A DNA stretch of 56,045 bases from IMG/VR virus record IMGVR_UViG_3300036790_000795, positions 1-56,045 of that record. One strand, written 5' to 3'. Below are positions 1-56,045 of this stretch, in pieces (within the stretch, counting starts at the first letter, position 1; each line of letters starts with the position of its first letter). A model generated the notes under the pieces. That model ran no database searches and was not told where the DNA came from. It worked only from the letters and a program-made list of their open reading frames with translations. The DNA is from a virus. Position numbers and translations under genes: made by a program.

Positions 1-726
1 GTGAGCGTCGAGCCTGTCTTCGACGATGGCCAGATCCGGCTCTATCACGGTGACTGCCGGGAGATCCTGCCGCAGCTCGAGGCGGAGGTGGTCATCACAG
101 ATCCGCCGTACGGGGCGCGGCTCTACCCGACCGACACGGACGCTCTGAGCCCCGCTCTGCTCGCCTCGTGGGTCGCTGCGTATCGGTCTGTCGCGGTCTT
201 TGGCTGGCCCGAGCGACTGGTAGGCATGTGTGTGGATGCTGGTGTGCACCCATCGGAGTGGGTCACTTGGTGGCCGACCAATGCACGGTATCGCGGCTTC
301 AACCCTCGTGGCCTGTGGCGCGAGTGTGAGTGCATCGCCGCCTTCGGTGATGGTGACTGGACGGTGCTACGTCAGCCACGGGCAGTCACGACGACACCGA
401 TGCCCAATCGAGGGAAGCGCATCCCGGCAGGCAAAGAGCGCGCCGATGCGCAGATGGGGGACGTCTGGCGCGACGAGTCGCCACGGCTGAATCCGAATCA
501 ACGGGGGCGCCTGCATCCGAACCAGAAGCCCGAGAGCCTCATGCGGCGCTTAATCTCCGTCACCACAGGGACGGTATGCGACCCATTTGCGGGCTCCGGA
601 TCGACCCTCTCGGCGGCTCGTGCGCTCGGACGCCGCGCCGTCGGCATCGAGATCGAGGAGAGCTACTGCGCGGTCATCATTGAGCGCCTCGCACAGACAT
701 CTCTTGAGACGGGGGTAGCTGCGTGA
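1..726 (+). CDS. DNA methyltransferase (N6-adenine/N4-cytosine family)
   Basis: 241-residue SAM-dependent DNA methyltransferase. The catalytic motif VVITDPPYG is near residue 33 and the SAM-binding motif DPFAGSGSTLSAARALG near residue 195, so motif IV precedes motif I, as in the PF01555-type N6/N4 methylases. A DPPY catalytic motif favours adenine N6. There is almost no separate target-recognition domain and no restriction nuclease follows, so it is an orphan modification enzyme, probably protecting phage DNA. It starts with GTG at the first base of the window, so a longer upstream start cannot be excluded. Its stop overlaps the next start by 4 bases. Confidence 0.93.
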   Translation: MSVEPVFDDGQIRLYHGDCREILPQLEAEVVITDPPYGARLYPTDTDALSPALLASWVAAYRSVAVFGWPERLVGMCVDAGVHPSEWVTWWPTNARYRGFNPRGLWRECECIAAFGDGDWTVLRQPRAVTTTPMPNRGKRIPAGKERADAQMGDVWRDESPRLNPNQRGRLHPNQKPESLMRRLISVTTGTVCDPFAGSGSTLSAARALGRRAVGIEIEESYCAVIIERLAQTSLETGVAA

Positions 727-956
727 CCTCTCGTCCTGTTGTGTTGTGGTGGACGGAGTTGCCTCGCGGTGAGGTCGCTCCGATGTTGATCGGGGCCGCG
801 AGATTCGAGCGCCGATGGCGAGCGCTCGCCAGCCATGTGGAGGACCTGAAGGCTGAGATCCTGACGTTCGGCGCGGCGTCGCTCGTGCCGCCCGCACTGA
901 CGCATCAGCTCGCGAAGGCTCGGCGCAGGCTCAGGGCACTGGAGCGGACCTCGTGA
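723..956 (+). CDS. Small hypothetical protein
   Basis: 77 residues, GTG start inside a GTGA overlap with the methyltransferase stop. A hydrophobic N-terminal stretch (VVLWWTELPRG) is followed by a basic helical region ending KARRRLRALERTS. No family recognised. Position in a chain of 4-base overlaps supports real translation as part of the accessory operon. Confidence 0.7.
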   Translation: MTSRPVVLWWTELPRGEVAPMLIGAARFERRWRALASHVEDLKAEILTFGAASLVPPALTHQLAKARRRLRALERTS

Positions 957-1198
957 GCGCTGTCGGGCACTTAGGGCCGTGCTCGCTGTGCGCTGGTGTT
1001 CTCCCGGATGGCGAGTGGTGTCGAGCCTGCGGCTACAAGCATCCAGGGGGGCGCAAGCCTGTCGAGCCGATGACGGGCTTGCCGTTGGCAATCAGGCTCG
1101 CGAAGGGCGCGTGCCTGAGCACCGATAGCCGCGAGCAGAGAGAAGCGTTCCATGCGGCCTGTGTTGAGCGCGCCCAGCGGGAGGGAGAGCAGCGGTGA
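953..1198 (+). CDS. Small zinc-ribbon protein
   Basis: 81 residues. Two CxxC pairs, CSLC (near residue 10) and CRAC (near residue 23), make a rubredoxin-like zinc knuckle; the rest is charged and helical. Overlaps both neighbours by 4 bases. Function unknown; one of many small CxxC proteins in this operon. Confidence 0.75.
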   Translation: MSAVGHLGPCSLCAGVLPDGEWCRACGYKHPGGRKPVEPMTGLPLAIRLAKGACLSTDSREQREAFHAACVERAQREGEQR

Positions 1199-1506
1199 GC
1201 GGCATCAAGCGCCGCAATGGCGCGCTCGTGGGCTGGACGCGCAACGCGGGCTTCTCGCTGGAGATGCCGTGGAGGAACCCGACACGGCGTCGGCAGGTCC
1301 TGCGGCTGACTGTGCGTGTGCGCGCTCGACGGCGCTGGAGATGGTTCCGGGTCGAGATCGCGTGGCCTCGTCGTGATCTGCGGCTTGGTCGCGGGACGTG
1401 GACGCTGGAAGCAAAATCCTGGCTGACTGATGCTTCGATGAGGGGCGCGATTGGCCTGAAGACGTTCGTGCGTTTGAAGGTTGGGCTCGGGGGTCGTCAG
1501 TCGTGA
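1195..1506 (+). CDS. Basic hypothetical protein
   Basis: 103 residues, very rich in Arg and Trp (e.g. VRARRRWRWFRVEIAWPRR). GTGA overlap with the preceding gene. The high positive charge would suit nucleic-acid or envelope binding, but that is inference. No family recognised. Confidence 0.7.
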   Translation: MSGIKRRNGALVGWTRNAGFSLEMPWRNPTRRRQVLRLTVRVRARRRWRWFRVEIAWPRRDLRLGRGTWTLEAKSWLTDASMRGAIGLKTFVRLKVGLGGRQS

Positions 1507-1706
1507 CGCGCAAGCAGCGTCAGTACGGTCGCGGGCTCAGCCGCAGTCCGCTGGGAATGTCGAAGCATCGGACAAGCGGTCGGCCTCCACGCTCAGGCGG
1601 CCTGAAGATGTGGATGGCCCGTGAAGTCGAGGGCCTTCGCGAGAGGCGTCCGGCACCGCGCATGTACTCGTCGATCGCAGAGCTGATGAGCGAGCGTCGT
1701 CGGTGA
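1503..1706 (+). CDS. Small basic hypothetical protein
   Basis: 67 residues, GTG start overlapping the previous stop by 4 bases. Basic throughout (MTRKQRQYGRGLSRS, then a helix MWMAREVEGLRERR). No recognisable domain; supported mainly by the overlap chain and codon use. Confidence 0.65.
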   Translation: MTRKQRQYGRGLSRSPLGMSKHRTSGRPPRSGGLKMWMAREVEGLRERRPAPRMYSSIAELMSERRR

Positions 1707-1963
1707 GCGTGTCTCCACGGACCTGGACGCTGCTCGGCGAACATGGTTGCTCGACTGTGCTCGGCCCCCAGCTCGGACCGTTCCATCGCGTCGAGGTCGT
1801 CGAGCTTGAGCCTCTCCTAGATCTGCTGGAGCTGTTCGTTGAACCCATCGACTGTCGGTTGGATCACCACGGCTCCTGCCAGCAGCACGGGTGGCTCGAC
1901 GAGGGCCGCTGCTACCAGGCGCTCATGAAGGATCTGTTGCGTGAGCACGGGAGACTGACGTGA
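1703..1963 (+). CDS. Small acidic hypothetical protein
   Basis: 86 residues, GTG start. The middle is a Leu-rich helix (VEVVELEPLLDLLELFV) and the C-terminal half carries His and Cys residues (DHHGSCQQHG...GRCYQ) that could bind metal. Overlaps both neighbours by 4 bases. No family recognised. Confidence 0.68.
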   Translation: MSVSPRTWTLLGEHGCSTVLGPQLGPFHRVEVVELEPLLDLLELFVEPIDCRLDHHGSCQQHGWLDEGRCYQALMKDLLREHGRLT

Positions 1964-2208
1964 GCCGCGTGGCGACGGTCAGCCAGATGAGGAATCTCGC
2001 GATTCTCGCGGACCCGCGGACCGTGATCCTCGCTGCCCCGCGTCATGCGCCGTGGCCAGCACTGCGAGCCCATGGGTGGATTGAGCCCGTGGACGATCCG
2101 GGCTCGGCGTGCATTGAGAGGATCACACCCGAGGGGCTACGCGCTCTCGCTGACGCGCTTGAGCGTCACGGCTATGAGGCGCTGCTCAACACGGGACGGC
2201 AGGCGTGA
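1960..2208 (+). CDS. Small hypothetical protein, possible winged-helix fold
   Basis: 82 residues, GTG start. The pattern HGWIEPVDDPG...ITPEGLRALADALERHG resembles a short winged-helix in which a beta-hairpin precedes a recognition-like helix, similar to phage DUFs with 'lTpaGlrAla' endings. Functional assignment is only inference. Its TGA overlaps the GTG of the cytosine methyltransferase. Confidence 0.68.
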   Translation: MSRVATVSQMRNLAILADPRTVILAAPRHAPWPALRAHGWIEPVDDPGSACIERITPEGLRALADALERHGYEALLNTGRQA

Positions 2209-3146
2209 ATGTCGGCTCGTGCTTCTCAGGCGTCGGCATCCTCGACTACGGGCTCACTCTCGCCGGGCTCAAGCACGCCTGGTTCTGCGAGGCTGACGAG
2301 TTCAGGCGAAGCATCCTCGCCAAGCGCTGGCCCGGAAAGCCCATCGTCTCTGACATTCGAGGGCTCGGAGCTGCGACTGTTCAGCGAGTCGACGTCATCG
2401 CTGGCGGCTTCCCCTGCAAGGGAGCAAGCACCGCGGGGAAGCGCAACGGGTTCGAGCATGCCGAGACCGTTCTGTGGCGAGAGATGGCCCGCGCCATTGG
2501 CGAGCTTCGACCGCGATATGTGCTGCTGGAGAACGTGGCGAACCTCCTTGTTCTCAGGCCCGACGGAGGAGAGCCCGGAGAGTTGTGGGCCGAGGTTCTC
2601 GGGACCTTGGCCGCGCTCGGATTCGATGTCGAATGGGACTGTCTACCAGCGGCAGCCGTCGGCGCCCCGCACCTCCGTGACCGGGTCTTCGCCATTGCTA
2701 CCCACGCCGATGGCGAGGACGCACGGTGGCACTCAGATCTCCTCAGCATCAAGGGAGGGCGGCCTGATGCTGGAGGAGACGATCAAACTGCTGCCAACTC
2801 CGGTCAGCGGAGACTCTCGCAACAGCCGCAACGGGACGGCGCAGCGGCGCGCGGGAGCACCCGGTCATCCCGGCATGACGCTGAGCGACGTGGCGTTCGA
2901 GTGGAGTGGGGCGACTTCGAGCCCGCGATCGGACGGTGGGAGCAGATCCACGGGCTTGCGCCTGAGCCCTTGGTTCGTCGAGTGGATGATCGGGGCGCCA
3001 TGCGGGTGGAGCGATCCCGGCTGTCTGCTCTCGGCGACGGCGTTCAAGTGCAGGTGGGAAGGCTCGTCGGAGAACGACTCCTCAAGCTGGAGCGAAAGCG
3101 CGTGAAGGCTGAGGCTCAACGGAGAGCGAGCGTGGCAGCGTGCTAA
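2205..3146 (+). CDS. Cytosine-5 DNA methyltransferase
   Basis: 313-residue C5 methyltransferase of the phage Dcm type. The SAM motif is CFSGVGILDYGL at the N-terminus, the catalytic Pro-Cys loop is GGFPCKGAS near residue 67, the ENV motif is LLENVANLL near residue 107, followed by GAPHLRDRVF. The C-terminal part has WGDFEPAIGRWE and a closing LSALGDGVQVQ, equivalent to the family's ALGNGV motif. GTG 2205 is the start in this frame; the ATG at 2209 opens a different frame. The region between RDRVF and WGDFEP is poorly conserved here, while the frame one base on carries the motifs normally found there (see next entry). Orphan methylase, probably anti-restriction. Confidence 0.93.
   Translation: MNVGSCFSGVGILDYGLTLAGLKHAWFCEADEFRRSILAKRWPGKPIVSDIRGLGAATVQRVDVIAGGFPCKGASTAGKRNGFEHAETVLWREMARAIGELRPRYVLLENVANLLVLRPDGGEPGELWAEVLGTLAALGFDVEWDCLPAAAVGAPHLRDRVFAIATHADGEDARWHSDLLSIKGGRPDAGGDDQTAANSGQRRLSQQPQRDGAAARGSTRSSRHDAERRGVRVEWGDFEPAIGRWEQIHGLAPEPLVRRVDDRGAMRVERSRLSALGDGVQVQVGRLVGERLLKLERKRVKAEAQRRASVAAC
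2209..3105 (+). other. Open overlapping frame inside the cytosine methyltransferase
   Basis: An ATG-initiated 298-codon frame runs inside the methyltransferase gene. Its first half is low-complexity Ser/Pro/Arg, as expected of a shadow frame. From about codon 160, however, it reads LLPTPMARTHGG, LLPTPVSGDS and LSPWFVEWMIGAPCGW. These are characteristic elements of the C-terminal half of phage cytosine methyltransferases and of phage hypothetical proteins annotated next to them. Either this is a true overprinted gene or the pattern records ancient compensating frame changes. Translation is not proven. Confidence 0.4.
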
Positions 3147-3370
3147 ACGCCATGCGTCTTTTTTGCGGTCTCGATGAGCCTACTCAACGCCTGAGCCTCG
3201 GTTGCGCCCTCACCGACAGTCGAGAACTCTCCATGCTTCTCGCTATCGACGGGTGGCTCCATGGACGCGACCCAACCCTCCTTGGTCTTGGTCGTCTGCA
3301 CCGTGCAGCCCAACGATTCTGCCAGCTGTTCAGCGGCGGCGCTTACGCGTTGGAGGGCATCGTCGGGCAT
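3143..3370 (-). CDS. Small leftward hypothetical protein
   Basis: 75 residues on the minus strand within a rightward operon. The sequence is well balanced and protein-like: a helix (ALQRVSAAAEQLAESL), a strand region with KEGWVASMEPP, then GEGATEAQALSRLIETA. Its 3' end meets the cytosine methyltransferase stop. A GAGGGG lies directly before the ATG but no good ribosome site or promoter is visible. The rightward frame over the same bases looks like its shadow. Confidence 0.6.
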   Translation of the reverse strand: MPDDALQRVSAAAEQLAESLGCTVQTTKTKEGWVASMEPPVDSEKHGEFSTVGEGATEAQALSRLIETAKKTHGV

Positions 3371-3393
3371 CCCCTCATCTTAGGAGGTCGCGT

Positions 3394-3780
3394 GTGAGCT
3401 CTCGCGCTATCAGCGACGAGCTGGAGGAGCGCGTATGCGCGTGTGGTTGCCCAGCCTCAATGGAGGGCAAGCGCAAGAAAGCCGTCTACGCCTCGGCCGC
3501 CTGCAAGACGAGGGATTGGAAGCGTCGGAAAGGAATCACCGGCATACGGTATGTAAAAGCGTCACAGAACCGTAAATCGTCCGGTATCCAGGTGTCGTAC
3601 TGGAAGACACGGGCTCTGATGCGCCTCCGGCTCGTCGCGACTGCCCGGAGGAAACCGTTCGACGATCTGACGTTGAACGAGGCGTTGGACGTAGCACTCG
3701 GCGTACTCGACGAGGCCGTGCCGGCGAAGCAACGCGAACTGCTTGAGCAGCGAACCACTACCAGTAGGAGGGCAGCCTGA
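3394..3780 (+). CDS. Hypothetical protein with Cys motif
   Basis: 128 residues. The GTG at 3394 is preceded by AGGAGG at 3382-3387, a near-perfect ribosome site that decides the start. The N-terminal CACGCPASMEGKRKKAVYAS...ACK resembles the phage zinc motif 'C.CG....g.r.r.YcS..C' used for binding a single metal. A helical acidic C-terminus follows (LTLNEALDVALGVLDEAV). Role unknown. Confidence 0.78.
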   Translation: MSSRAISDELEERVCACGCPASMEGKRKKAVYASAACKTRDWKRRKGITGIRYVKASQNRKSSGIQVSYWKTRALMRLRLVATARRKPFDDLTLNEALDVALGVLDEAVPAKQRELLEQRTTTSRRAA

Positions 3781-3781
3781 G

Positions 3782-4147
3782 ATGGGCTTATTCGGTGATC
3801 CAAAGATGGCGATGTGTCCGTCGTGCAATGAGCCGTTGATCTCGACCTTTGCGTTTCGCGGCTACGAGTTCTACTGCCTTTGCTGCGGCCGGCATCTCGA
3901 GTTCTTGAAACCTGTCGGCGCAGAGGTCACGCCGGAGCTAACCGCGCGCCAAGAGGCGTTGCAAGCGGAATGGGACGAGCACGCCGGCCGCAAGCTGCTG
4001 ATCTCCGGCTGGTACGACGACTGTGAGCTCTGCAAAGCGCGCGACGAGGGGTATCACCGAGAACACGCCACCAACGAGGAGCGTGACGCCGATCGGCAGG
4101 CGCGCGAGTGGCTCGTGGATCGAGCAAAGCGGAAGGAGCCAGCATGA
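3782..4147 (+). CDS. Zinc-ribbon hypothetical protein
   Basis: 121 residues. A four-Cys ribbon is formed by C12/C15 (CPSC) and C32/C35 (CLCC), followed by a helical region and a second Cys pair (CELC) near residue 87. ATG at 3782 follows a TAGGAGGG site ending about 9 bases upstream. Family unknown; probably a nucleic-acid or protein-binding adaptor. Confidence 0.78.
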   Translation: MGLFGDPKMAMCPSCNEPLISTFAFRGYEFYCLCCGRHLEFLKPVGAEVTPELTARQEALQAEWDEHAGRKLLISGWYDDCELCKARDEGYHREHATNEERDADRQAREWLVDRAKRKEPA

Positions 4148-4350
4148 CCGTAGAGCACTCTGAGCCCGCGCGCACGCGTAAGGCGGTCGTCAGCTACGCG
4201 CTGGCTGATTCGTCGGACGTGAAGCGCCAGGCTCTCCTTGACGGCATGAGGGATTGCGCCGCCGAGCTGCTGGAGCTGGGCGAGTCGAGGGAGAGCCTGA
4301 ACGACGCGATCGAACAACTCGGCTCCGATGTCGAAACGGGGTGCATCTGA
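4144..4350 (+). CDS. Small hypothetical protein
   Basis: 68 residues, ATGA overlap with the previous gene. Begins MTVEHSE and then forms two acidic helices (RQALLDGMRDCAAELLELG; SLNDAIEQLG). The first codons share an exact 16-base segment with the start region of the next gene (4150-4165 and 4362-4377), suggesting local duplication. Confidence 0.72.
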   Translation: MTVEHSEPARTRKAVVSYALADSSDVKRQALLDGMRDCAAELLELGESRESLNDAIEQLGSDVETGCI

Positions 4351-4757
4351 TGCCTGACTCTGTAGAGCACTCTGAGCACCCGAAGTCTGTGCGCGAGGCT
4401 GAGCGTGCCGCCAATCCCGACGCACCACCGCAGCCAGCTGACTATCTCTGCGATGAGTGCGGTTGTCGCGAGGCGTGGCTTGTCGATGGGGCGATGCTCA
4501 GCGACATCATCGAGGATGTCTGGGATCACCTGGACGACTCGACATTCGAGATCGTCAGGGCCTACTACCGACTGCGCTGGACGACACCGGAGGAGCTTGC
4601 CGACGAAGACAAGCTCTACGACCTTTTCGGTGATCACGAGATGTCGGGCATCGACACGTCGGTCGTTTACGAGGAGGTCACGAAGGATCACGAGGATGAC
4701 CCCGACGTGCATCTCTTCGTGCGCTTCGAGGCTGTCAAGGAGACCGCCGATGCCTGA
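4350..4757 (+). CDS. Acidic hypothetical protein with CxxC
   Basis: 135 residues, ATG overlapping the upstream TGA. After the MPDSVEHSEH start shared with its upstream neighbour comes a half zinc motif (YLCDECGCREAW), then a strongly acidic region (SDIIEDVWDHLDDS, HEDDPDVHLFVRFE). The ferredoxin-like ending and high negative charge recall DNA-mimic proteins, but that is only a guess. Confidence 0.75.
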   Translation: MPDSVEHSEHPKSVREAERAANPDAPPQPADYLCDECGCREAWLVDGAMLSDIIEDVWDHLDDSTFEIVRAYYRLRWTTPEELADEDKLYDLFGDHEMSGIDTSVVYEEVTKDHEDDPDVHLFVRFEAVKETADA

Positions 4758-5172
4758 CTCCGACCCACGTATGATAGAGGTAGTCGCTCAGATTCTCTAC
4801 GGCGAACGGGATGAGCCCCGCAACGCGTTTCTGCCGCTGTGGGATCGACAGACTGAAGCCCGGCAGAATCACTTCCGTGAGAAGGCTCAATTTATCCTCG
4901 CCGCCCTAGACGACTACTACGGCAAGCGGGCCCTTGAGATGGTCGATCGTTACGGCGACCTTGAGCCTGCACCCGACGACCCTTCCCTCCGGGATCTCCT
5001 ACGAACGCTCTCGGCGGTCAACGCGCGGGTGCCCATGGAGGGCGTCGAAACAGATGATCTTGTTGCTGCGGGGCTGCTTGATGTCGGTCGGGATGGCGTT
5101 GGCCCCTTCGTGCGCCTCACCGACAAGGCTCGTGAGTTGATCCGTGCAGCTATCAACCAAGAGGAGGCGTAG
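4750..5172 (+). CDS. Hypothetical protein, winged-helix C-terminus
   Basis: 140 residues, overlapping the previous gene by 8 bases. The N-terminal segment (RMIEVVAQILYGERD...FREKAQFILAALDDYYG) resembles a short helical domain seen in phage proteins. The C-terminal part (VETDDLVAAGLLDVGRDGV...VRLTDKARELIRAAI) reads as a winged helix with the 'GLL...vrLTdkGre' pattern. Its start shares a GATGCCTGACTC segment with the gene before. Confidence 0.76.
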   Translation: MPDSDPRMIEVVAQILYGERDEPRNAFLPLWDRQTEARQNHFREKAQFILAALDDYYGKRALEMVDRYGDLEPAPDDPSLRDLLRTLSAVNARVPMEGVETDDLVAAGLLDVGRDGVGPFVRLTDKARELIRAAINQEEA

Positions 5173-5370
5173 ATGGGGCTCACTGTGAAGATAGAAGGCG
5201 TGAACGATCACGAAACACTGGCGCGCTTCGCTCGCGGGGAGGAGGTCGGCGACGAGGCGATCGACATCTTAGAAGCGCTCGGCTGGGTGCGCAGCATTCC
5301 CGCCGTGACGAGCGCCGGACGCGCGGTTCTGGAAGAGGACAGAACTGTTCCTTGGAGCTGGAGGAAATGA
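5173..5370 (+). CDS. Small hypothetical protein
   Basis: 65 residues, starting right after the previous stop with GGAGG at 5162-5166. The C-terminal half (AIDILEALGWVRSIPAVTSAGRAVLEED) again has a winged-helix wing-like pattern, as in the gene before it, which suggests related fold or duplication. No specific family recognised. Confidence 0.72.
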   Translation: MGLTVKIEGVNDHETLARFARGEEVGDEAIDILEALGWVRSIPAVTSAGRAVLEEDRTVPWSWRK

Positions 5371-6269
5371 TGCCCGACGAGTCGAGCAGCGAGGAGCGGG
5401 AGGTACTTGCGGCCGCGCTTGAGGATGGCGCGATCCCAGGCGAGGATCCGGTCCGTGCATGGCTGCGAGGTGGCGAGCAGGGGTTCGAGGCCGCTAAGCG
5501 CTTCTACTCGGCCGACCCCGAAAGTCTGGCCGGCCGGCTTGATGTGGCGGAAAGGGACTCCGCAGCAAGCGACGCTCGCATAGCCGAGTTGCGGGCCGAG
5601 GTCGACAGGTTGGATGAACTGCGGAGGTCAACAGAAGATGATGAGGATCGAAACGCGGGATCAGATGCTGGTCGCGGTGCGGGCGATGAACCCGTGCAGG
5701 GCGAAGACGGGATCGGCAGTGGCGGTCCTGGGGTGGATCGCTCTCGTCGAGCGAGTGATCGCAGCCGAAGCTCACTAGTAGCCGAGCCATCCTCTGCCAA
5801 GGAACGTCGTAGGGCGGTGGTCAGTCGTGCTGCTGAGCAGGTGCGGCGCGGCATTCCGGTCACGCGAGCAGCAAGCGCCTCTACCGAGGAGCAAGCGGAC
5901 GAAATGTGCGTGTGTGGCCATCCGCGTAGGTCACACACTGGGGGCGCGCACGATGGCCTCTGCGGTCAATGTGCATCGTTCCGGGCCAAGCGGCAGGAGA
6001 TCACAGAGGAACCCGAACGGTGCGCAATGTGCGGCACGACCGCAGAGCTGGAGAGTGGGGACTGTGCGTTCTGCGCGGGTCGCGAGTCCATCTCGAAGAT
6101 CACAGATGAGATGGTCGAGACTGCTGCAAAGGCTTTCTGGGAAGAGCTCAAGCCGCGCAGTGTCTTCAGTTGGGATGAGATCACCGAGTCGGGCCGGGCG
6201 GCCAATCGTGGGTACGCCAGGGTGATGCTCCGCGCCGCTCTACTACAGGAGAGCGAGAAGGATGCTTGA
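5367..6269 (+). CDS. Coiled-coil and zinc-finger hypothetical protein
   Basis: About 300 residues; ATG 5367 (or 5370) follows GGAGG at 5360-5364. Regions in order: acidic helical N-terminus; a short coiled coil (SDARIAELRAEVDRLDELR); a low-complexity Asp/Gly/Arg/Ser linker (about residues 93-145); two zinc-binding segments (CVCGHPRRSH...CGQC and CAMCGT...CAFC); and a helical tail (DEMVETAAKAFWEEL). The linker looks out of register: an alternative 46-codon frame at 5638-5778 is well formed. An ancient frameshift, insertion or overlapping gene is possible. Confidence 0.72.
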   Translation: MMPDESSSEEREVLAAALEDGAIPGEDPVRAWLRGGEQGFEAAKRFYSADPESLAGRLDVAERDSAASDARIAELRAEVDRLDELRRSTEDDEDRNAGSDAGRGAGDEPVQGEDGIGSGGPGVDRSRRASDRSRSSLVAEPSSAKERRRAVVSRAAEQVRRGIPVTRAASASTEEQADEMCVCGHPRRSHTGGAHDGLCGQCASFRAKRQEITEEPERCAMCGTTAELESGDCAFCAGRESISKITDEMVETAAKAFWEELKPRSVFSWDEITESGRAANRGYARVMLRAALLQESEKDA

Positions 6270-6447
6270 CGCTTTCGCGGTGCTGTTTCTTGTCCTGTTC
6301 GTCCTCTATCTCGCGGAGCCCCGCCGTGGTGGGCACCGGCCACCGAAGTCGATGCGGACGCCGCATCGACCGCCCCCCACGCCTGCCGATGCAAGCACGT
6401 CTGCGCGTCCCCGTCGAGCACAGCAGGAGGCGAGAGCGAGTGAGTGA
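6262..6447 (+). CDS. Small single-pass membrane protein
   Basis: 61 residues. Residues 3-18 (DAFAVLFLVLFVLYLA) form one clear membrane helix, followed by a Pro/Arg-rich cytoplasmic tail. GAGAAGG precedes the ATG and the gene overlaps the previous stop by 8 bases. It ends back to back with the leftward gene that stops at 6448. Confidence 0.62.
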   Translation: MLDAFAVLFLVLFVLYLAEPRRGGHRPPKSMRTPHRPPPTPADASTSARPRRAQQEARASE

Positions 6448-6657
6448 TCAGGTTGTCTCTCGCGCTCGCCTGCGCAGATTGCCGGTGCGTTGCATTGAGA
6501 GCCCGAGGCGTTGCGCGATGGTGGCTTGGGTGATGCGCTCGGCCCAGGAGCGGCGTAGCAGCTCGTCTCGTTGGGCGATGAGCTGTTGTCGCTTGGCTTC
6601 CAGGCCGGTAAGGCGCGCTTGCACCTTGGCGAGCTGGTCGAGAGTCGAGTCAGGCAT
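6448..6657 (-). CDS. Small coiled-coil helix-turn-helix protein
   Basis: 69 residues. Residues 4-36 form a coiled coil (LAKVQARLTGLEAKRQQLIA) and residues 40-60 a helix-turn-helix (ITQATIAQRLGLSMQRTGNL). This is the layout of small actinobacterial regulators in which a coiled coil dimerises a sigma-4-like HTH. Its ATG overlaps the stop of the upstream gene in the same leftward unit, implying coupled translation. Confidence 0.82.
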   Translation of the reverse strand: MPDSTLDQLAKVQARLTGLEAKRQQLIAQRDELLRRSWAERITQATIAQRLGLSMQRTGNLRRRARETT

Positions 6658-7057
6658 TGGTGTTACGCTCGCGGCGAAGCACGTCTCCATCACGCCAGCA
6701 GCGCACTGTCTCGTCGGGGTAGAGGCGCAATCCCGAGATGCCAGGGACGTCATCCGGGACCCCGGCCGCGTAGTCGAGGTCGGTGGGGAGTGCGTAGCCG
6801 ACATGGAGGGCATTTCGGCCAAAGGGAGTGATCGAGTCAATGCGCTGTGCTGTGCCAGCCTCGTCGATGACGAGGTCGCCAGGTTGCAGCTCGTCTCCGC
6901 GGCGCAGAGGTGCGCCATGCCGCAGCGCGAGCCATGTGCGTTCGTTCGCATGGGCTGCCTCGTCGGTGCCCGTGCTGTGGATCTCGTTGCGCCCTGTGAT
7001 GCGCTCGACGATCTCGGCGGTGGTCAATGCTCGGTTGAGGTCGGTCTGGGTGCTCAT
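6650..7057 (-). CDS. Hypothetical protein, first gene of leftward unit
   Basis: 135 residues. ATG at 7057 is preceded by GAGGAGAG with a 6-base gap, fixing the start over longer options. An N-terminal helix (NRALTTAEIVERITGRNEI) is followed by a beta-rich region with GDELQPGDLVIDEAGTAQRI, an SH3-like or 'AbrB/ASCH-like' appearance. Co-transcribed with the HTH gene downstream from the promoter at 7097-7126. Specific function unknown. Confidence 0.78.
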   Translation of the reverse strand: MSTQTDLNRALTTAEIVERITGRNEIHSTGTDEAAHANERTWLALRHGAPLRRGDELQPGDLVIDEAGTAQRIDSITPFGRNALHVGYALPTDLDYAAGVPDDVPGISGLRLYPDETVRCWRDGDVLRRERNTNA

Positions 7058-7096
7058 GTGGCTCTCCTCGGTTGGGGTGGTTTGGATCATGAGCAC

Positions 7097-7126
7097 AGCT
7101 TAGCACAGGGACGAGCATCATGTCAA
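7097..7126 (-). promoter_or_regulatory. Sigma-70 promoter of leftward two-gene unit
   Basis: On the minus strand a consensus TTGACA (-35, bases 7126-7121) and TAAGCT (-10, bases 7102-7097) are separated by 18 bases. The first start codon is 40 bases downstream, leaving a short leader with a good ribosome site. Confidence 0.75.
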
Positions 7127-7138
7127 GGGGACGAGCAT
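7108..7138. promoter_or_regulatory. Direct-repeat operator at leftward promoter
   Basis: GGGACGAGCAT occurs at 7108-7118 and again at 7128-7138, exactly 20 bases (two helical turns) apart. The copies flank the -35 box of the leftward promoter, so a dimeric regulator bound here would block or contact polymerase. Candidates are the HTH protein of the unit itself or the divergent HTH protein at 7189-7677. Confidence 0.62.
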
Positions 7139-7188
7139 ACGACTGCGGGGAACTACCTACCGGAGAATCGAGTGAGGGGAGCCAGCGA

Positions 7189-7677
7189 GTGATCGTCACA
7201 CAGGGACAGCACGATGCGAGAGAGGAGGTCACGACCCTTCTGCGCCGCGAGCTCCGCCAGGCCATCGCCGAACTAGAACTCTGCTCCCATGTGTCCGCGG
7301 TCAACCCGAGCCCATCAGGACGGGACGCTGGAACGGACATCGGCGGCAACAGACCATCTGGCGGTGTCGATGGCCGTGACGATCGCGTGCATGACCACAA
7401 GCTGAAGTCCGCCGAGCACTTCAAGCGCCGGGTCGCGAAAGCCCGCGCAGAGCAGACCCTACGAGCCATCCTGAAGGAGGCTCGTGAAGCACTGGAGGCT
7501 TGGCGCCGGCAGCCACCCCCAAAGGATGTCGGCCACCCGATGCCTGGCGACCATGACTGGAAGCGGTGGGTTGGAGAATCACAGCTGCCAGCAAGGGAGA
7601 TCGCCAGGAAGTGCAGTGTCTCGCGCGCGTACGTAGAAAAGGTGCGTAGGCAGTACGCCGACCGTATGGCGGCGTAG
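7189..7677 (+). CDS. Hypothetical protein with C-terminal helix-turn-helix
   Basis: 162 residues from GTG 7189, chosen because GAGGGGAG lies just upstream; an ATG at 7120 would place the coding sequence over the operator repeats. The N-terminal half has a helix (EEVTTLLRRELRQAIAELEL). The middle is Lys/Arg/Ala helical and the C-terminus is a homeodomain-like HTH (PAREIARKCSVSRAYVEKVR). Divergent from the leftward unit, so it may regulate it. Confidence 0.75.
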   Translation: MIVTQGQHDAREEVTTLLRRELRQAIAELELCSHVSAVNPSPSGRDAGTDIGGNRPSGGVDGRDDRVHDHKLKSAEHFKRRVAKARAEQTLRAILKEAREALEAWRRQPPPKDVGHPMPGDHDWKRWVGESQLPAREIARKCSVSRAYVEKVRRQYADRMAA

Positions 7678-7686
7678 GGTGGAACA

Positions 7687-7890
7687 ATGAAGACCTTGGA
7701 GGCAACTCTCGCTCGACTCGCGCGCCTGTACCGCAAGGAAGATGTGGATGGCCAGCCCCCCGGTGCGTTCGGGCAGTTCCGGGGAGCCTATGAAGATGCC
7801 GTTGCTTGCGGTGTGAGCGATGGGCGCATCTACGAGTTGACGGGCTATACGCGCGTCGAATTGGACGATCAGCTCGGCCCCGTCGAGTGA
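7687..7890 (+). CDS. Small hypothetical protein
   Basis: 67 residues. A helix (LEATLARLARLYRKEDV) is followed by an acidic HTH-like segment (AVACGVSDGRIYELTGYTRVELDDQLG). No family recognised. It starts 9 bases after the previous stop and overlaps the next gene by one base (TGATG). Confidence 0.72.
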   Translation: MKTLEATLARLARLYRKEDVDGQPPGAFGQFRGAYEDAVACGVSDGRIYELTGYTRVELDDQLGPVE

Positions 7891-8063
7891 TGGACCGCTT
7901 CGGTCGCGAGACGCTTGAGGAGTTCGCGGCTCGACTTGCCGGCGACGGCGAACGATTCAGCATCGCAAAAGCGAAGGCTGACTACGTGGAAGGCCGCATC
8001 GACTGCAATGAGATGGAGCGCCGAATCGAGGCGGCTTTGCATTCCATCCGCAGAGCGTGTTAA
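7890..8063 (+). CDS. SHOCT-like small protein
   Basis: 57 residues. The C-terminal half (KADYVEGRIDCNEMERRIEAALH) matches the pattern of short C-terminal (SHOCT/DUF1707-like) helical domains, which typically oligomerise or bind nucleic acid. Translationally coupled to the gene before it through TGATG. Confidence 0.72.
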   Translation: MDRFGRETLEEFAARLAGDGERFSIAKAKADYVEGRIDCNEMERRIEAALHSIRRAC

Positions 8064-8163
8064 TGTGCAACCACTCTGTAGGCTCGCTGGTGTTGTCGGT
8101 GTAGATGGTCTAGCGCACCGGCCTTGAAGATCCGGCGAGCCGCAGTCGTTCTAGGGGGTTTGG

Positions 8164-8319
8164 ATGCTCAACACGGCGGCGCTCGCCTTCCTCATTGGCG
8201 TATGCGTGGTGGGGGCTATCGCTTTGGGTTGCCCGCGCCATCACTGCGTTCGCTGCGGCAAAGCCCGTGACGGACGCGTAGCTGGCGGCACCGTTCGCTG
8301 CGTGGACGCAGAGTCGTGA
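8164..8319 (+). CDS. Tiny membrane protein with Cys cluster
   Basis: 51 residues. One hydrophobic helix (LAFLIGVCVVGAIALG) is followed by HHCVRCGK and a third Cys (VRC). AGGGGG lies upstream of the ATG, and the TGA overlaps the GTG of the next gene by 4 bases, both arguing that it is real despite its size. Likely membrane-anchored with a metal-binding tail. Confidence 0.6.
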   Translation: MLNTAALAFLIGVCVVGAIALGCPRHHCVRCGKARDGRVAGGTVRCVDAES

Positions 8320-8591
8320 CCGTCAAGCTCATCGAGCCACCGTTGCGTCGCGGCGACAGCTACATCATCGCGGTGGACGGCAAGCTCAGGTTCGTAGACC
8401 AGCTACGCGTCCACATTTGCCATGGCTACCAGAACGCGTGTGTCTGCACGGAGTGTCTGGAGCGCGCGAAGCACCTGGTCGACCCGCGAGTCGCGGCTGT
8501 CTGTGAGTGCGAGCACCCGATCCGCGACAGCGACACAGATGACTGCTGGAAGTGCGGCCACGCACTCCCACGACTTCAGGAGGCTGCATGA
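8316..8591 (+). CDS. Cys-rich zinc-binding hypothetical protein
   Basis: 91 residues, GTG start. A beta-rich N-terminus (RGDSYIIAVDGKLRFVD) precedes three Cys clusters: CVCTEC, CECEH and CWKCGHALP. The last is a typical zinc-ribbon half. Family unknown. Confidence 0.74.
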   Translation: MTVKLIEPPLRRGDSYIIAVDGKLRFVDQLRVHICHGYQNACVCTECLERAKHLVDPRVAAVCECEHPIRDSDTDDCWKCGHALPRLQEAA

Positions 8592-8692
8592 CTCTGGCTC
8601 GTAGATGGAAGCCAAGTAAGCCTGCTGCGAAGCGTACTCGTAAGCGCGAGATCCTCAAGGACCGCAAACAGCGCAAGAAGGCGAAGCGCTGA
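8588..8692 (+). CDS. 34-residue basic peptide
   Basis: Encodes 34 residues, about half of them Lys or Arg. ATGA overlap with the upstream gene and TGATG overlap with the downstream gene indicate translation as part of the operon. Ribosomal-protein-like or nucleic-acid-neutralising character; role unknown. Confidence 0.5.
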   Translation: MTLARRWKPSKPAAKRTRKREILKDRKQRKKAKR

Positions 8693-8922
8693 TGCCGCAT
8701 CCGCCTCCACGCCCGAAGATCCCAACAACACGCCACAAAGCGACGATCATGACCTGCGAAGGGTGGTGGTGGCGCTATGTGGTTCATCGCACGGCTGGTA
8801 TCGGCATCGTCGAAAACGGCGTCTCATGCCATCGCACCTTGAAGGGTGCTCGTCGTGCAGCTGAGCGCTGGTGCCGCAAGGATCGTGACAGTGGCGTGCT
8901 GATCGAGGAGATCACAGCATGA
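8692..8922 (+). CDS. Small Trp-rich hypothetical protein
   Basis: 76 residues. MTCEGWWWRYVVHR and GARRAAERWCRKDRDSG suggest a compact basic alpha/beta fold. Overlaps both neighbours by 1-4 bases. No family recognised. Confidence 0.68.
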   Translation: MPHPPPRPKIPTTRHKATIMTCEGWWWRYVVHRTAGIGIVENGVSCHRTLKGARRAAERWCRKDRDSGVLIEEITA

Positions 8923-9110
8923 GACTGCACCTCAACCTGACGCCGCCCGACTACGGTCGTAGACCACGATGGTTCAAGGTCTGGGCTGAGCGTGGACACT
9001 GGGAGAACGATGACTGGGTCGTACCGATCCGCGGCAAGCTGTGCTGGTGGTGGAAGCTCGCCTTGTATGGCCGCCTGTTGCGCTCGACACGGATCAGCTT
9101 CGAGCGATGA
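8919..9110 (+). CDS. Small hypothetical protein
   Basis: 63 residues, rich in Trp and basic residues (RPRWFKVWAERGHWENDDWVV; KLCWWWKLALYGRLLR). Overlaps both neighbours by 4 bases. The amphipathic C-terminus could be membrane-associated. No family recognised. Confidence 0.67.
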   Translation: MRLHLNLTPPDYGRRPRWFKVWAERGHWENDDWVVPIRGKLCWWWKLALYGRLLRSTRISFER

Positions 9111-9391
9111 GCAAAGCCACGAGCTACTTGCATCGCCGTTGGCGTGCCAGCGTCGTCTGCGTGGGGGGGATCGTCATCGCGAGCACCGCGCATCCGCTGC
9201 CGGTCTGGGCTTGTGCAGCGATTGGCGCCTTGTGCGGCTTGCTCATCCCAGATAGCCGACCTGACGCAAAGGAGTCGCCCGTGAAGTACTTCGCTGACAA
9301 CGCCAAGCCGGCATGTGTCGTCAAGATCGTTGGCTTGAGCGCCACGGAAGCACGCTCGCTCGTTGACCGCTGGATAGCGAAGCGCCAGTGA
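9107..9391 (+). CDS. Small membrane protein
   Basis: 94 residues. Two hydrophobic segments (ASVVCVGGIVIASTA; VWACAAIGALCGLLIP) form a probable hairpin, followed by a soluble tail. Its first codons (TGAGCAAAGCCACGA) are shared with the next gene, bases 9108-9122 versus 9389-9403. Confidence 0.68.
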   Translation: MSKATSYLHRRWRASVVCVGGIVIASTAHPLPVWACAAIGALCGLLIPDSRPDAKESPVKYFADNAKPACVVKIVGLSATEARSLVDRWIAKRQ

Positions 9392-9633
9392 GCAAAGCCA
9401 CGAACCGCACTCTGCGACGTCAGCTGGAGCGCAAGGCTAGACAGCGCGAACGAGACGAAGCGGAGACGAAGGCACGTCGAGCCGCTCGCAATACCCCGGG
9501 GGTAGGTCGTACTCTCGGGCCGCGAATCTTGACCGCCCGCGTCAACAATTCCCCCCCCCGGCTTTGCGTAAGCCGTCAGGTTGGCCCTCTCGGGGGGTGC
9601 TGGAGGGTGCCAATCCGGCCAGCGGTGGCGTGA
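9388..9633 (+). CDS. Small basic hypothetical protein containing a C9 tract
   Basis: 81 residues, GTG start. The first 37 residues are a Lys/Arg/Glu helix (RRQLERKARQRERDEAETKA). The remainder looks non-globular and is encoded across a run of nine C (9551-9559). A one-base indel there would end the protein about 20 residues earlier, so the true C-terminus is uncertain. Confidence 0.55.
   Translation: MSKATNRTLRRQLERKARQRERDEAETKARRAARNTPGVGRTLGPRILTARVNNSPPRLCVSRQVGPLGGCWRVPIRPAVA
9551..9559. repeat. C9 homopolymer tract
   Basis: Nine consecutive C bases within the last third of a small gene, followed 31 bases later by CTCGGGGGG. Just upstream of the HNH/terminase genes, where cos sites of HK97-like actinophages usually lie. 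Also a likely slippage or sequencing-error site. Confidence 0.8.
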
Positions 9634-9634
9634 C

Positions 9635-9928
9635 GTGCCTGGGCGGACGACGCTGGTTGGCTACGGCAACGCGCATCAGAAGTTGCGTAGGCGGTGGGCG
9701 TCGAAGGTCGCGAAAGGTGCCGTGTACTGCGCACGTTGTGGCGGCTGGATTGCGCCGGATGGGCAACCGTGCCCGCGGTGCGGGAAGCCGCGGTGCGGAT
9801 GGGATCTTGGTCATGACGACCGTGATCGGTCGCGCTACTCAGGGCCGGAGCACGCGTGTTGCAACAGGGCGACTTCGGGTCGCCGTGCGCGGCGTCGCAG
9901 TCGGCTTTTGCGGTCGGACAGGTGGTGA
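9635..9928 (+). CDS. HNH endonuclease
   Basis: 97 residues from GTG 9635 (a TTG at 9581 would add 18 residues). The core is GYGNAHQKLRRRWASKV, a zinc pair CARCGG, a second pair CPRCGKPRC, then WDLGHDDRDRSRY and GPEHACCNRA. That is the H-N-H nuclease signature of small HNH proteins encoded beside terminase in HK97-like phages. These nucleases assist cos cleavage and DNA packaging, and its place directly before the terminase genes fits that role. Confidence 0.85.
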   Translation: MPGRTTLVGYGNAHQKLRRRWASKVAKGAVYCARCGGWIAPDGQPCPRCGKPRCGWDLGHDDRDRSRYSGPEHACCNRATSGRRARRRSRLLRSDRW

Positions 9929-9931
9929 GCG

Positions 9932-10201
9932 GTGGCCGATGGGTGGAAACGTGTGGGGCGCCAGATCGAGGAGTTGCGCGGCGAGATCGCGGTGATCTAC
10001 CGTACGGAGGCTTCGGGCCGGCATCGGAAGGTCGTTGCGATCGAGTTCCCGCTGGAGCTCGTCGAGTCGATCGGCGACTGGTCTAATCCCGTGCAGCTCC
10101 GCTTCCGCGAGGTCGCGGATGGCATCTGGACCATGGACTCACGCACGCCTGAGGCGACACCGCTTCAGAGCATGGTTGCTCAGCGGGCTGCGAGGCAGTA
10201 A
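9932..10201 (+). CDS. Hypothetical protein between HNH and terminase
   Basis: 89 residues, GTG start. An N-terminal helix (RQIEELRGEIAVIYRTEASG) is followed by beta strands (VVAIEFPLELVESIGDW). The sequence is compact and globular but matches no family I recognise. Position suggests a packaging accessory. Confidence 0.75.
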   Translation: MADGWKRVGRQIEELRGEIAVIYRTEASGRHRKVVAIEFPLELVESIGDWSNPVQLRFREVADGIWTMDSRTPEATPLQSMVAQRAARQ

Positions 10202-10204
10202 GCG

Positions 10205-10849
10205 GTGGCTACGCGTAAGGCTGCGCCTAAGCGCCCGGCGTCGAATCGCCGTGTCGATCTAGGCGCGCTTGGCGCACGTGTGCTGAGTGTCTTCGATCGG
10301 CGGGTGCTCATCGTGATGCCGGCCGATGAGGCGAGCGAGCTTTTCACGGAGCCGCTCGGAGAGTGTGGCCACCAGCATGCGCTCGAAGGCGCTGAACGAG
10401 AGGTCGCTGCGCTCGCAGAGCGCGACTCGGCGCTCGCGGAGTCAGCGCTGGCCGGTGCGATGTTGACGATGGCCTACGAGCTGGCGAACCCTTACAACTC
10501 GGCGACATCGAAGTCGATGTGCGCGAAAGCGCTCCAGGACGCGCTGAAAGAACTGCGCGAACTCGCGCCGCCCGAAGCGAAGACGGACGGTGTCGATGAA
10601 ATCAATGCTCGCCGAGAGGCCCGCCTTGCTGCTTGGCAGTCAGACGCCGAGGATCTTCACGGCACCAGCGTTCGCGAGGTCGACGGGGCCGGAAGTGATC
10701 GACCTCGCAAGAATGGCCGGTCTCGATCTCGACCCGTGGCAGCGTCAGCATCTGACGGCGGCGCTCGGCGAAAGCAGCCCGGGAAGGTGGGCGGCGCTCG
10801 AGGTCGGGGAGGTCGCCCCAAGGCAGAACGGCAAGAACGGGGAGCTTGA
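10205..10849 (+). CDS. Terminase small subunit (putative)
   Basis: 214 residues, GTG start. Residues about 85-150 (LAGAMLTMAYELANPYNS...KALQDALKELRELAP) match the helical core of actinophage small terminases, which bind the packaging site and recruit the large subunit. The reading frame runs on for 260 bases inside the large-terminase gene. That C-terminal extension is Arg/Gly/Lys-rich and disordered, suitable for DNA contact, but unusually long for an overlap. Confidence 0.72.
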   Translation: MATRKAAPKRPASNRRVDLGALGARVLSVFDRRVLIVMPADEASELFTEPLGECGHQHALEGAEREVAALAERDSALAESALAGAMLTMAYELANPYNSATSKSMCAKALQDALKELRELAPPEAKTDGVDEINARREARLAAWQSDAEDLHGTSVREVDGAGSDRPRKNGRSRSRPVAASASDGGARRKQPGKVGGARGRGGRPKAERQERGA

Positions 10850-12203
10850 GGCACGGCAGCTCGGCGGACTCTTCACCCTCGAAGAGCCGCTGCAGATCCA
10901 CTCGGCGCACATGGCCGACACATCGGTCGAGCAGTGCCTGCGGCTTGAGGGGCTAATCGAAGGGTGTCCCGATCTCTCGCGCCGTGTGAAGGGCATCAAG
11001 CATGGCAAGGGCGACGAGTGCATACAGCTGCACCGCAACCCGCGCACGGGTGTGGCTCCGAGGTTGAGGTTCCGCACACGTACCGGCGGTGGCGGCCGTG
11101 GCTTCAGCTGCGACACGCTGTATCTCGACGAGGCGATGATCTTGCCGGAGGCGTTCCACGGGACGCTGATGCCGGTCTTGTCGGCGAGGCCTAACGCGCA
11201 GCTCTGGTACACGGGCTCCGCGGTCGATCAGGAGATCCACGAACACGGGATGGTGCTCGCGCGCCTCCGTGTGCGAGGGATCGCGGGTGACGAGTCACTC
11301 GTCTACCTGGAGTACTCGCTTGCTGTCGAGACGCCTGACGATGTGACGCCGGAGATGGCAGCAGACCCGGAGAACTGGGCACGCACGAACCCGGCGCTCG
11401 GCACCAGGATCAAGGCCGAGTACGTCGCCAACGAGCAGAAATCGATGTCGGCACGCTCGTTCGCCGTTGAGCGGCTCGGCGTTGGCGACTGGCCTGACAC
11501 GAGCGAGGACGCTGGTCGCGTGATCTCTGACGTCGAGTGGAAAGCTCTCGCCTGCCGCGACGAAAACATGCGGCCGGATGGGCCACGGACGTTCGCGCTC
11601 GACGCGAACCCTGACCGGACGTGGGGTTCGATTGGCGTCTGCTCGCTGCGTCCCGATGACCTGTGGCAGATCGCGCTCGTCGTGCGGCGCCGCACGACGA
11701 GCTGGATGGTTGCTCGCTGCAAGGAGCTTGACCGGGAGTTTGCTGGCGCACGGTTCGCGCTTGACGTAAAAGGGCCAGCCTCGAACCTGATCGATTCTCT
11801 GAAGTCCGAGGACCTCGACGTTATCGAACTCGACGCCGCTGACTATGGACAGGCATGGAAGGACTTCTACGACGGTGTGATCGACGGCACAATCCGCTAC
11901 CCGTGGCCCCAGCCTGAGCTTGACGCGGCTGTCGCCGATGCGCGGAAGGCGCGTTTGGGTGACAGTTGGAAGTGGGATCGGCGCAGCCCGACGAGCGCGG
12001 ACATCACACCGCTCGTGGCTTGCACCCTCGCGCTTTGGGGCGCAAAAACGCCCATCGGCATCCCGCAGGTGTGGGACTTGAATGAGATCGCGGGGCACCT
12101 CCACAAAGACATCCGGGTCGAGCCGTCGAGGGCCGAGCCAGACGAACAGGCCGGGTTTGTGCCGTTGGAGATACCCGGCGGTCGCGGTGTCTTTCGTCCC
12201 TGA
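10590..12203 (+). CDS. terL: Terminase large subunit
   Basis: 537 residues, the packaging ATPase and nuclease. The Walker A motif is APRQNGKN near residues 76-83, and Walker B is TLYLDEAM near residues 177-184 with the catalytic Glu. The C-terminal RNase-H-like nuclease shows FALDANPD and FALDVKGPA as metal-binding Asp sites. The N-terminus (LLGSQTPRIFT) matches the usual start of these proteins. GTG 10590, ATG 10596 and ATG 10605 are all possible starts. Followed by portal, protease and capsid, the HK97 order. Confidence 0.95.
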   Translation: MSMKSMLAERPALLLGSQTPRIFTAPAFARSTGPEVIDLARMAGLDLDPWQRQHLTAALGESSPGRWAALEVGEVAPRQNGKNGELEARQLGGLFTLEEPLQIHSAHMADTSVEQCLRLEGLIEGCPDLSRRVKGIKHGKGDECIQLHRNPRTGVAPRLRFRTRTGGGGRGFSCDTLYLDEAMILPEAFHGTLMPVLSARPNAQLWYTGSAVDQEIHEHGMVLARLRVRGIAGDESLVYLEYSLAVETPDDVTPEMAADPENWARTNPALGTRIKAEYVANEQKSMSARSFAVERLGVGDWPDTSEDAGRVISDVEWKALACRDENMRPDGPRTFALDANPDRTWGSIGVCSLRPDDLWQIALVVRRRTTSWMVARCKELDREFAGARFALDVKGPASNLIDSLKSEDLDVIELDAADYGQAWKDFYDGVIDGTIRYPWPQPELDAAVADARKARLGDSWKWDRRSPTSADITPLVACTLALWGAKTPIGIPQVWDLNEIAGHLHKDIRVEPSRAEPDEQAGFVPLEIPGGRGVFRP

Positions 12204-12220
12204 GGGAAGGTAGGAGCACC

Positions 12221-12421
12221 GTGTTCAAGCGAAAGCGCAAAGTGCGCGTCTATGTGCAGGATGGCCCCACGATCGAGGGCATTCTCGCGTGCAGAACCCG
12301 GCATGCATACGTGATCTGGGCTCCCCGCGTGATACCCGGCGATGGTCTTGAGCCGATCGAGATGTCGGGGCATGTTGAGATTCCGCGGGAGCGCGTTCTT
12401 TACTACCAGGTCGTTGGCTGA
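12221..12421 (+). CDS. Small hypothetical protein
   Basis: 66 residues, GTG start with GGTAGGAG upstream. A beta-rich small protein: KVRVYVQDGPTIEGILACRT resembles an SH3-like or LSm-like barrel. Lies between large terminase and portal, a common place for small phage proteins of unknown role. Confidence 0.78.
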   Translation: MFKRKRKVRVYVQDGPTIEGILACRTRHAYVIWAPRVIPGDGLEPIEMSGHVEIPRERVLYYQVVG

Positions 12422-12423
12422 GC

Positions 12424-13743
12424 ATGTCGGCGAACCATGTGCTCGCCACGCAGGGCGGCAACAGGCGTCTCGGCGGTGTCGAGGATAGGTCGGCTGGCAT
12501 GTGGTCGTTGGGTTGGATCGACCCCGCCGCGATCCCTCCACCGGGACTCTTCAACCAGCAGCGGGCCGGCGTCATGGTCACCGAGCACACGCTATTGCAG
12601 GTCGATGTCGTCTTCACCGCGCTGCGGATCATCAGCAACAACATCATCAAGCTCGGCAACCCGCGCAGCTACACCGAGGCGCTGAGCGACGACAACATCC
12701 CGTACCGCGTGTGGGAGGCGACTCAGCCGGAAGTGCTGACCGAAACCTGGGGTAGCCGCACGATGCAATGCACCGGCATGGACCGGACGGTGTGGAGCAT
12801 GGGGCTGCTCGGCGAGGCGTTCTGGTATGTGCTGGCACGTGACCGGCTGCAGTACCCCGCGGTCCTTGAGGTGCTTCACCCGGCGTTCATGGAGGTCAAG
12901 GCCAACAAGCTCACCGGCGAACCGGAATACATCTACGGGACCGGCCAGGATAGGCGCACGCTCGACCCAGAGGATGTCGTTCATATCCCGCTGAAGTCAT
13001 TGCCGGGCGCGCGCCGTGCTCTCTCCCCGATCGAGTACGCGGGCGTTGCTGGAGCGCTTGCGATGGCAGCATACGAGTTCGGTTCGGCGTGGTTTTCGCA
13101 GGGCGCATCACCATCGTTTCTGCTGACGACCGAGGCGAAGCTCGGACAGGCCGAGGTGGAACGTATCGCCGAAAAGTTCATGGCCGGCCACGCCGGCCTG
13201 CCGAACTCACATCTCCCCCTAGTGCTCGACAACGGGCTGAAGGCCGAGAAGGTGATGACGAGCCCAGACGAGGCTCAGTATCTGAACACGCTGGAGTACG
13301 CCCGATCGGTGATCTTCTCTTGGTTTGGGATTGAATTCGCTTACAGCAACGCCCTTCAGCGCTCAACTCCGCCCGCTCCGGGCTCGTTGCAGGAGGAGTC
13401 GATGCGGTTCCTGCAGCACACGCTCAGCGGCTATCTCGTGCCGTTGGAGGAGACGTTCTCGCGGCTGCTCCCCAAGGGCAAGCAGGCTGCGTTTGATGAG
13501 GGGAAGCTGGCGCGGCCGAATGCGCAGGCGCTTTCGGAAGAAATCCAGGCGCTTCGCGGCTCGCAGGTCGGCTCGATCAATGATCTGCGCACGCGGAGGC
13601 TTGGTTGGGCACCGGTACCGGGTGGCGACGACGTGCTGGCACCCCTGGCGTCGAACACCGCGCCAGGCCAGATGGCCGGTGGTGGCGCCGGTAGTACCGA
13701 AGATGACGACGAGGATGACGACGACCCAAGCGGAGGTAAGTGA
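12424..13743 (+). CDS. HK97-family portal protein
   Basis: 439 residues. The clip/stem/wing organisation is visible through VDVVFTALRIISNNIIKL, GLLGEAFWYVLARD, VVHIPLKSLPGARRALSPIEY and the long helix region near residues 200-310. The C-terminus is a very acidic tail (about residues 418-435), seen in many portals and possibly contacting the scaffold/protease. It forms the dodecameric DNA channel and neck platform. ATG lies 3 bases after the previous stop. Confidence 0.93.
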   Translation: MSANHVLATQGGNRRLGGVEDRSAGMWSLGWIDPAAIPPPGLFNQQRAGVMVTEHTLLQVDVVFTALRIISNNIIKLGNPRSYTEALSDDNIPYRVWEATQPEVLTETWGSRTMQCTGMDRTVWSMGLLGEAFWYVLARDRLQYPAVLEVLHPAFMEVKANKLTGEPEYIYGTGQDRRTLDPEDVVHIPLKSLPGARRALSPIEYAGVAGALAMAAYEFGSAWFSQGASPSFLLTTEAKLGQAEVERIAEKFMAGHAGLPNSHLPLVLDNGLKAEKVMTSPDEAQYLNTLEYARSVIFSWFGIEFAYSNALQRSTPPAPGSLQEESMRFLQHTLSGYLVPLEETFSRLLPKGKQAAFDEGKLARPNAQALSEEIQALRGSQVGSINDLRTRRLGWAPVPGGDDVLAPLASNTAPGQMAGGGAGSTEDDDEDDDDPSGGK

Positions 13744-15257
13744 TGGACACGCATGAGGAGCGCATCGCTGCCTTCGAGGCTGAGTTGCGCGAGAAGTACA
13801 CCCAGAAGGATCGCGACGAAATGGCGAAGAACAAACACGCGATGCCTGACGGCTCCTTCCCGATCGAGGATAAGGAGGACGTCGAAAAAGCTATCAAAGC
13901 CGTCGGGATGGGCGATGCTTCCCACGACACGATCCGCAAGCACATCATCGTGCGGGCGAAGGCACTTGGCTGCAGCGACCTGATCCCGGATTCATGGGGC
14001 GCGGACGGCTCGCTGAAGGAGGGTCGCGACACTGCTCCCGAGGATGTCGAGGAGCGCGCCGAATGCCCGACATGCAAAGGTACCGGCAAGATCCTCGAAG
14101 GCAACCGCAAGTGCCCAGACTGCGCTGGCACCGGCGTGGCCGAGGAGCGTGCGCAGCCAACGGCCGAGGACTACAGCATCTCCAAAGGCCTCGCGGAAAC
14201 GAAGATGATGCTCGCCGCAGTCAAGGCCAAGCAGCTCGCCGACCCGGACTACAAGACTGACCCCGACGATCAGGCCGTGATGTCCGCGATCGAAAAAGCG
14301 GAGAGCGCGCTCGACAAGGCGATCGTGGCGCAGTCAAAGGACGGTCACGAGGATACCCCGGAGGCGCGTATGGGGCATCGGCGTAAGCCTCGCCATCGTG
14401 CCGTTCCGCTGTTGCCGGAGGTCAGGTTCTACAACGGCACCGTCGTTGAGATACGCAAGCAGGCTGACACGGACAAGATCGTGATCTCCGGTACCCCGAT
14501 CGTCTACGACACGCCATATGTCGTCAGGGACGCGTTTGGTGAATTCGAGGAGAGGATGCGACCCGGTGTCGCCTCGGCGATTCTGCAGCGCGGCGTTGAT
14601 GTGCGATTCATGTTCAACCATGACGGGTTGCCGCTCGCACGGACAGGCGCGGGCACGATGAAGCTGACGGACACTTCAGCTGCGCTGCGGATGACCGCGA
14701 CGTTGGACGCTCGCCAGCAGATCGCCAACGATCTGATGATCGCGATCGAACGTGGCGATGTCGCAGAAATGAGCTCCGGCTTCATCGTCGCACGAGACGA
14801 GTGGGACGAGCAGATGGAGCATCGGGAAGTGCTGCAGCTCGCTGACCTGCTCGATGTGTCCGCCGTGACGTTCCCTGCGTCGCCGACGACGAGCGTCGAG
14901 ATTGCGAAGCGAATGGCTTATGCGATGCCGGAGGAATCCCGTGCGCGCATGCGCAAGTTGTATGCGGATGTCCGCGCTGGCAAGGTTCTTTCCCAGGGCA
15001 ATCAGGACAAGCTCGTGTCCGCGGTGAAGGCGTTGCATGAGGTTCTTGGCGGCGCGGGCTTCGACCCGAATGACCTGATCGAGGATGCCGTTGACGACGA
15101 CGCCAGTGACGGCGGGGATGCTACGGGCGCACAGGACGGCCCCGAGGGATTCGCGGACGGCACCCGCTCACAAGCTGACGATGATCCGGGTGAGCCGGTT
15201 CGTGCGTCGAGGCTCGCGAAGATGAGCCTCGAGCTCGCGGTGCGCAAGCGCCGCTAA
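13740..15257 (+). CDS. Prohead protease with DUF6582-like and DnaJ-type zinc N-terminus
   Basis: 505 residues. Residues about 20-85 (KNKHAMPDGSFPIEDKEDVE ...) match the DUF6582 pattern. Residues 109-132 hold two CxxCxGxG repeats (CPTCKGTG, CPDCAGTG), the zinc finger of DnaJ. From about residue 215 comes an S78 prohead protease: catalytic His in FMFNHDG (about H294), catalytic Ser in MSSGF (about S345) and the substrate-channel motif SAVTFPASPTTSVEI. The C-terminal acidic region probably acts as scaffold. Processes the capsid delta domain. The zinc module is the unusual part. Confidence 0.9.
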   Translation: MMDTHEERIAAFEAELREKYTQKDRDEMAKNKHAMPDGSFPIEDKEDVEKAIKAVGMGDASHDTIRKHIIVRAKALGCSDLIPDSWGADGSLKEGRDTAPEDVEERAECPTCKGTGKILEGNRKCPDCAGTGVAEERAQPTAEDYSISKGLAETKMMLAAVKAKQLADPDYKTDPDDQAVMSAIEKAESALDKAIVAQSKDGHEDTPEARMGHRRKPRHRAVPLLPEVRFYNGTVVEIRKQADTDKIVISGTPIVYDTPYVVRDAFGEFEERMRPGVASAILQRGVDVRFMFNHDGLPLARTGAGTMKLTDTSAALRMTATLDARQQIANDLMIAIERGDVAEMSSGFIVARDEWDEQMEHREVLQLADLLDVSAVTFPASPTTSVEIAKRMAYAMPEESRARMRKLYADVRAGKVLSQGNQDKLVSAVKALHEVLGGAGFDPNDLIEDAVDDDASDGGDATGAQDGPEGFADGTRSQADDDPGEPVRASRLAKMSLELAVRKRR

Positions 15258-15366
15258 CCCAATCTTGCATCTCACCACGTAGTACCGCTCTGCGCGGCTC
15301 AGTGACGGTCCGGGAACCCCGACGAGGGAAGTACCGCGGCACGCGCTCAGCAGGGGTCAGGGAGAC

Positions 15367-15385
15367 GTGTGGCAGGTCCCCACAC
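15367..15385 (+). promoter_or_regulatory. Hairpin upstream of capsid gene
   Basis: GTGTGG (15367-15372) and CCACAC (15380-15385) flank a 7-base loop, 8 bases before the AAGGAG ribosome site of the capsid gene. In the 149-base gap after the protease. Could stabilise a processed capsid mRNA or tune its translation. Confidence 0.45.
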
Positions 15386-15406
15386 ATACCCAGAAGGAGA
15401 CCCAAA

Positions 15407-16942
15407 ATGAAGGTTCTGAAGGCACTCCTGGAGGAGCGCGACCAGAAGGCCTCCGAGCTTGACGATCTGCGAAAGGCCGTCGAGGCGGAGGGGCGTGATC
15501 TCACCGACGAGGAGGAGACGCGCAGTAAAAAGACGATCAGCGAGATTGACGAACTCGACGAGCGGATCGACGAAGAGAACCGGGCCGAGGCCAAGCGACA
15601 GATGGTTGCCGAGGTCAGGGCTCGCGTCACGCCGGCCTCCGACGCAAAGGTTGTCGCTGAGCCGACGGTCTATGGTCCCGACTCGCCGAACTCCTACTAT
15701 GTCGATCTGTGCCGGCGCATGTTCGCGGGCTTCGGTGGCGGCGTTGACGGTGGCGCGAGCCAGCGTCTCGCGGAGTGGTCACACCAGGTCGAGCGGAAGT
15801 TCGCGGAGGGCGGCTCAACCGGCAAGTCGATCGAGCGCCAGCTGCGAGAAGTCTACCGCGAGCATGGCGAGGACCAGGCGCGCGCCAATGTCGAGGAGAC
15901 TCGCAGTCGGAGCGCTCTTGCACTGGAGCAGAAGGCCGAGCAGCGAGCCGTCACGGGCCTGACGACCGGTGGTGGCGCAACGGCGACCGCTGCGTCTCAG
16001 GGCGCAGCGTTCGTGTCGCCGTTCATCGCTGGTCCCTATGCGCCGTACCGGGAGTATGGGCGGGCGTTCGTTGAACAGTGCAACAAGCAGCCGCTGCCGC
16101 CATACGGCATGAATGTCTACATCCCGCACATCACGGCGGGGGCCGAAGTGGCGGCACAGCCCGAGAGCGAAGCGGTCGCGGAAAAAGCTCCGACGATGGG
16201 GTACCTGTCGGGGGCGCTGACGATTGAGGCCGGCCAGGTGAAGATCAGCCAGGCGGCTCTGGATCGCGCGGCACCGGGCTTCGACTTCGACCGGATGATC
16301 TTCGATCAGTTGCAGCGGGACTATGCCCCGAAAGTGGATGCGATTGCGCTTGCGAAGGTGATCGAAGTCGCCCACAAACAGGAATGGCTTGGCAAGGTCA
16401 ACGAAGAAGATGAATCGGAATTCGTGCTGGCCAGCAAGGAAGGGGCCGGTGGGTTCTACGGGCAGATCAGCAAGGCGAAGGCATATATCAGAACCAGTGA
16501 GGGTACGGTTCTGAACCCGTCGCACTGCTTCCTGGAGCCAGCGCGGTGGGAGTACATCGCGGCACAGTCGGACGCGAACGGGCGTCCCGTTGTGGTGCCT
16601 GACTACGCTGGGGCGTGGAACGCTGCGGCTGCCGGCTCCTCGGATGGAGACGCCGGTATCGAGGGCAACACGGGGTACCGTCTCAACGGGCTGCGGGCAT
16701 TCACGGACGCGAACATTCCGGTGAAGGCGGAGACCGAATTCGACCAGTGCATCGTTGGTGATCTCGCCGAGGTCTACTGGTATGAGGGCACACCCGTCAC
16801 AAGGGTGATCCCGCAGACATACGCTCAGAACCTGCAGGTCCTGCTGCAGCTCTACAGCTATGTCGTGCCGATCGTCCGCTACCCGAATGGCCTCGTCCTG
16901 ATCGAGGGTGCTGGCATGGCCCCGATTAGCTACATCGACTGA
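15407..16942 (+). CDS. Major capsid protein (HK97 fold)
   Basis: 511 residues. ATG 15407 has an AAGGAG site 7 bases upstream, so it is preferred over an in-frame GTG at 15302. Residues 1-70 are a charged coiled coil (LEERDQKASELDDLRKAVEA), the delta/scaffolding domain removed by the prohead protease. From about residue 180 the HK97 core follows, with the spine helix and A-domain (LTIEAGQVKISQAALDRAAP, GYRLNGLRAFTDANIP). It is the major structural protein of the head. A terminator-like hairpin follows. Confidence 0.93.
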   Translation: MKVLKALLEERDQKASELDDLRKAVEAEGRDLTDEEETRSKKTISEIDELDERIDEENRAEAKRQMVAEVRARVTPASDAKVVAEPTVYGPDSPNSYYVDLCRRMFAGFGGGVDGGASQRLAEWSHQVERKFAEGGSTGKSIERQLREVYREHGEDQARANVEETRSRSALALEQKAEQRAVTGLTTGGGATATAASQGAAFVSPFIAGPYAPYREYGRAFVEQCNKQPLPPYGMNVYIPHITAGAEVAAQPESEAVAEKAPTMGYLSGALTIEAGQVKISQAALDRAAPGFDFDRMIFDQLQRDYAPKVDAIALAKVIEVAHKQEWLGKVNEEDESEFVLASKEGAGGFYGQISKAKAYIRTSEGTVLNPSHCFLEPARWEYIAAQSDANGRPVVVPDYAGAWNAAAAGSSDGDAGIEGNTGYRLNGLRAFTDANIPVKAETEFDQCIVGDLAEVYWYEGTPVTRVIPQTYAQNLQVLLQLYSYVVPIVRYPNGLVLIEGAGMAPISYID

Positions 16943-16949
16943 CACGCTT

Positions 16950-16985
16950 AGCGCGGCTCGGGGCAATCGCGCCCTGGGCCGCGCT
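16950..16985 (+). terminator. Terminator-like hairpin after capsid gene
   Basis: AGCGCGGC (16950-16957) pairs with GCCGCGCT (16978-16985), with an inner GGGC/GCCC pairing. Followed by TCTGC rather than a T tract, so it is probably a partial terminator or 3'-stabilising stem that raises capsid mRNA relative to the tail genes. Confidence 0.6.
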
Positions 16986-17011
16986 TCTGCGTATCCGAAG
17001 GGAGGCGCAAG

Positions 17012-17209
17012 TTGCCGAACGATGCGAGCATCGAAAGGGACGAAGACGTCGAGCTGGAGGTGCTCGCCAGTGACGACGCGGGCAATGTGACGTGGCGCGT
17101 CAAGCCGCGGCGACGGTTCGTGATGCGCGGCAGCGAGCTCGTCGAGGTTGACGCGATGCCACGCCGGGAGACGCGCGGGACTGGAGGCAAGGATCATGGC
17201 ATTCAGTGA
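17012..17209 (+). CDS. Small head protein, hypothetical
   Basis: 65 residues, TTG start after GGGAGG. An acidic N-terminus (ERDEDVELEVLASDDAGN) is followed by a basic strand (WRVKPRRRFVMRG). Located where HK97-like phages keep small decoration or connector proteins. Overlaps the next gene. Confidence 0.68.
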   Translation: MPNDASIERDEDVELEVLASDDAGNVTWRVKPRRRFVMRGSELVEVDAMPRRETRGTGGKDHGIQ

Positions 17210-17534
17210 ACGAGTAGTCACCCATACCTTTCAGAACGCCGATGGTACATCGGCGAGCGGCTCGGTCGAGTTCACGCTGACGAAGCGCATGACGAACGGT
17301 GCGACCACGATCGTGCCAGCGTCAATCACGGCTGCCCTCGACTCGGAAGGCAAACTCTCCCAAGGGCTCACCGCCAACGACGACGCCGGCACGCTGCCAG
17401 CCGACTCGCAGTGGCGCACGGACTTCCGCATCCAAGGCGCGACAGAGACCGAGACCTTCTACATCGTGGTTCCTTCGGGCTCGGGCACCATCGACCTGGG
17501 TGCGCTGCTGCCCGAACAGCCGCTCGGAGGCTGA
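17196..17534 (+). CDS. Structural protein, Ig-like beta sandwich
   Basis: 112 residues from ATG 17196, chosen for the CTGGAGG site. Beta-strand pattern (SVEFTLTKRMTNGATTIVPA, LTANDDAGTLPADSQWRTDF, IDLGALLPEQP) matches a family common in actinophage head regions, likely a capsid decoration or connector protein. No enzymatic motif. Confidence 0.8.
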   Translation: MAFSERVVTHTFQNADGTSASGSVEFTLTKRMTNGATTIVPASITAALDSEGKLSQGLTANDDAGTLPADSQWRTDFRIQGATETETFYIVVPSGSGTIDLGALLPEQPLGG

Positions 17535-17535
17535 G

Positions 17536-18201
17536 ATGACGGAAGCGCAGCGTGAGGTCGCCCCCGACTGGGTTCCCTACCTGGACCTGGATATGGACGT
17601 CAAGCCGTATCTACAGATTCCCGAAGAGAGCACCGACTCGGACACGCAGTTGCAGCTGTTCCTCGACATGGGTTGCGAGTGGGTGCAGCGGTATCTCGGG
17701 CAGCCGGTCGCGCCAACTGAGTTCTTTAGATTTTTCACGAAATGGGGCGGTAGCGACCGCGTCGTGCTGCCGTATGCGCCGGTGCTCGGCGACCTGAAGG
17801 TGATTGAGTGGTGGGCGAGTTCGGGTCCGCATGAATTGACCGAGCAGACCCCTGCGAAACAGGGCAACCAGGAAATGTTTCAGGTAGATCGACTGAAAGG
17901 GATCGTGTTTCGCACCTTCATGGGACTGCTGCCGCGCCCCTATTTCCCCGGCCTGCGTAACATCGAAATCACCTGGACGGCTGGCTACAACCCGATCCCG
18001 GCCGACATCAAGATCGCCACGCTGGAGTTCATCGCACACTGGTGGCGTAACACGCAGCAGGCGAGCCGAGGTGCATCCTCCCCGACGCCGAGGATGGAAG
18101 AATACGGGGGTGCGGACGTGGTGGTGAGCGGCATGTGGGCTGGTGTGCCGAACCGCATCATCAGCCTCCTGAGCCCCTATGAGCAGGTCGGGATCGGATG
18201 A
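17536..18201 (+). CDS. Head-tail connector (gp6-like)
   Basis: 221 residues. The helical pattern LQIPEESTDSDTQLQLFLDM and EWVQRYLGQP near residues 25-55 is typical of the phage head-tail connector/adaptor fold. The C-terminal helix (DIKIATLEFIAHWWRNT) packs in the ring. It would sit under the portal. Located second after the capsid gene, as in HK97-like genomes. Confidence 0.83.
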   Translation: MTEAQREVAPDWVPYLDLDMDVKPYLQIPEESTDSDTQLQLFLDMGCEWVQRYLGQPVAPTEFFRFFTKWGGSDRVVLPYAPVLGDLKVIEWWASSGPHELTEQTPAKQGNQEMFQVDRLKGIVFRTFMGLLPRPYFPGLRNIEITWTAGYNPIPADIKIATLEFIAHWWRNTQQASRGASSPTPRMEEYGGADVVVSGMWAGVPNRIISLLSPYEQVGIG

Positions 18202-18704
18202 GCCAAGACCTCGTCTCCTCAGTGCCGGGTATCGTCAAGGCGTTTCTCGGGCTCACGAAAACCGCCGCCGAAGAACAAGAACCGACGGTACCCGTCTTCG
18301 CCTTTCAGCTCGGCCAGTACGAGCCCGCGGGCTTCGTGATCCTTGAGCGCGTCGTCGGGCCGCGCTTCGCGTGGGAGACCATTGGAGCATTCTCCCAGCG
18401 CGAGGTTTACGAGCTGCAGGGGAAGGCGACTGTGTTCTCGGGCGATTCGCCCGCGACCAATCCCGCGCTTTTCGAGCAGGTGATGACGGAAACCTATGCG
18501 CTATTTCAGGCAGTCGTGATGACGCCGGTGATGTCGAACCGGACGATGCCGATACTGGGTACCGAAGGGCCGTCGCCGTTTGAGATGTTGCCGCAGGAAG
18601 CGCACTATGAAGCGGGACCCGCGGAGATGGCTGGCGGTCAGGCTGGCTTCTATGGCCAGGTTGAGTGGGCATTTCAGTTCTCGGCGCTTCTGACGCCAGC
18701 GTAA
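18198..18704 (+). CDS. Head-closure or tail-terminator protein
   Basis: 168 residues, overlapping the connector gene by 4 bases. Alpha/beta pattern with FVILERVVGPRFAWETIGAF and FEQVMTETYALFQAVVM. Assigned from gene order (after connector, before tail tube) and length; the sequence itself is not diagnostic. Confidence 0.65.
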   Translation: MSQDLVSSVPGIVKAFLGLTKTAAEEQEPTVPVFAFQLGQYEPAGFVILERVVGPRFAWETIGAFSQREVYELQGKATVFSGDSPATNPALFEQVMTETYALFQAVVMTPVMSNRTMPILGTEGPSPFEMLPQEAHYEAGPAEMAGGQAGFYGQVEWAFQFSALLTPA

Positions 18705-18724
18705 ACACCAACAGAGGGGGCGCT

Positions 18725-19033
18725 ATGCGCTTGTACAACGCCGACCATCAGCCGGTGGTCGTTGACCATGCGCTGCCCGCAGTGCAGCCAGGTGAGAGCC
18801 ACGACTTCACCGACGAGCAGCTCAAGGATGGCATCGCTGGTGTCTGGTCGGCGGAGTCGCCCCGCAGCGTGACGAAGGCGGATTTGCTTGAGCGTGCGCA
18901 GTTGGAAGGGATCGATGTGCCGTCGCGTGCGAGCAAGACGGATATCGAAGAGCTGCTCGCCAGCGGGCAGCAGGCGCCGGAGACGGCGGAGGACGAGCCG
19001 GCCCAGCCGGACGACGACAAGGAGCAAGCATGA
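18725..19033 (+). CDS. Small structural protein with SAP/Rho-N-like motif
   Basis: 102 residues. The N-terminal half is beta-rich (MRLYNADHQPVVVDHA...VQPGESHDFTDEQ), like short head-tail proteins. Residues about 55-85 (SVTKADLLERAQLEGIDVPS ...) look like a LEM/SAP helix-extended-loop-helix, and the tail is acidic. GAGGGGG precedes the ATG. Confidence 0.7.
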   Translation: MRLYNADHQPVVVDHALPAVQPGESHDFTDEQLKDGIAGVWSAESPRSVTKADLLERAQLEGIDVPSRASKTDIEELLASGQQAPETAEDEPAQPDDDKEQA

Positions 19034-20085
19034 CCCTGGTCACTGTCGGCTCGGGCCTCGGCGGGTTCACCGCTGTCGCGCCGCAGCCGGAATACGGCGG
19101 CGAGTTCGTGACGCCTACGCGCACACCGCCGTTCAAGTCCAACAAGGCGACCTACGATCCGCATGTTGTGCAGGGCGGTCCATATCTGGCGGGTGGCAGG
19201 CTCGTCGATATCGGCTCGGCGCATGTGCAGGTGTACCGTGACGCGAAGGGCACGATCGCCGGTGACATGATGAGCACTGGCGCGGCACTCCTGCTCGCCG
19301 CGGCGCTTGGGTCCGGGGCGAAACTCGAAGAGCTTGCGATGAGCGGTGCCTATGAGCTTGGGGGTGCCTCTGGGGTTGTCCTTTCGACACCAGCGAAGAA
19401 CATCGGCGACGGGTCTGCGGCGTGCTTCGATATGCAGATCGGTACGCCGACGGATGACGGGACGGTCCATCCCGTGAACCTGCACTCGTGCATCATCACA
19501 AAGGCCGAGTGGGTATTCGACCGGACCGGGGTCGTCACCTTCAGCTATGAATACGACTCACAGTTCGTGGAGCTTGAAACGGCGCTGATCTCCCCGACAT
19601 TCACTACTGGTCCGGTGCCGTTTACGATGGCCAGCGCCGCGAGCGAATTCCTCGCTGGCCCATATGGTGAAGAGGCGGCGGTCGATGGTATCCGCAAGGC
19701 GACGATCACCGTCGAACACAAGCTCGACACGTCGAGGATGTATCTGGGTAGCGAACACAAGAAGACGCCGGTCGCGAACGCGCTGATCGACATCAGCGTC
19801 TCGCTGGAAACCGACTACACGGTCCAGGCGAAGGCGCTGTATGACACGTTCCTGGAAAACGAATCACGGTCACTGATCTGCAACGCTGTCGGCGGCGAAA
19901 TCTCCAGTGAACACAACAACACGTTCGCGATGCAGGTCAGCGACGCGTTCCTGGAATCTGGTGGTGAGGCTGGGCTCGACGGCCCCGACCTCATCAAGAA
20001 CACGTTGAGCTGGAAGGGCAAGATCGACGGGAGCAACCATTCGGCGCTCACGGCGACGCTCATCACCGCGGACTCGACGTTCTGA
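19030..20085 (+). CDS. Major tail tube protein
   Basis: 351 residues, longer than minimal tube proteins. Beta-rich with repeated strand patterns (TFSYEYDSQFVELETALISP; ATITVEHKLDTSRMYLGSEH; LIDISVSLETDYTVQAKALY). Position immediately before the tail-assembly chaperones and tape measure defines it as the tail tube. Forms hexameric rings along the siphovirus tail. Confidence 0.85.
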   Translation: MTLVTVGSGLGGFTAVAPQPEYGGEFVTPTRTPPFKSNKATYDPHVVQGGPYLAGGRLVDIGSAHVQVYRDAKGTIAGDMMSTGAALLLAAALGSGAKLEELAMSGAYELGGASGVVLSTPAKNIGDGSAACFDMQIGTPTDDGTVHPVNLHSCIITKAEWVFDRTGVVTFSYEYDSQFVELETALISPTFTTGPVPFTMASAASEFLAGPYGEEAAVDGIRKATITVEHKLDTSRMYLGSEHKKTPVANALIDISVSLETDYTVQAKALYDTFLENESRSLICNAVGGEISSEHNNTFAMQVSDAFLESGGEAGLDGPDLIKNTLSWKGKIDGSNHSALTATLITADSTF

Positions 20086-20474
20086 TGGCGGCGCGGAATA
20101 TCTGGCACCTGAAGTGGGAGGGCCAGGATTACACGTTCGACCCGGAGATGCTGCTCGTCGGCCGCATGCGGAAGATCAAGCGGTGGTTCCCGGACATCGG
20201 GCGGTACTCGTCATTCATCCTCGCGCTGTCGCAGGGTGACCCGGATGCTGCGCTGTGCGCATTGTGGATCGTCCGGATGGAGGCGGGCGAGAAGAACGTG
20301 CCGGAGCCCGAAAGGATGCCTGACTTCAGCCTCGGCGACTTCTTTCACGGCGTCGAGGCGATCGGTGAGGACGACGCGGAGGCGGACCCTACCGAGCCGC
20401 CCGCGGAGACATCGGAGACCAGCGTCTCAACGGAGACCCCGACGAACTCCGAATCCGATATCTCGGGCAGCTAG
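20085..20474 (+). CDS. Tail assembly chaperone, upstream product
   Basis: 129 residues. The domain MAARNIWHLKWEGQDYTFD...RMRKIKRWFPDIGRY is followed by an acidic Glu/Thr/Ser tail. It sits between tail tube and tape measure and would coat the tape measure during tail assembly, as lambda gpG does. The second product is made by a -1 frameshift near its end (next entry). Confidence 0.85.
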   Translation: MAARNIWHLKWEGQDYTFDPEMLLVGRMRKIKRWFPDIGRYSSFILALSQGDPDAALCALWIVRMEAGEKNVPEPERMPDFSLGDFFHGVEAIGEDDAEADPTEPPAETSETSVSTETPTNSESDISGS

Positions 20475-20593
20475 CGCACGTCTGCAACATCGACGCGCGC
20501 ACCGTTGACGAGCTGTCGTGGATCGACTTTCTGGTCTACGTGCAGTGGTCGGAGTCGTGGCTTGAGGCGAAAGCAAAGGACGGAGGACTGTGA
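20369..20593 (+). CDS. Tail chaperone frameshift extension (-1 frame)
   Basis: The -1 frame is open from 20369 to TGA at 20591-20593 but has no ATG, GTG or TTG before codon 20542. It must therefore be reached by frameshifting from the upstream chaperone. It encodes a conserved-looking helical domain (LRIRYLGQLAHVCNIDARTV, SWIDFLVYVQWSESWLEAKA), the lambda gpT-like part. No canonical slippery heptamer is present; the C-rich GACCCCGAC near 20435-20443 is a candidate site. Confidence 0.75.
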   Translation, partial: GRRGGGPYRAARGDIGDQRLNGDPDELRIRYLGQLAHVCNIDARTVDELSWIDFLVYVQWSESWLEAKAKDGGL

Positions 20594-21069
20594 TGGCGGA
20601 CCTCACGTTCAGCGCGCCGAAAGCAGTCAAAGCGGCCTCCAGCGGGGAGCCGATCGTCGCGGACACGGCGCAGCTCGCCGCGTTTGGCCGGGCGCTGCGC
20701 GCGGGCGCACCAGCAGTGTGGAAGGCGTACAGGGTCGCGGTGCGTCCGGCTGCGGCTGTGGTGCTCGCTGACGCGCAAGCACGGGCGTCCTACTCGTCGC
20801 GCATTCCCGGTTCTGGCCGGATCAGGGTGACGGCTGGCGGGAACGTCAAGGTCATCTTTGGTGGCGACGCGGCGCCTGACGCCGCACCGATCGAGAACCG
20901 CGGCAGAGGGTTCGTGCGCCACCCGGTGTTTGGCAACCGCGAGAACTGGACTGAAAAGAACAGTCATCCGGCGTTCCTCGGGCCAGCGTTTGCCGCGCAC
21001 CAAGTGGAGGCGATGGAGACGATCGAGCGTGCGGTGCTGGCGGCGATCGACGCAGTGATCGGAGGCTGA
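20593..21069 (+). CDS. HK97 gp10-like tail completion protein
   Basis: 158 residues. A helical N-terminus (LAAFGRALRAGAPAVWKAYR) precedes the motif PIENRGRGFVRHPVFGNREN and HPAFLGPAF, matching HK97 gp10-like morphogenesis proteins. The TGATG overlap couples it to the chaperone frameshift product. It usually precedes the tail tube; here it is between the chaperones and the tape measure. Confidence 0.72.
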   Translation: MADLTFSAPKAVKAASSGEPIVADTAQLAAFGRALRAGAPAVWKAYRVAVRPAAAVVLADAQARASYSSRIPGSGRIRVTAGGNVKVIFGGDAAPDAAPIENRGRGFVRHPVFGNRENWTEKNSHPAFLGPAFAAHQVEAMETIERAVLAAIDAVIGG

Positions 21070-21070
21070 G

Positions 21071-24000
21071 ATGCCCGCACGTACCGTTGAGGTCGCTTTT
21101 TTAGGCACGACCGCTCAGCTTGAGGCTGCGCTTGAGCGCGCTGGTCTCGTGGCGGAGTCGATGAGCAAGACGATCAGTGAGTCTGCTGCGGAGGCCGGGA
21201 AGGCTGCCGCCGCCCAAGCGAAGCTGATGGGCGCGTCCGCTGACGAGCAGGCTGCGGCAGCGGGGCGTGCCTCGGCGGCGTACACGGACGCGCAGGTGAA
21301 GATCACCCGTGCACAGAAGGCTGCTGGTGCTGCTGCCGCGGAGGCAGCGAAGGCGATGGGTGCGAGCGCGGATGAGCAGGTCGCTGCGTCTGAGCGGGCT
21401 GTTGCGGCGCAGAAAGCGGTCGAGGATGCGTCTTTACAGGCTGCCGGGGTCGCGGAGGCGACGGGCGCACGTATCGGCACTGCGTTCGAGGACGGTGCTG
21501 GCAGGGCTGGGAGTGCGCTGACGAAACTCGGCTCGATGGGAGCCTCGTGGGGCATCCCGTTCGCGATGTCGCTGCAGAAGATCGGCACGCAGTTCGATGG
21601 GGCCGCCACGAAGGGCGAGAAGTTCGCCGCGACGATGGCTGGCCTCGGCAAGATGACGCTCGGCGTCGGTCTGGTTGGTGGCTTGGCGGCTGGCTATGAG
21701 GGTGTGAAGGGCGCGGCCCGGCTGGAAGAACAGACCCTGCGCTACCACACGCAGGCTGGCGCGTCGCTGCCGCAGTCACACGAACTCGAGAAGGGCGTCC
21801 TTAACATGGCGCCCGAAGTCGGGCAGTCACCGCAGGTGCTCGCCGAATCGATGTACCACGTCGTTTCGGTGATGAACAAGATGTCACCGGCGGTCAAATC
21901 GACCTCGAATGAGCTGAAGGTCCTGAAGATCGCCAGCGAGGGCGCTGATGTCGGCGGCGCAAACCTCGTCGAAGTCCAGAACGCGCTGGATGCGGCGATC
22001 GCCGCGAAACTGAAGGGGATCGGTAACTACTCGGCTGCGATGGGGCAGCTGAACAAGATCGTCGGCTCCGGCGACATGACGATGGAAGACCTCGCCGAAG
22101 CCTTCAAAAACGGGCTCGCGTCCCTCGCTCCGTTCGGCGTGTCACTGAAGGACATCGGTGGCGCGCTCGCAACATTCGGCGATAACAACATTCGTGGTGC
22201 GAAGGCCGCGACGCTGCTGGAGTCAACGGTGCGGATCATGGCCGCGCCGTCCAACACGGCTGCGGAATATCTGAGGACGGTCGGCTTGAGCGCAACGGAG
22301 CTCGGACAGGACATCCGCAGCAAAGGCTTGATCTCGGCCCTGGAAGACCTTGAGTGGCACCTGAAGTCGTCTGGTGCAACCGCATCTCAGCAGGCGCGGA
22401 TTCTGACACAGTCGTTCGGTAGCCGGCAGGCGAAGGGCGTCGAGGTTCTGATCTCGCAGATGGGGCGCTTGAAGGCGTCCACGCGAGAAGTTGGACAGTC
22501 CGGCAGCGAAATGCCGAAGTCCTATGAAGAGTGGTTGCACACGCTGCCGGGCGAGATGCACCAGCTCGAGGCGACGATCGAGCAGCTGGCGGACAAGTTC
22601 GGGATGTACCTGATCCCGAAGCTGGAGGGGGTCGGGCACGCTGTCGGCGATGTGATCGGCTGGTTCGATGAGAACAAGGGCGCTGCCGAAACCCTCGCGC
22701 ATGTCATCGAGGGCGTTCTTGGTTTGGCGGTGCTTGTCTTCGCCGAGCAGAAGGCCGTCGCGTTCGGCAAGGGCGTCTCGAACATGGTCGGCGACCTCCA
22801 CAAGCTCGGCGGCGCGATCACCGGCACGACTGGGACGATGGAGGCACAGTACGCGGCGCAGGCCGAGGCGTCGAACGCAGCGACGGAGAAGATCACTGCG
22901 GATTCAGCTGCTGCGGCTGAGGCGGCGCAGGCTGAGGCCGCGAAGATGCAGATGAGCTTCGGTGAGATCGACTCCGGGTTCGCGACTGCCGCGACCGCCT
23001 CGGAGACCGCCGAGGGCCAGATGCAGATGAGCTTCGCTGGGATGGCGACGGCTGCTGGGGCTGCTGAGGGTGAGATCGCCGGGTCGCTGGGGACGGAGGA
23101 GGCGACCGTCGCGACAGTCGACGGCTCGATCGAGGCCGAGAATGCTGCCGCTGGCGCGTCGTTCAAGGCGATGCTCGGACCGATCGGCGCGGTCATGGCG
23201 GCGTTAGCCGTGGCGCAGCCTTTCATCAAAGAAGTCACTGGTGGCGACCTCACCGAAAGCACCTCGAAGGAAAAGGAATTCCTGGACAAGTCCAACACTG
23301 CTGTCAGCAGCCGCACAAACACCAAGCAGTACGCTCTCCGCCGCGAGCTAGAAGAACACGGACTTCGACCCGACGCTGCGGCTGGAATAGTCGGCAATAT
23401 CGGCCAGGAGTCAACTTACGACACCGAAGCCGGGTACATGGGTGTCGGAGGGCACTACGGCCTCATGCAGTGGGACCAGGAAGGGCAAGCCGGCCTGCGG
23501 GCGTACGCAAAGAAGCATCTTGAGTCCCCGGCGTTGCCGGAAGTGCAGATCGGGTATCTCATGCAGGAGCTACACGGCCCAGATGCGAGCGTCCTCGCCG
23601 CGATCCAGAAAGCCAAGAATCCACAGGCGGCTGCGCGGATCTTCGAGGAACAGTTCGAGCGCGCCGGGAAGGCCGAAGCGAACATCCCACGTCGAGAATC
23701 TATGGCAGCCGAAGCGCTGCGCGCTTCCCCGCACGCTAGACACACGGACTTGAAGTCGGCTGAGCAGAAGGGGGCGCAGGAAGCACTCGAAGCCTTGGGG
23801 CATACAGGTCACTCCAAGCACTACATCGAAGAAGAAAGCGAAGCCGAAAAGGAGCAGAAGAAGAAGGTTGCGGCGTCGCTCGGTATCCCTGTCGGTGTCG
23901 CGACGATGCTAAAGACAGCACAGGCGCTCGTCGGCACCGGGTACACCTCTGGTGGTGGGCATGCCGGCTGGGACCCTGTAGCGGCACTGAAGCAGATCGG

Positions 24001-25768
24001 GGTTGACTGCTCCGGTTTCGTGTCGCAGGTGCTGCATTCTGGTGGCTCCCCATTGTCGAACCCGCTCACCACCGAAGGACTTGCGCAGACCAACGCTCTC
24101 ACCAAGGGCCACGGCAAGTACGTCACCGTCTTCGACCGTGCGAACGCGGGCGAGAACAGCCATGCGCTGATCGACGTTCTTGGTCACTACTACGAGTCGG
24201 GCGGCAACCCCGAGTACAACCCCAGGGGCGGCGTCACGGCGCTCACGAAGGCGCAGGCTGAGGGTGAGCTGTCCGGCGGCGGCTTCGTTGCCTACCGTCC
24301 AACAGGCCAGCTCAACCGCGCGGAACTGCATCGCAAGGGCGTCACCGAAGCGGAACTGTTGAAGCAGACGGGTGCCGACACGACACTCGAACTTGCCGAG
24401 CGCCACGAAGCAGAAGTCAAGAGCCTGCGCGCCAAAGGCGGCGCGCTGCTGAAGACGCTACAGAGTGACATGCAGACCGGGACGGCGCGCACCCTGGAGA
24501 AAGAGACCGGCGCGACATCCAAGAACATGACGGGCCGGGGCTCCGAGGTGCGCGCCCAGTTCCAGGAACTCGTCGACGCTCTCCGCGGCACCCACGAAAA
24601 AGGCCTCGACAAGCTCACTGAGGAACTCGTCCACGCGCACTACAACGCGCTACAGACCCTGAACGCGGACCTGTCCGCTGCAGCATCGGAGGCGCACGCT
24701 CGGGGCTTGACGCTAGATGCGACGGAGCTGAAAGACCGGACGGCGATCGCTGAACAGCAGGCCGTTAAGGAGGTCGAAGTCGCCAAGGACATGGCCGACC
24801 GCGTCACCGACGAACTAGGCAACGCGGCCACCGCGTTGAAGGACGCGGGCCAGTCGATCAGCGACACATTCTCTGCGCAGGCGACGCTGATCAAGGACCA
24901 GACCAACGAAATGAACATCGCTGCGCAGGCAGCGGTGCAGCAGGTCACCGACAAGTCGCAGACGGAAGTCGACCGGCTCGCTGAGCGCGGCCTGTATGGC
25001 CTGGAACTCGTCGCGCAGCAGCAGCAGGTCGGTCTCGACGAATCGAAAACGGGCTATGACGCGCAGATCGCACAGTCCGAAGCTGCGGTCGCGAAAGCAC
25101 AGACCGAAACGGACAACACCTCAGCGGCAGTGCAGGCGTACATCGATGCGGTCACCGGCCAGCAGGACACGATCGTCGGTGCGGCGAAGACGGCGCTCGC
25201 CGGCACCGAAGAGACTCAGCACCAGGCAGTCCTGGAAGCCAAGTCGCATCTCGCGGAAGTGTCTGCGACGACCGACAAGGCCGTGCAGCAGGCCTCCAAT
25301 GCCGAGGAAAAGGCTGCGACGGGAAGCAAGGCACAACAGGAAACGGCCGCGTCGAACCTGAAGTACGCCGAAGCGCAGCAGAAGATGCAGGTTGCACAGG
25401 CCGAAGCTGCGGTGAAGGCTGCGGAAACGGCTGCGAACGCGACAATCCAGGGTGCTCAGAGCACGCTCTCCCAGGCCGAAGGGCATGCTTCGGTCGCCGA
25501 GCAGGAAGCTCAGAACGCGCTCTCGACAGCACAGGGTAACGCCTCGGTCGTGCTCGCGAGCGCTGAACAGACCTTGGCGGAGGCGAAGAACAAAGCTGCG
25601 TTGAATGAAGCTGAACAGAAGGCGCTGGTCGAAAAGACGCGCGAGGAGGCGCAGACCCAGTTCGCTGGCAGCGGCGCGGTGATCAATATCACTGGGGTCC
25701 CGCTGACTGACTCGGCTGCTATCGCGTCAGAGGTCGGCTGGGCGCTCCGCACCCAAGTTCCCGCATGA
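21071..25768 (+). CDS. Tape measure protein with tail lysozyme and NlpC/P60 domains
   Basis: 1565 residues. Regions: Ala-rich coiled coil (1-140), TP901-type tape measure core (about 150-560), hydrophobic stretch near 550-570, a second Ala-rich coil (600-730), a tail lysozyme domain (about 755-880, AAGIVGNIGQESTYD and HYGLMQWDQEG), an NlpC/P60 peptidase (about 945-1075, catalytic Cys in DCSGFVSQ near 980 and His in SHALIDVLG near 1031), then a long coiled coil to the C-terminus. It sets tail length and carries two wall-cutting activities for DNA entry. Confidence 0.95.
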   Translation: MPARTVEVAFLGTTAQLEAALERAGLVAESMSKTISESAAEAGKAAAAQAKLMGASADEQAAAAGRASAAYTDAQVKITRAQKAAGAAAAEAAKAMGASADEQVAASERAVAAQKAVEDASLQAAGVAEATGARIGTAFEDGAGRAGSALTKLGSMGASWGIPFAMSLQKIGTQFDGAATKGEKFAATMAGLGKMTLGVGLVGGLAAGYEGVKGAARLEEQTLRYHTQAGASLPQSHELEKGVLNMAPEVGQSPQVLAESMYHVVSVMNKMSPAVKSTSNELKVLKIASEGADVGGANLVEVQNALDAAIAAKLKGIGNYSAAMGQLNKIVGSGDMTMEDLAEAFKNGLASLAPFGVSLKDIGGALATFGDNNIRGAKAATLLESTVRIMAAPSNTAAEYLRTVGLSATELGQDIRSKGLISALEDLEWHLKSSGATASQQARILTQSFGSRQAKGVEVLISQMGRLKASTREVGQSGSEMPKSYEEWLHTLPGEMHQLEATIEQLADKFGMYLIPKLEGVGHAVGDVIGWFDENKGAAETLAHVIEGVLGLAVLVFAEQKAVAFGKGVSNMVGDLHKLGGAITGTTGTMEAQYAAQAEASNAATEKITADSAAAAEAAQAEAAKMQMSFGEIDSGFATAATASETAEGQMQMSFAGMATAAGAAEGEIAGSLGTEEATVATVDGSIEAENAAAGASFKAMLGPIGAVMAALAVAQPFIKEVTGGDLTESTSKEKEFLDKSNTAVSSRTNTKQYALRRELEEHGLRPDAAAGIVGNIGQESTYDTEAGYMGVGGHYGLMQWDQEGQAGLRAYAKKHLESPALPEVQIGYLMQELHGPDASVLAAIQKAKNPQAAARIFEEQFERAGKAEANIPRRESMAAEALRASPHARHTDLKSAEQKGAQEALEALGHTGHSKHYIEEESEAEKEQKKKVAASLGIPVGVATMLKTAQALVGTGYTSGGGHAGWDPVAALKQIGVDCSGFVSQVLHSGGSPLSNPLTTEGLAQTNALTKGHGKYVTVFDRANAGENSHALIDVLGHYYESGGNPEYNPRGGVTALTKAQAEGELSGGGFVAYRPTGQLNRAELHRKGVTEAELLKQTGADTTLELAERHEAEVKSLRAKGGALLKTLQSDMQTGTARTLEKETGATSKNMTGRGSEVRAQFQELVDALRGTHEKGLDKLTEELVHAHYNALQTLNADLSAAASEAHARGLTLDATELKDRTAIAEQQAVKEVEVAKDMADRVTDELGNAATALKDAGQSISDTFSAQATLIKDQTNEMNIAAQAAVQQVTDKSQTEVDRLAERGLYGLELVAQQQQVGLDESKTGYDAQIAQSEAAVAKAQTETDNTSAAVQAYIDAVTGQQDTIVGAAKTALAGTEETQHQAVLEAKSHLAEVSATTDKAVQQASNAEEKAATGSKAQQETAASNLKYAEAQQKMQVAQAEAAVKAAETAANATIQGAQSTLSQAEGHASVAEQEAQNALSTAQGNASVVLASAEQTLAEAKNKAALNEAEQKALVEKTREEAQTQFAGSGAVINITGVPLTDSAAIASEVGWALRTQVPA

Positions 25769-25789
25769 CAGTCTCGCAGGGGGTGGGCA

Positions 25790-26677
25790 GTGGCGTTTCC
25801 GGAATACGGCGTTGAGCCGCCTACCCTCGAACCATACCAGTGGCAGTTCCAGGGCTACACGTTTGGTCCCGGCTGCGCGTTGGAGGTGAAGAAGATCGAA
25901 GGGATCGATCTTCCCACGATCCGCTCGGGTGACTCCGGGCGGCCCCGTGACCACGGCTTGTTTACCGGGCTGGATGTGATGGGGGGGCGTGAAATCACGA
26001 TCACCGGGGACCTGCAACTCGACTTCGAAGCCGAAGCGGGCTCCAAGCTAGCCGGCGCGACGCTTCCCTCGGGCATGGAAGAGCTCCCGTTGTATATGGG
26101 GCTGCCGGGATACGGGACCCTGGCGACACTCGCGAGGGTCCGTAAGCGCCAGATGCCGGTCGATATTACGTATGCGCTTGGTGGACTGGCGGAAGTCACT
26201 CTGCTGTTCGCGGCGGCTGACCCTCGCTGGTACGGACCAACCGAAGCGGCCTCGACGAGTACGACAGGCGAATCCTCGGGTTTTAGTTTCCCGTTCGGCT
26301 TCGACCTGGGGTTTGGTGGCGGTAGCGAGGTCGGGGCGCTCCAGGTCGTCAACGCCGGGACCATCGAGACGAGGCCGATCCTTGTCATCGAAGGACCGTC
26401 TTTGAACCCGTCCGTGACGAATGCGACGGCACCGGGTGCTCCCGCGTTGACGTTCAACATCGCACTCAACGCCGGGGACCGTCTGGTGGTCGATACGGAT
26501 ATGCACACAGTGACCTACTACACGGCAGGGACGACCGTAGGCTCTGACCGCCTGGACGCGCTCGCGATCGGCTCACAATGGTGGGTCCTTGAACCCGGTA
26601 CGACATCGTTGCAGTTCACCTCCACATCGGGCGAAGGCGAACTAACTGTGCAGTGGGCGTCTGCACGGATATTGTGA
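25790..26677 (+). CDS. Distal tail protein (Dit-like)
   Basis: 295 residues, GTG start. The N-terminal belt domain shows GYTFGPGCALEVKKIEGIDL, PTIRSGDSGRPRDHGLFTG and ITITGDLQLDF, then a domain ending VTLLFAAADPRWYGPTEA, the usual boundary in siphovirus Dit proteins. The C-terminal galectin-like part (residues 180-295) is beta-rich. It is the hub ring between tail tube and tip. Confidence 0.87.
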   Translation: MAFPEYGVEPPTLEPYQWQFQGYTFGPGCALEVKKIEGIDLPTIRSGDSGRPRDHGLFTGLDVMGGREITITGDLQLDFEAEAGSKLAGATLPSGMEELPLYMGLPGYGTLATLARVRKRQMPVDITYALGGLAEVTLLFAAADPRWYGPTEAASTSTTGESSGFSFPFGFDLGFGGGSEVGALQVVNAGTIETRPILVIEGPSLNPSVTNATAPGAPALTFNIALNAGDRLVVDTDMHTVTYYTAGTTVGSDRLDALAIGSQWWVLEPGTTSLQFTSTSGEGELTVQWASARIL

Positions 26678-27963
26678 TGGCGTTCGCGACGACACCCGCA
26701 AGTCCATTCTCCTACTACGCCTATGATCTCCTCTCGGGCAAGTTCGTTGGACAGGTGCCGTTGCGCACTGTGTCATTCGGACAGCAGCTCAATGCCGCTG
26801 GCACACTGGCAGGGACCATCGACTCAAGAGACCCGCGGGTGCGAGAGACGAACCCCCGCGCATGCACAATCCCGAACCGCACGCTGATCGTCGCCGACTA
26901 CAAGGGCAGCATCGTCGCGGACGGCATCGTGCTGCCACGCAAGCCAAATGTCGACTCGACGCCGACGAGCACCACGGGCACGATGGAACCGTCGTGCTCG
27001 AGCACCTGGGCGTACTTCGCGCAGCGCGTCCAAGCGACCGACTACAGCGCACCGCCGTATTCGGGGATCACTGGCCTCACACCGATGAGCCTGTGGCCGC
27101 AAACGCCGTGGGATGCGTCCCTGATCGTCTGCCAGCTCCTTGAGGACGCGATCGGGTACAGCAACCACAGGAGCATGCCGTACGGAGATCTGCTCGGGGG
27201 CCTCGGAGTGCTGCTCAACGGTGAGGTTCCTTCCGGTGGGAGCCCTGCAGCGGCGGAAGAGTTCTGGATTGCGATGACCTACCCGTACACGAGCGCGCAG
27301 ACGATCGAATCGATTGTGAGTCAGATTGCGCAGCTCGGGCTCGGTGTCGCCCCAGACATCGGTGTGGACTTGGCCTACAGCGATGGTCCGGGCTCCCCGC
27401 CGATCGGGACGATCAACGTGTCCCATCCACGCAGGGGAAGGACCGTTGAAGAAAACCATCTGACGATCGACCTGACGACCGCACGGAAATACAGTTTTCC
27501 GGAGGACGGCAGTGAAGCCGCGAACCAGGTGTACGAGATCGGTGGCTCCGGGGCGCTTGTCATCGACCAGAACATTTACCCGTTGGAACAGGGCTATCCG
27601 TTGTGGGAGCGTGTGATTAGCCGTGCGCAGATCCAGTCGCAGCACATCACGAGCATCCTCAGCCAGATAGGGGTGAGCGACCTAGCGATGTATAGCTATG
27701 CGCCAGTCACACCGACGGTGACGTTGAGCGCCTTTGACCCGCATCTGCCGTTAGGCTCCTACATCGTCGGTGACGATGTGAGGATCGTAATGCCAGCACT
27801 CGGCCCGGACGGCCAGGTGTTCGACCCGGAATTCCCAGAAGGGTTGGATCAGGAGTGGCGGATCACCGGCTGGAAGACGACCGTTGCTGACCAGGGGGAT
27901 GCCATGACGGAATTCATGTTCTCTCAGCCGCCGTACCTCGAAGCTATCGCTCCGGCTGTCTGA
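26677..27963 (+). CDS. Tail hub / minor tail protein (Gp37-like)
   Basis: 428 residues. The sequence Y-AYDLLSGKFVGQVPL and FGQQLNAAGTLAGTIDSRDP at the N-terminus matches the tail-associated hub family of actinophages (ReqiPepy6 Gp37-like). A beta-rich C-terminus ends in EWRITGWKTTVADQGDAMT. Starts within the stop of Dit (TGATG). Confidence 0.85.
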   Translation: MAFATTPASPFSYYAYDLLSGKFVGQVPLRTVSFGQQLNAAGTLAGTIDSRDPRVRETNPRACTIPNRTLIVADYKGSIVADGIVLPRKPNVDSTPTSTTGTMEPSCSSTWAYFAQRVQATDYSAPPYSGITGLTPMSLWPQTPWDASLIVCQLLEDAIGYSNHRSMPYGDLLGGLGVLLNGEVPSGGSPAAAEEFWIAMTYPYTSAQTIESIVSQIAQLGLGVAPDIGVDLAYSDGPGSPPIGTINVSHPRRGRTVEENHLTIDLTTARKYSFPEDGSEAANQVYEIGGSGALVIDQNIYPLEQGYPLWERVISRAQIQSQHITSILSQIGVSDLAMYSYAPVTPTVTLSAFDPHLPLGSYIVGDDVRIVMPALGPDGQVFDPEFPEGLDQEWRITGWKTTVADQGDAMTEFMFSQPPYLEAIAPAV

Positions 27964-28229
27964 TGCCTGGGTATCCGAGGCCACCGGCGCACTGGCTTGG
28001 TCGTCAGCTCTCAGACGCGAAGCGCACAGCGAGTGCCGCGAGCGCGGCTAATACACAGTATGTGATGGAACCAGTGAACCTCGCTGAGGAAAACAGCGAA
28101 GGTCACTTCTACGAAGAAAAGTGCGTTGCGATCATCGGCAATGTCGCCTATGACAACGCTGGCAACGCAACTGGCCTGTCGGGGTGGGGTATCGCGTCGA
28201 AGTCAACTGGCGTCTGGAAAAAGCTCTAG
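27963..28229 (+). CDS. Small tail protein, hypothetical
   Basis: 88 residues, ATG overlapping the hub stop. Basic/Ala-rich N-terminus, then CVAIIGNVAYDNAGNATGLS and a Gly/Ser tail. Probably a structural tail-tip component by position. Confidence 0.74.
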   Translation: MPGYPRPPAHWLGRQLSDAKRTASAASAANTQYVMEPVNLAEENSEGHFYEEKCVAIIGNVAYDNAGNATGLSGWGIASKSTGVWKKL

Positions 28230-28241
28230 TAGGAGGATGAG

Positions 28242-28583
28242 ATGAAGCTAATCGTGGTCCTCTCGGGTCCGAAGACAACCGCACAACAGGCCAAGACCGC
28301 GTTAGCGGCTGCTGGCCTCACTGTCACGGACGCCACGCACAGCCACGGGCTAGCTGGTCGCAAGAGCGAGACGGGGAAGCGTGGCCGTCAAGCCGTCGCG
28401 TTCCTGACGGTTGAGAGCGACGGGGATGATCCGACGCCTGCGAGGGATGCTGTGGTGGGGCTTGGCTGGCAGTTGCGGTCGCATCGTGTGAAGGGGCCAC
28501 CGCTCAAGCCGTCTCTTGGTGTGACGCTGGCACGGATGCAGGCTGAGATCGATGCGTTGAAGGGGGCACGGCATGGCGGTTGA
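28242..28583 (+). CDS. Hypothetical tail-region protein
   Basis: 113 residues, with a strong AGGAGGATGAG site. Strand-helix-strand pattern (MKLIVVLSGPKTTAQQAKTA; AFLTVESDGDDPTPARDAVV) resembles a small ferredoxin-like fold. C-terminal helix LGVTLARMQAEIDALKGA. Overlaps the next gene by 11 bases. Confidence 0.75.
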   Translation: MKLIVVLSGPKTTAQQAKTALAAAGLTVTDATHSHGLAGRKSETGKRGRQAVAFLTVESDGDDPTPARDAVVGLGWQLRSHRVKGPPLKPSLGVTLARMQAEIDALKGARHGG

Positions 28584-29511
28584 AGGCTTCGCACTTCAGG
28601 CCGGTAGCTACGGGGCGGAGGTTTTGCGTCGTGCGACGCTGGGCGTCCTACTGGAACGTGGATCTTCGATCGGCTCGGTGGAGGGCGGCCTTGTCGGCGC
28701 CACCGATCTGGCTACGACCGCAGGGACCGGCATGAACCTGGAAACCGCTCCGGGTGAGGTGATCGTTGACCAGGCGTACTCCACGTCCGGGGGGCCTAAC
28801 TATATTCGGGTGACTTCGACGTTGACGACAAAAGTCCCGGCGGCTAACGCGACGAACCCGCGGATCGACTGCTTGTGCGCGCAGATACTGGACGAGGCGT
28901 ACCACGGGTCGAGCAACGAATACGCCATCACCTACCTCGAAGGCACACCCACTTCGGGGGCGACGTTGGCGAATCGGGCATCGCATGGGGAGCCGGCGCT
29001 ACCGACATCGGCGATGGCGCTGGATTACATTCTCGTGCCAGCGAAAGCGACATCGCTGGAAAACGCTGACATCGAAAAAGTCGCGAAACGGGCTGTGCTT
29101 GGGTTGCCGTTGGGTGCTGAAACGGTACTCGCAGCGATGCTCAAGGCTGGAGCCGTCACGGGGCCGAAGCTCGGCGAAGGGACCGTGCGTCAGGAGACGG
29201 GCAGCACACAGAGCTTCCTGTCGTGGGGCCTTATCCAGGGCGCCACTGAATTAAAGACCGGATCTGGGGATTATACTTTCAAACACATTTCGACGGGCCA
29301 TTACGAACTCGTTTGGGATGTCGAAAAGGCGTCGGAAACGTATGGGCTCCTAATCGCTCCTGAAACTTCAAATGGCAGCCATCCCATAAGCTGGGGCTGG
29401 GAAGCGCGAACCAAGTCCCATATGACTTTCTCGACCTACAGCCTAGAAGGCACCGAAACAAAACACTTCCTTGACTGTCCGTTTATGTTCATAGTGATGG
29501 GAACTAGCTAA
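28573..29511 (+). CDS. Tail tip / receptor-binding protein
   Basis: 312 residues. The N-terminal 200 residues (GSYGAEVLRRATLGVLLERG, VIVDQAYSTSGGPNYIRVTS) form a tail-attachment domain common in phage tail-tip proteins. The C-terminal about 100 residues, after GEGTVRQETGSTQSFLSWGL, are beta-rich. They are encoded by clearly less GC-rich DNA (29240-29511), the mark of an exchanged receptor-binding head. Confidence 0.75.
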   Translation: MAVEGFALQAGSYGAEVLRRATLGVLLERGSSIGSVEGGLVGATDLATTAGTGMNLETAPGEVIVDQAYSTSGGPNYIRVTSTLTTKVPAANATNPRIDCLCAQILDEAYHGSSNEYAITYLEGTPTSGATLANRASHGEPALPTSAMALDYILVPAKATSLENADIEKVAKRAVLGLPLGAETVLAAMLKAGAVTGPKLGEGTVRQETGSTQSFLSWGLIQGATELKTGSGDYTFKHISTGHYELVWDVEKASETYGLLIAPETSNGSHPISWGWEARTKSHMTFSTYSLEGTETKHFLDCPFMFIVMGTS

Positions 29512-30152
29512 TTGGGGGAGGGGTCAACCTGGAGGTTGATCCGGGCGCGTTGCTCCCATTCGGGCCAACGCATTAGAGATTCACTGCCCCAGGTAACGAT
29601 TCTTACGCCGTCGGTGGTTGGCCCCAGTGTAAGGATCATATGGGAAGTTCCGTTAGGGAGGGCCATCTCGGTGATCGTCGGCATCGTCTGCGCTTCAATC
29701 GCGCTACGCGCGATGTCACCAGGCGCAACAGAAAGCTGCTCTGAGTAGCCATCGATGGCATGAAATGTCCACCAATTGCTTAGTTCGTCGGTGCCTCCTT
29801 CCGGGGTGCCCCCAGCAGCATAGAAGTCACCGATCACTTCGGCTTCGGGGGGTGTGACGTGCTTTGTGGCGATGATCCAGTCGGCGGCAGCCGCGAACTC
29901 GCAATCCCCGATTGCATTGGGGCCAACATTGTCATAGGTGGGCCACCGCAAGAGTCGCGTGGGTGATTCCGCTGGGAGGCAAATTACGCGGCGATGGTGT
30001 CGCGTATGACGCATGACGAGCTTCGTGAAGTGTGCCCGACAGTGTTCATGTCGAGGGTGCGAGAGCGCGTAAGGGCGACCGTGCGCCGACGCGATGCCTG
30101 GGAGCCACGCAAGGGCTACTACAGCGATGAGAGCGACACGCTTCACGGGCAT
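29508..30152 (-). CDS. Secreted papain-like (C39-type) protein
   Basis: 214 residues. Signal peptide residues 1-23 (VALIAVVALAWLPGIASA) with a likely cut after ASA. The mature part has GDCEFAAAADWI with Cys83 as putative nucleophile. SHMILTLG (His171) is followed 17 residues later by TWG, the Cys...His...TWG layout of papain-like phage proteins; the protein at 33691 shares it. Might cleave or bind a wall or surface target. Last gene of a leftward three-gene unit converging on the tail-tip gene. Confidence 0.75.
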   Translation of the reverse strand: MPVKRVALIAVVALAWLPGIASAHGRPYALSHPRHEHCRAHFTKLVMRHTRHHRRVICLPAESPTRLLRWPTYDNVGPNAIGDCEFAAAADWIIATKHVTPPEAEVIGDFYAAGGTPEGGTDELSNWWTFHAIDGYSEQLSVAPGDIARSAIEAQTMPTITEMALPNGTSHMILTLGPTTDGVRIVTWGSESLMRWPEWEQRARINLQVDPSPN

Positions 30153-30676
30153 TCTGGCTTGCGTTGAGCAAACACTTCAACCCAGGAAGGTTCGGGGTAC
30201 GTGAAGGACACGGCGTAGCTGTCGCCGGTGAGGCGTTGAAGAGCCTTATCGCGCCACACGTAGCAATTGCGACTGGTCCTGATGGGCGCAACGTAGGGTC
30301 CTGGCAGCATCGTTCCGCCCCCCAGTGTCAGCCACGCTCTTGCGCTCATTGGCGGTTCGGTTACACCACTCACACGGTAGGCGACGACGCGATGAGCAGC
30401 GTCAGTTTCTAGAACCGTGTACCAGAACACGCCGGGCGCTGCTGCCGGGTTCGCAGGTTCGCTGACGTTGTTGCCAGCGTCGAATGCGGCTCGCGTTGCG
30501 CCAAGACCGGCATAGCCACGGTGGTGGGCGAGCGGATCGTGGCTGAGGGTTCGCCGCGCATGATGGGATGCCGCGTGCGGACTGCCACCGCTTTGGCCTC
30601 CTTTGGTGGCGGCTCCGATGATCGCCCCGATGACGATGATCGCGGCTAACACGCCTAGGACCGGATGTCCGCGCAT
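30143..30676 (-). CDS. Membrane-anchored hypothetical protein
   Basis: 177 residues. One N-terminal membrane helix (VLGVLAAIIVIGAIIGAA), then a His-rich linker (SPHAASHHARRTLSHDPLAH) and a globular outside domain ending SFTYPEPSWVEVFAQRKPE. Overlaps the papain-like gene by 10 bases, so they are co-translated and may work together at the cell surface. Confidence 0.72.
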   Translation of the reverse strand: MRGHPVLGVLAAIIVIGAIIGAATKGGQSGGSPHAASHHARRTLSHDPLAHHRGYAGLGATRAAFDAGNNVSEPANPAAAPGVFWYTVLETDAAHRVVAYRVSGVTEPPMSARAWLTLGGGTMLPGPYVAPIRTSRNCYVWRDKALQRLTGDSYAVSFTYPEPSWVEVFAQRKPECP

Positions 30677-30679
30677 CCG

Positions 30680-30931
30680 CTAGCGCTCCTTGCGAAAGGT
30701 GACCGTGACGCGAGCTTGCGACCCGAGAGACTTCGCGGTTGACTGGCCTACGACAGCCCAACCGGCACGCGCATACTGATCGACGGTGTTGCTGACGTGG
30801 GCTGCCTTGAGCGCCTCTACGCGCGTGCTGCCGGGCGGCGCTGCGCGTAGCGTACGGTCCTTCGCCTTGTTGACCCGTGCTACGAGCCAGATGATGAATG
30901 CGACGACGGCTATCGCGATGAGCCACGACAC
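30680..30931 (-). CDS. Small membrane-anchored protein
   Basis: 83 residues from GTG 30931, chosen because GAGGAGG lies about 9 bases upstream. N-terminal helix SWLIAIAVVAFIIWLVARV, then a compact domain (VEALKAAHVSNTVDQYARAG...RVTVTFRKER). First gene of the leftward unit. Divergent from the lysis cassette. Confidence 0.72.
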   Translation of the reverse strand: MSWLIAIAVVAFIIWLVARVNKAKDRTLRAAPPGSTRVEALKAAHVSNTVDQYARAGWAVVGQSTAKSLGSQARVTVTFRKER

Positions 30932-31010
30932 GTCTTGGTGCCTCCTCGTTGGACCTCGGGGATGACCGGGAACCGTAGCACGATTCGCCCTGTTGGGATA
31001 GGAGAACTGC

Positions 31011-31043
31011 ATGCCTGAGACGGTCAAGAGAAGGTGCGCCTGA
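31011..31043 (+). CDS. Ten-residue leader peptide before holin-like gene
   Basis: ATG 31011 with AGGAG 7 bases upstream encodes MPETVKRRCA and stops at TGA 31041-31043, sharing its last A with the next ATG. This could couple and time expression of the lysis genes. Very short, so confidence is limited. Confidence 0.4.
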   Translation: MPETVKRRCA

Positions 31044-31375
31044 TGGCCGCAGCGGAAGGCGAGATCCTCGCGCTCCTCCGGGAACGCTTCTCAAGCCTTG
31101 ACAAGCGTTTGGATCGCCAGGACCAGGCACTGGAGGACATCCACCGTGAGGCGAAGCGCACCAACGGCAGGATCGGCAAGCTCGAGCAGTGGCGCGGGGA
31201 GCAGGAGGCTGTGTCGGAGAAGGTCGAGGAGCTGACGAGGCAGCGCGACGATGAAGCGGCGGAGGCCGAGGAGGAGCGGCGGACGAGGCGGACGAAGGCG
31301 ATCGAGATTGCGATCGGCTCGGCAACGATCCTCCTGGCCGCGATCTTGCCGTTGATCTTGACGGGGGCGCTCTGA
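31043..31375 (+). CDS. Holin-like coiled-coil membrane protein (XhlA-type)
   Basis: 110 residues: soluble coiled coil (ALLRERFSSLDKRLDRQDQA ... RIGKLEQWRGEQEAV) followed by a single C-terminal membrane helix (AIGSATILLAAILPLILTG). That is the topology of XhlA-type lysis accessory proteins that anchor the endolysin/holin machinery. First main gene of the lysis cassette. Confidence 0.75.
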   Translation: MAAAEGEILALLRERFSSLDKRLDRQDQALEDIHREAKRTNGRIGKLEQWRGEQEAVSEKVEELTRQRDDEAAEAEEERRTRRTKAIEIAIGSATILLAAILPLILTGAL

Positions 31376-31791
31376 TGAGACGTGAGCATGTACTTCTCGC
31401 GTTCGCGTTCGCGCTAGCAACCACCGCAGCCGCGCTACTAGTGAGCTTGACGCTTGCGGGCGTCATCCACACCAGCGCGCACGCCGAACGACGGTCGGGG
31501 CGTGCTGAACAGCGATCGAGCGTCGCTCTCGAACAAGCACAGGTCGCGCAGGAGATCTCGAGCGCGATCCAAGAAGACCGTCGCAGGACGACCTTGGAAA
31601 GCTGCCGGGCGCAGAACGATCATCACCACGCGGCCGTCAAGACCCTCGACGGGCTGCTCGTCAAGGGACGCAGGCTCCCGAGAGCTCAGCAGCGCAAGGC
31701 GCGTGGCGCCGTCGTCCTTGTCGTGAATGCGCTCGCCCCGGTCGAAGACTGCAAAGCGAAGGCCGATCGGGTCGTCGGGCTGAAACCATGA
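31375..31791 (+). CDS. Membrane-anchored coiled-coil lysis-region protein
   Basis: 138 residues. The N-terminal helix (LAFAFALATTAAALLVSLTL) could be a membrane anchor or signal. The rest is an external helical region with two Cys (ESCRAQNDH and EDCKAKAD) able to form a disulphide. Overlaps the gene before it by one base. Resembles spanin-like accessory proteins in layout only. Confidence 0.68.
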   Translation: MRREHVLLAFAFALATTAAALLVSLTLAGVIHTSAHAERRSGRAEQRSSVALEQAQVAQEISSAIQEDRRRTTLESCRAQNDHHHAAVKTLDGLLVKGRRLPRAQQRKARGAVVLVVNALAPVEDCKAKADRVVGLKP

Positions 31792-32120
31792 TCCATGTCG
31801 TTGGCAGCGTGAGCTGGCTCTGGACTAACCCGGACGCCTACAACTGGGCGTCAAGTGAATGGGGCGGCCAGGTCTTCAAGCTGATCGACCTCGCCGTGTT
31901 CTTCCTCGTCGTGCAGAAGCTAATCCGGCCGTGGCGAGCGCACCTCGAATGCCATGTGGATGGCTGCTCGAAACTCGGGCACGCAGTCCCCGGCACGGCC
32001 TATAGGGCTTGCCGCACTCATCATCCGGGAGCAGTAGCCCATAGGCCGGGTGAGCCGGTCACGGCAAAGCACATCGCTGAAGCACATGCTCGCGGCCGAG
32101 TCGCAGAGAAGCGCGCGTAG
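31788..32120 (+). CDS. Small membrane protein, lysis region
   Basis: 110 residues. One membrane helix (FKLIDLAVFFLVVQKLI) follows a short N-terminal segment. The tail holds Cys and His residues (CHVDGCSKLGH...CRTHHPG) that could form a zinc site. ATGA overlap with the preceding gene. Confidence 0.7.
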   Translation: MIHVVGSVSWLWTNPDAYNWASSEWGGQVFKLIDLAVFFLVVQKLIRPWRAHLECHVDGCSKLGHAVPGTAYRACRTHHPGAVAHRPGEPVTAKHIAEAHARGRVAEKRA

Positions 32121-32145
32121 CCACCCCGTTTAGCGGCCACACAAG

Positions 32146-32160
32146 ACCGTCTCTGACGGT
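32146..32160 (+). promoter_or_regulatory. Small hairpin before lysozyme gene
   Basis: ACCGTC (32146-32151), loop TCT, GACGGT (32155-32160), in the 105-base gap before the lysozyme gene. May stabilise the mRNA; no T tract, so it is not a full terminator. Confidence 0.35.
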
Positions 32161-32225
32161 GGTCGTGAGAGAGCGACTGGACGGACGCGCCGCCGCACAA
32201 CCCCTCGACCCCTCTGGAGGTCCCG

Positions 32226-33194
32226 ATGAAGCATCTCTGGCGCCTGATGGCGCTCCTGCTCCTGCTCGTCCTCGGCGTGATTGCTCAGCTTGTCTCTGCT
32301 GCGCCTGCGCCTGCGAGTCGATTTCATAACACCGATTTCGTAACACCCGCCTGCAACCCTCCCGTGCCCGCACTCCAGCCGAGCGTGTGCGTCCCGTTGA
32401 GCTTCGGTGGACCGCCGACCTCGAGCACGCCGCACGGGGCGCAGGGCGTCGATGTCTCGGACTTCCAGGGCTCCGTGCATTGGAGTGCCGCGAAGCGCTC
32501 GGGTGTCCGGTGGGCCTACGCCCAGTTCGGCGACGGCCAGGGCTTCCGCGACGCGACGTTCGCGGCGAACTGGCGGGAGCTCGTCGGCCTTCGTATCCCG
32601 CACGGCGCCTATCTCTTCCTACGACCGGGTGATGGGGTCCAGCAGGCCCGTGCGCTCGCCACGGCGATCAAGACATCCGGGATCGGCGACAGGACGCTTC
32701 CGGCCGTGCTCGACGCCGAGGTCCCCGAGAGCTACCAGCAGGTCTGCTCGGCCGTGAGCGCGCTACGCAAGACACTTGGCTGGCGCGAGGTGATCGTCTA
32801 CACCGCACCGGGGCTCTGGCTTGCCGGGGTGCCGCACTGTGCTGCTGGCCTGTGGGTCGCGGACTATGGCGTGCTTGTGCCGGCGGTCGCGTGGGGCTGG
32901 CAGTCGTGGGTTGCGTGGCAGTACGAGGTGGGCTTCGCGAGCTGGGTCGGCGGCAAACACGAAGTCGACCGCGACGTCGCCACAGGCATCCTGAAGCTCT
33001 CCTACGGCCGCACCGTGGAGTTGCCGCGTGTCGAAGGCACACGTCGGGTGCTCCGCGCCCACAGGCACCGGCAGCAATGCCACCAGGCGCTGCACGGCGT
33101 CAAGCGTCTCGCCTCACACAAGGCTGAGTGTCGGCGCGAGCTGCGCAAGGGCTCTCGTCTCACTCGTCGTTCTCGTCAACTCGCTCACTCCTGA
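32226..33194 (+). CDS. Secreted GH25 lysozyme (endolysin)
   Basis: 322 residues. Signal peptide or signal-anchor at residues 5-26 (LMALLLLLVLGVIAQLVSA). GH25 domain from about residue 75: GVDVSDFQGSVHW, AYAQFGDG, GAYLFLRPGDG, the catalytic LDAEVPE and the closing WVAWQYEV...VDRD. It cleaves the NAM-NAG bond of peptidoglycan. The C-terminal 55 residues are very basic (HRHRQQCHQALHGVKRLASH), a probable wall-binding tail. A built-in signal means the holins may act by depolarising rather than by forming a pore for release. Confidence 0.9.
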   Translation: MKHLWRLMALLLLLVLGVIAQLVSAAPAPASRFHNTDFVTPACNPPVPALQPSVCVPLSFGGPPTSSTPHGAQGVDVSDFQGSVHWSAAKRSGVRWAYAQFGDGQGFRDATFAANWRELVGLRIPHGAYLFLRPGDGVQQARALATAIKTSGIGDRTLPAVLDAEVPESYQQVCSAVSALRKTLGWREVIVYTAPGLWLAGVPHCAAGLWVADYGVLVPAVAWGWQSWVAWQYEVGFASWVGGKHEVDRDVATGILKLSYGRTVELPRVEGTRRVLRAHRHRQQCHQALHGVKRLASHKAECRRELRKGSRLTRRSRQLAHS

Positions 33195-33206
33195 AGGGAG
33201 CAGTAC

Positions 33207-33689
33207 ATGTCTTTTGTTCGCACCGCTGTGCAGGCGGAAGCCTCATCCAAGACTGCGATGATCCTCGCGGTCGTTACCGCTCTCGCGGGCCTCGCGGTCG
33301 GCCTCGGCATCTTCGGACCGCATATCGAAGGGGTCATCATCGCCTGTACGACCGATGGGATCGTCGTCGTCGGGCTGATCGCCAACTCGATCCACACTGG
33401 GCAGATCGAACCGTCCGCTATCGCAACCGCGGTCCTTGCGCTTATCGGCCAGGTAGTAGCGTTGATCGTCGCGTTCGCGTTGATCTCAGATGCGACGGCG
33501 TCACATGTGCTTGCTATCGCGGCTTCGGTGGTGTTGGCCGGGGTGCAGATTGCTCATGCGTTGTGGTCGCGCAACATCGCGCCGGCATTCCTGCCATCTG
33601 AGTTGGGGGAAGTCAAACAGAAGCCTGTCGTGATCGCACAGTCGAGCATCAAGGCTCTCGCGCAGGCGATCGGCGGGAAGGGTGCCTGA
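33207..33689 (+). CDS. Multi-pass membrane protein, putative holin
   Basis: 160 residues. Four hydrophobic segments (MILAVVTALAGLAVGLGIF; VIIACTTDGIVVVGLIA; IATAVLALIGQVVALIVAF; HVLAIAASVVLAGVQIAHA) and a soluble C-terminus. Placed directly after the lysozyme gene with GAAGGGAG upstream, so a holin is the most likely role. Confidence 0.75.
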   Translation: MSFVRTAVQAEASSKTAMILAVVTALAGLAVGLGIFGPHIEGVIIACTTDGIVVVGLIANSIHTGQIEPSAIATAVLALIGQVVALIVAFALISDATASHVLAIAASVVLAGVQIAHALWSRNIAPAFLPSELGEVKQKPVVIAQSSIKALAQAIGGKGA

Positions 33690-33690
33690 G

Positions 33691-34536
33691 ATGCAGACAT
33701 TCTCGATCCCGGTCGCTAACCCGCATCCGCTTAGACCGCAGACCCTTGCGCTTGGGCGTAGTGAGCGCTCAGTGGACAAGCTCACGGTGAACGTCCGCGA
33801 CTTCGTGGATATCGAGAAGGCACTCGCGGTGATCGGGGAAGGCAAGTCGGTGATCCGCGAGGAGCCGCTGGTGGACTACACGACGCTGATCCAGGCGTGG
33901 GAAATGTTTCTCAACGACCAGCTTGGCGACTGCACCTGCGCGAGCGTGGCGCACGGGCGGATGATCTTCAGTGCGCTGATCGGAGGAGCGGTGACGATCA
34001 CCAATGCCGACATCGAACGGATGTACGAAGCGTCCGGCTGGCGGCGGGACAAGCCGGGCAGCGACCAGGGCTGGACGCTGGTCGCCGCGGCGGAATACGC
34101 GCAGACCATCGGCTTGCTTGGCACCGTCGAGAAGCCGGCGCCGGACATCGACGCCTTCGCGGCAGTGTCGGTCGAGGACGATGATGCGCAGCAGGTTGCG
34201 ATGGAGCTGTTCGGCGGTCTCTCCACGGGGGTTGAAGTGCCGGAAAGCGCGATGCGCCAGTTCCAGGAAGGCAAGCCCTGGACTGTTGTGAAAGGCTCAC
34301 CGATCGAGGGTGGCCACGCGATCTGGAAGGCCCTCTCCAGGCTGCGGAAGATCGCGAAGTTCCTCACCTGGGGAGTGCCGCAGGAAGCCGTCGAGGCGTG
34401 GGAGAAGACGTATGTAGACGAGTACCTCGCGTTCGTCCCCCACGCTTGGGAGAGCGAGCTCCCCGAACCGGTTCTCGCATTGGGGATCGTGGACTTCGCG
34501 AAGCTCCGCTCGCTCGTCGGCGGCTACGGCTCGTGA
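33691..34536 (+). CDS. Papain-like (C39-type) protein, cytoplasmic form
   Basis: 281 residues, no signal peptide. LGDCTCASVAHGRMI carries Cys81; GGHAIWKAL carries His209; LTWGVPQEAVEAW gives the TWG motif; and YVDEYLAFVPHAW closes the domain. This is the same Cys...His...TWG layout as the secreted protein at 29508-30152. Members are common next to lysis or tail genes of actinophages, but their substrate is unknown. GGGAAGGG precedes ATG 33691. Overlaps the next small gene. Confidence 0.8.
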   Translation: MQTFSIPVANPHPLRPQTLALGRSERSVDKLTVNVRDFVDIEKALAVIGEGKSVIREEPLVDYTTLIQAWEMFLNDQLGDCTCASVAHGRMIFSALIGGAVTITNADIERMYEASGWRRDKPGSDQGWTLVAAAEYAQTIGLLGTVEKPAPDIDAFAAVSVEDDDAQQVAMELFGGLSTGVEVPESAMRQFQEGKPWTVVKGSPIEGGHAIWKALSRLRKIAKFLTWGVPQEAVEAWEKTYVDEYLAFVPHAWESELPEPVLALGIVDFAKLRSLVGGYGS

Positions 34537-34700
34537 ACTGGCAGTGGGTCGCGGAGTCGTTCCTGGGCTCCGCGATCGGGTGGGCGACTTTCAGCGGCTG
34601 CGCGTACGCGTGGGGCAAGCGCAAGCTGCTGCCGCTCTACCACAAGCATGTTGAAGAGCAAGCCAAGCTGCTGCTCGCTGAACGAGAGGAACACCGATGA
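34533..34700 (+). CDS. Small membrane-associated protein
   Basis: 55 residues, GTG start in a GTGA overlap. A weak membrane helix (AESFLGSAIGWATFSGCAYA) is followed by a charged tail (HKHVEEQAKLLLAEREEH). Its stop overlaps the start of the phosphorylase-like gene. Could anchor a partner protein. Confidence 0.65.
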   Translation: MNWQWVAESFLGSAIGWATFSGCAYAWGKRKLLPLYHKHVEEQAKLLLAEREEHR

Positions 34701-35686
34701 GCGACCCTGTTCTCGACCGGATCACCGCAGAGCCGTCTCGCTATGACTTCGAGGCGATCCCGTTCCCTGCGGGCCTTGCGCCCGAGTGGATTGGGACGGT
34801 CACGAAGCCCGAAGACCCACTGCCGGCGGCGGATGTGGTGGTGATGACGTTCACGGCCGCCGAGAAGTACGCCCTCGCGGACACGCTGACCCCCGGCTAC
34901 CACTACACCACATGGAAGCCATACACGCACGAATGGGACGCCTTCGAGCTGCACCTGACTGATCGCTCGCCAGCCCATGAGGAGCAGGCGCTTGGCTCCT
35001 ATGCGCTGGTCACGATCAACGGCAAGCGCGTGCTCTTGTTCGGCTCGAATCTGCATCCGGCGACGGACGATGTGACGATGCCTTTGCGGGCGTTGTGGCG
35101 GCAGATCATCACGGAGACGGGCTGCCAGCTCGCGATCGACACCGGCACCGCAGGTGGCGTCGGCCCGGATGTCGTCGAGGGCGACGTGCTCGTCACCAGC
35201 ACGGTGCAGCTGAACTACACGAAGCTGTTCAAGGACGAAGCATTCGCCCATGAGCGTCTTGAAAGCACGCCGTACACACCTGGGCCGCATCTTGCGCTCG
35301 CGGCCTCGACGTTGATCCCGGTCAACGCGAAGCGGCTCAGCCCGATCGCGACGAGACTCCCGGTAGTCCACACGGAGGGCAACGACGAGAGCGTCGACTA
35401 CTTCGCGTTCGCGGCGCCAGGCGACCCGTACGGTGTCGTGAAGGCCGATCCGGAAGCGGTCATGGAGGAGATGGACCTCGGGGCGCTCGCGCTCGCCTGC
35501 CGGGATCTCGACGAGCACGCACCGTGCTGGCTGTCGATCCGCTGTGCCTCGGATCCCGAAGTGAAAGCCGGGACCTTGAAGGAAGAGAAGGCCGAAGCGG
35601 ACGAGATTTACGAAGACGATGGCTGCTGCGCCGCGCTCGGCTCGGATCTTTGCTGTTGGGCGGTCATCGCGGATATGGAGGTGTGA
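34697..35686 (+). CDS. Nucleoside phosphorylase / nucleosidase-like enzyme
   Basis: 329 residues. The fold signatures of the PNP/UDP phosphorylase and MTA/SAH nucleosidase superfamily appear in order: VVVMTFTAAEKYALA (first strand), IDTGTAGGVGPDVVEGDVLV (about 147-167), MEEMDLGALALAC (about 256-268; compare the family's DME-sAA-A element) and LSIRCASDP (about 279-287). It would cleave or phosphorolyse a nucleoside-type substrate. A Cys-rich acidic C-terminus (DDGCCAALGSDLCCW) is added. Overlaps the upstream small gene by 4 bases. Such an enzyme is unusual between the lysis and tail-fibre genes. Confidence 0.8.
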   Translation: MSDPVLDRITAEPSRYDFEAIPFPAGLAPEWIGTVTKPEDPLPAADVVVMTFTAAEKYALADTLTPGYHYTTWKPYTHEWDAFELHLTDRSPAHEEQALGSYALVTINGKRVLLFGSNLHPATDDVTMPLRALWRQIITETGCQLAIDTGTAGGVGPDVVEGDVLVTSTVQLNYTKLFKDEAFAHERLESTPYTPGPHLALAASTLIPVNAKRLSPIATRLPVVHTEGNDESVDYFAFAAPGDPYGVVKADPEAVMEEMDLGALALACRDLDEHAPCWLSIRCASDPEVKAGTLKEEKAEADEIYEDDGCCAALGSDLCCWAVIADMEV

Positions 35687-35687
35687 G

Positions 35688-36062
35688 ATGGGCGAAAACC
35701 TAATTACCGGCGAGTCTGACCGCCTGCTTGAAAACAGCCTCGACTCGACGTACGTGGCGTTGTTCACCACGGTCCCGAACGAAAAAGGCGAAGGCGGCGT
35801 CGAGGTATCCGGCGGCGCCTATGAACGCCAGCCCTTGACCATCACTAGCCCCGCGAACGAGGAATGCAAGAACGATGGTGCGCTTGACTATGCGAAAGCC
35901 TCAGCGGAATGGGGCGAAATCAAGGGGTATGGTGTATTCACCGCGAAAACGGCTGGGACGTTGCGGTGGCGTGAGAGCTTGGAGGAGGCTGACTACCGGA
36001 CGGTGAAGACGGGCGATGAATACCGTATCGGTAATGAAGAATTGACATTCACGCTGAGCTAA
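35688..36062 (+). CDS. Tail fibre-associated protein
   Basis: 124 residues. The pattern TYVALFTTVPNEKG, EVSGGAYERQPLTI, ASAEWGEIKGYGVF and ends in GDEYRIGNEELTF matches a widespread phage tail-fibre companion family that recurs next to fibre genes. Probably a beta-sandwich at the fibre base. GC content is lower than its neighbours. Confidence 0.85.
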   Translation: MGENLITGESDRLLENSLDSTYVALFTTVPNEKGEGGVEVSGGAYERQPLTITSPANEECKNDGALDYAKASAEWGEIKGYGVFTAKTAGTLRWRESLEEADYRTVKTGDEYRIGNEELTFTLS

Positions 36063-37450
36063 TGGCGATCACAGCAGTCGCTGGCGCAGGCGAACCAGTC
36101 AGTTTCAGCAAAGAAGCGACTTCCTACAAGCTGAAAAAGCCAGCAGGCGTAGAAGCCGATGACATCCTGATCACCGGGGTCGTCGTTGGTGGAAAACCGA
36201 CGTTCACGACGCCAGGCGACTGGACACTTATTGCCTCCACGGAGATGGGTAGTGAAGTAGCAATCGCGCTGTACTGGATGCGTTATACGTCCGGTACCGA
36301 ATGGGAAGCTAAATGGTCCGCCAAGAACTTTTTCGGAGCATGGGTAGAGGCATACCGCGGCTGCGTGACATCGGGGTCACCGATTGATGTAAGTTCGGGC
36401 GGTAAGAAGAAGTTCAGTGAAGGCGAACCTACCGAAACTATCACGCTCAAAGAAGCGGGCGAGATGGTGGTAGCCATCGCGTGCCTGAACGAGGAAGGCA
36501 AGTGGACCGTTGCCTCGGGCTTCACGTCACGGTCAAGTCAGGAATCATGGCTGTTTAGCGACAAGCTGTTCACGGGTTCCGGCTCGACCGGGGCGGTGAA
36601 ACCAACCGCGCCCGCCCATGACAGCACCGATGAATGGTCGCAAGAGCTGATCGCGTTGCTGCCCGCAGGGGGCGAAGTCATCGAAGGTCCCCCTGTGACG
36701 CTGGCCGCGCATGCAAGCGCCGCGGGTGTTGGTAGTCAGCGGATGAATGGTGCCGGTGCGCTCACGGCTGCCGCGAGCAGCGATGGTGAGGGTAGCGTGC
36801 GGTTCAATGGTGCTGGCTCCATGGCTGCGGCTGCGGCCCTGGCAGGCAGTGGCGTGCTGAGATTGAATGGTGCGGCGTCCTTTGCGGCACTGGCGAGCCT
36901 GACGGGGGATGGCATCACGAGGCACAATGGCGGTGCTGACCTGGGCGCAAGTGGCGCATGGTCGGGGTCTGGGTTCGCTCGGTATGCCGGTGGGGGCGCG
37001 TTGCTCGCGGCTGGGAATGTGGCTGGGCATGGTGTGACACGATTCAACGGCTCCGGTTCGCTGGCCGCGACGGCGGCCATGACGGGCACGGGAACCGTCG
37101 GGTTCACCGGGTCGGGGCGCATGTCGGCGAGCGCTGAGTGGTCTGGGTCTGGCACCGTCCGATTCAACACTGTTGGCCATATGTCGGCGCGGGCGACATG
37201 GACGTATCACTCCGCGGCTCCACCGCCCCTCGAACGTCCTACCCTGCTGATCTTGTTGCCGCGCGGCACCGGCCTGGCGGTCGCTGCACGGAGTACTGCT
37301 CTGACGCTTGCTGCCCGTGGAGCTGGCGTGAATCTCCCAGCCCGCGGATCTGGCGTTGAGCTACCTGATCGTGCGACTACCCTTGACCTAGCAGACCGTG
37401 ACGCCAGCCTTGTCCTGTCTCCTCGCGAAACGAGCGTGAGTACCAAATGA
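36062..37450 (+). CDS. Tail fibre with two classes of repeats
   Basis: 462 residues. Residues 1-205 are a beta-rich globular domain (LYWMRYTSGTEWEAKWSAKN; AGEMVVAIACLNEEG) often found in phage fibres. From residue 229, seven exact-length 20-residue Ala/Gly repeats follow (consensus NGaGs-aAaaa--GsGv-RF), plus a partial eighth. Then seven 9-residue repeats (consensus LxLaaRgag) lead to the end. The repeat shaft probably folds as a beta-helix or triple-stranded fibre. Confidence 0.82.
   Translation: MAITAVAGAGEPVSFSKEATSYKLKKPAGVEADDILITGVVVGGKPTFTTPGDWTLIASTEMGSEVAIALYWMRYTSGTEWEAKWSAKNFFGAWVEAYRGCVTSGSPIDVSSGGKKKFSEGEPTETITLKEAGEMVVAIACLNEEGKWTVASGFTSRSSQESWLFSDKLFTGSGSTGAVKPTAPAHDSTDEWSQELIALLPAGGEVIEGPPVTLAAHASAAGVGSQRMNGAGALTAAASSDGEGSVRFNGAGSMAAAAALAGSGVLRLNGAASFAALASLTGDGITRHNGGADLGASGAWSGSGFARYAGGGALLAAGNVAGHGVTRFNGSGSLAATAAMTGTGTVGFTGSGRMSASAEWSGSGTVRFNTVGHMSARATWTYHSAAPPPLERPTLLILLPRGTGLAVAARSTALTLAARGAGVNLPARGSGVELPDRATTLDLADRDASLVLSPRETSVSTK
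36746..37204 (+). repeat. 60-bp in-frame repeats of the tail fibre
   Basis: Repeat units start at 36746, 36806, 36866, 36926, 36986, 37046, 37106 and 37166 (last partial), each exactly 60 bases. DNA identity is moderate, with the AATGG(T/C)G start and the G-R/H-F/Y end most conserved, so the repeats are old and under protein-level selection. Confidence 0.9.
37247..37435 (+). repeat. 27-bp in-frame repeats of the tail fibre
   Basis: Seven units of 27 bases from 37247, each coding a 9-residue element with a hydrophobic-x-Leu start and a conserved Arg at position 6 (LILLPRGTG, LAVAARSTA, LTLAARGAG, VNLPARGSG, VELPDRATT, LDLADRDAS, LVLSPRETS). Confidence 0.88.
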
Positions 37451-37776
37451 GTGAACCGACCGTATTGAAGACCGGGGAAACGTACAAGCCGCTTGCGGCC
37501 GTGCTGGAAGACGCCGTTGTCAAAGAACCCGTGAAAAACCTCGGGGAGGCGGAATCGATCGTCGCCCTCATCAAGCAGGGCAGCATCCTCATAGAAGTCG
37601 ATGCGACGGTCTCCGAAGAAGCCACTGGGGAACTCAGCATCCCCTTGGAAAAAGTCACGGTGACCGCAGGTCCCGCAGAGATGGAAGTCCGCGTTACGTG
37701 GAGCGAGGGAGAGGTCAGCTTCTTTCCGAACCAGGGCACGATCCCGATCACAATCGAACAGTCTCTGGAAGCATGA
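37447..37776 (+). CDS. Baseplate/fibre-associated protein (BppU-N-like)
   Basis: 109 residues. VLKTGETYKPLAAVLEDAVV, NLGEAESIVALIKQG and a closing EGEVSFFPNQGTIPITIEQ follow the pattern of BppU N-terminal domains, which seat receptor-binding proteins on the tail tip. ATGA overlap with the fibre gene. Confidence 0.76.
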   Translation: MSEPTVLKTGETYKPLAAVLEDAVVKEPVKNLGEAESIVALIKQGSILIEVDATVSEEATGELSIPLEKVTVTAGPAEMEVRVTWSEGEVSFFPNQGTIPITIEQSLEA

Positions 37777-38129
37777 GCGTCCGCGTCCGCAAGATCACCC
37801 CGCCGCCAACCCAGCGGGTGCATGCCCTCTCGATCACCTTCGACAAGGGCAAGCTCACACAGGTCACGCAGGGCGTGACGATCGCGGTACTCATCCGAGT
37901 GGTGGACCACGACGGCAAGCCCGTGGATGCCGAAGACGTCGCACTGGCCGTGAAGGCTCCGCAGCAGCCGGCGCAGACCGTTGAGCCCGTCCGCGAAGCC
38001 CAGGGTGTCTACGCGCACGCCTTGCAGCTCAGTGCCGGCGGCTCATGGCAGTTCCGGGCGACCACATCCGGGGACTGCGCGACAGCGTGCGAGACGCAGC
38101 TGCACGTCAAACGCAGCGAACTAGCCTGA
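37773..38129 (+). CDS. Ig-like tail protein
   Basis: 118 residues, overlapping the gene before it by 4 bases. Beta-sandwich pattern: VTIAVLIRVVDHDGKPVDAE, GVYAHALQLSAGGSWQFRAT. Two Cys in the C-terminus (GDCATACETQL). Typical phage Ig-like surface domain, probably weakly binding host polymers. Confidence 0.76.
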   Translation: MSVRVRKITPPPTQRVHALSITFDKGKLTQVTQGVTIAVLIRVVDHDGKPVDAEDVALAVKAPQQPAQTVEPVREAQGVYAHALQLSAGGSWQFRATTSGDCATACETQLHVKRSELA

Positions 38130-38139
38130 GACAACGAGC

Positions 38140-38340
38140 ATGGGGCACGCGCCGCCGACCAGACGACCCGTCGAGACGCACGGGCAGCGTCTACGCAGCA
38201 TGTACGTCGGCGGTAGCATCGAGATTGACGAGTACGAGCAGCGCGTGGCACTCCTCCTCGCCGAGGAGCGCTTCGATCAGCCGCTGATGCCATCGCCGCC
38301 ACGGCCACCGAGCGACGTGCTCGTGAAGATGCGCCGATGA
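38140..38340 (+). CDS. SHOCT-like small protein
   Basis: 66 residues. SMYVGGSIEIDEYEQRVALL is a good SHOCT-like motif (short helical oligomerisation domain), preceded by a basic Pro-rich N-terminus. The last gene of the rightward late operon; a hairpin follows directly. Confidence 0.7.
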   Translation: MGHAPPTRRPVETHGQRLRSMYVGGSIEIDEYEQRVALLLAEERFDQPLMPSPPRPPSDVLVKMRR

Positions 38341-38341
38341 G

Positions 38342-38363
38342 CCCCGTCTACCTGACGACGGGG
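38342..38363. terminator. Bidirectional terminator hairpin
   Basis: CCCCGTC (38342-38348) pairs with GACGGGG (38357-38363) across an 8-base loop, between the convergent genes ending at 38340 and 38369. No T tract on either side. Confidence 0.55.
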
Positions 38364-38368
38364 AGGCG

Positions 38369-38677
38369 CTACTCGGAATCGTGCAGACGCAGGAGGTTCG
38401 TCTTGAGGGTCGCACACTGTGCTTGCAGCGCCTCCTCGACTTCGAGGTCGCGCAGTCGACGCAGTTGCTCACAGAGGGCGTCTACTGCTGCCGTTGCGCG
38501 TTTCGTTGGCTCGGCGATTGCCGCCTGCGCTTCGAGCACTCTACGTCGTGCTCGCAGGAGAGGCTCGAAGGCTGCGTAGAGCAGCTTCTCGTCGGAGACG
38601 CGGACGAGGATGCGTGTGTCTCGTTCGATTTCGGCGCGGAGGGCAGCGGCGAGATCCGCGCAGGTCCAGTCGTCCAT
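38369..38677 (-). CDS. Coiled-coil hypothetical protein
   Basis: 102 residues. Mostly helical: CADLAAALRAEIERDTRILV, AFEPLLRARRRVLEAQAAIA and VDALCEQLRRLRDLEVEEAL. No family recognised. The ATG at 38677 lies 6 bases after a TAAGCT -10 box, suggesting a leaderless mRNA. Leftward single gene at the left edge of the accessory island. Confidence 0.76.
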   Translation of the reverse strand: MDDWTCADLAAALRAEIERDTRILVRVSDEKLLYAAFEPLLRARRRVLEAQAAIAEPTKRATAAVDALCEQLRRLRDLEVEEALQAQCATLKTNLLRLHDSE

Positions 38678-38692
38678 TGCCTCAGCTTACCT

Positions 38693-38708
38693 CGCTGTCG
38701 TGACAGCG
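38693..38708. promoter_or_regulatory. Perfect palindrome between divergent genes
   Basis: CGCTGTC (38693-38699), GT, GACAGCG (38702-38708). A 16-base inverted repeat just upstream of the -10 box of the leftward gene (AGCTTA on plus, 38684-38689). Good candidate operator. Confidence 0.6.
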
Positions 38709-38749
38709 GGATGACGTCGGCGCTCACCGCGGCGTAACCGGCCTCGGCA

Positions 38750-39247
38750 TTGCGCCGTGGCGAAGCGAGAAAGGAGCAAGATGCAATCCGCTCTCTCATC
38801 GTTGCAATCACGACCGCGCTGGCGCTCGGCCACCCGGTTCATCCGCAGGTGCAAGCTCGCGTGGTGGCTCATCCGTCGCCCCAACCGAACGGTCATCTCG
38901 ACGGAATACGTCAGCAGGTGGACGACCGCGAAAGAAGTCGCACCCAACGAAGACCGGACGTGGCGCATCGCATAGAGCAGCGGCTCGTCCACTACACGGT
39001 CAGCTCGACGTGCTACGACCAGGGGTCGATCACGGCTTCTGGCCGCCCGGTGTTCCTCGGCGAGGTCGCAAACAACTTCCTGCCGATCGGCACGAGGATT
39101 CTGCTCGACCATTCGGCGTTCGGGAAGCGGCACTTCATCGTCCTCGACCACATCGGCTGGGGCTCGGAACTCGACATCTACAACTCCAGCGAAGCCGCAT
39201 GCGATGAGTGGGGCCGGCGAGAGATCGGCTTCTGGACCCTCAGATAG
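38750..39247 (+). CDS. Secreted 3D/RlpA-like double-psi barrel protein
   Basis: 165 residues from TTG 38750. N-terminal signal-like stretch (AIRSLIVAITTALALGHPVH). Residues about 80-165 carry TCYDQGSITASGRPVFLGEV, LPIGTRILL, HFIVLDHIG, LDIYNSSEAACDEWGRR, the pattern of 3D/RlpA-like domains that bind or cut peptidoglycan. No ATG start exists in this frame, while a strong AAAGGAG site serves an ATG in another frame (next entry). Start assignment is therefore uncertain. Confidence 0.68.
   Translation: MRRGEARKEQDAIRSLIVAITTALALGHPVHPQVQARVVAHPSPQPNGHLDGIRQQVDDRERSRTQRRPDVAHRIEQRLVHYTVSSTCYDQGSITASGRPVFLGEVANNFLPIGTRILLDHSAFGKRHFIVLDHIGWGSELDIYNSSEAACDEWGRREIGFWTLR
38781..38975 (+). CDS. Small overlapping frame with strong ribosome site
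   Basis: 64 residues from ATG 38781, which follows AAAGGAG by 5 bases, the best start signal in this stretch. The product is basic (RPRWRSATRFIRRCKLAWWL). It overlaps the 5' half of the 3D-domain gene in another frame. Might be a real leader gene, or the sequence may contain an indel linking this start to the 3D domain. Confidence 0.4.
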   Translation: MQSALSSLQSRPRWRSATRFIRRCKLAWWLIRRPNRTVISTEYVSRWTTAKEVAPNEDRTWRIA

Positions 39248-39269
39248 ACCACAACCAAAGGAAACGCAC

Positions 39270-39464
39270 ATGGACTACCAAGAGACACGCACGGCCTATG
39301 TGATCCGCAAGATCCGCAGGCTCCGTCAGCTCGTCCCGACGAAGTTCGCGACCGTCGTCGAGGAGCAGCACGGGACGGGATGGCAGCCAGTGTTCATCCG
39401 CTGGTGGATGTGGCTCGGGCGCAGCTACCGCGTCGAGCGTCGAGTGATCGGCGCCGCCGGCTAG
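39270..39464 (+). CDS. Small basic hypothetical protein
   Basis: 64 residues from ATG 39270 with AAAGGAAA upstream. Basic N-terminal helix (VIRKIRRLRQLVPTKFATVV), then GWQPVFIRWWMWLGRSYRVE. No family recognised. Ends just before a strong terminator. Confidence 0.68.
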   Translation: MDYQETRTAYVIRKIRRLRQLVPTKFATVVEEQHGTGWQPVFIRWWMWLGRSYRVERRVIGAAG

Positions 39465-39490
39465 CCTCCAGCGCAGCAGCCAGTCGTTTC

Positions 39491-39525
39491 GAGAGGGGCC
39501 CGTTGCTTCGGCAGCGGGCCTCTTC
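39491..39525. terminator. Bidirectional intrinsic terminator
   Basis: GAGAGGGGCCCGTTGC - TTCG - GCAGCGGGCCTCTTC forms a long GC stem with a stable UUCG tetraloop, between the rightward gene ending at 39464 and the leftward toxin gene ending at 39530. Confidence 0.8.
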
Positions 39526-39529
39526 GACG

Positions 39530-39922
39530 TTAAGGACCCTCGAGTGGGGGCCTGGTCTTCTCTTGCATCCAGATGGTGAAGTAGTCCTCTGTCATGCGTT
39601 TCGCGGCGACGGCGCGGAAGGTGCGGTTGATTTCCTCCGGGGTCGCGGTGATCTTCAGATGATGCTCGGCGAGATGAACTTCGGTGAGCAGGAGGGCGAC
39701 GCGCTTGTTGCCATCCGGCAGGGGGTGGTTGCGCATGATGCGGGAGGCGAGGATGGCTGCTTGCTGGACGATGCCGGGGTAGAACTCGTGCCCTCCGAAC
39801 GATGCGTGTGGGGCCGCGAGCGCACTCTCCGCGAGAGGGATCTTCGTGACAGGGATCAGGCGCTCGGCGTCGATGCCGAGGGCTTGTTCTGCCGCGAGTA
39901 GAAAGTCGTCTATCTCAAGCAC
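39530..39922 (-). CDS. doc: Doc-family toxin (Fic fold)
   Basis: 130 residues, the usual Doc length. The catalytic motif HPLPDGNKR (residues 66-74) matches HxFx(D/N)GN(K)R with Leu in place of Phe; upstream SFGGHEFYPGIVQQAAILA and downstream RVALLLTEVHLAEH complete the fold. Doc proteins phosphorylate EF-Tu and stop translation. Divergent from a ribbon-helix-helix gene at 40022. GTG start is 6 bases after a TATACT -10 box, so the mRNA is leaderless. Confidence 0.87.
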   Translation of the reverse strand: MLEIDDFLLAAEQALGIDAERLIPVTKIPLAESALAAPHASFGGHEFYPGIVQQAAILASRIMRNHPLPDGNKRVALLLTEVHLAEHHLKITATPEEINRTFRAVAAKRMTEDYFTIWMQEKTRPPLEGP

Positions 39923-39928
39923 AGTATT

Positions 39929-39957
39929 AGTATATCACGGTATCTTGCATACGTAAA
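39929..39957 (-). promoter_or_regulatory. Promoter of doc (leaderless)
   Basis: On the minus strand TTTACG (-35, 39957-39952) and TATACT (-10, 39934-39929) are 17 bases apart. The GTG start of doc at 39922 falls at the expected +1. Confidence 0.7.
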
Positions 39958-39963
39958 GTTCCC

Positions 39964-39991
39964 TTGCGTTTTTGCCGAACAGTGGTATGGT
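39964..39991 (+). promoter_or_regulatory. Promoter of the antitoxin gene
   Basis: TTGCGT (-35, 39964-39969), 16-base spacer, TATGGT (-10, 39986-39991). GGTAT(C/G) motifs recur at 39939, 39985 and 39993 and may be subsites for the ribbon-helix-helix protein. Confidence 0.5.
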
Positions 39992-40021
39992 GGTATCAGT
40001 AACCCGAGCCAAGGAGAAGCA

Positions 40022-40240
40022 ATGTCGACCGAGACAAGAGCCATGAGTTTGCGCCTCCCAGAGGACCAAGCCCGTGCGCTCGATGCTGTCGCGATGGCCG
40101 ACCAGACCTCCGTGTCGGAGGTGATCCGTGACGCTATCGCTGAGCGCATCGCACAGAAGCGCAAGGACAAGGACTTCCAGGAGCGTCTTCGGACTGCCGT
40201 TGAGCGCAACCGGGAGGCACTGGACCTACTCGCCGAGTAA
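40022..40240 (+). CDS. Ribbon-helix-helix antitoxin
   Basis: 72 residues. N-terminal strand and two helices (MSLRLPEDQARALDAVAMAD, TSVSEVIRDAIAERIA) form an RHH DNA-binding domain; the charged C-terminal helix (FQERLRTAVERNREALDLLA) would wrap the toxin. AAGGAGA upstream of ATG. Divergent partner of Doc and probable autoregulator of both promoters, unlike P1 where the antitoxin Phd has a YefM fold. Confidence 0.85.
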   Translation: MSTETRAMSLRLPEDQARALDAVAMADQTSVSEVIRDAIAERIAQKRKDKDFQERLRTAVERNREALDLLAE

Positions 40241-40269
40241 GACCAGCCGCCCTCCAAATCTTCTCCGAG

Positions 40270-40307
40270 AGCCCCTCGACCCTTCACTGGGTCGGGGGGC
40301 TTTCTTG
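40270..40307 (+). terminator. Intrinsic terminator after antitoxin gene
   Basis: AGCCCCTCGACCC - TTCACT - GGGTCGGGGGGCT followed by TTCTT. A long GC stem with a T-rich run, ending the antitoxin transcript. Confidence 0.85.
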
Positions 40308-40374
40308 CGTTCTGGGCGCCGATAATCGTCTACCATACAGTTGTCAGCGGCAGACCTCGGCGTTGACACCCCGC

Positions 40375-40412
40375 GAGAGCCCCCAGCGCCCGACCTGAGC
40401 CTGGGGGCTCTC
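40375..40412. repeat. 12-bp perfect inverted repeat
   Basis: GAGAGCCCCCAG (40375-40386) and CTGGGGGCTCTC (40401-40412) with a 14-base loop, in the 342-base gene-free gap 40241-40582. No T tract follows. Might be a second terminator, an insulator or a recombination remnant. The rest of the gap shows only the operator-like repeat at 40516. Confidence 0.7.
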
Positions 40413-40515
40413 CGTGTAGATAGCGGTCGCGTTGCGGACCGTGCAGCCAGCATTGCGAGCGTAGGACGACTGTCGCAGCCCAGTGCCAGAGCCAAATCTC
40501 GCGGGTGCAGCATGC

Positions 40516-40532
40516 TTGACGAGCGGTGTCAA
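40516..40532. promoter_or_regulatory. Operator-like inverted repeat before PadR gene
   Basis: TTGAC (40516-40520), 7-base spacer, GTCAA (40528-40532), about 50 bases upstream of the PadR-like gene. The left arm also serves as a TTGACG -35-like box. Likely autoregulatory site. Confidence 0.5.
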
Positions 40533-40582
40533 ACGTTCGAATGAGATCGCATGAGCCAACCAGCGATGCTACGGTCGCGAAC

Positions 40583-41065
40583 ATGACGGGAGGAGGGTCG
40601 GAAAGGGGACTGGGACGCGAAATCGTCCTGGCGCTCATCGTCGAGCAGCCAGGGACCGCGTGGGATCTGGGGTGTCGCCTCCGCCGCCGGCTCGCAGCGC
40701 TGGACTATCGCGCGCCGATGGTCAGGCGCACGACCCAGCGGCTGGCTGAGCTCGGGTGGATCGTCGAAGACTCGCAGGGCTCTTGGGCGGCAACCGGAGC
40801 TGGTGTCGCGCGTCGCCGGCAGTGGTTCGCCGAGTCCGCTACGTATGGGGCGTGGGATCGCCTGTTTGCGCAGGTGGCGCTCTGCACCGCCGAGGAGATG
40901 CCTCTTGTGCTCGCGACGCTCTGGGGCCATGAGGTCGAGTGCGAGCGGCACCTTGCAGCCCTTCGAGATCCCGAAGGGGACATCGCCAAGGAGGCAGAAC
41001 GTGATCTGCTGCGCATGCGCTTGGACTGGCTGCGCGGCGTCAGAGGCAAGCTGACCGGCGGGTAG
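40583..41065 (+). CDS. PadR-like winged-helix regulator
   Basis: 160 residues from ATG 40583. The winged helix REIVLALIVEQPGTAWDLGC... TTQRLAELGWIVEDSQGSWA fits the PadR family, with a helical C-terminal dimerisation part (LLRMRLDWLRGVRGKL). It heads the cassette of two secreted proteins and probably controls them and the convergent sigma unit. GTG 40526 would give a longer form. Confidence 0.72.
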   Translation: MTGGGSERGLGREIVLALIVEQPGTAWDLGCRLRRRLAALDYRAPMVRRTTQRLAELGWIVEDSQGSWAATGAGVARRRQWFAESATYGAWDRLFAQVALCTAEEMPLVLATLWGHEVECERHLAALRDPEGDIAKEAERDLLRMRLDWLRGVRGKLTGG

Positions 41066-41126
41066 GGAGCCACATCGGATTCCTGGGCCGCGGCCAGTGT
41101 TCATCGGACGAACGAAAGGGAACGGG

Positions 41127-41705
41127 ATGAAGGCAAGACACATCTTCGCAGCGGTGGTCATCGTCGCGGCAGCGTTGACGTACACGTTGGGCGGTTCGGC
41201 TGAGAGCGCCCAGCAGGCACCGACACCAGCTGAGGAAGCGGCGATCGGCCACACTGCGGTCTTCCAACGCGGAGCGACCGCACAAGACGAAGTGCCTGGG
41301 GAAACGCTGCTGACGGGCGTTGTGCGGCGCGTCGGGCCTTCGACGGCAGCGCAGCGAGTCTGGGCCTCGATCACACCGACACAGGACTGTGTGCAGGTCG
41401 GCGAAGAGGGGGCTAGCGCGTGTGCGTCGCCCGAACGGCTGGAAGACGAACCGCTGGTCGTCGGCTCCGTGACTGAACGAAACGCTCAACCGCTCCAACC
41501 CGGAGAACTGCCGGAGCCGACGGAGTGGGCCGGCGTCGCAGAGAACAACGTCGAGTCGATCAACGTGACCTGGTCGGACGGCACAGCGGAAGCGATCCCT
41601 GTCGTTGACAACGGGTTCGAGTTCAGCGCAGACGGCCGCACCGTTCGGTCGCTCGGGTGGACCACCGACGGGGCAACCCATACCTACGAGGAAGGAGGCC
41701 GCTGA
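41127..41705 (+). CDS. Secreted hypothetical protein
   Basis: 192 residues, start set by AAGGG and ATG 41127. Signal peptide HIFAAVVIVAAALTYTLGG with a cut near SAESA. The mature protein is acidic and beta-rich (LLTGVVRRVGPSTAAQRVWA, INVTWSDGTAEAIPVVD) with one Cys pair (DCVQVGEEGASAC). No family recognised. Co-transcribed with the next gene. Confidence 0.75.
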   Translation: MKARHIFAAVVIVAAALTYTLGGSAESAQQAPTPAEEAAIGHTAVFQRGATAQDEVPGETLLTGVVRRVGPSTAAQRVWASITPTQDCVQVGEEGASACASPERLEDEPLVVGSVTERNAQPLQPGELPEPTEWAGVAENNVESINVTWSDGTAEAIPVVDNGFEFSADGRTVRSLGWTTDGATHTYEEGGR

Positions 41706-42076
41706 TGCGCGCTCATGCAGACACAGCCCGATGGCTCCTCGCAGTGCTCGGCACGGGGCTCGTCCTCCTCTTGGCCTTCGGCGCGCGATCGACATCCGCA
41801 TTCGAAGGCCCCTTCTGCGAAAACATCTCGAAGGTCGAAGGCGCGGCCTGCGAAAGCCAGGAACGCACCTCGATTCGGCGCGCGATCGGTCACACCACAG
41901 ATGCCTACAGCAATATCGCGATCGAAGCTGGCGGCGAACGGCAGGGCGGTAACTGTCGCACGATCGAATGCGAGGCGAATACGGGCTACCTCGAAAAAGA
42001 CGGCACCGGGACAGCGGCGATTGAGAACGCAGGCCCGAACGGAACCAGGAAAGTCTTCGGCTACCTGTACCCGTGA
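41705..42076 (+). CDS. Small secreted Cys-containing protein
   Basis: 123 residues, TGATG overlap, GAAGGAGG upstream. Signal peptide WLLAVLGTGLVLLLAFG...ARSTSA. The mature region of about 90 residues has four Cys (FCENISKVEGAACES; NCRTIECEAN), enough for two disulphides, and ends KVFGYLYP. Small exported size and paired gene suggest a surface or secreted factor; bacteriocin-like action is only speculation. Confidence 0.72.
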   Translation: MRAHADTARWLLAVLGTGLVLLLAFGARSTSAFEGPFCENISKVEGAACESQERTSIRRAIGHTTDAYSNIAIEAGGERQGGNCRTIECEANTGYLEKDGTGTAAIENAGPNGTRKVFGYLYP

Positions 42077-42078
42077 GG

Positions 42079-42885
42079 CTAGTGGTCTTCCGGGACCACG
42101 ACGAGAGGGTGGCGCGGGTGCGCGTCGATCGTCGCTGAGACGAGCGTCCCGTGAACCTCGTATTCCAAGGTGGAGGGTGAGAGCACGTTCGTCACGGCGG
42201 CTCCATCCTCCACCTTCACCTGCGTCGTGTTGCCATCTTCAGCACGAATGACCGGCTCGCTTGCGTTGGCTGGCAGCACGACCACGACCTCTGCGCCCCG
42301 ATGATGCTTTAGGGGGCTCGTCAGGATGGCGCCCTTGTGTTCCGCGCGCGCCACTGGGACGCATCCGCCGACATACCGGACGGCGGGAGGAGCTTGCGGA
42401 CCTTCGAGCGCTTCGAGCAACGCTCGGAGCGACGTCGCCGGCACCGAGATACACAGTTCTCGATCGTTCGCCGACGCGATCACATACGCAGCGCCGTTGG
42501 GAGTGCGGATCGCGCTGGCTGACGCAACGGTCCCCGGAGCTGGCATGACGCCGAGGGCCGCGCGCGCTGGCTGGATGCTGGTGCTGAAGATCGGGAACTT
42601 CTGCGCGAGCGCCGAAGGGGAGCTGCGCAGCGTCGCCAGGAGCACGATGACCACGACGATCGCGGTTCCTACCGCGAGTGCCGCTGGCCGTGGGAGCCGC
42701 TGCGGAAGAGCGATCTGGATGCGGTGCCCTCCGCTCGGCGGCTTGGGTGGTCGAACATCGAAGTCCGAGTCGGGGTCGGAGAGGAGGACGAGCAGGCGCG
42801 TTCGGAGCGCTCGCATGTCGTCGCCCTCCTCGGCGACGTCCGGGAACGCGTCGCGCATCAGCTCACTGTGGCGATCCTGGGTCAC
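42079..42885 (-). CDS. Membrane anti-sigma factor (putative)
   Basis: 268 residues. Cytoplasmic N-terminus of about 80 residues, one membrane helix (PAALAVGTAIVVVIVLLATL), and an outside domain with one Cys pair (RELCISV...GGCVPVARA). It overlaps the ECF sigma gene by 4 bases, the standard sigma/anti-sigma arrangement. It would hold the sigma factor at the membrane until an outside signal releases it. Confidence 0.75.
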   Translation of the reverse strand: MTQDRHSELMRDAFPDVAEEGDDMRALRTRLLVLLSDPDSDFDVRPPKPPSGGHRIQIALPQRLPRPAALAVGTAIVVVIVLLATLRSSPSALAQKFPIFSTSIQPARAALGVMPAPGTVASASAIRTPNGAAYVIASANDRELCISVPATSLRALLEALEGPQAPPAVRYVGGCVPVARAEHKGAILTSPLKHHRGAEVVVVLPANASEPVIRAEDGNTTQVKVEDGAAVTNVLSPSTLEYEVHGTLVSATIDAHPRHPLVVVPEDH

Positions 42886-43418
42886 CGCACAGTCCCCTGC
42901 TTTAGCGTGGCCGTGGGGCGTTCTTCGGGCTCGATCTGCTGGAGGGCCCTGGTCAAGCGTCGGCGAGCACGCTCGAGCTGGACTTTGCGACCGAGCACGA
43001 AGGGCAGCTCATCGCCGCTCAGTCCTTCAACCTCGGCCAATACGAGGATCTCCAGGTCGTTCGGCGAGAGCCGCTGGAGCGTTCGCCTGAGCCGTAGCTC
43101 CAGTTCATCGGTGATCGGAGCGATCGGTGTGCGCCGTCGGAATCGAGGGGGCCATCGGCGCCGTTGCATGCGTCGCTCGATCCGTTGATGGTGCTCCAGG
43201 ACGGAGCGCGCGATACCGAGCAGCCACGGGCGAGCGTTCGCGGGGAGCTCGTCGAGATGCTGCCACGCAGCGATGAAGGTCTGGCCGGCGGCGGCGTCGA
43301 CCAGGAGGGGATCGTCGCAGCGACGGCGTAGGTGGTACAGCACGGCGTCGTGGTGCTGGTCGATCAGCTGTTCGATCTTGCGTCGGTCTGACGCGCGCGT
43401 ATTGGGGGCGTCGGCCAT
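42882..43418 (-). CDS. ECF-type sigma factor
   Basis: 178 residues. Sigma region 2: FIAAWQHLDELPANARPWLL and GIARSVLEHHQRI. Sigma region 4: LRRTLQRLSPNDLEILVLAE, a loop, and GRKVQLERARRRLTRALQQ. Missing regions 1 and 3, as in ECF factors. Encoded with its anti-sigma within a prophage, so it may redirect host transcription or drive the island itself. Confidence 0.88.
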   Translation of the reverse strand: MADAPNTRASDRRKIEQLIDQHHDAVLYHLRRRCDDPLLVDAAAGQTFIAAWQHLDELPANARPWLLGIARSVLEHHQRIERRMQRRRWPPRFRRRTPIAPITDELELRLRRTLQRLSPNDLEILVLAEVEGLSGDELPFVLGRKVQLERARRRLTRALQQIEPEERPTATLKQGTVR

Positions 43419-43434
43419 CGATCTTCTTTAGGGA

Positions 43435-43445
43435 AACTTTAAGTT
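43435..43445. promoter_or_regulatory. Palindrome upstream of the sigma gene
   Basis: AACTT-T-AAGTT, 17 bases upstream of the sigma start codon. AT-rich in a GC-rich region. The right arm resembles an ECF -35 AACTT element, which would allow autoregulation. Confidence 0.45.
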
Positions 43446-43539
43446 ATTGCACGCCTTGGGGCGTCTCATTTCTGACATGTTGACGGCTCGGGCGTCTTCA
43501 GGACGCCGTGGGTCCATGAAGAGCAACGTCGGAGGGGCA

Positions 43540-43761
43540 ATGCAGCAGCTTCCCGGAGGCGAGGAAGTCGATGAGCAGCAGAGAAAGCGCGAAGCTTGGG
43601 GCGCCGTGGCGCGCGGCTTCAGCGACGGCCTTGCGGCTTTGCTGCCCGAGGACGACGATTACCGGACGATGCGTCGCTGTCTTGAGCAGTCTTCTCGTCT
43701 CGCGCGACAGCGGCATCTAACGCTTGTTCGATCACCTCAGCCGGAGCCGGTAGACGGCTAG
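43540..43761 (+). CDS. Small hypothetical protein overlapping the repressor 3' end
   Basis: 73 residues from ATG 43540 after GGAGGGG (an ATG at 43516 lacks a site). Acidic-basic helical sequence (AWGAVARGFSDGLAALLPED; LEQSSRLARQRHL). It overlaps the convergent repressor gene by 143 bases; composition is convincing in both. Unknown function, possibly host-adaptive or antisense to the repressor. Confidence 0.55.
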   Translation: MQQLPGGEEVDEQQRKREAWGAVARGFSDGLAALLPEDDDYRTMRRCLEQSSRLARQRHLTLVRSPQPEPVDG

Positions 43762-44020
43762 CTAGCTCCCGGATCGCCTCCTCGATCTTGTCGAGGCGAT
43801 CTTCGTACTCCTTGCCGAACAAGAGCCAGCGGACGCTCACATGCGTGGCTGCTGCAATGTCGCTGATCGCCTCGAACGGCTTGCGGCGCCCCTTCTCGTA
43901 GTTGGCAATCGTGTCCACGTGGACCTTGAGGGCGTCGGCCAGGTCTGCCTGCGACAGGTGCGCCTTTTGGCGTGCCTCTGCGATTCGCCCCCCGATGCTG
44001 GTGATTTCTTCAGCGTCCAT
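43619..44020 (-). CDS. CI-like repressor (Cro/C1 HTH)
   Basis: 133 residues. HTH near residues 20-60 (SQADLADALKVHVDTIANYE, KGRRKPFEAISDIAAATHVS), then VRWLLFGKEYEDRLDKIEEA and a basic low-complexity C-terminus. No LexA-type peptidase domain, so induction must not use RecA-driven self-cleavage. Divergent from a Cro-like gene; its predicted promoter makes a leaderless mRNA. Most likely the lysogeny repressor. Confidence 0.85.
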   Translation of the reverse strand: MDAEEITSIGGRIAEARQKAHLSQADLADALKVHVDTIANYEKGRRKPFEAISDIAAATHVSVRWLLFGKEYEDRLDKIEEAIRELASRLPAPAEVIEQALDAAVARDEKTAQDSDASSGNRRPRAAKPQGRR

Positions 44021-44028
44021 CGCGCACC

Positions 44029-44058
44029 ACGATATGTCACAGACGATCCGACAGGCAA
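44029..44058 (-). promoter_or_regulatory. Repressor promoter
   Basis: On the minus strand TTGCCT (-35, 44058-44053) and TATCGT (-10, 44034-44029), spacer 18. The repressor ATG is 8 bases after the -10 box, so the transcript has almost no leader. Operator site 1 lies in the spacer. Confidence 0.6.
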
Positions 44059-44117
44059 GTAGAACATTCGTCCAGAAGGCTCTTCTGGGAGAGAACTTGA
44101 CAGGCTGACGATTCGTC
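44042..44117. promoter_or_regulatory. Immunity operator region with three 11-bp sites
   Basis: Sites of form GAxxA-T-xCGxC: GACGATCCGAC (44042-44052), GAACATTCGTC (44062-44072) and the perfect palindrome GACGATTCGTC (44107-44117). Site 1 is in the spacer of the repressor promoter, site 3 in the spacer of the Cro promoter. A separate perfect repeat CCAGAAG-GCT-CTTCTGG (44072-44088) lies between. Confidence 0.7.
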
Positions 44118-44126
44118 TGGTACGCT
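44097..44126 (+). promoter_or_regulatory. Early (Cro) promoter
   Basis: Consensus TTGACA (44097-44102), 18-base spacer, TACGCT (44121-44126). ATG of the Cro-like gene starts 7 bases later, so the early transcript is leaderless. Confidence 0.8.
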
Positions 44127-44133
44127 GTGCGGC

Positions 44134-44370
44134 ATGCAGCAAACACCAGGGATCGGAGCACGCATCACAGAGGCCCGCGAGGCAGCCGGTCTGACCAGGA
44201 CGCAGCTCGGTGCGAAGGCTGGCTACGCCGCAGCCACGATCGAAGCGTGGGAGAAGGACCGTCGCTACCCGACACTTGGGCCACTCCGTGCCCTGGCTCG
44301 CATCCTCGGCCGCGACATTTCGTGGTTCTACGAGCCGCTCAACCCTGCGGGCGACGAGGAAGCAGCCTGA
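44134..44370 (+). CDS. Cro-like HTH regulator
   Basis: 78 residues. XRE HTH: ITEAREAAGLTRTQLGAKAG, YAAATIEAWEKDRRYPTLGP and LRALARILGRDISWFYEPLN. First gene of the rightward early operon, divergent from the repressor, with operator sites between. It would switch off the repressor and tune early expression. Confidence 0.87.
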   Translation: MQQTPGIGARITEAREAAGLTRTQLGAKAGYAAATIEAWEKDRRYPTLGPLRALARILGRDISWFYEPLNPAGDEEAA

Positions 44371-44371
44371 G

Positions 44372-44653
44372 ATGCGCGCGATCTGGAAGTTTCATCTGCC
44401 GCACCACGGCGAGGCTGAGATCGCGATGCCACCCGGTGCCGAGGTTCTGGGCGTCGGCGTCCAGCGTGGTGGTCGGATCGTGGCGTGGGCTTCTGTCGAT
44501 ACTGGCTCAGTAGGCAGGCCCGAGCAGCTCACCTTCGTCGTGAGGATGACCGGCGAATCGTTCGAGCCCGTCGAGGGCGAGCGTTTCGTCGGCACGTTTC
44601 AGCTCGACGATGGGGACTACGTGGGGCACGTCTTCGTTCGAGGCGGTCGCTGA
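44372..44653 (+). CDS. DUF7352-like protein
   Basis: 93 residues. MRAIWKFHLPHHGEAEIAMP and PGAEVLGVGVQRGGRIVAWA match the DUF7352 pattern of small beta-rich proteins found in phages and conjugative elements; function unknown. Its TGA overlaps the next ATG. Confidence 0.8.
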   Translation: MRAIWKFHLPHHGEAEIAMPPGAEVLGVGVQRGGRIVAWASVDTGSVGRPEQLTFVVRMTGESFEPVEGERFVGTFQLDDGDYVGHVFVRGGR

Positions 44654-44826
44654 TGCGCGCCGAACTGATCGGGGGATTCATTGCGATCCTGGTCGTGATC
44701 GCACTCACCGTCGCCGGCCATGTGTCAGTCCCCCTCTGGATGGCGTGGCTGGCCGGCATCGGCACGGCTTGCATCGGGATGGCCGTAGGGGCACTCGTCC
44801 GTGATCTGTGGGAGCGGTGGTCGTGA
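44653..44826 (+). CDS. Small membrane protein
   Basis: 57 residues: two membrane helices (IAILVVIALTVAGHV; MAWLAGIGTACIGMAVGALV) in a hairpin with a short basic C-terminus. ATG and TGA overlap both neighbours. Early membrane proteins of this size often mediate superinfection exclusion, but that is inference. Confidence 0.7.
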   Translation: MRAELIGGFIAILVVIALTVAGHVSVPLWMAWLAGIGTACIGMAVGALVRDLWERWS

Positions 44827-45104
44827 TGGCTGCACGTGCCCTGACAGAGCCTCAGTACCGGGCGCTCGCGACCATCGAAGCCGGAAGGGTGCGCTGGTGG
44901 GGGGCGACACATTTTGTCGCGGTCGTGGGGCGAGGCCCACGCTCCGATGTGGTCCAGCGACTCATCAACATGGGCTATGTCGTCGCCCGCAAGACGCTCC
45001 GCGAAACCGGCGTCTTCGGGGACGGTCACGACCGCATCCTCGCGACCACCGATGTCGGCAAGCGGGCTCTCTCTGAGTACGAGGCGAAGGAGGTGAGCCG
45101 GTGA
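44826..45104 (+). CDS. Winged-helix-like hypothetical protein
   Basis: 92 residues. TEPQYRALATIEAGRVRWWG...DVVQRLINMGYVVARKTL and a closing LATTDVGKRALSEYE follow the winged-helix order (helix, recognition helix, wing, LTd-GR ending). Likely DNA-binding. Found singly in many actinophages. Confidence 0.75.
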   Translation: MAARALTEPQYRALATIEAGRVRWWGATHFVAVVGRGPRSDVVQRLINMGYVVARKTLRETGVFGDGHDRILATTDVGKRALSEYEAKEVSR

Positions 45105-45289
45105 GCGTGTTTTCCATCGATCTGAACGCGGCATCGCGCGAAGCGCTGGAAGCAACGCGTCACGCGCTGTCGAAAGCGTTGAGCGCTCCTACGGCCCGTG
45201 AGTCTGCGGACTGGTCACTCATGGCGAAGAACTCGGCGAGCGCGCTGCATTCGCTGCTCGGCGCGTCGAACACTGCGAGGCGCTCGTGA
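45101..45289 (+). CDS. Small hypothetical protein
   Basis: 62 residues, GTG start, 4-base overlaps on both sides. Amphipathic helix pattern (SREALEATRHALSKALSA; MAKNSASALHSLLG). No family recognised. Confidence 0.68.
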   Translation: MSVFSIDLNAASREALEATRHALSKALSAPTARESADWSLMAKNSASALHSLLGASNTARRS

Positions 45290-45399
45290 GCCCGCTCGTC
45301 TTCTGGATTGTCTTCGGCGTCGGTGTATTGGGGTTTCTCAACCTGCTGCTGCTGATCGTCCTGGTGCTCGCTCACTGGCATGACGGAGATGAGCAGTGA
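45286..45399 (+). CDS. 37-residue single-pass membrane peptide
   Basis: GTG start in a GTGA overlap, ending in a GTGA overlap with the next gene. Almost entirely one membrane helix (FGVGVLGFLNLLLLIVLVLA) with a charged tail HWHDGDEQ. Confidence 0.6.
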   Translation: MSPLVFWIVFGVGVLGFLNLLLLIVLVLAHWHDGDEQ

Positions 45400-46061
45400 G
45401 TCGCCTCACGGACATGGAGGACAGGCACGACTGCTCGCCGGGCGAGCGTGAAGAGGACATTTTCGAGGAGCCCACTGTCCCGAATCCTGGGAGCCCCGAG
45501 GTGCAGGAGGTTGCGCGGGAGACGGCGAGCCTCGTCGAGCAGGCCCAGGCGATCGAGGTTCGTACCCTCGATGAGGCGCAGAAGGCAACGGGCCTCCTGT
45601 CGCAGATCGCCACGGCGAAGCGCAGGTCGGAGATCAACGGGCACTTCAAGCAGTTCGCCGAGCCGCTCGCAGAGGCAGACACGCTCGTCCGCGGCAAGGT
45701 GCTCGCCTACGAGCGAGAGTCCCGCGAAGCTGAGCTCGCGGCGAAGTCAGCGCCCGTGACGGTCGCCTCCGCCACAGCAGCGCTCGCCTCTTGCGAGCTC
45801 ACTGACATGGAGGATCGGCACGACTGCTCTCCTGGCGAGCGTGAAGAGAACATCTTCGAGGAGCCCACCGCCCCGAATCCTGGGAGCCCAGAGGCGGTCG
45901 AGCAGGGCTGTAGCTGTCCCGTCTTGGACAACGCGCATGGCGCGGGGATCGGCAACGGCAGCTTCGTGTTCGCCGCTGGCTGCCCGTTGCACAGGGCGGA
46001 GATCGAGCGCGTCACGGAGTCACGCCGCAAGCGGGAGCGAGAACTCGGAGAAGCGGCATGA
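45396..46061 (+). CDS. Early protein with a duplicated 32-residue motif
   Basis: 221 residues, GTG start. Residues 4-35 and 138-169 are near-identical copies of an acidic segment (LTDMEDRHDCSPGEREE...FEEPT-PNPGSPE). Between them lies a helical domain (RTLDEAQKATGLLSQIATAK ... AYERESREAELAAK) like the phage proteins that accompany annealing and RecT/Rad52 genes. After the second copy come more Cys and His (GCSCPVLDN...AAGCPLHRAE), a possible metal site. Confidence 0.75.
   Translation: MSRLTDMEDRHDCSPGEREEDIFEEPTVPNPGSPEVQEVARETASLVEQAQAIEVRTLDEAQKATGLLSQIATAKRRSEINGHFKQFAEPLAEADTLVRGKVLAYERESREAELAAKSAPVTVASATAALASCELTDMEDRHDCSPGEREENIFEEPTAPNPGSPEAVEQGCSCPVLDNAHGAGIGNGSFVFAAGCPLHRAEIERVTESRRKRERELGEAA
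45405..45500 (+). repeat. 96-bp in-frame direct repeat, copy 1
   Basis: Encodes the first 32-residue acidic motif; the second copy is 45798-45893, 393 bases (131 codons) later. The two differ in about ten positions, most of them synonymous, with D/N and V/A changes in the protein. Confidence 0.92.
45798..45893 (+). repeat. 96-bp in-frame direct repeat, copy 2
   Basis: Second copy of the repeat at 45405-45500. The mostly synonymous differences show selection on the peptide rather than a recent copy. Confidence 0.92.
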
Positions 46062-46153
46062 GCGTCTGTCGCGTGCTTCGCGAATCCCTTGCTGGCTGGC
46101 GCGAGGCTGCCAAGGATCGCGAACGCGGCGTGCGCACGAGGGCTGCGGCGTGA
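46058..46153 (+). CDS. 31-residue peptide
   Basis: ATG in an ATGA overlap with the repeat-motif gene and TGA in a GTGA overlap with the next. Basic helix (RVLRESLAGWREAAKDRERG). Supported by the double overlap only. Confidence 0.45.
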   Translation: MSVCRVLRESLAGWREAAKDRERGVRTRAAA

Positions 46154-46524
46154 CACGCGAGGAGAAGATCACGAAGGCGCGAGAGATGCACGCGGCGGGC
46201 ACCACATACGCTGCGATCGCTGCGGCACTTGGGGTGGCAGTCTCAACGGCGTGGACGTGGTGCAATCCGCCGCGGGTTTGCGGGACCTGCGGAGGTCCGA
46301 TGGGCGTCGGCGTCCCGGCTGACGGCACTTGCCTCGCGTGCCGAGTCGCGGTGAAGGAGGCAGTTTGGCGTGAGCTTCAATCCTTGTGGGCTGAGGGTCG
46401 GTCGATGCCGGAAATCCGCGCCGCGTTCGGATGGACCCATGGTCATCTCTCGGTCGAGATGACGCGGATGCGCGCCGCCGGTTGGGATCTCCCCCATCGA
46501 TACAAGCTGGGGGCCACGGCATGA
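46150..46524 (+). CDS. HTH and zinc-ribbon DNA-binding protein
   Basis: 124 residues, GTG start. N-terminal HTH (AAGTTYAAIAAALGVAVSTA), a four-Cys ribbon (CGTCGG, CLAC), then a second HTH-like helix (SMPEIRAAFGWTHGHLSVEM). Two DNA-binding modules around a zinc ribbon suggest a small regulator or recombination accessory. Confidence 0.76.
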   Translation: MTREEKITKAREMHAAGTTYAAIAAALGVAVSTAWTWCNPPRVCGTCGGPMGVGVPADGTCLACRVAVKEAVWRELQSLWAEGRSMPEIRAAFGWTHGHLSVEMTRMRAAGWDLPHRYKLGATA

Positions 46525-46712
46525 AGCTCCCTGCTCGTGGCCAAGAGGCCAGTGTGCGCGAGTACCTGTATCCGCGTCGTCGTCCCGCGCTGACGCTCGT
46601 GATGGCTGGCGCTGCTGGATTCACCCCTTCATACAAGTGCGGCCCGGACTTGTCCTCCGGGCCGCAGCACCCACGAACGGTCGAAAGGGGACCGCATCAT
46701 GGACGGCAGTAA
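46521..46712 (+). CDS. Small hypothetical protein
   Basis: 63 residues, ATGA overlap with the upstream gene but 14-base overlap with the next. The N-terminal half is protein-like (SVREYLYPRRRPALTLVMAG), the rest low-complexity. A short hairpin CGGCCCGGACTTGTCCTCCG lies at 46642-46664 inside it. Confidence 0.45.
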   Translation: MKLPARGQEASVREYLYPRRRPALTLVMAGAAGFTPSYKCGPDLSSGPQHPRTVERGPHHGRQ

Positions 46713-47097
46713 GCCTATCCGCACCACCAGCGGAGGCACGATCACAGTCGAAGGCGACCAGGGACGCATCTTCCTTGAGGTCATCGGGGATGGCGAGCTG
46801 ACGGTCGACGAGGCGTACAAAGTCGCGGCGATGATCGCCGGTCGAGCGCTCCTCGTCGAGAACGAGCCGCCTTGTCACTGCGGGCACTGCGGTGACGGGC
46901 GGCACTCGGCTGACTGTGCGTTGCACAACGATTTCGCTTTTGGCCCTTGCGACTGCAAGCCCTCCGCTGAGGTGCAGTTGCAGGAGGATGTAGCCCAGTC
47001 GAATGCGCAGGCGTCGATCGTTGCCTCCGGGCTGATCGACGAGCACGGCGCTATGACAGCGAAGGCGTTCGGCGTGGTGGACGGGGTGCGGTCGTGA
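46699..47097 (+). CDS. Cys-rich hypothetical protein
   Basis: 132 residues. Beta-rich N-terminus (GGTITVEGDQGRIFLEVIG), a helix, then a Cys/His block (CHCGHCGDGRHSADC ... FGPCDC), probably a zinc module. It precedes the Rad52-like gene by a 4-base overlap and may act in the same recombination step. Confidence 0.73.
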   Translation: MDGSKPIRTTSGGTITVEGDQGRIFLEVIGDGELTVDEAYKVAAMIAGRALLVENEPPCHCGHCGDGRHSADCALHNDFAFGPCDCKPSAEVQLQEDVAQSNAQASIVASGLIDEHGAMTAKAFGVVDGVRS

Positions 47098-47897
47098 GCA
47101 CCGCGCCCTTCGATTCGCTGCGAGAGGCAGCGGTCGACCTGCGTCGTCCGTTCGATGCGCTCGCGATCAAGTGGAAGGTGCAGTCGACCTGGCCGAAAGA
47201 CAAGACAGGCGTCACGAAGCCCGAAGGTGGCCAGGTCGTCTGCTACATCGATCGTGGCCTCGTCATCGACAGGCTGAACCTGCTCGTCCCGCACCTGTGG
47301 TCCCCCGTATTCGAGGAGCGGGAACGCAACCACATGCTTTGCCGGCTAACGATCGATGGCATTACTCGTGAGGATGTGGGGGAGGGCGCGACGTTGAAGG
47401 CGCGCTACTCGGACAGCTTGAAGCGCGCCGCAGTGCATTTCGGTGTCGGCGTGTCTCTAAGTCGTGTCCCTGCATCGCGAATGAAAATCGAGGATGGTGG
47501 GCTGCGCGTCTTCGGGAGCGAGGGCAAATGGGGTGTTGACTTCACACAGCAAGGATTGGATTATCTCCGCCGCCGCTACGAGACGTGGCTGACCGAGCGC
47601 GGCAAGGATGCGTTCGGCGACCCGCTCTCTCACGGCGATGACGGTGATGCGCAGGGCGACGATGAGACTCCCGACAGCCTGATCCTCGATGACCAGGGCG
47701 CGATCGACATGCTCGTCGTGCTCTCCGAGACAGGGCTCACATTGCGCCAGCAGGTCGCGTTGCTTGCCCACACAGGCGTGCAGATCCTGCCGACTGCGGA
47801 CGCCCAGGAAGTCGCGAAGGCGGTCAGCACACTTACCCAGGATCAGGCTGAGAAGCTTGACGAGCTGATCGCCCAGCGCGCAGGAGGCTCACGATGA
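47094..47897 (+). CDS. Rad52-like single-strand annealing protein
   Basis: 267 residues, GTG start. FDALAIKWKVQSTWP, GQVVCYIDRGLVIDRLNLLV and CRLTIDGITREDVGEG...KARYSDSLKRAAVHFGVG show the Rad52/Rad22 annealing fold, which forms rings on single-stranded DNA and mediates phage recombination and circularisation. The C-terminal part is acidic and helical. Confidence 0.87.
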   Translation: MSTAPFDSLREAAVDLRRPFDALAIKWKVQSTWPKDKTGVTKPEGGQVVCYIDRGLVIDRLNLLVPHLWSPVFEERERNHMLCRLTIDGITREDVGEGATLKARYSDSLKRAAVHFGVGVSLSRVPASRMKIEDGGLRVFGSEGKWGVDFTQQGLDYLRRRYETWLTERGKDAFGDPLSHGDDGDAQGDDETPDSLILDDQGAIDMLVVLSETGLTLRQQVALLAHTGVQILPTADAQEVAKAVSTLTQDQAEKLDELIAQRAGGSR

Positions 47898-48382
47898 CTG
47901 AGGATCTCGCACGCCTCGTCATTCACCCCGCAACCGGGGAGCTACTTGACCTCGATCAAGCCTCGACTGACCAGCTTGGACACTGGCTGCTCGACGCACG
48001 CGAGCTTGACCAGCGTGTCCGTGAGGAGAAGCGCGCGGTCACCCAGGAGATCCTCGCCCGCATGGACCGCGAGGCACGCCACACCTTTCACGGCAGCGAC
48101 CTCGAGCTGAAAGGTGACGGGCCGAAAATCCCGACCGAGTACGACGCAACACCACTCAGGGCAGAGCTACAGGAATTCGTGGACGGCCAGGTCATCAGTC
48201 CCGAGGCGCTCGACCGCGCAATCGAGGTCCAAGAGGTGCTCAAGCCGCGCGCGGAAGGACTCAACGCGCTACGCGCCCTCGGCGGTCCGATCGCCGAGTG
48301 CGTGGAGCGCCACGCTCACCCGAAGGAGCGCCATGAGCGCAAGGTCAGCGTGAAACTCAGGTCAGGGGCAGCACGGCCATGA
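47894..48382 (+). CDS. Hypothetical protein linked to annealing protein
   Basis: 162 residues. Helix-rich N-terminus (STDQLGHWLLDARELDQRVR), strand LELKGDG, then VISPEALDRAIEVQEVLKPR. Often found beside Rad52/RecT genes in actinophages; no activity known. Confidence 0.78.
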   Translation: MTEDLARLVIHPATGELLDLDQASTDQLGHWLLDARELDQRVREEKRAVTQEILARMDREARHTFHGSDLELKGDGPKIPTEYDATPLRAELQEFVDGQVISPEALDRAIEVQEVLKPRAEGLNALRALGGPIAECVERHAHPKERHERKVSVKLRSGAARP

Positions 48383-48609
48383 GCATCTGCATCGACTGTC
48401 CGAAAGAGGTCAAATCGGGTTCGCTGCGGTGCGATGCGTGCCATCACGCTCGTCTTGCTGAGGCGCGCAAGCTCGCGAAACAGCGCGCCCTTGAGCGGAA
48501 GAAGCGCACCGAACACCTGAAAGCAGCACGGGCTCAGTACGACGACACACTCCAAGCACGTCTGCGGACTGAGGCACGGCAGCGGATGAGCAGGAGGGCG
48601 GCGGCGTGA
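48379..48609 (+). CDS. Small zinc-finger protein
   Basis: 76 residues. C4, C7, C18, C21 (CIDCPKEVKSGSLRCDACHH) form a zinc finger, followed by a long basic helix (ARLAEARKLAKQRALERKKR). Likely DNA or RNA binding. 4-base overlaps on both sides. Confidence 0.75.
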   Translation: MSICIDCPKEVKSGSLRCDACHHARLAEARKLAKQRALERKKRTEHLKAARAQYDDTLQARLRTEARQRMSRRAAA

Positions 48610-48866
48610 GCCCTGAGAAGACACTCGCGATCATCGATAAGCCCGTGTACGGCGTCGGTGATCGGGGCCGCGTCGCCCTGCACTTCTCCGTCTACGTGAC
48701 GGAGTCCAGCGCAGCACTTCAGGTCTTTGAAGACTCCGCGGCCATCGCGGAGATCCTGACCGCTTACGGCGTCCGGGATGTGAAGGATCTGCACGGCAAG
48801 CCGTGCTGGGTCGATACCTCGAAACCCGGCCTCATCGCGTGGGCCGGGCCGTGGAAGAAGCGATGA
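48606..48866 (+). CDS. Small hypothetical protein
   Basis: 86 residues, GTG start. Beta-rich (GRVALHFSVYVTESSAALQV), then AAIAEILTAYGVRDVKDLHG and KPCWVDT. This looks like a compact alpha/beta domain with a family seen in phage early operons ('dLkGkpcwvd'). Unknown role. Confidence 0.76.
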   Translation: MSPEKTLAIIDKPVYGVGDRGRVALHFSVYVTESSAALQVFEDSAAIAEILTAYGVRDVKDLHGKPCWVDTSKPGLIAWAGPWKKR

Positions 48867-49069
48867 GCGTCGAGAGCAACAGCGTGCGTACCCGCGAGGT
48901 CCGCATCGATCTGACACGGGAGCCGCCCGTCGTCTACTTCGACGGGGAGCCGACCGCGTGTGTGCTCGACGTGTCCTCCGGCACGCGGTTCTTCATGAAG
49001 CAGGACTGCGGCTCGAAGCCTGGGCGTCTTGGCCGGTTTGAGGGCTACCCGCAGGAGATGCCGACGTGA
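48863..49069 (+). CDS. Small hypothetical protein
   Basis: 68 residues. VRIDLTREPPVVYFDGEPTA suggests a small beta-sheet protein. Overlaps both neighbours by 4 bases. No family recognised. Confidence 0.7.
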   Translation: MSVESNSVRTREVRIDLTREPPVVYFDGEPTACVLDVSSGTRFFMKQDCGSKPGRLGRFEGYPQEMPT

Positions 49070-49395
49070 GCGGCCATCGTCTCAAGCGAAGGATGCTCGG
49101 CCGTCTCCGCTGGGCGATTGGCCAACGGATTGGCCGTCGCTGTAAGCCCCGCTCCTTGGCGGCTCGCGCGCGGCTTTTCTGGCACGACTTCGTGATCCAT
49201 GTGCTCTTCGAGGGTGGCGAGCGCTGCCAGGACTGCGGGAGGGACTACGTGCTCTGGGAGGCGCCGACCTCTCTGTATGTTGAGGTTCACGGCTCTCCTT
49301 GGGGGCTTCTCTGCCCGGGATGCTTCGACAGGCAGGCGCGCGAAAAGGGCATCGCCGTCGAGTTCGTCGCGCGGGAGATACCGGTGCGCGGATGA
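49066..49395 (+). CDS. Zinc-binding hypothetical protein
   Basis: 109 residues, GTG start. Basic N-terminus, then CQDCGRDYVLWEAPTSLY and LLCPGCFDRQAREKGI: two CxxC pairs 28 residues apart, a zinc-ribbon fold. Probably nucleic-acid-associated. Confidence 0.76.
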   Translation: MSGHRLKRRMLGRLRWAIGQRIGRRCKPRSLAARARLFWHDFVIHVLFEGGERCQDCGRDYVLWEAPTSLYVEVHGSPWGLLCPGCFDRQAREKGIAVEFVAREIPVRG

Positions 49396-49901
49396 AGGCC
49401 GTCCTCTCAGACGACGGGGTTTACCGCTATGCGCTTTGGCGCGAGACGGGCATCATCGGTGGTGAAGGGACCGTGTTGTTCGTGATGCTCAACCCGTCCA
49501 CGGCGGACGCCGAGCAGGACGATCCGACGATCCGGCGGTGCATCGGCTTCGCCCGACGGTGGGGCTACGAACGCCTGGCGGTGGGGAACCTCTACGCGCT
49601 GCGCTCAACAGACCCGAAGGCGCTCGCACTCGCCGAGGACGCGATCGGTCCGGAAAACGACCGCTGGCTCTGTCATCTCGCCGAGCACGCATGGGAGGTC
49701 GTGCTGGCGTGGGGCGCTCACCCATTCGCCACCGATCGGGCGCGAGATGTGCGCCAGCTCGTCGAGGGACGGTCTGGAGGCTCCGCGAATTGCCTCGGCC
49801 AGACGAAGAACCTCTCGCCGAAGCACCCGCTCTACCTGCCTAAGAGTGCGGTGAGGGTGCCGTTCCAACGGTATGGGGAGATGCCGGCGGTGAGGTCGTG
49901 A
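49392..49901 (+). CDS. DUF1643 family protein
   Basis: 169 residues. Signature YRYALWRETG, VLFVMLNPSTADAEQDDPTI, VGNLYALRSTDPKAL and VVLAWGAHPF is that of DUF1643, a family of small phage and mobile-element proteins (structure reminiscent of uracil-DNA-glycosylase-like folds; activity unproven). Confidence 0.9.
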   Translation: MKAVLSDDGVYRYALWRETGIIGGEGTVLFVMLNPSTADAEQDDPTIRRCIGFARRWGYERLAVGNLYALRSTDPKALALAEDAIGPENDRWLCHLAEHAWEVVLAWGAHPFATDRARDVRQLVEGRSGGSANCLGQTKNLSPKHPLYLPKSAVRVPFQRYGEMPAVRS

Positions 49902-50398
49902 ACGCCCAGCGCGCAAGCGAACAGCGCGTGGCGCTCGGCGCGGTCAGGCGAGAGGAACGCCGCGACCGGCGAGCGCAGGAGAAACGCAAGCGTCTTGAGC
50001 GCGCGTCGCGAGCACGGAGCGCGCCGACGCCGTATGCGCCCGCGATCCCATCGGGGGTCTGCTGGTTCTCTGAGCATGTCCCCGATGCCGGACCGTGCAG
50101 CGGTGGACTCGTGCGGTGCCATCTGATCGACCAAGCCCTGCTCGCGAGGGAGTTCCGGCACGGCTTCGACGGCAGATCCAGCGCTGTGCTGCAGGCCGAC
50201 TCTCGCGGCTGGGTATGGGGCTGTGGTGGTAACACTGGCCTGGAAGGTCACCACGGGCGTCTGGACTTTGCGGCTCACGACTCGACGCGGCTGCTCATCC
50301 CTCGCGCGCTTCTGCCGGAAGGCGCCGAGGCGATGGCCGAGGAACTCGGGCTGCTCTGGTGGCTGTCGCGCACATACGGGGAAGCGCCATGTCTCTGA
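49898..50398 (+). CDS. HNH-like phage protein
   Basis: 166 residues, GTG start. A basic N-terminal coil is followed by CSGGLVRCHLIDQALL, WVWGCGGNTGLEGHHGRLD and a helical end, a phage family with HNH-like Cys/His spacing but without a classical Asn. May be nuclease or structural zinc protein. Confidence 0.7.
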   Translation: MNAQRASEQRVALGAVRREERRDRRAQEKRKRLERASRARSAPTPYAPAIPSGVCWFSEHVPDAGPCSGGLVRCHLIDQALLAREFRHGFDGRSSAVLQADSRGWVWGCGGNTGLEGHHGRLDFAAHDSTRLLIPRALLPEGAEAMAEELGLLWWLSRTYGEAPCL

Positions 50399-50919
50399 GC
50401 AGTGTGGTCATTACGAGCGCTGACGAACGTCGCTTTTGGGGCAAGGTAGAGCGTACCGGCGGTACCAACGGGTGCTGGACCTACAACGGCGCATGTAACC
50501 GTGGCGGCTACGGCCTCTTCTGGCTCGATGGTGGCCAGCGGCTCGCCCATCGAGTGAGCTTCCTCATTACTCACGGTCGCTGGTCCCAAAGCGAATGCCT
50601 GTTGCACTCCTGCGACAACCGTACCTGCGTCAACCCGGCCCATCTACGGGAAGGGACACTTGCCGAAAATGTCGCAGACGCCGTTTCCAAGGGGCGCCAC
50701 GCTCGCGGTCCTTCATTAGCTGCTGCGCAGGCTGCGACGCGCCCGCAAGGCGAGACGCATCACAGCGCCAAGCTAACTCGAGAGAGCGTCGTTGAGCTGC
50801 GCGCACTGGCAGCTTCGGCGGATCCTCCGACGATCTCGGATCTGGGTCGGCGCTTCGGCGTTACCCGTCGCACCGTTCGGGATGCGCTTGCGCGGATCAC
50901 ATGGCGAGAGGTGACCTGA
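50389..50919 (+). CDS. HNH endonuclease with C-terminal HTH
   Basis: 176 residues from ATG 50389. GTNGCWTYNGACNRGGYGLF, LAHRVSFLITHG, LLHSCDNRTCVNPAHLREGT: the HNH_3-type homing or phage endonuclease. The C-terminal part (TISDLGRRFGVTRRTVRDAL) is an HTH. May be a free-standing homing enzyme sitting in the early operon. Confidence 0.87.
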   Translation: MSLSSVVITSADERRFWGKVERTGGTNGCWTYNGACNRGGYGLFWLDGGQRLAHRVSFLITHGRWSQSECLLHSCDNRTCVNPAHLREGTLAENVADAVSKGRHARGPSLAAAQAATRPQGETHHSAKLTRESVVELRALAASADPPTISDLGRRFGVTRRTVRDALARITWREVT

Positions 50920-51293
50920 TGAGCGTCGTCCATCATCAGATCGCCGACGAGCTGCGCGAGGCCGGTGACGACGGCGTCGCCGAGACGGAGGTCGCGCTGA
51001 TAGCCGGCCGCTGGTGGGCAACTCGTCTCGAAGAGATGAGCGCTCACGGCTACACCGTTGCCCGCGAAAACGAGCATGTCTACCTGATTGCTGAGCGTGA
51101 CGTTGAGCGACGCTGCGAAACCGCGGGCCCACTCCTTCCCGCCGCACGACAGCCCGTCGAGACAGCGCATCCGCTGTCCTCGGGTGACTGCAAGGACTCA
51201 CCACCCTCGCAGTCGGGTGCCGCAGCGTCGCTGAACGCCACGCTCCCAATAGATGACCTTCGTCTTCCTACCGCGTACTCGGAGGACATGTAA
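50919..51293 (+). CDS. Hypothetical protein, winged-helix N-terminus
   Basis: 124 residues. HHQIADELREAGDDGVAETE and ATRLEEMSAHGYTVARENEH suggest a winged helix; the rest is disordered and Ser/Pro-rich. ATGA overlap with the HNH gene. Confidence 0.7.
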   Translation: MSVVHHQIADELREAGDDGVAETEVALIAGRWWATRLEEMSAHGYTVARENEHVYLIAERDVERRCETAGPLLPAARQPVETAHPLSSGDCKDSPPSQSGAAASLNATLPIDDLRLPTAYSEDM

Positions 51294-51554
51294 GTGGCTC
51301 TCGGGGGATCGGGGAACGAGGCTCTGGTCGCTGGCGGCCCGGATAGCTACTGGTCTGATTCGCTGTCGCCGTCGCGTGGCCAGTGGCGCGACATCGCCCA
51401 GCTCGCTTGCGAGGTGCTCGGCATCCCGGTACCCACCACACGCCTGGAGGCAACGACAGCCCAGGTGAGGTTGCGCAGCGCTTTGCAGGACAGTGAGCTA
51501 CAGGGGGGGGGGTCCCGGCGCCGTGGTGACCCATCCGTGTCTGCTGGATCTTGA
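51294..51554 (+). CDS. Hypothetical protein ending at a G10 tract (probably broken)
   Basis: 86 residues, GTG start. SPSRGQWRDIAQLACEVLGI and TTRLEATTAQVRLRSALQDS are protein-like, but after the G10 run (51503-51512) the frame becomes low-complexity. The frame that continues beyond the tract (51493-51768) is well formed. The two are probably one gene split by a length change in the tract. Confidence 0.6.
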   Translation: MALGGSGNEALVAGGPDSYWSDSLSPSRGQWRDIAQLACEVLGIPVPTTRLEATTAQVRLRSALQDSELQGGGSRRRGDPSVSAGS

Positions 51555-51768
51555 CGCTGCCCGCGCCCGTCTCCGCCTGTCTGAGACCGAGGCGAGGGAG
51601 ATCGTCGAACACGAGGCCCTCCTGCTCGCCGACCGTCGCGAGCGCCGACGTGTGAAGGGCATCGGCAATCGCCGCCCGCGCTGCGGCAACTGCATGAGCT
51701 TCCTCAAGTCCGATCTCGCGACCTGCAAGGTCTGCGGGTTCATGCCCGGTCAAGGAATCGCGGCATGA
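51493..51768 (+). CDS. Zinc-ribbon protein, downstream part across G10 tract
   Basis: 91 residues from GTG 51493, just before the G10 tract. After it come LDLDAARARLRLSETEAREI and a zinc ribbon (CGNCMSFLKSDLATCKVCGF). An N-terminus that is simply the tract (YRGGGPG) suggests that this is the C-terminal half of the gene starting at 51294. Confidence 0.72.
   Translation: MSYRGGGPGAVVTHPCLLDLDAARARLRLSETEAREIVEHEALLLADRRERRRVKGIGNRRPRCGNCMSFLKSDLATCKVCGFMPGQGIAA
51503..51512. repeat. G10 homopolymer tract
   Basis: Ten consecutive G bases at the junction of two overlapping frames. One-base loss or gain would fuse them into one protein of about 157 residues. Confidence 0.9.
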
Positions 51769-52076
51769 CCGTCGCGGTTCACAAGCAGGCCGAGGCGCAA
51801 TTCGAAGCAGCGATCGTGCAGCTCGCGAAGCTCAACGGGTGGTTGACGTACCACACGTACGACTCTCAGCGCAGCTCACCTGGCTTCCCCGACCTCGTGC
51901 TCATCCGCGACAGGGTGCTGATCGTTGCCGAGTTGAAGTCCGAGAAAGGTCATCTCACGGGCTCACAGGTTGAGTGGATCGAGGCTTTCCAGGCCATCGA
52001 CTGCGAAGAGATCTTCGTGCGCGTATGGAGGCCCGCAGACTGGCCTGAGATCGAGCGCTTGCTCGGGAGGGGCTGA
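51765..52076 (+). CDS. VRR-NUC nuclease
   Basis: 103 residues. EAAIVQLAKLNGWLTYHTYD, SPGFPDLVLIRDRVLIVAEL and KSEKGHLTGSQVEWI contain the conserved D...ExK motif of VRR-NUC (Holliday-junction-resolvase-like) nucleases. Probably resolves branched replication or recombination DNA. Confidence 0.92.
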   Translation: MTVAVHKQAEAQFEAAIVQLAKLNGWLTYHTYDSQRSSPGFPDLVLIRDRVLIVAELKSEKGHLTGSQVEWIEAFQAIDCEEIFVRVWRPADWPEIERLLGRG

Positions 52077-52078
52077 CG

Positions 52079-52468
52079 GTGCCGTGGGTGAGGATCGAGG
52101 ACAGCTTCCACGTCAACCCGAAGATCGTCGGCCTGTCGCTAGAGGCCGTCGGGCTCTACGCACTGGCGCTCAGCTACTGCGCCCAGCAGCTCACCGATGG
52201 ACACGTTCCTGGCGGCTGGGCGAAGACGCATGGAGGTTCGCGGGCGAAGCGCGTAATCAGCGAGCTACTGGAGCCGCGGCCACCGTCAATGCGGGCGCTC
52301 TGGGTCGCCGAGGGCCGCGACTACGTGATCCCCGACTACCTGGAGTTTCAGCCTGCGCGCGAGCAGGTTCTGCGCGAACGCAGCGAGATCTCCGCCAAGC
52401 GCGCGGAGGCAGGCCGACGCGGTGCGCAAGCACGCTGGGGCAAAGACAACCGCATAGCAACTCACTAG
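52079..52468 (+). CDS. Replication initiator-like protein, N-terminal part
   Basis: 129 residues, GTG start. PWVRIEDSFHVNPKIVGLSL, EAVGLYALALSYCAQQLTDG and YVIPDYLEFQPAREQVLRER match the N-terminal domain of actinophage replication initiators, ending in the basic AKRAEAGRRGAQARWGK. The frame stops at 52466 just as the iteron-like sequence begins. In relatives the protein continues through Met-Ala-Asn repeats that occur here in another frame. Confidence 0.8.
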   Translation: MPWVRIEDSFHVNPKIVGLSLEAVGLYALALSYCAQQLTDGHVPGGWAKTHGGSRAKRVISELLEPRPPSMRALWVAEGRDYVIPDYLEFQPAREQVLRERSEISAKRAEAGRRGAQARWGKDNRIATH

Positions 52469-52523
52469 CAAACCCAATGGCAACCCACATGGCAAACACA
52501 CAGCAAACATCTGGCAAAGCTAT
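52457..52523. repeat. Iteron-like repeats, candidate replication origin
   Basis: GCAA(A/C)-type units start at 52457, 52468, 52480, 52492, 52503 and 52514, spaced 11, 12, 12, 11 and 11 bases, about one helical turn. The block is poorer in GC than its surroundings and lies in the 3' end of the initiator gene, as the lambda O origin does. Confidence 0.7.
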
Positions 52524-52707
52524 GGCCCCGTACCCGAAACCCGTTCCCATACCTCTCATCAACACGAATGTGGCCGTTGATCCCCCAACGACGGCTGGGT
52601 CTCATTCCTCCACAAACGCTGGTGGTCGCGAGCCCGTTGCGCTGCGAGGACGCTCCACGGCCACCCTGGCAATAGATCTTCATCAACGAGAGAAAGGCAA
52701 CAGATGA
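52477..52707 (+). pseudogene. Out-of-frame C-terminal part of the replication protein
   Basis: 76 codons reading MATHMANTQQTSGKAMAPYP and further, the MAN-repeat and Pro-rich style expected of the initiator C-terminus, but in another frame than 52079-52468. Either a one-base indel broke the gene, a frameshift joins them, or it is translated separately. The stop overlaps the next ATG by 4 bases. Confidence 0.5.
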
Positions 52708-52970
52708 CCGAGACAGCAGCAGCCGAGACCCCGAAGGCGAAGGCTGCCTCCGAGGCGAAGCGCTCGAAGGACCCGAGCTACCTCATCTTCCAGCGTCAGG
52801 TTGATGGGGCTTGGATGCAGCTCACCAAGGAGCCGGTGAAGGCGTCGAGTCGCAAGGCAGCCGTGCTCGCCGCCACGAAGGACGAAGGCGAGTTCTGGGT
52901 GATTCCGGCTGAGCAGTTCCGGCCGGTGAAGCGCCAGGTGCGCCAGGTGACGGTGGACGAGTTCGCTTGA
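52704..52970 (+). CDS. Hypothetical protein
   Basis: 88 residues, GAGAAAGG before ATG. After a Lys/Ala/Glu-rich N-terminus, PSYLIFQRQVDGAWMQLTKE and KAAVLAATKDEGEFWVIPAE form a small beta-alpha-beta domain ending FRPVKRQVRQVTVDEF, a family common in actinophage early regions. Function unknown. Confidence 0.8.
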   Translation: MTETAAAETPKAKAASEAKRSKDPSYLIFQRQVDGAWMQLTKEPVKASSRKAAVLAATKDEGEFWVIPAEQFRPVKRQVRQVTVDEFA

Positions 52971-52971
52971 G

Positions 52972-53340
52972 ATGAGCGCGGGGATCTCATTCAGGACCGA
53001 GCGTCGTGCGGGCTGGGTTGCCCCGATCTCCTCTGGTCGCTTCGCTGGCCTGGAGATGATGGAGCGCCAGGACGCGCAGGCTCAGCAGCGCGCATTGAAG
53101 GCCGCGAAGCCATCACGTATCGACCAGGAACGCCAGTCGCAGGCCGCGAGTGCCGAGGCACTGGCGTGGGTGCGCTCAACCGAATGCCCAGCGTGGCTTG
53201 AGAGCTACGCCGTCCTCGTCGCGATGGAGCTGAGGAGTGTGCTTGGCAACGGGAACGTGACCGTGGCTCGGGTGATCGCCCGCATTCATAAGCGGTGGCC
53301 CGAGCTGTTTGACAACGAGAAGGGAGCGCAGGAACAGTGA
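52972..53340 (+). CDS. Helical hypothetical protein
   Basis: 122 residues. A helical basic region (QDAQAQQRALKAAKPSRIDQ) and C-terminal helices (WLESYAVLVAMELRSVLGNG; VARVIARIHKRWPELFDNE). No family recognised. Lies between two early genes with 4-base overlap to the next. Confidence 0.74.
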   Translation: MSAGISFRTERRAGWVAPISSGRFAGLEMMERQDAQAQQRALKAAKPSRIDQERQSQAASAEALAWVRSTECPAWLESYAVLVAMELRSVLGNGNVTVARVIARIHKRWPELFDNEKGAQEQ

Positions 53341-53906
53341 GCGAGATCAAGACAGTTGAGGGCCGAGTGCTCTACATGGCTGAGAGTGCAACCGATGTGC
53401 GAACGGCGCTCCAGGAGGCAGTCGGGAGCGGCGCCAACCTGAGCGGCGCCGTCCTGAGCGACGCCTACCTGAGCGACGCCGTCCTGAGAGGCGCCGACCT
53501 GAGCGACGCCATGCGTCCCGGCCATTTTCTCTGGGCGTTCCGTCTCGACCTACACGCCGTGCTCGACGCTGCGCCGGCTGAGGTCACAGGCTTGCGCGCC
53601 GCGTTGACGGACGGCCAGATAGACGGTCGGGTCTACACGGGGGACTGTGCCTGTCTTGTCGGGACGATCGCAAAGCTCCGCGACTGTGCCCCGGAAGCAC
53701 TGGAGGGACTCACACCTGATGGGTCCCGGCCAGCTGAGCAGTGGTTCATCGCGATCCTGCCAGGTGATCGTGCGGTTGAGGATCTCGCCAAGGCCGCAGT
53801 TGGCGAGGGTCCTTGGCGCGCGTCGCTGGCGCTCCAGTGGATCGACGAATGGGTCGAGATCCGCAAGCACGTCGGCGCGATCCTCGCGGAGGCCAAGGCG
53901 GCGTGA
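53337..53906 (+). CDS. Pentapeptide-repeat protein
   Basis: 189 residues, GTG start. Residues 34-60 are five to six pentapeptide units of A(D/N/V/Y)LSG/D type (NLSGAVLSDAYLSDAVLRGA). They would form a short beta-helix, the fold of gyrase-protecting Qnr/MfpA proteins. The C-terminal domain (FRLDLHAVLDAAPAEVTGLR, TGDCACLVGTIAKLRD) is the usual partner in phages. Encoded by matching 15-base DNA repeats. Confidence 0.85.
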   Translation: MSEIKTVEGRVLYMAESATDVRTALQEAVGSGANLSGAVLSDAYLSDAVLRGADLSDAMRPGHFLWAFRLDLHAVLDAAPAEVTGLRAALTDGQIDGRVYTGDCACLVGTIAKLRDCAPEALEGLTPDGSRPAEQWFIAILPGDRAVEDLAKAAVGEGPWRASLALQWIDEWVEIRKHVGAILAEAKAA

Positions 53907-54340
53907 GCACCGTAGTGGACACCCGGCGAGTCCCGCAGCGCGGGACTCGTTATCCGGCACGGATGATGCAGCGCGCCTGCGAGCTGAGAGAGGCTGAATG
54001 GCCAGTGCGTCGAGTCTCGGAGCTCTTGGCTCGCGAGTTCAGCGTGCGCGCTCCCCATGCGACGACGATCCGCAGGTGGACGGAGCCGGGGTTCGCCGAG
54101 CAGCAGAACCGCGAAGGCAAAGAGCGCGGTGTCCTCAAATGGCTCCAGAACAATCCGCCCAGGCCGCACAAAGTCAGCGCCCTGCGCGCGACGGTGCTCA
54201 TGGTCAAGATGCGCGAGCGGGGCTTGTCGTGGCGTGCGATCACGATCGTCGCCGAACTGTGGTGGGCCTCCACGCTGACCCAGGATCAGGTGCAGGATCG
54301 CGTCGAAGTGGCGATGCAAGAGACTGAGGCTCCGGCGTGA
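53903..54340 (+). CDS. HTH hypothetical protein
   Basis: 145 residues, GTG start. MMQRACELREAEWPVRRVSE, LLAREFSVRAPHATTIRRWT form a transposase-type HTH, followed by a second helical part with VLMVKMRERGLSWRAITIVA. Probably a DNA-binding late or replication regulator. No catalytic residues are visible. Confidence 0.76.
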   Translation: MSTVVDTRRVPQRGTRYPARMMQRACELREAEWPVRRVSELLAREFSVRAPHATTIRRWTEPGFAEQQNREGKERGVLKWLQNNPPRPHKVSALRATVLMVKMRERGLSWRAITIVAELWWASTLTQDQVQDRVEVAMQETEAPA

Positions 54341-54609
54341 GCGCCATCGGCAAGAACCTTCAGGCGTTTCGCGTCGCGGTCAACAGCCACGACCGCGAGA
54401 ACCCGACGCATACTGCCTACGGCATTGGCCTCTCAGGCTTCGACATGGAGCGCCTGGGCTTCGACGACGGCGAGACACTATGGGAGGGCATCACGATCCA
54501 CCGTGATAGCGGGCAGTCGGGCATGTGCCGGGTGCCCTGCGACGGCGAGCATGCTCAGCCGAAGATCCTGGAGGCCGAGACGCCGAAGGCGATCGGAGTC
54601 GAGGCGTGA
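54337..54609 (+). CDS. Small hypothetical protein
   Basis: 90 residues, GTG start. Residues about 10-35 (FRVAVNSHDRENPTHTAYGI) and the acidic middle are plausible globular sequence. No family recognised. In the 4-base-overlap chain. Confidence 0.7.
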   Translation: MSAIGKNLQAFRVAVNSHDRENPTHTAYGIGLSGFDMERLGFDDGETLWEGITIHRDSGQSGMCRVPCDGEHAQPKILEAETPKAIGVEA

Positions 54610-54788
54610 GTGCGCCGGCAATCGAGTTGACGCCGCAGCTTCGCGCCCGAATCGAAGATTCGCTAATCGCGATCGGGCGCCAGCGCTGGCCCGGACGCCA
54701 GGTCGTTGTTCGCTACATCGATCCGGACACGGTCGCTGAGAGCACCGCGGCCGGGAGCCACGACGATCGAGGCCAGGATGCTGCGTAG
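54606..54788 (+). CDS. Small hypothetical protein overlapping integrase 3' end
   Basis: 60 residues, GTG start. Helix LTPQLRARIEDSLIAIGRQR, then VVVRYIDPDTVAE. The last 126 bases overlap the convergent integrase gene; both frames look real, though the last residues here are low-complexity. Last gene of the early operon. Confidence 0.58.
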   Translation: MSAPAIELTPQLRARIEDSLIAIGRQRWPGRQVVVRYIDPDTVAESTAAGSHDDRGQDAA

Positions 54789-56045
54789 TAGCTGCCCGAA
54801 GAGATACGCGTCGTCGCCGTCAAGGATGCCCTGTGCGTTGAGCGTCTCGCGTGCCTGCTGTGCGCGGGCGAGCCTACGGTATGCGTCCTGTGCGGTTTCG
54901 AGTGCTTCAGCTCTGGCCGTGAGGTTCTCGTGGTAGCGGTGCCCAAGTACGCGCCTGGCTGTGAGGTCGGCCGCAAAAGCGCTGAGCTCAGCCTCGGCTT
55001 CGGTCATGGCGCGCTCCGCGAGAGTGAGATGGTCGGCTGGAATATCGCGCGCTTCGAGCTGGAAGGCGGCGAAGACGGGGCGCATCTGATCACGGACATG
55101 ACCCTCCAGGCGGTCGGCAACGATGTGTGCGCCGCGGGCGCACCGGGCGCCTTTGAAGTAGGAGAGCGTCGCTTGGCAACGGTAGGTGCGGACACCGGGC
55201 TTCGGGCCGCCACGGCCACCGACCATCGCATTGCCGCATGTTTCGCAGACCGCGAGGCCGCTCAACGGGAAGATGGCGCTCTTGCGACGCGTTGTCGGCT
55301 CGTGCTGGGCGGCCTCCCATACGGCTCGTGTGACGAGCGGCTCGTGCGCTTCGGCGTTGACGAGACTCCCGTGCATGACTTCGCCGAGATAGACCCTGTT
55401 GGCGAGCGTGCGCCTCGCCGTGGAAGGCGTCCATGTGCGCTCCGGAGCGTGCGCGAGGAGATAGGCGTGGGCGACTTGGATGCCTTGGCTGGCAGCGAGA
55501 TGGTAGGCCTGGGTGATGTGGGTGCCCTCGACGGGGTGCGGCGTGAGCGTGCCGCCGGGTTCTCGCAGGTATCCGTAGGGGGTGGGGGAGATCTTGGCGC
55601 CACGGTCTACGGCCCGTCCCTTGGCCGTCTTCCAGCCTTGGACGAGGTTGTCGCGTTCGAGCTTGGAGACGGCGAGCATGATCGTCAGCAGCGCGGAGCC
55701 CATTGGCCCTGTCGTGTCGATTTCCTCCGTGACGAACACGAGATGGGCACCGAGGCCCTGGATGCGTTCGACGTCCTGGATTGCTTCAGCGACATTGCGC
55801 GCGAAACGGTTGATCTTCCAGCACGCGATGCCGCCCGTTTCGCTGCTCTCGACGCGCCGCATTGCCTCTCGGAGCCCTGGGCGGTCTTGCGTGCCGCCGG
55901 ACTGGTCTTCGTCGATGTGCCACTTGATGATCTCGATGCCGCGGTAGTCGGCCCAACGGATGATGGCCTCGCGCTGTACGCTCGGGGAGATGTAGCCTGG
56001 GCCTTCGCGGCCCATGCGGCGGCTGACCCTGATGTAGCCGTCCAT
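54663..56045 (-). CDS. int: Large serine integrase
   Basis: 460 residues, start codon at the last bases of the window (a longer start outside cannot be excluded). Catalytic N-terminal domain: GYIRVSRR with Ser8, then GLREAMRRVES, CWKINRFARN, and the E-helix region LLTIMLAVSKLERDN. Recombinase domain around residues 155-260 (GAKISPTPYGYLR). Zinc ribbon CETCGNAMVG...YRCQA...RCARG, then a coiled coil (DAYRRLARAQQARETLNAQG). It integrates and, with a directionality factor not identified here, excises the prophage. Confidence 0.95.
   Translation of the reverse strand: MDGYIRVSRRMGREGPGYISPSVQREAIIRWADYRGIEIIKWHIDEDQSGGTQDRPGLREAMRRVESSETGGIACWKINRFARNVAEAIQDVERIQGLGAHLVFVTEEIDTTGPMGSALLTIMLAVSKLERDNLVQGWKTAKGRAVDRGAKISPTPYGYLREPGGTLTPHPVEGTHITQAYHLAASQGIQVAHAYLLAHAPERTWTPSTARRTLANRVYLGEVMHGSLVNAEAHEPLVTRAVWEAAQHEPTTRRKSAIFPLSGLAVCETCGNAMVGGRGGPKPGVRTYRCQATLSYFKGARCARGAHIVADRLEGHVRDQMRPVFAAFQLEARDIPADHLTLAERAMTEAEAELSAFAADLTARRVLGHRYHENLTARAEALETAQDAYRRLARAQQARETLNAQGILDGDDAYLFGQLLRSILASIVVAPGRGALSDRVRIDVANNDLASGPALAPDRD

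Follow-up and report, generated by a model that had tools for sequence, protein, structure and literature searches.

A late nucleosidase-like gene of the MTAN type beside a papain-like gene in a soil phage

Why would a tailed phage carry, between its lysis and fibre genes, a gene that resembles those of nucleoside-splitting enzymes? The question is raised by a 56,045-base viral contig (IMG/VR record IMGVR_UViG_3300036790_000795), the whole of which was analysed and is called the window below. A sequence-only reading had named the protein encoded at 34697-35686 a nucleoside-phosphorylase-like enzyme. The explanation that we favour, with a probability of about 0.5, is that this is a late, transferable accessory gene for a purine-nucleosidase-like protein of the MTAN (MTA/SAH nucleosidase) type, possibly working with the protease encoded beside it.

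The late region of the phage

The phage comes from soil. The window encodes a portal, a maturation protease, a capsid protein, a tape-measure protein and a minor tail protein, with a serine integrase at the right end, and these mark a tailed phage that is temperate-type at most. The term 'prophage' used in the sequence-only reading says too much, as no integration was seen.

The nucleosidase-like gene sits among late genes. A GH25 endolysin (32226-33194, from a domain search) is followed by a membrane protein (33207-33689), a papain-like (C1-type) protein of 281 amino acids (33691-34536, + strand, assigned from a structure model and an alignment), a 55-amino-acid protein with a GTG start and one likely transmembrane stretch (34533-34700, + strand, its membrane nature being read from the sequence only) and the nucleosidase-like protein of 329 amino acids (34697-35686, + strand). 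Directly after it come a Gp80/phrog_240 protein (35688-36062) and a fibre-like protein (36062-37450), the latter labelled from its position and repeats only. The start of the 55-amino-acid frame overlaps the stop of the papain-like gene, and its own stop overlaps the next start in the sequence ATGA. The place between lysis and tail fibre, the papain-like gene upstream and the four-base overlap with a small membrane-type protein, all proposed earlier, are thus borne out.

The frame has 329 open codons, and its GC content by codon position, 0.65/0.46/0.82, resembles that of the portal and capsid genes. An antisense frame of 377 codons (34637-35770) was taken as a spurious product of GC-rich DNA, and an origin as foreign DNA was rejected on composition, as the GC content of the region is ordinary. 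A scan for sigma-70 promoters gave no match, terminator candidates were at chance level, and the window holds no tRNAs or Rfam elements. The right-hand region encodes a DUF1643 protein (49299-49901, + strand; PF07799, 3.8e-41).

Family, fold and active site

The search against PF01048 that had been suggested as a check gives a match at E=2e-9 and 37.6 bits, above the gathering cut-off of 25.1. The ordered superfamily motifs are where they had been reported: GTAGG at residues 150-154 (35144-35158, + strand), GDV at 162-164 and RCASDP at 282-287 (35540-35557, + strand), with MEEMD at 256-260. An AlphaFold model built with eight family sequences has a pLDDT of 79 and a pTM of 0.85, residues 228-257, near the pocket, being poorly modelled. 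Its best Foldseek matches are MTA/SAH nucleosidases (8.4e-11), and VIA aligns it with the Vibrio cholerae MTAN 3dp9 at Z 16.2 (210 residues, rmsd 3.7) and with DeoD-type purine nucleoside phosphorylase (PNP) and uridine phosphorylase at Z about 14.6. All PDB matches among those listed are MTANs, PNPs, uridine phosphorylases or futalosine enzymes; the MTAN mutants Glu12Gln and Asp197Asn are among the match titles from VIA. The model therefore has the phosphorylase alpha/beta fold, and together with the Pfam match it upholds the superfamily call.

The word 'phosphorylase' fares less well. Nucleosidases come out nearest both by structure and among curated models, and a profile of the family (described below) matches MTANs among PDB sequences at 9.6e-15, against 1.6e-6 for DeoD-type PNP. 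Phosphorylases carry a phosphate-binding arginine in the N-terminal loop and another before the GxxG loop. In the 14 core members of the family residues 148-149 and those N-terminal loop positions that were checked hold no arginine, which makes hydrolysis the likelier chemistry and sets the family apart from DeoD-type PNP and uridine phosphorylase despite the common fold.

The likeness to MTAN (Pfs; PRK05584, TIGR01704) extends over 210 residues of the fold and includes a GTAGG-like loop, EM[DE] and RxxSD motifs, the catalytic Glu/Asp pair, an adenine-stacking Phe and the C-terminal helix. The differences are also considerable: identity is 12-21%, the window protein has about 44 extra N-terminal residues, its first helix and second strand are separated by roughly 30 more residues, and a loop that is longer than its MTAN counterpart carries His120 and Asp124 (35054-35068, + strand), both invariant in 14/14 core members. 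The score against the NCBIfam equivalog PRK05584 is 18.8 bits, with a cut-off of 169.

In the structural alignment residue 45 of the model falls on MTAN residue 1, and hence Glu56 (34862-34864, + strand; invariant in 17/17 aligned members) on Glu12. In the profile alignment the VEME stretch is matched by Glu258-Met259-Asp260, and the aspartate of RxxSD by Asp286. Glu56, Asp260 and Asp286 thus line up with MTAN Glu12, Glu174 and Asp197, the second being an Asp in place of a Glu. The roles of these catalytic residues in MTAN are established, as is that of the adenine-stacking Phe that corresponds to Phe236. The window copy keeps the whole superfamily catalytic set (E56, F236, M259, D260, R282, S285 and D286). 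Within EMDL (residues 258-261; 35468-35479, + strand) Glu258 and Met259 are kept, and the aspartate that the family has at 261 is Leu only here; within RCASDP, Arg282, Ser285 and Asp286 are kept and the family Asn283 has become Cys. Loss of pocket residues had been named as an outcome that would speak against the assignment, and it applies in part: the catalytic residues are present, and the adjoining D261 and N283, otherwise invariant in the core family, are gone.

The 'Cys-rich C-terminal addition' that had seemed odd turns out to be the canonical last helix of the PNP/MTAN fold (residues 294-325; 35576-35671, + strand). Relatives read YGYWTTxxSAIxCWAVIA in this helix, and the cysteines of the window protein are lineage-specific substitutions there.

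Relatives and the recurrent papain-like neighbour

Searches with the window protein as a single sequence gave no match in viral contigs, genome contigs or deposited phages. A family alignment was seeded from one Azospirillum plasmid gene (28% identity), and profile searches from this seed led to eight further viral records, nine with the window, and to several scattered bacterial genes. The alignment has 17 members, 14 of them core; PF01048 matches 16/17, and for 16/17 the closest curated model is MTAN (best 1.8e-12). Several features mark the family and are not in the aligned MTANs, i.e. a longer 66-98 stretch with Trp73 and Tyr76, the longer 117-128 loop with its invariant His120 and Asp124, and the motifs EMxDA and RNxSDP.

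No match turned up among 50,697 deposited phage records, and the viral structure library gave no phage match at E<=0.001. Members occur in 2/346 genomes of the Nostocoides phylum and in 6/347 genomes of the phylum of an acidobacterial member, both counts including the seed genome. A literature search, with subscription journals mostly outside its reach, found no description of the family, which is rare and apparently uncharacterised. A divergent sister group (L033, L034, L035 and L036) comes from genomes of the acidobacterial phylum; these relatives, several without D234 or GDV, are standalone genes with no consistent neighbour. An Azospirillum plasmid operon (L002, 3034-11890) encodes a HAD hydrolase, gluconate dehydrogenase subunit 3, a GMC oxidoreductase, a GDPD, a nucleosidase relative and an amidohydrolase. 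On one viral contig (L010, 122,744 bases) the nucleosidase gene spans both ends, and their overlap suggests that this genome is circular and complete.

Phage and bacterial members interleave on the tree, with four label changes, a pattern consistent with repeated transfer between phages and bacteria. In the three nearest phages by the minor tail gene (62% identity) the stretch compared has neither the nucleosidase gene nor the papain-like gene, and the nucleosidase is absent from 3/3 of their whole records. The two genes are therefore accessory cargo.

The window copy groups with those of L004 and L010 (96/97), and its end branch is the longest of this clade (1.2 vs 0.48 and 0.63). It differs at 8/54 family-conserved columns, and the changes D261L, A262G and N283C are its alone: every other core member whose sequence reaches these positions keeps the family residue. 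As the copy evolves fast and has lost D261, A262 and N283, its activity is not assured: it may be inactive, decaying or shifted in specificity or function.

The papain-like protein (33691-34536) has no Pfam match. Its AlphaFold model, from a 17-sequence alignment, has a pLDDT of 82, and VIA matches it to xylellain (3ois) at Z 18.8 over 212 residues and to procathepsin B at Z 16-17 (near 16.8), aligned over the pro-region of the latter. With these C1 enzymes it has in common the fold and the positions of Cys and His, and Cys81 and the histidine of GGH209 are invariant in 17/17 aligned sequences. It differs from them in its low identity (about 13%) and in the Asn segment, which reads LTWG where papain has NSW, so that the protein is probably, though not certainly, catalytic. 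The window encodes another papain-like relative (29508-30152, - strand), which is shorter, has what looks like a signal peptide and gives a weak profile match (7e-4).

A papain-like gene adjoins the nucleosidase gene or lies within 3 kb of it in 6/9 viral records (a raw count). Recognized by Gly-x-Cys ... GGH, the neighbour adjoins the nucleosidase gene in L004, L010, L030 and the window, where the 55-amino-acid frame stands in between; in L013 and L028 it is no more than 3 kb away. The papain-like genes of L010, L028 and L030 fall into another sequence group (GSC...NSW), called by motif only, so that the neighbours come from at least two sequence groups. No papain-like gene was found near the nucleosidase in L011, L012, L029 or most bacterial loci. 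Among the bacteria, Nostocoides (L006) has a papain-like gene directly upstream, and in the acidobacterial L005 an astacin-like peptidase gene lies 43 bases upstream. In L004 the nucleosidase gene is followed, with a four-base overlap, by a gene for a PLD-like (HKD) protein (9026-9565; PF13091, 6.9e-15).

The association is one-sided, because the papain-like family is the commoner of the two (at least 197 viral stretches) and 0/80 fetched loci of that family hold a nucleosidase. A search for background loci that used the endolysin as an anchor returned only the contig of the window itself. Although the fold is a known one, both the subfamily and the protease that recurs next to it appear to be new.

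What the gene may do

Under the favoured reading, the gene product would be an MTAN-type nucleosidase with the PNP fold, located in the cytosol. It would break the N-glycosidic bond of a purine nucleoside or a 5'-substituted nucleotide by hydrolysis and not by phosphorolysis, with adenine as the probable base. The longer 66-98 region, the 117-128 loop and the EMxDA and RNxSDP motifs suggest a substrate other than MTA or SAH. Expression would be late, from an operon with the papain-like protease and the membrane-type protein, and the cassette would be a horizontally moved accessory that may act jointly with the protease. The target would probably be the host nucleotide pool or a nucleotide signal, and the protein would not be expected in the virion.

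It is conceivable, if doubtful, that the gene in the window has lost its activity and is a drifting passenger, for which the long branch and the three lost family-invariant residues would speak; yet the frame is open throughout with a normal codon-position GC, the operon overlaps are tight and the superfamily catalytic residues are all kept. Should the protein be active, it might serve as a metabolic helper, i.e. an MTA/SAH-type or purine-salvage nucleosidase that frees methylation from inhibition by its product or recycles purines towards the end of infection. There is a precedent in Lake Baikal viruses, an MTAN of which was put forward as an auxiliary metabolic gene (PMC7678222), and the closest structures and models are MTANs. 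We nevertheless consider this role unlikely: the score is far under the MTAN equivalog cut-off, the extra loop and its invariant His120 and Asp124 are not in the aligned MTANs, and a metabolic gene would be out of place so late and next to a protease.

The immune role raised by the sequence-only reading, i.e. superinfection exclusion or counter-defence by an enzyme that breaks down ATP, NAD or a nucleotide signal and so blocks rival phages or disarms host defence, rests on superfamily kinship. A PF01048-type (PNP) effector that cleaves ATP is known from Detocs (PMC11249213), and some relatives of the window protein match the PADLOC model PDC-M60C (9/17, best 3.9e-6) or a PN-superfamily effector model (4/17, best 5.3e-4). 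The accessory position is variable, and about 3.8 kb downstream there is a Fic/Doc gene. Against this, the window protein has no PADLOC match at E<=1, and a known defence effector family was rejected for it; its relatives match those models weakly and plain MTAN models far better, and the cassette is unlike the operons of the Detocs and CBASS PNP effectors (ATP nucleosidases) in having no sensor or signal-making gene. For exclusion genes of the kind that lysogens express, a late place next to the lysis genes would be unusual, and we hold the immune role to be rather improbable. The Fic/Doc family protein itself (39530-39922, - strand; PF02661, 2.7e-10) has an HPLPDGNKR motif, and a divergent frame of 72 amino acids (40022-40240, + strand) is antitoxin-like, of the ribbon-helix-helix kind, as read from the sequence only. 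The remaining explanation turns on the neighbour, with the papain-like protein activating the nucleosidase or sharing its target in a two-part effector. The recurrence of such neighbours from at least two sequence groups in viral records and in Nostocoides, the astacin-like peptidase in L005 and the resemblance of the papain-like model to pro-enzymes all favour it. The protease does not need the nucleosidase, however, as its many other loci show, and the nucleosidases of L011, L012 and L029 have no papain-like neighbour; we regard the pair as a tentative idea with the odds against it. A bolder form would have the two proteins make up an undescribed two-part effector shared by soil phages and bacteria, the papain protease being zymogen-like and the MTAN-fold nucleosidase having a novel substrate; this seems quite improbable.

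Our preferred reading thus remains that of a late, transferable nucleosidase-like accessory gene. Genes of the PNP superfamily that belong to this subfamily are rare in phages. That a distinct subfamily recurs beside a papain-like protease in otherwise different phages points to a possible activity of phages towards purine nucleosides or nucleotides. Provided that it is active, such an enzyme could, at a late stage of infection, adjust the nucleotide pool or remove a nucleotide signal.
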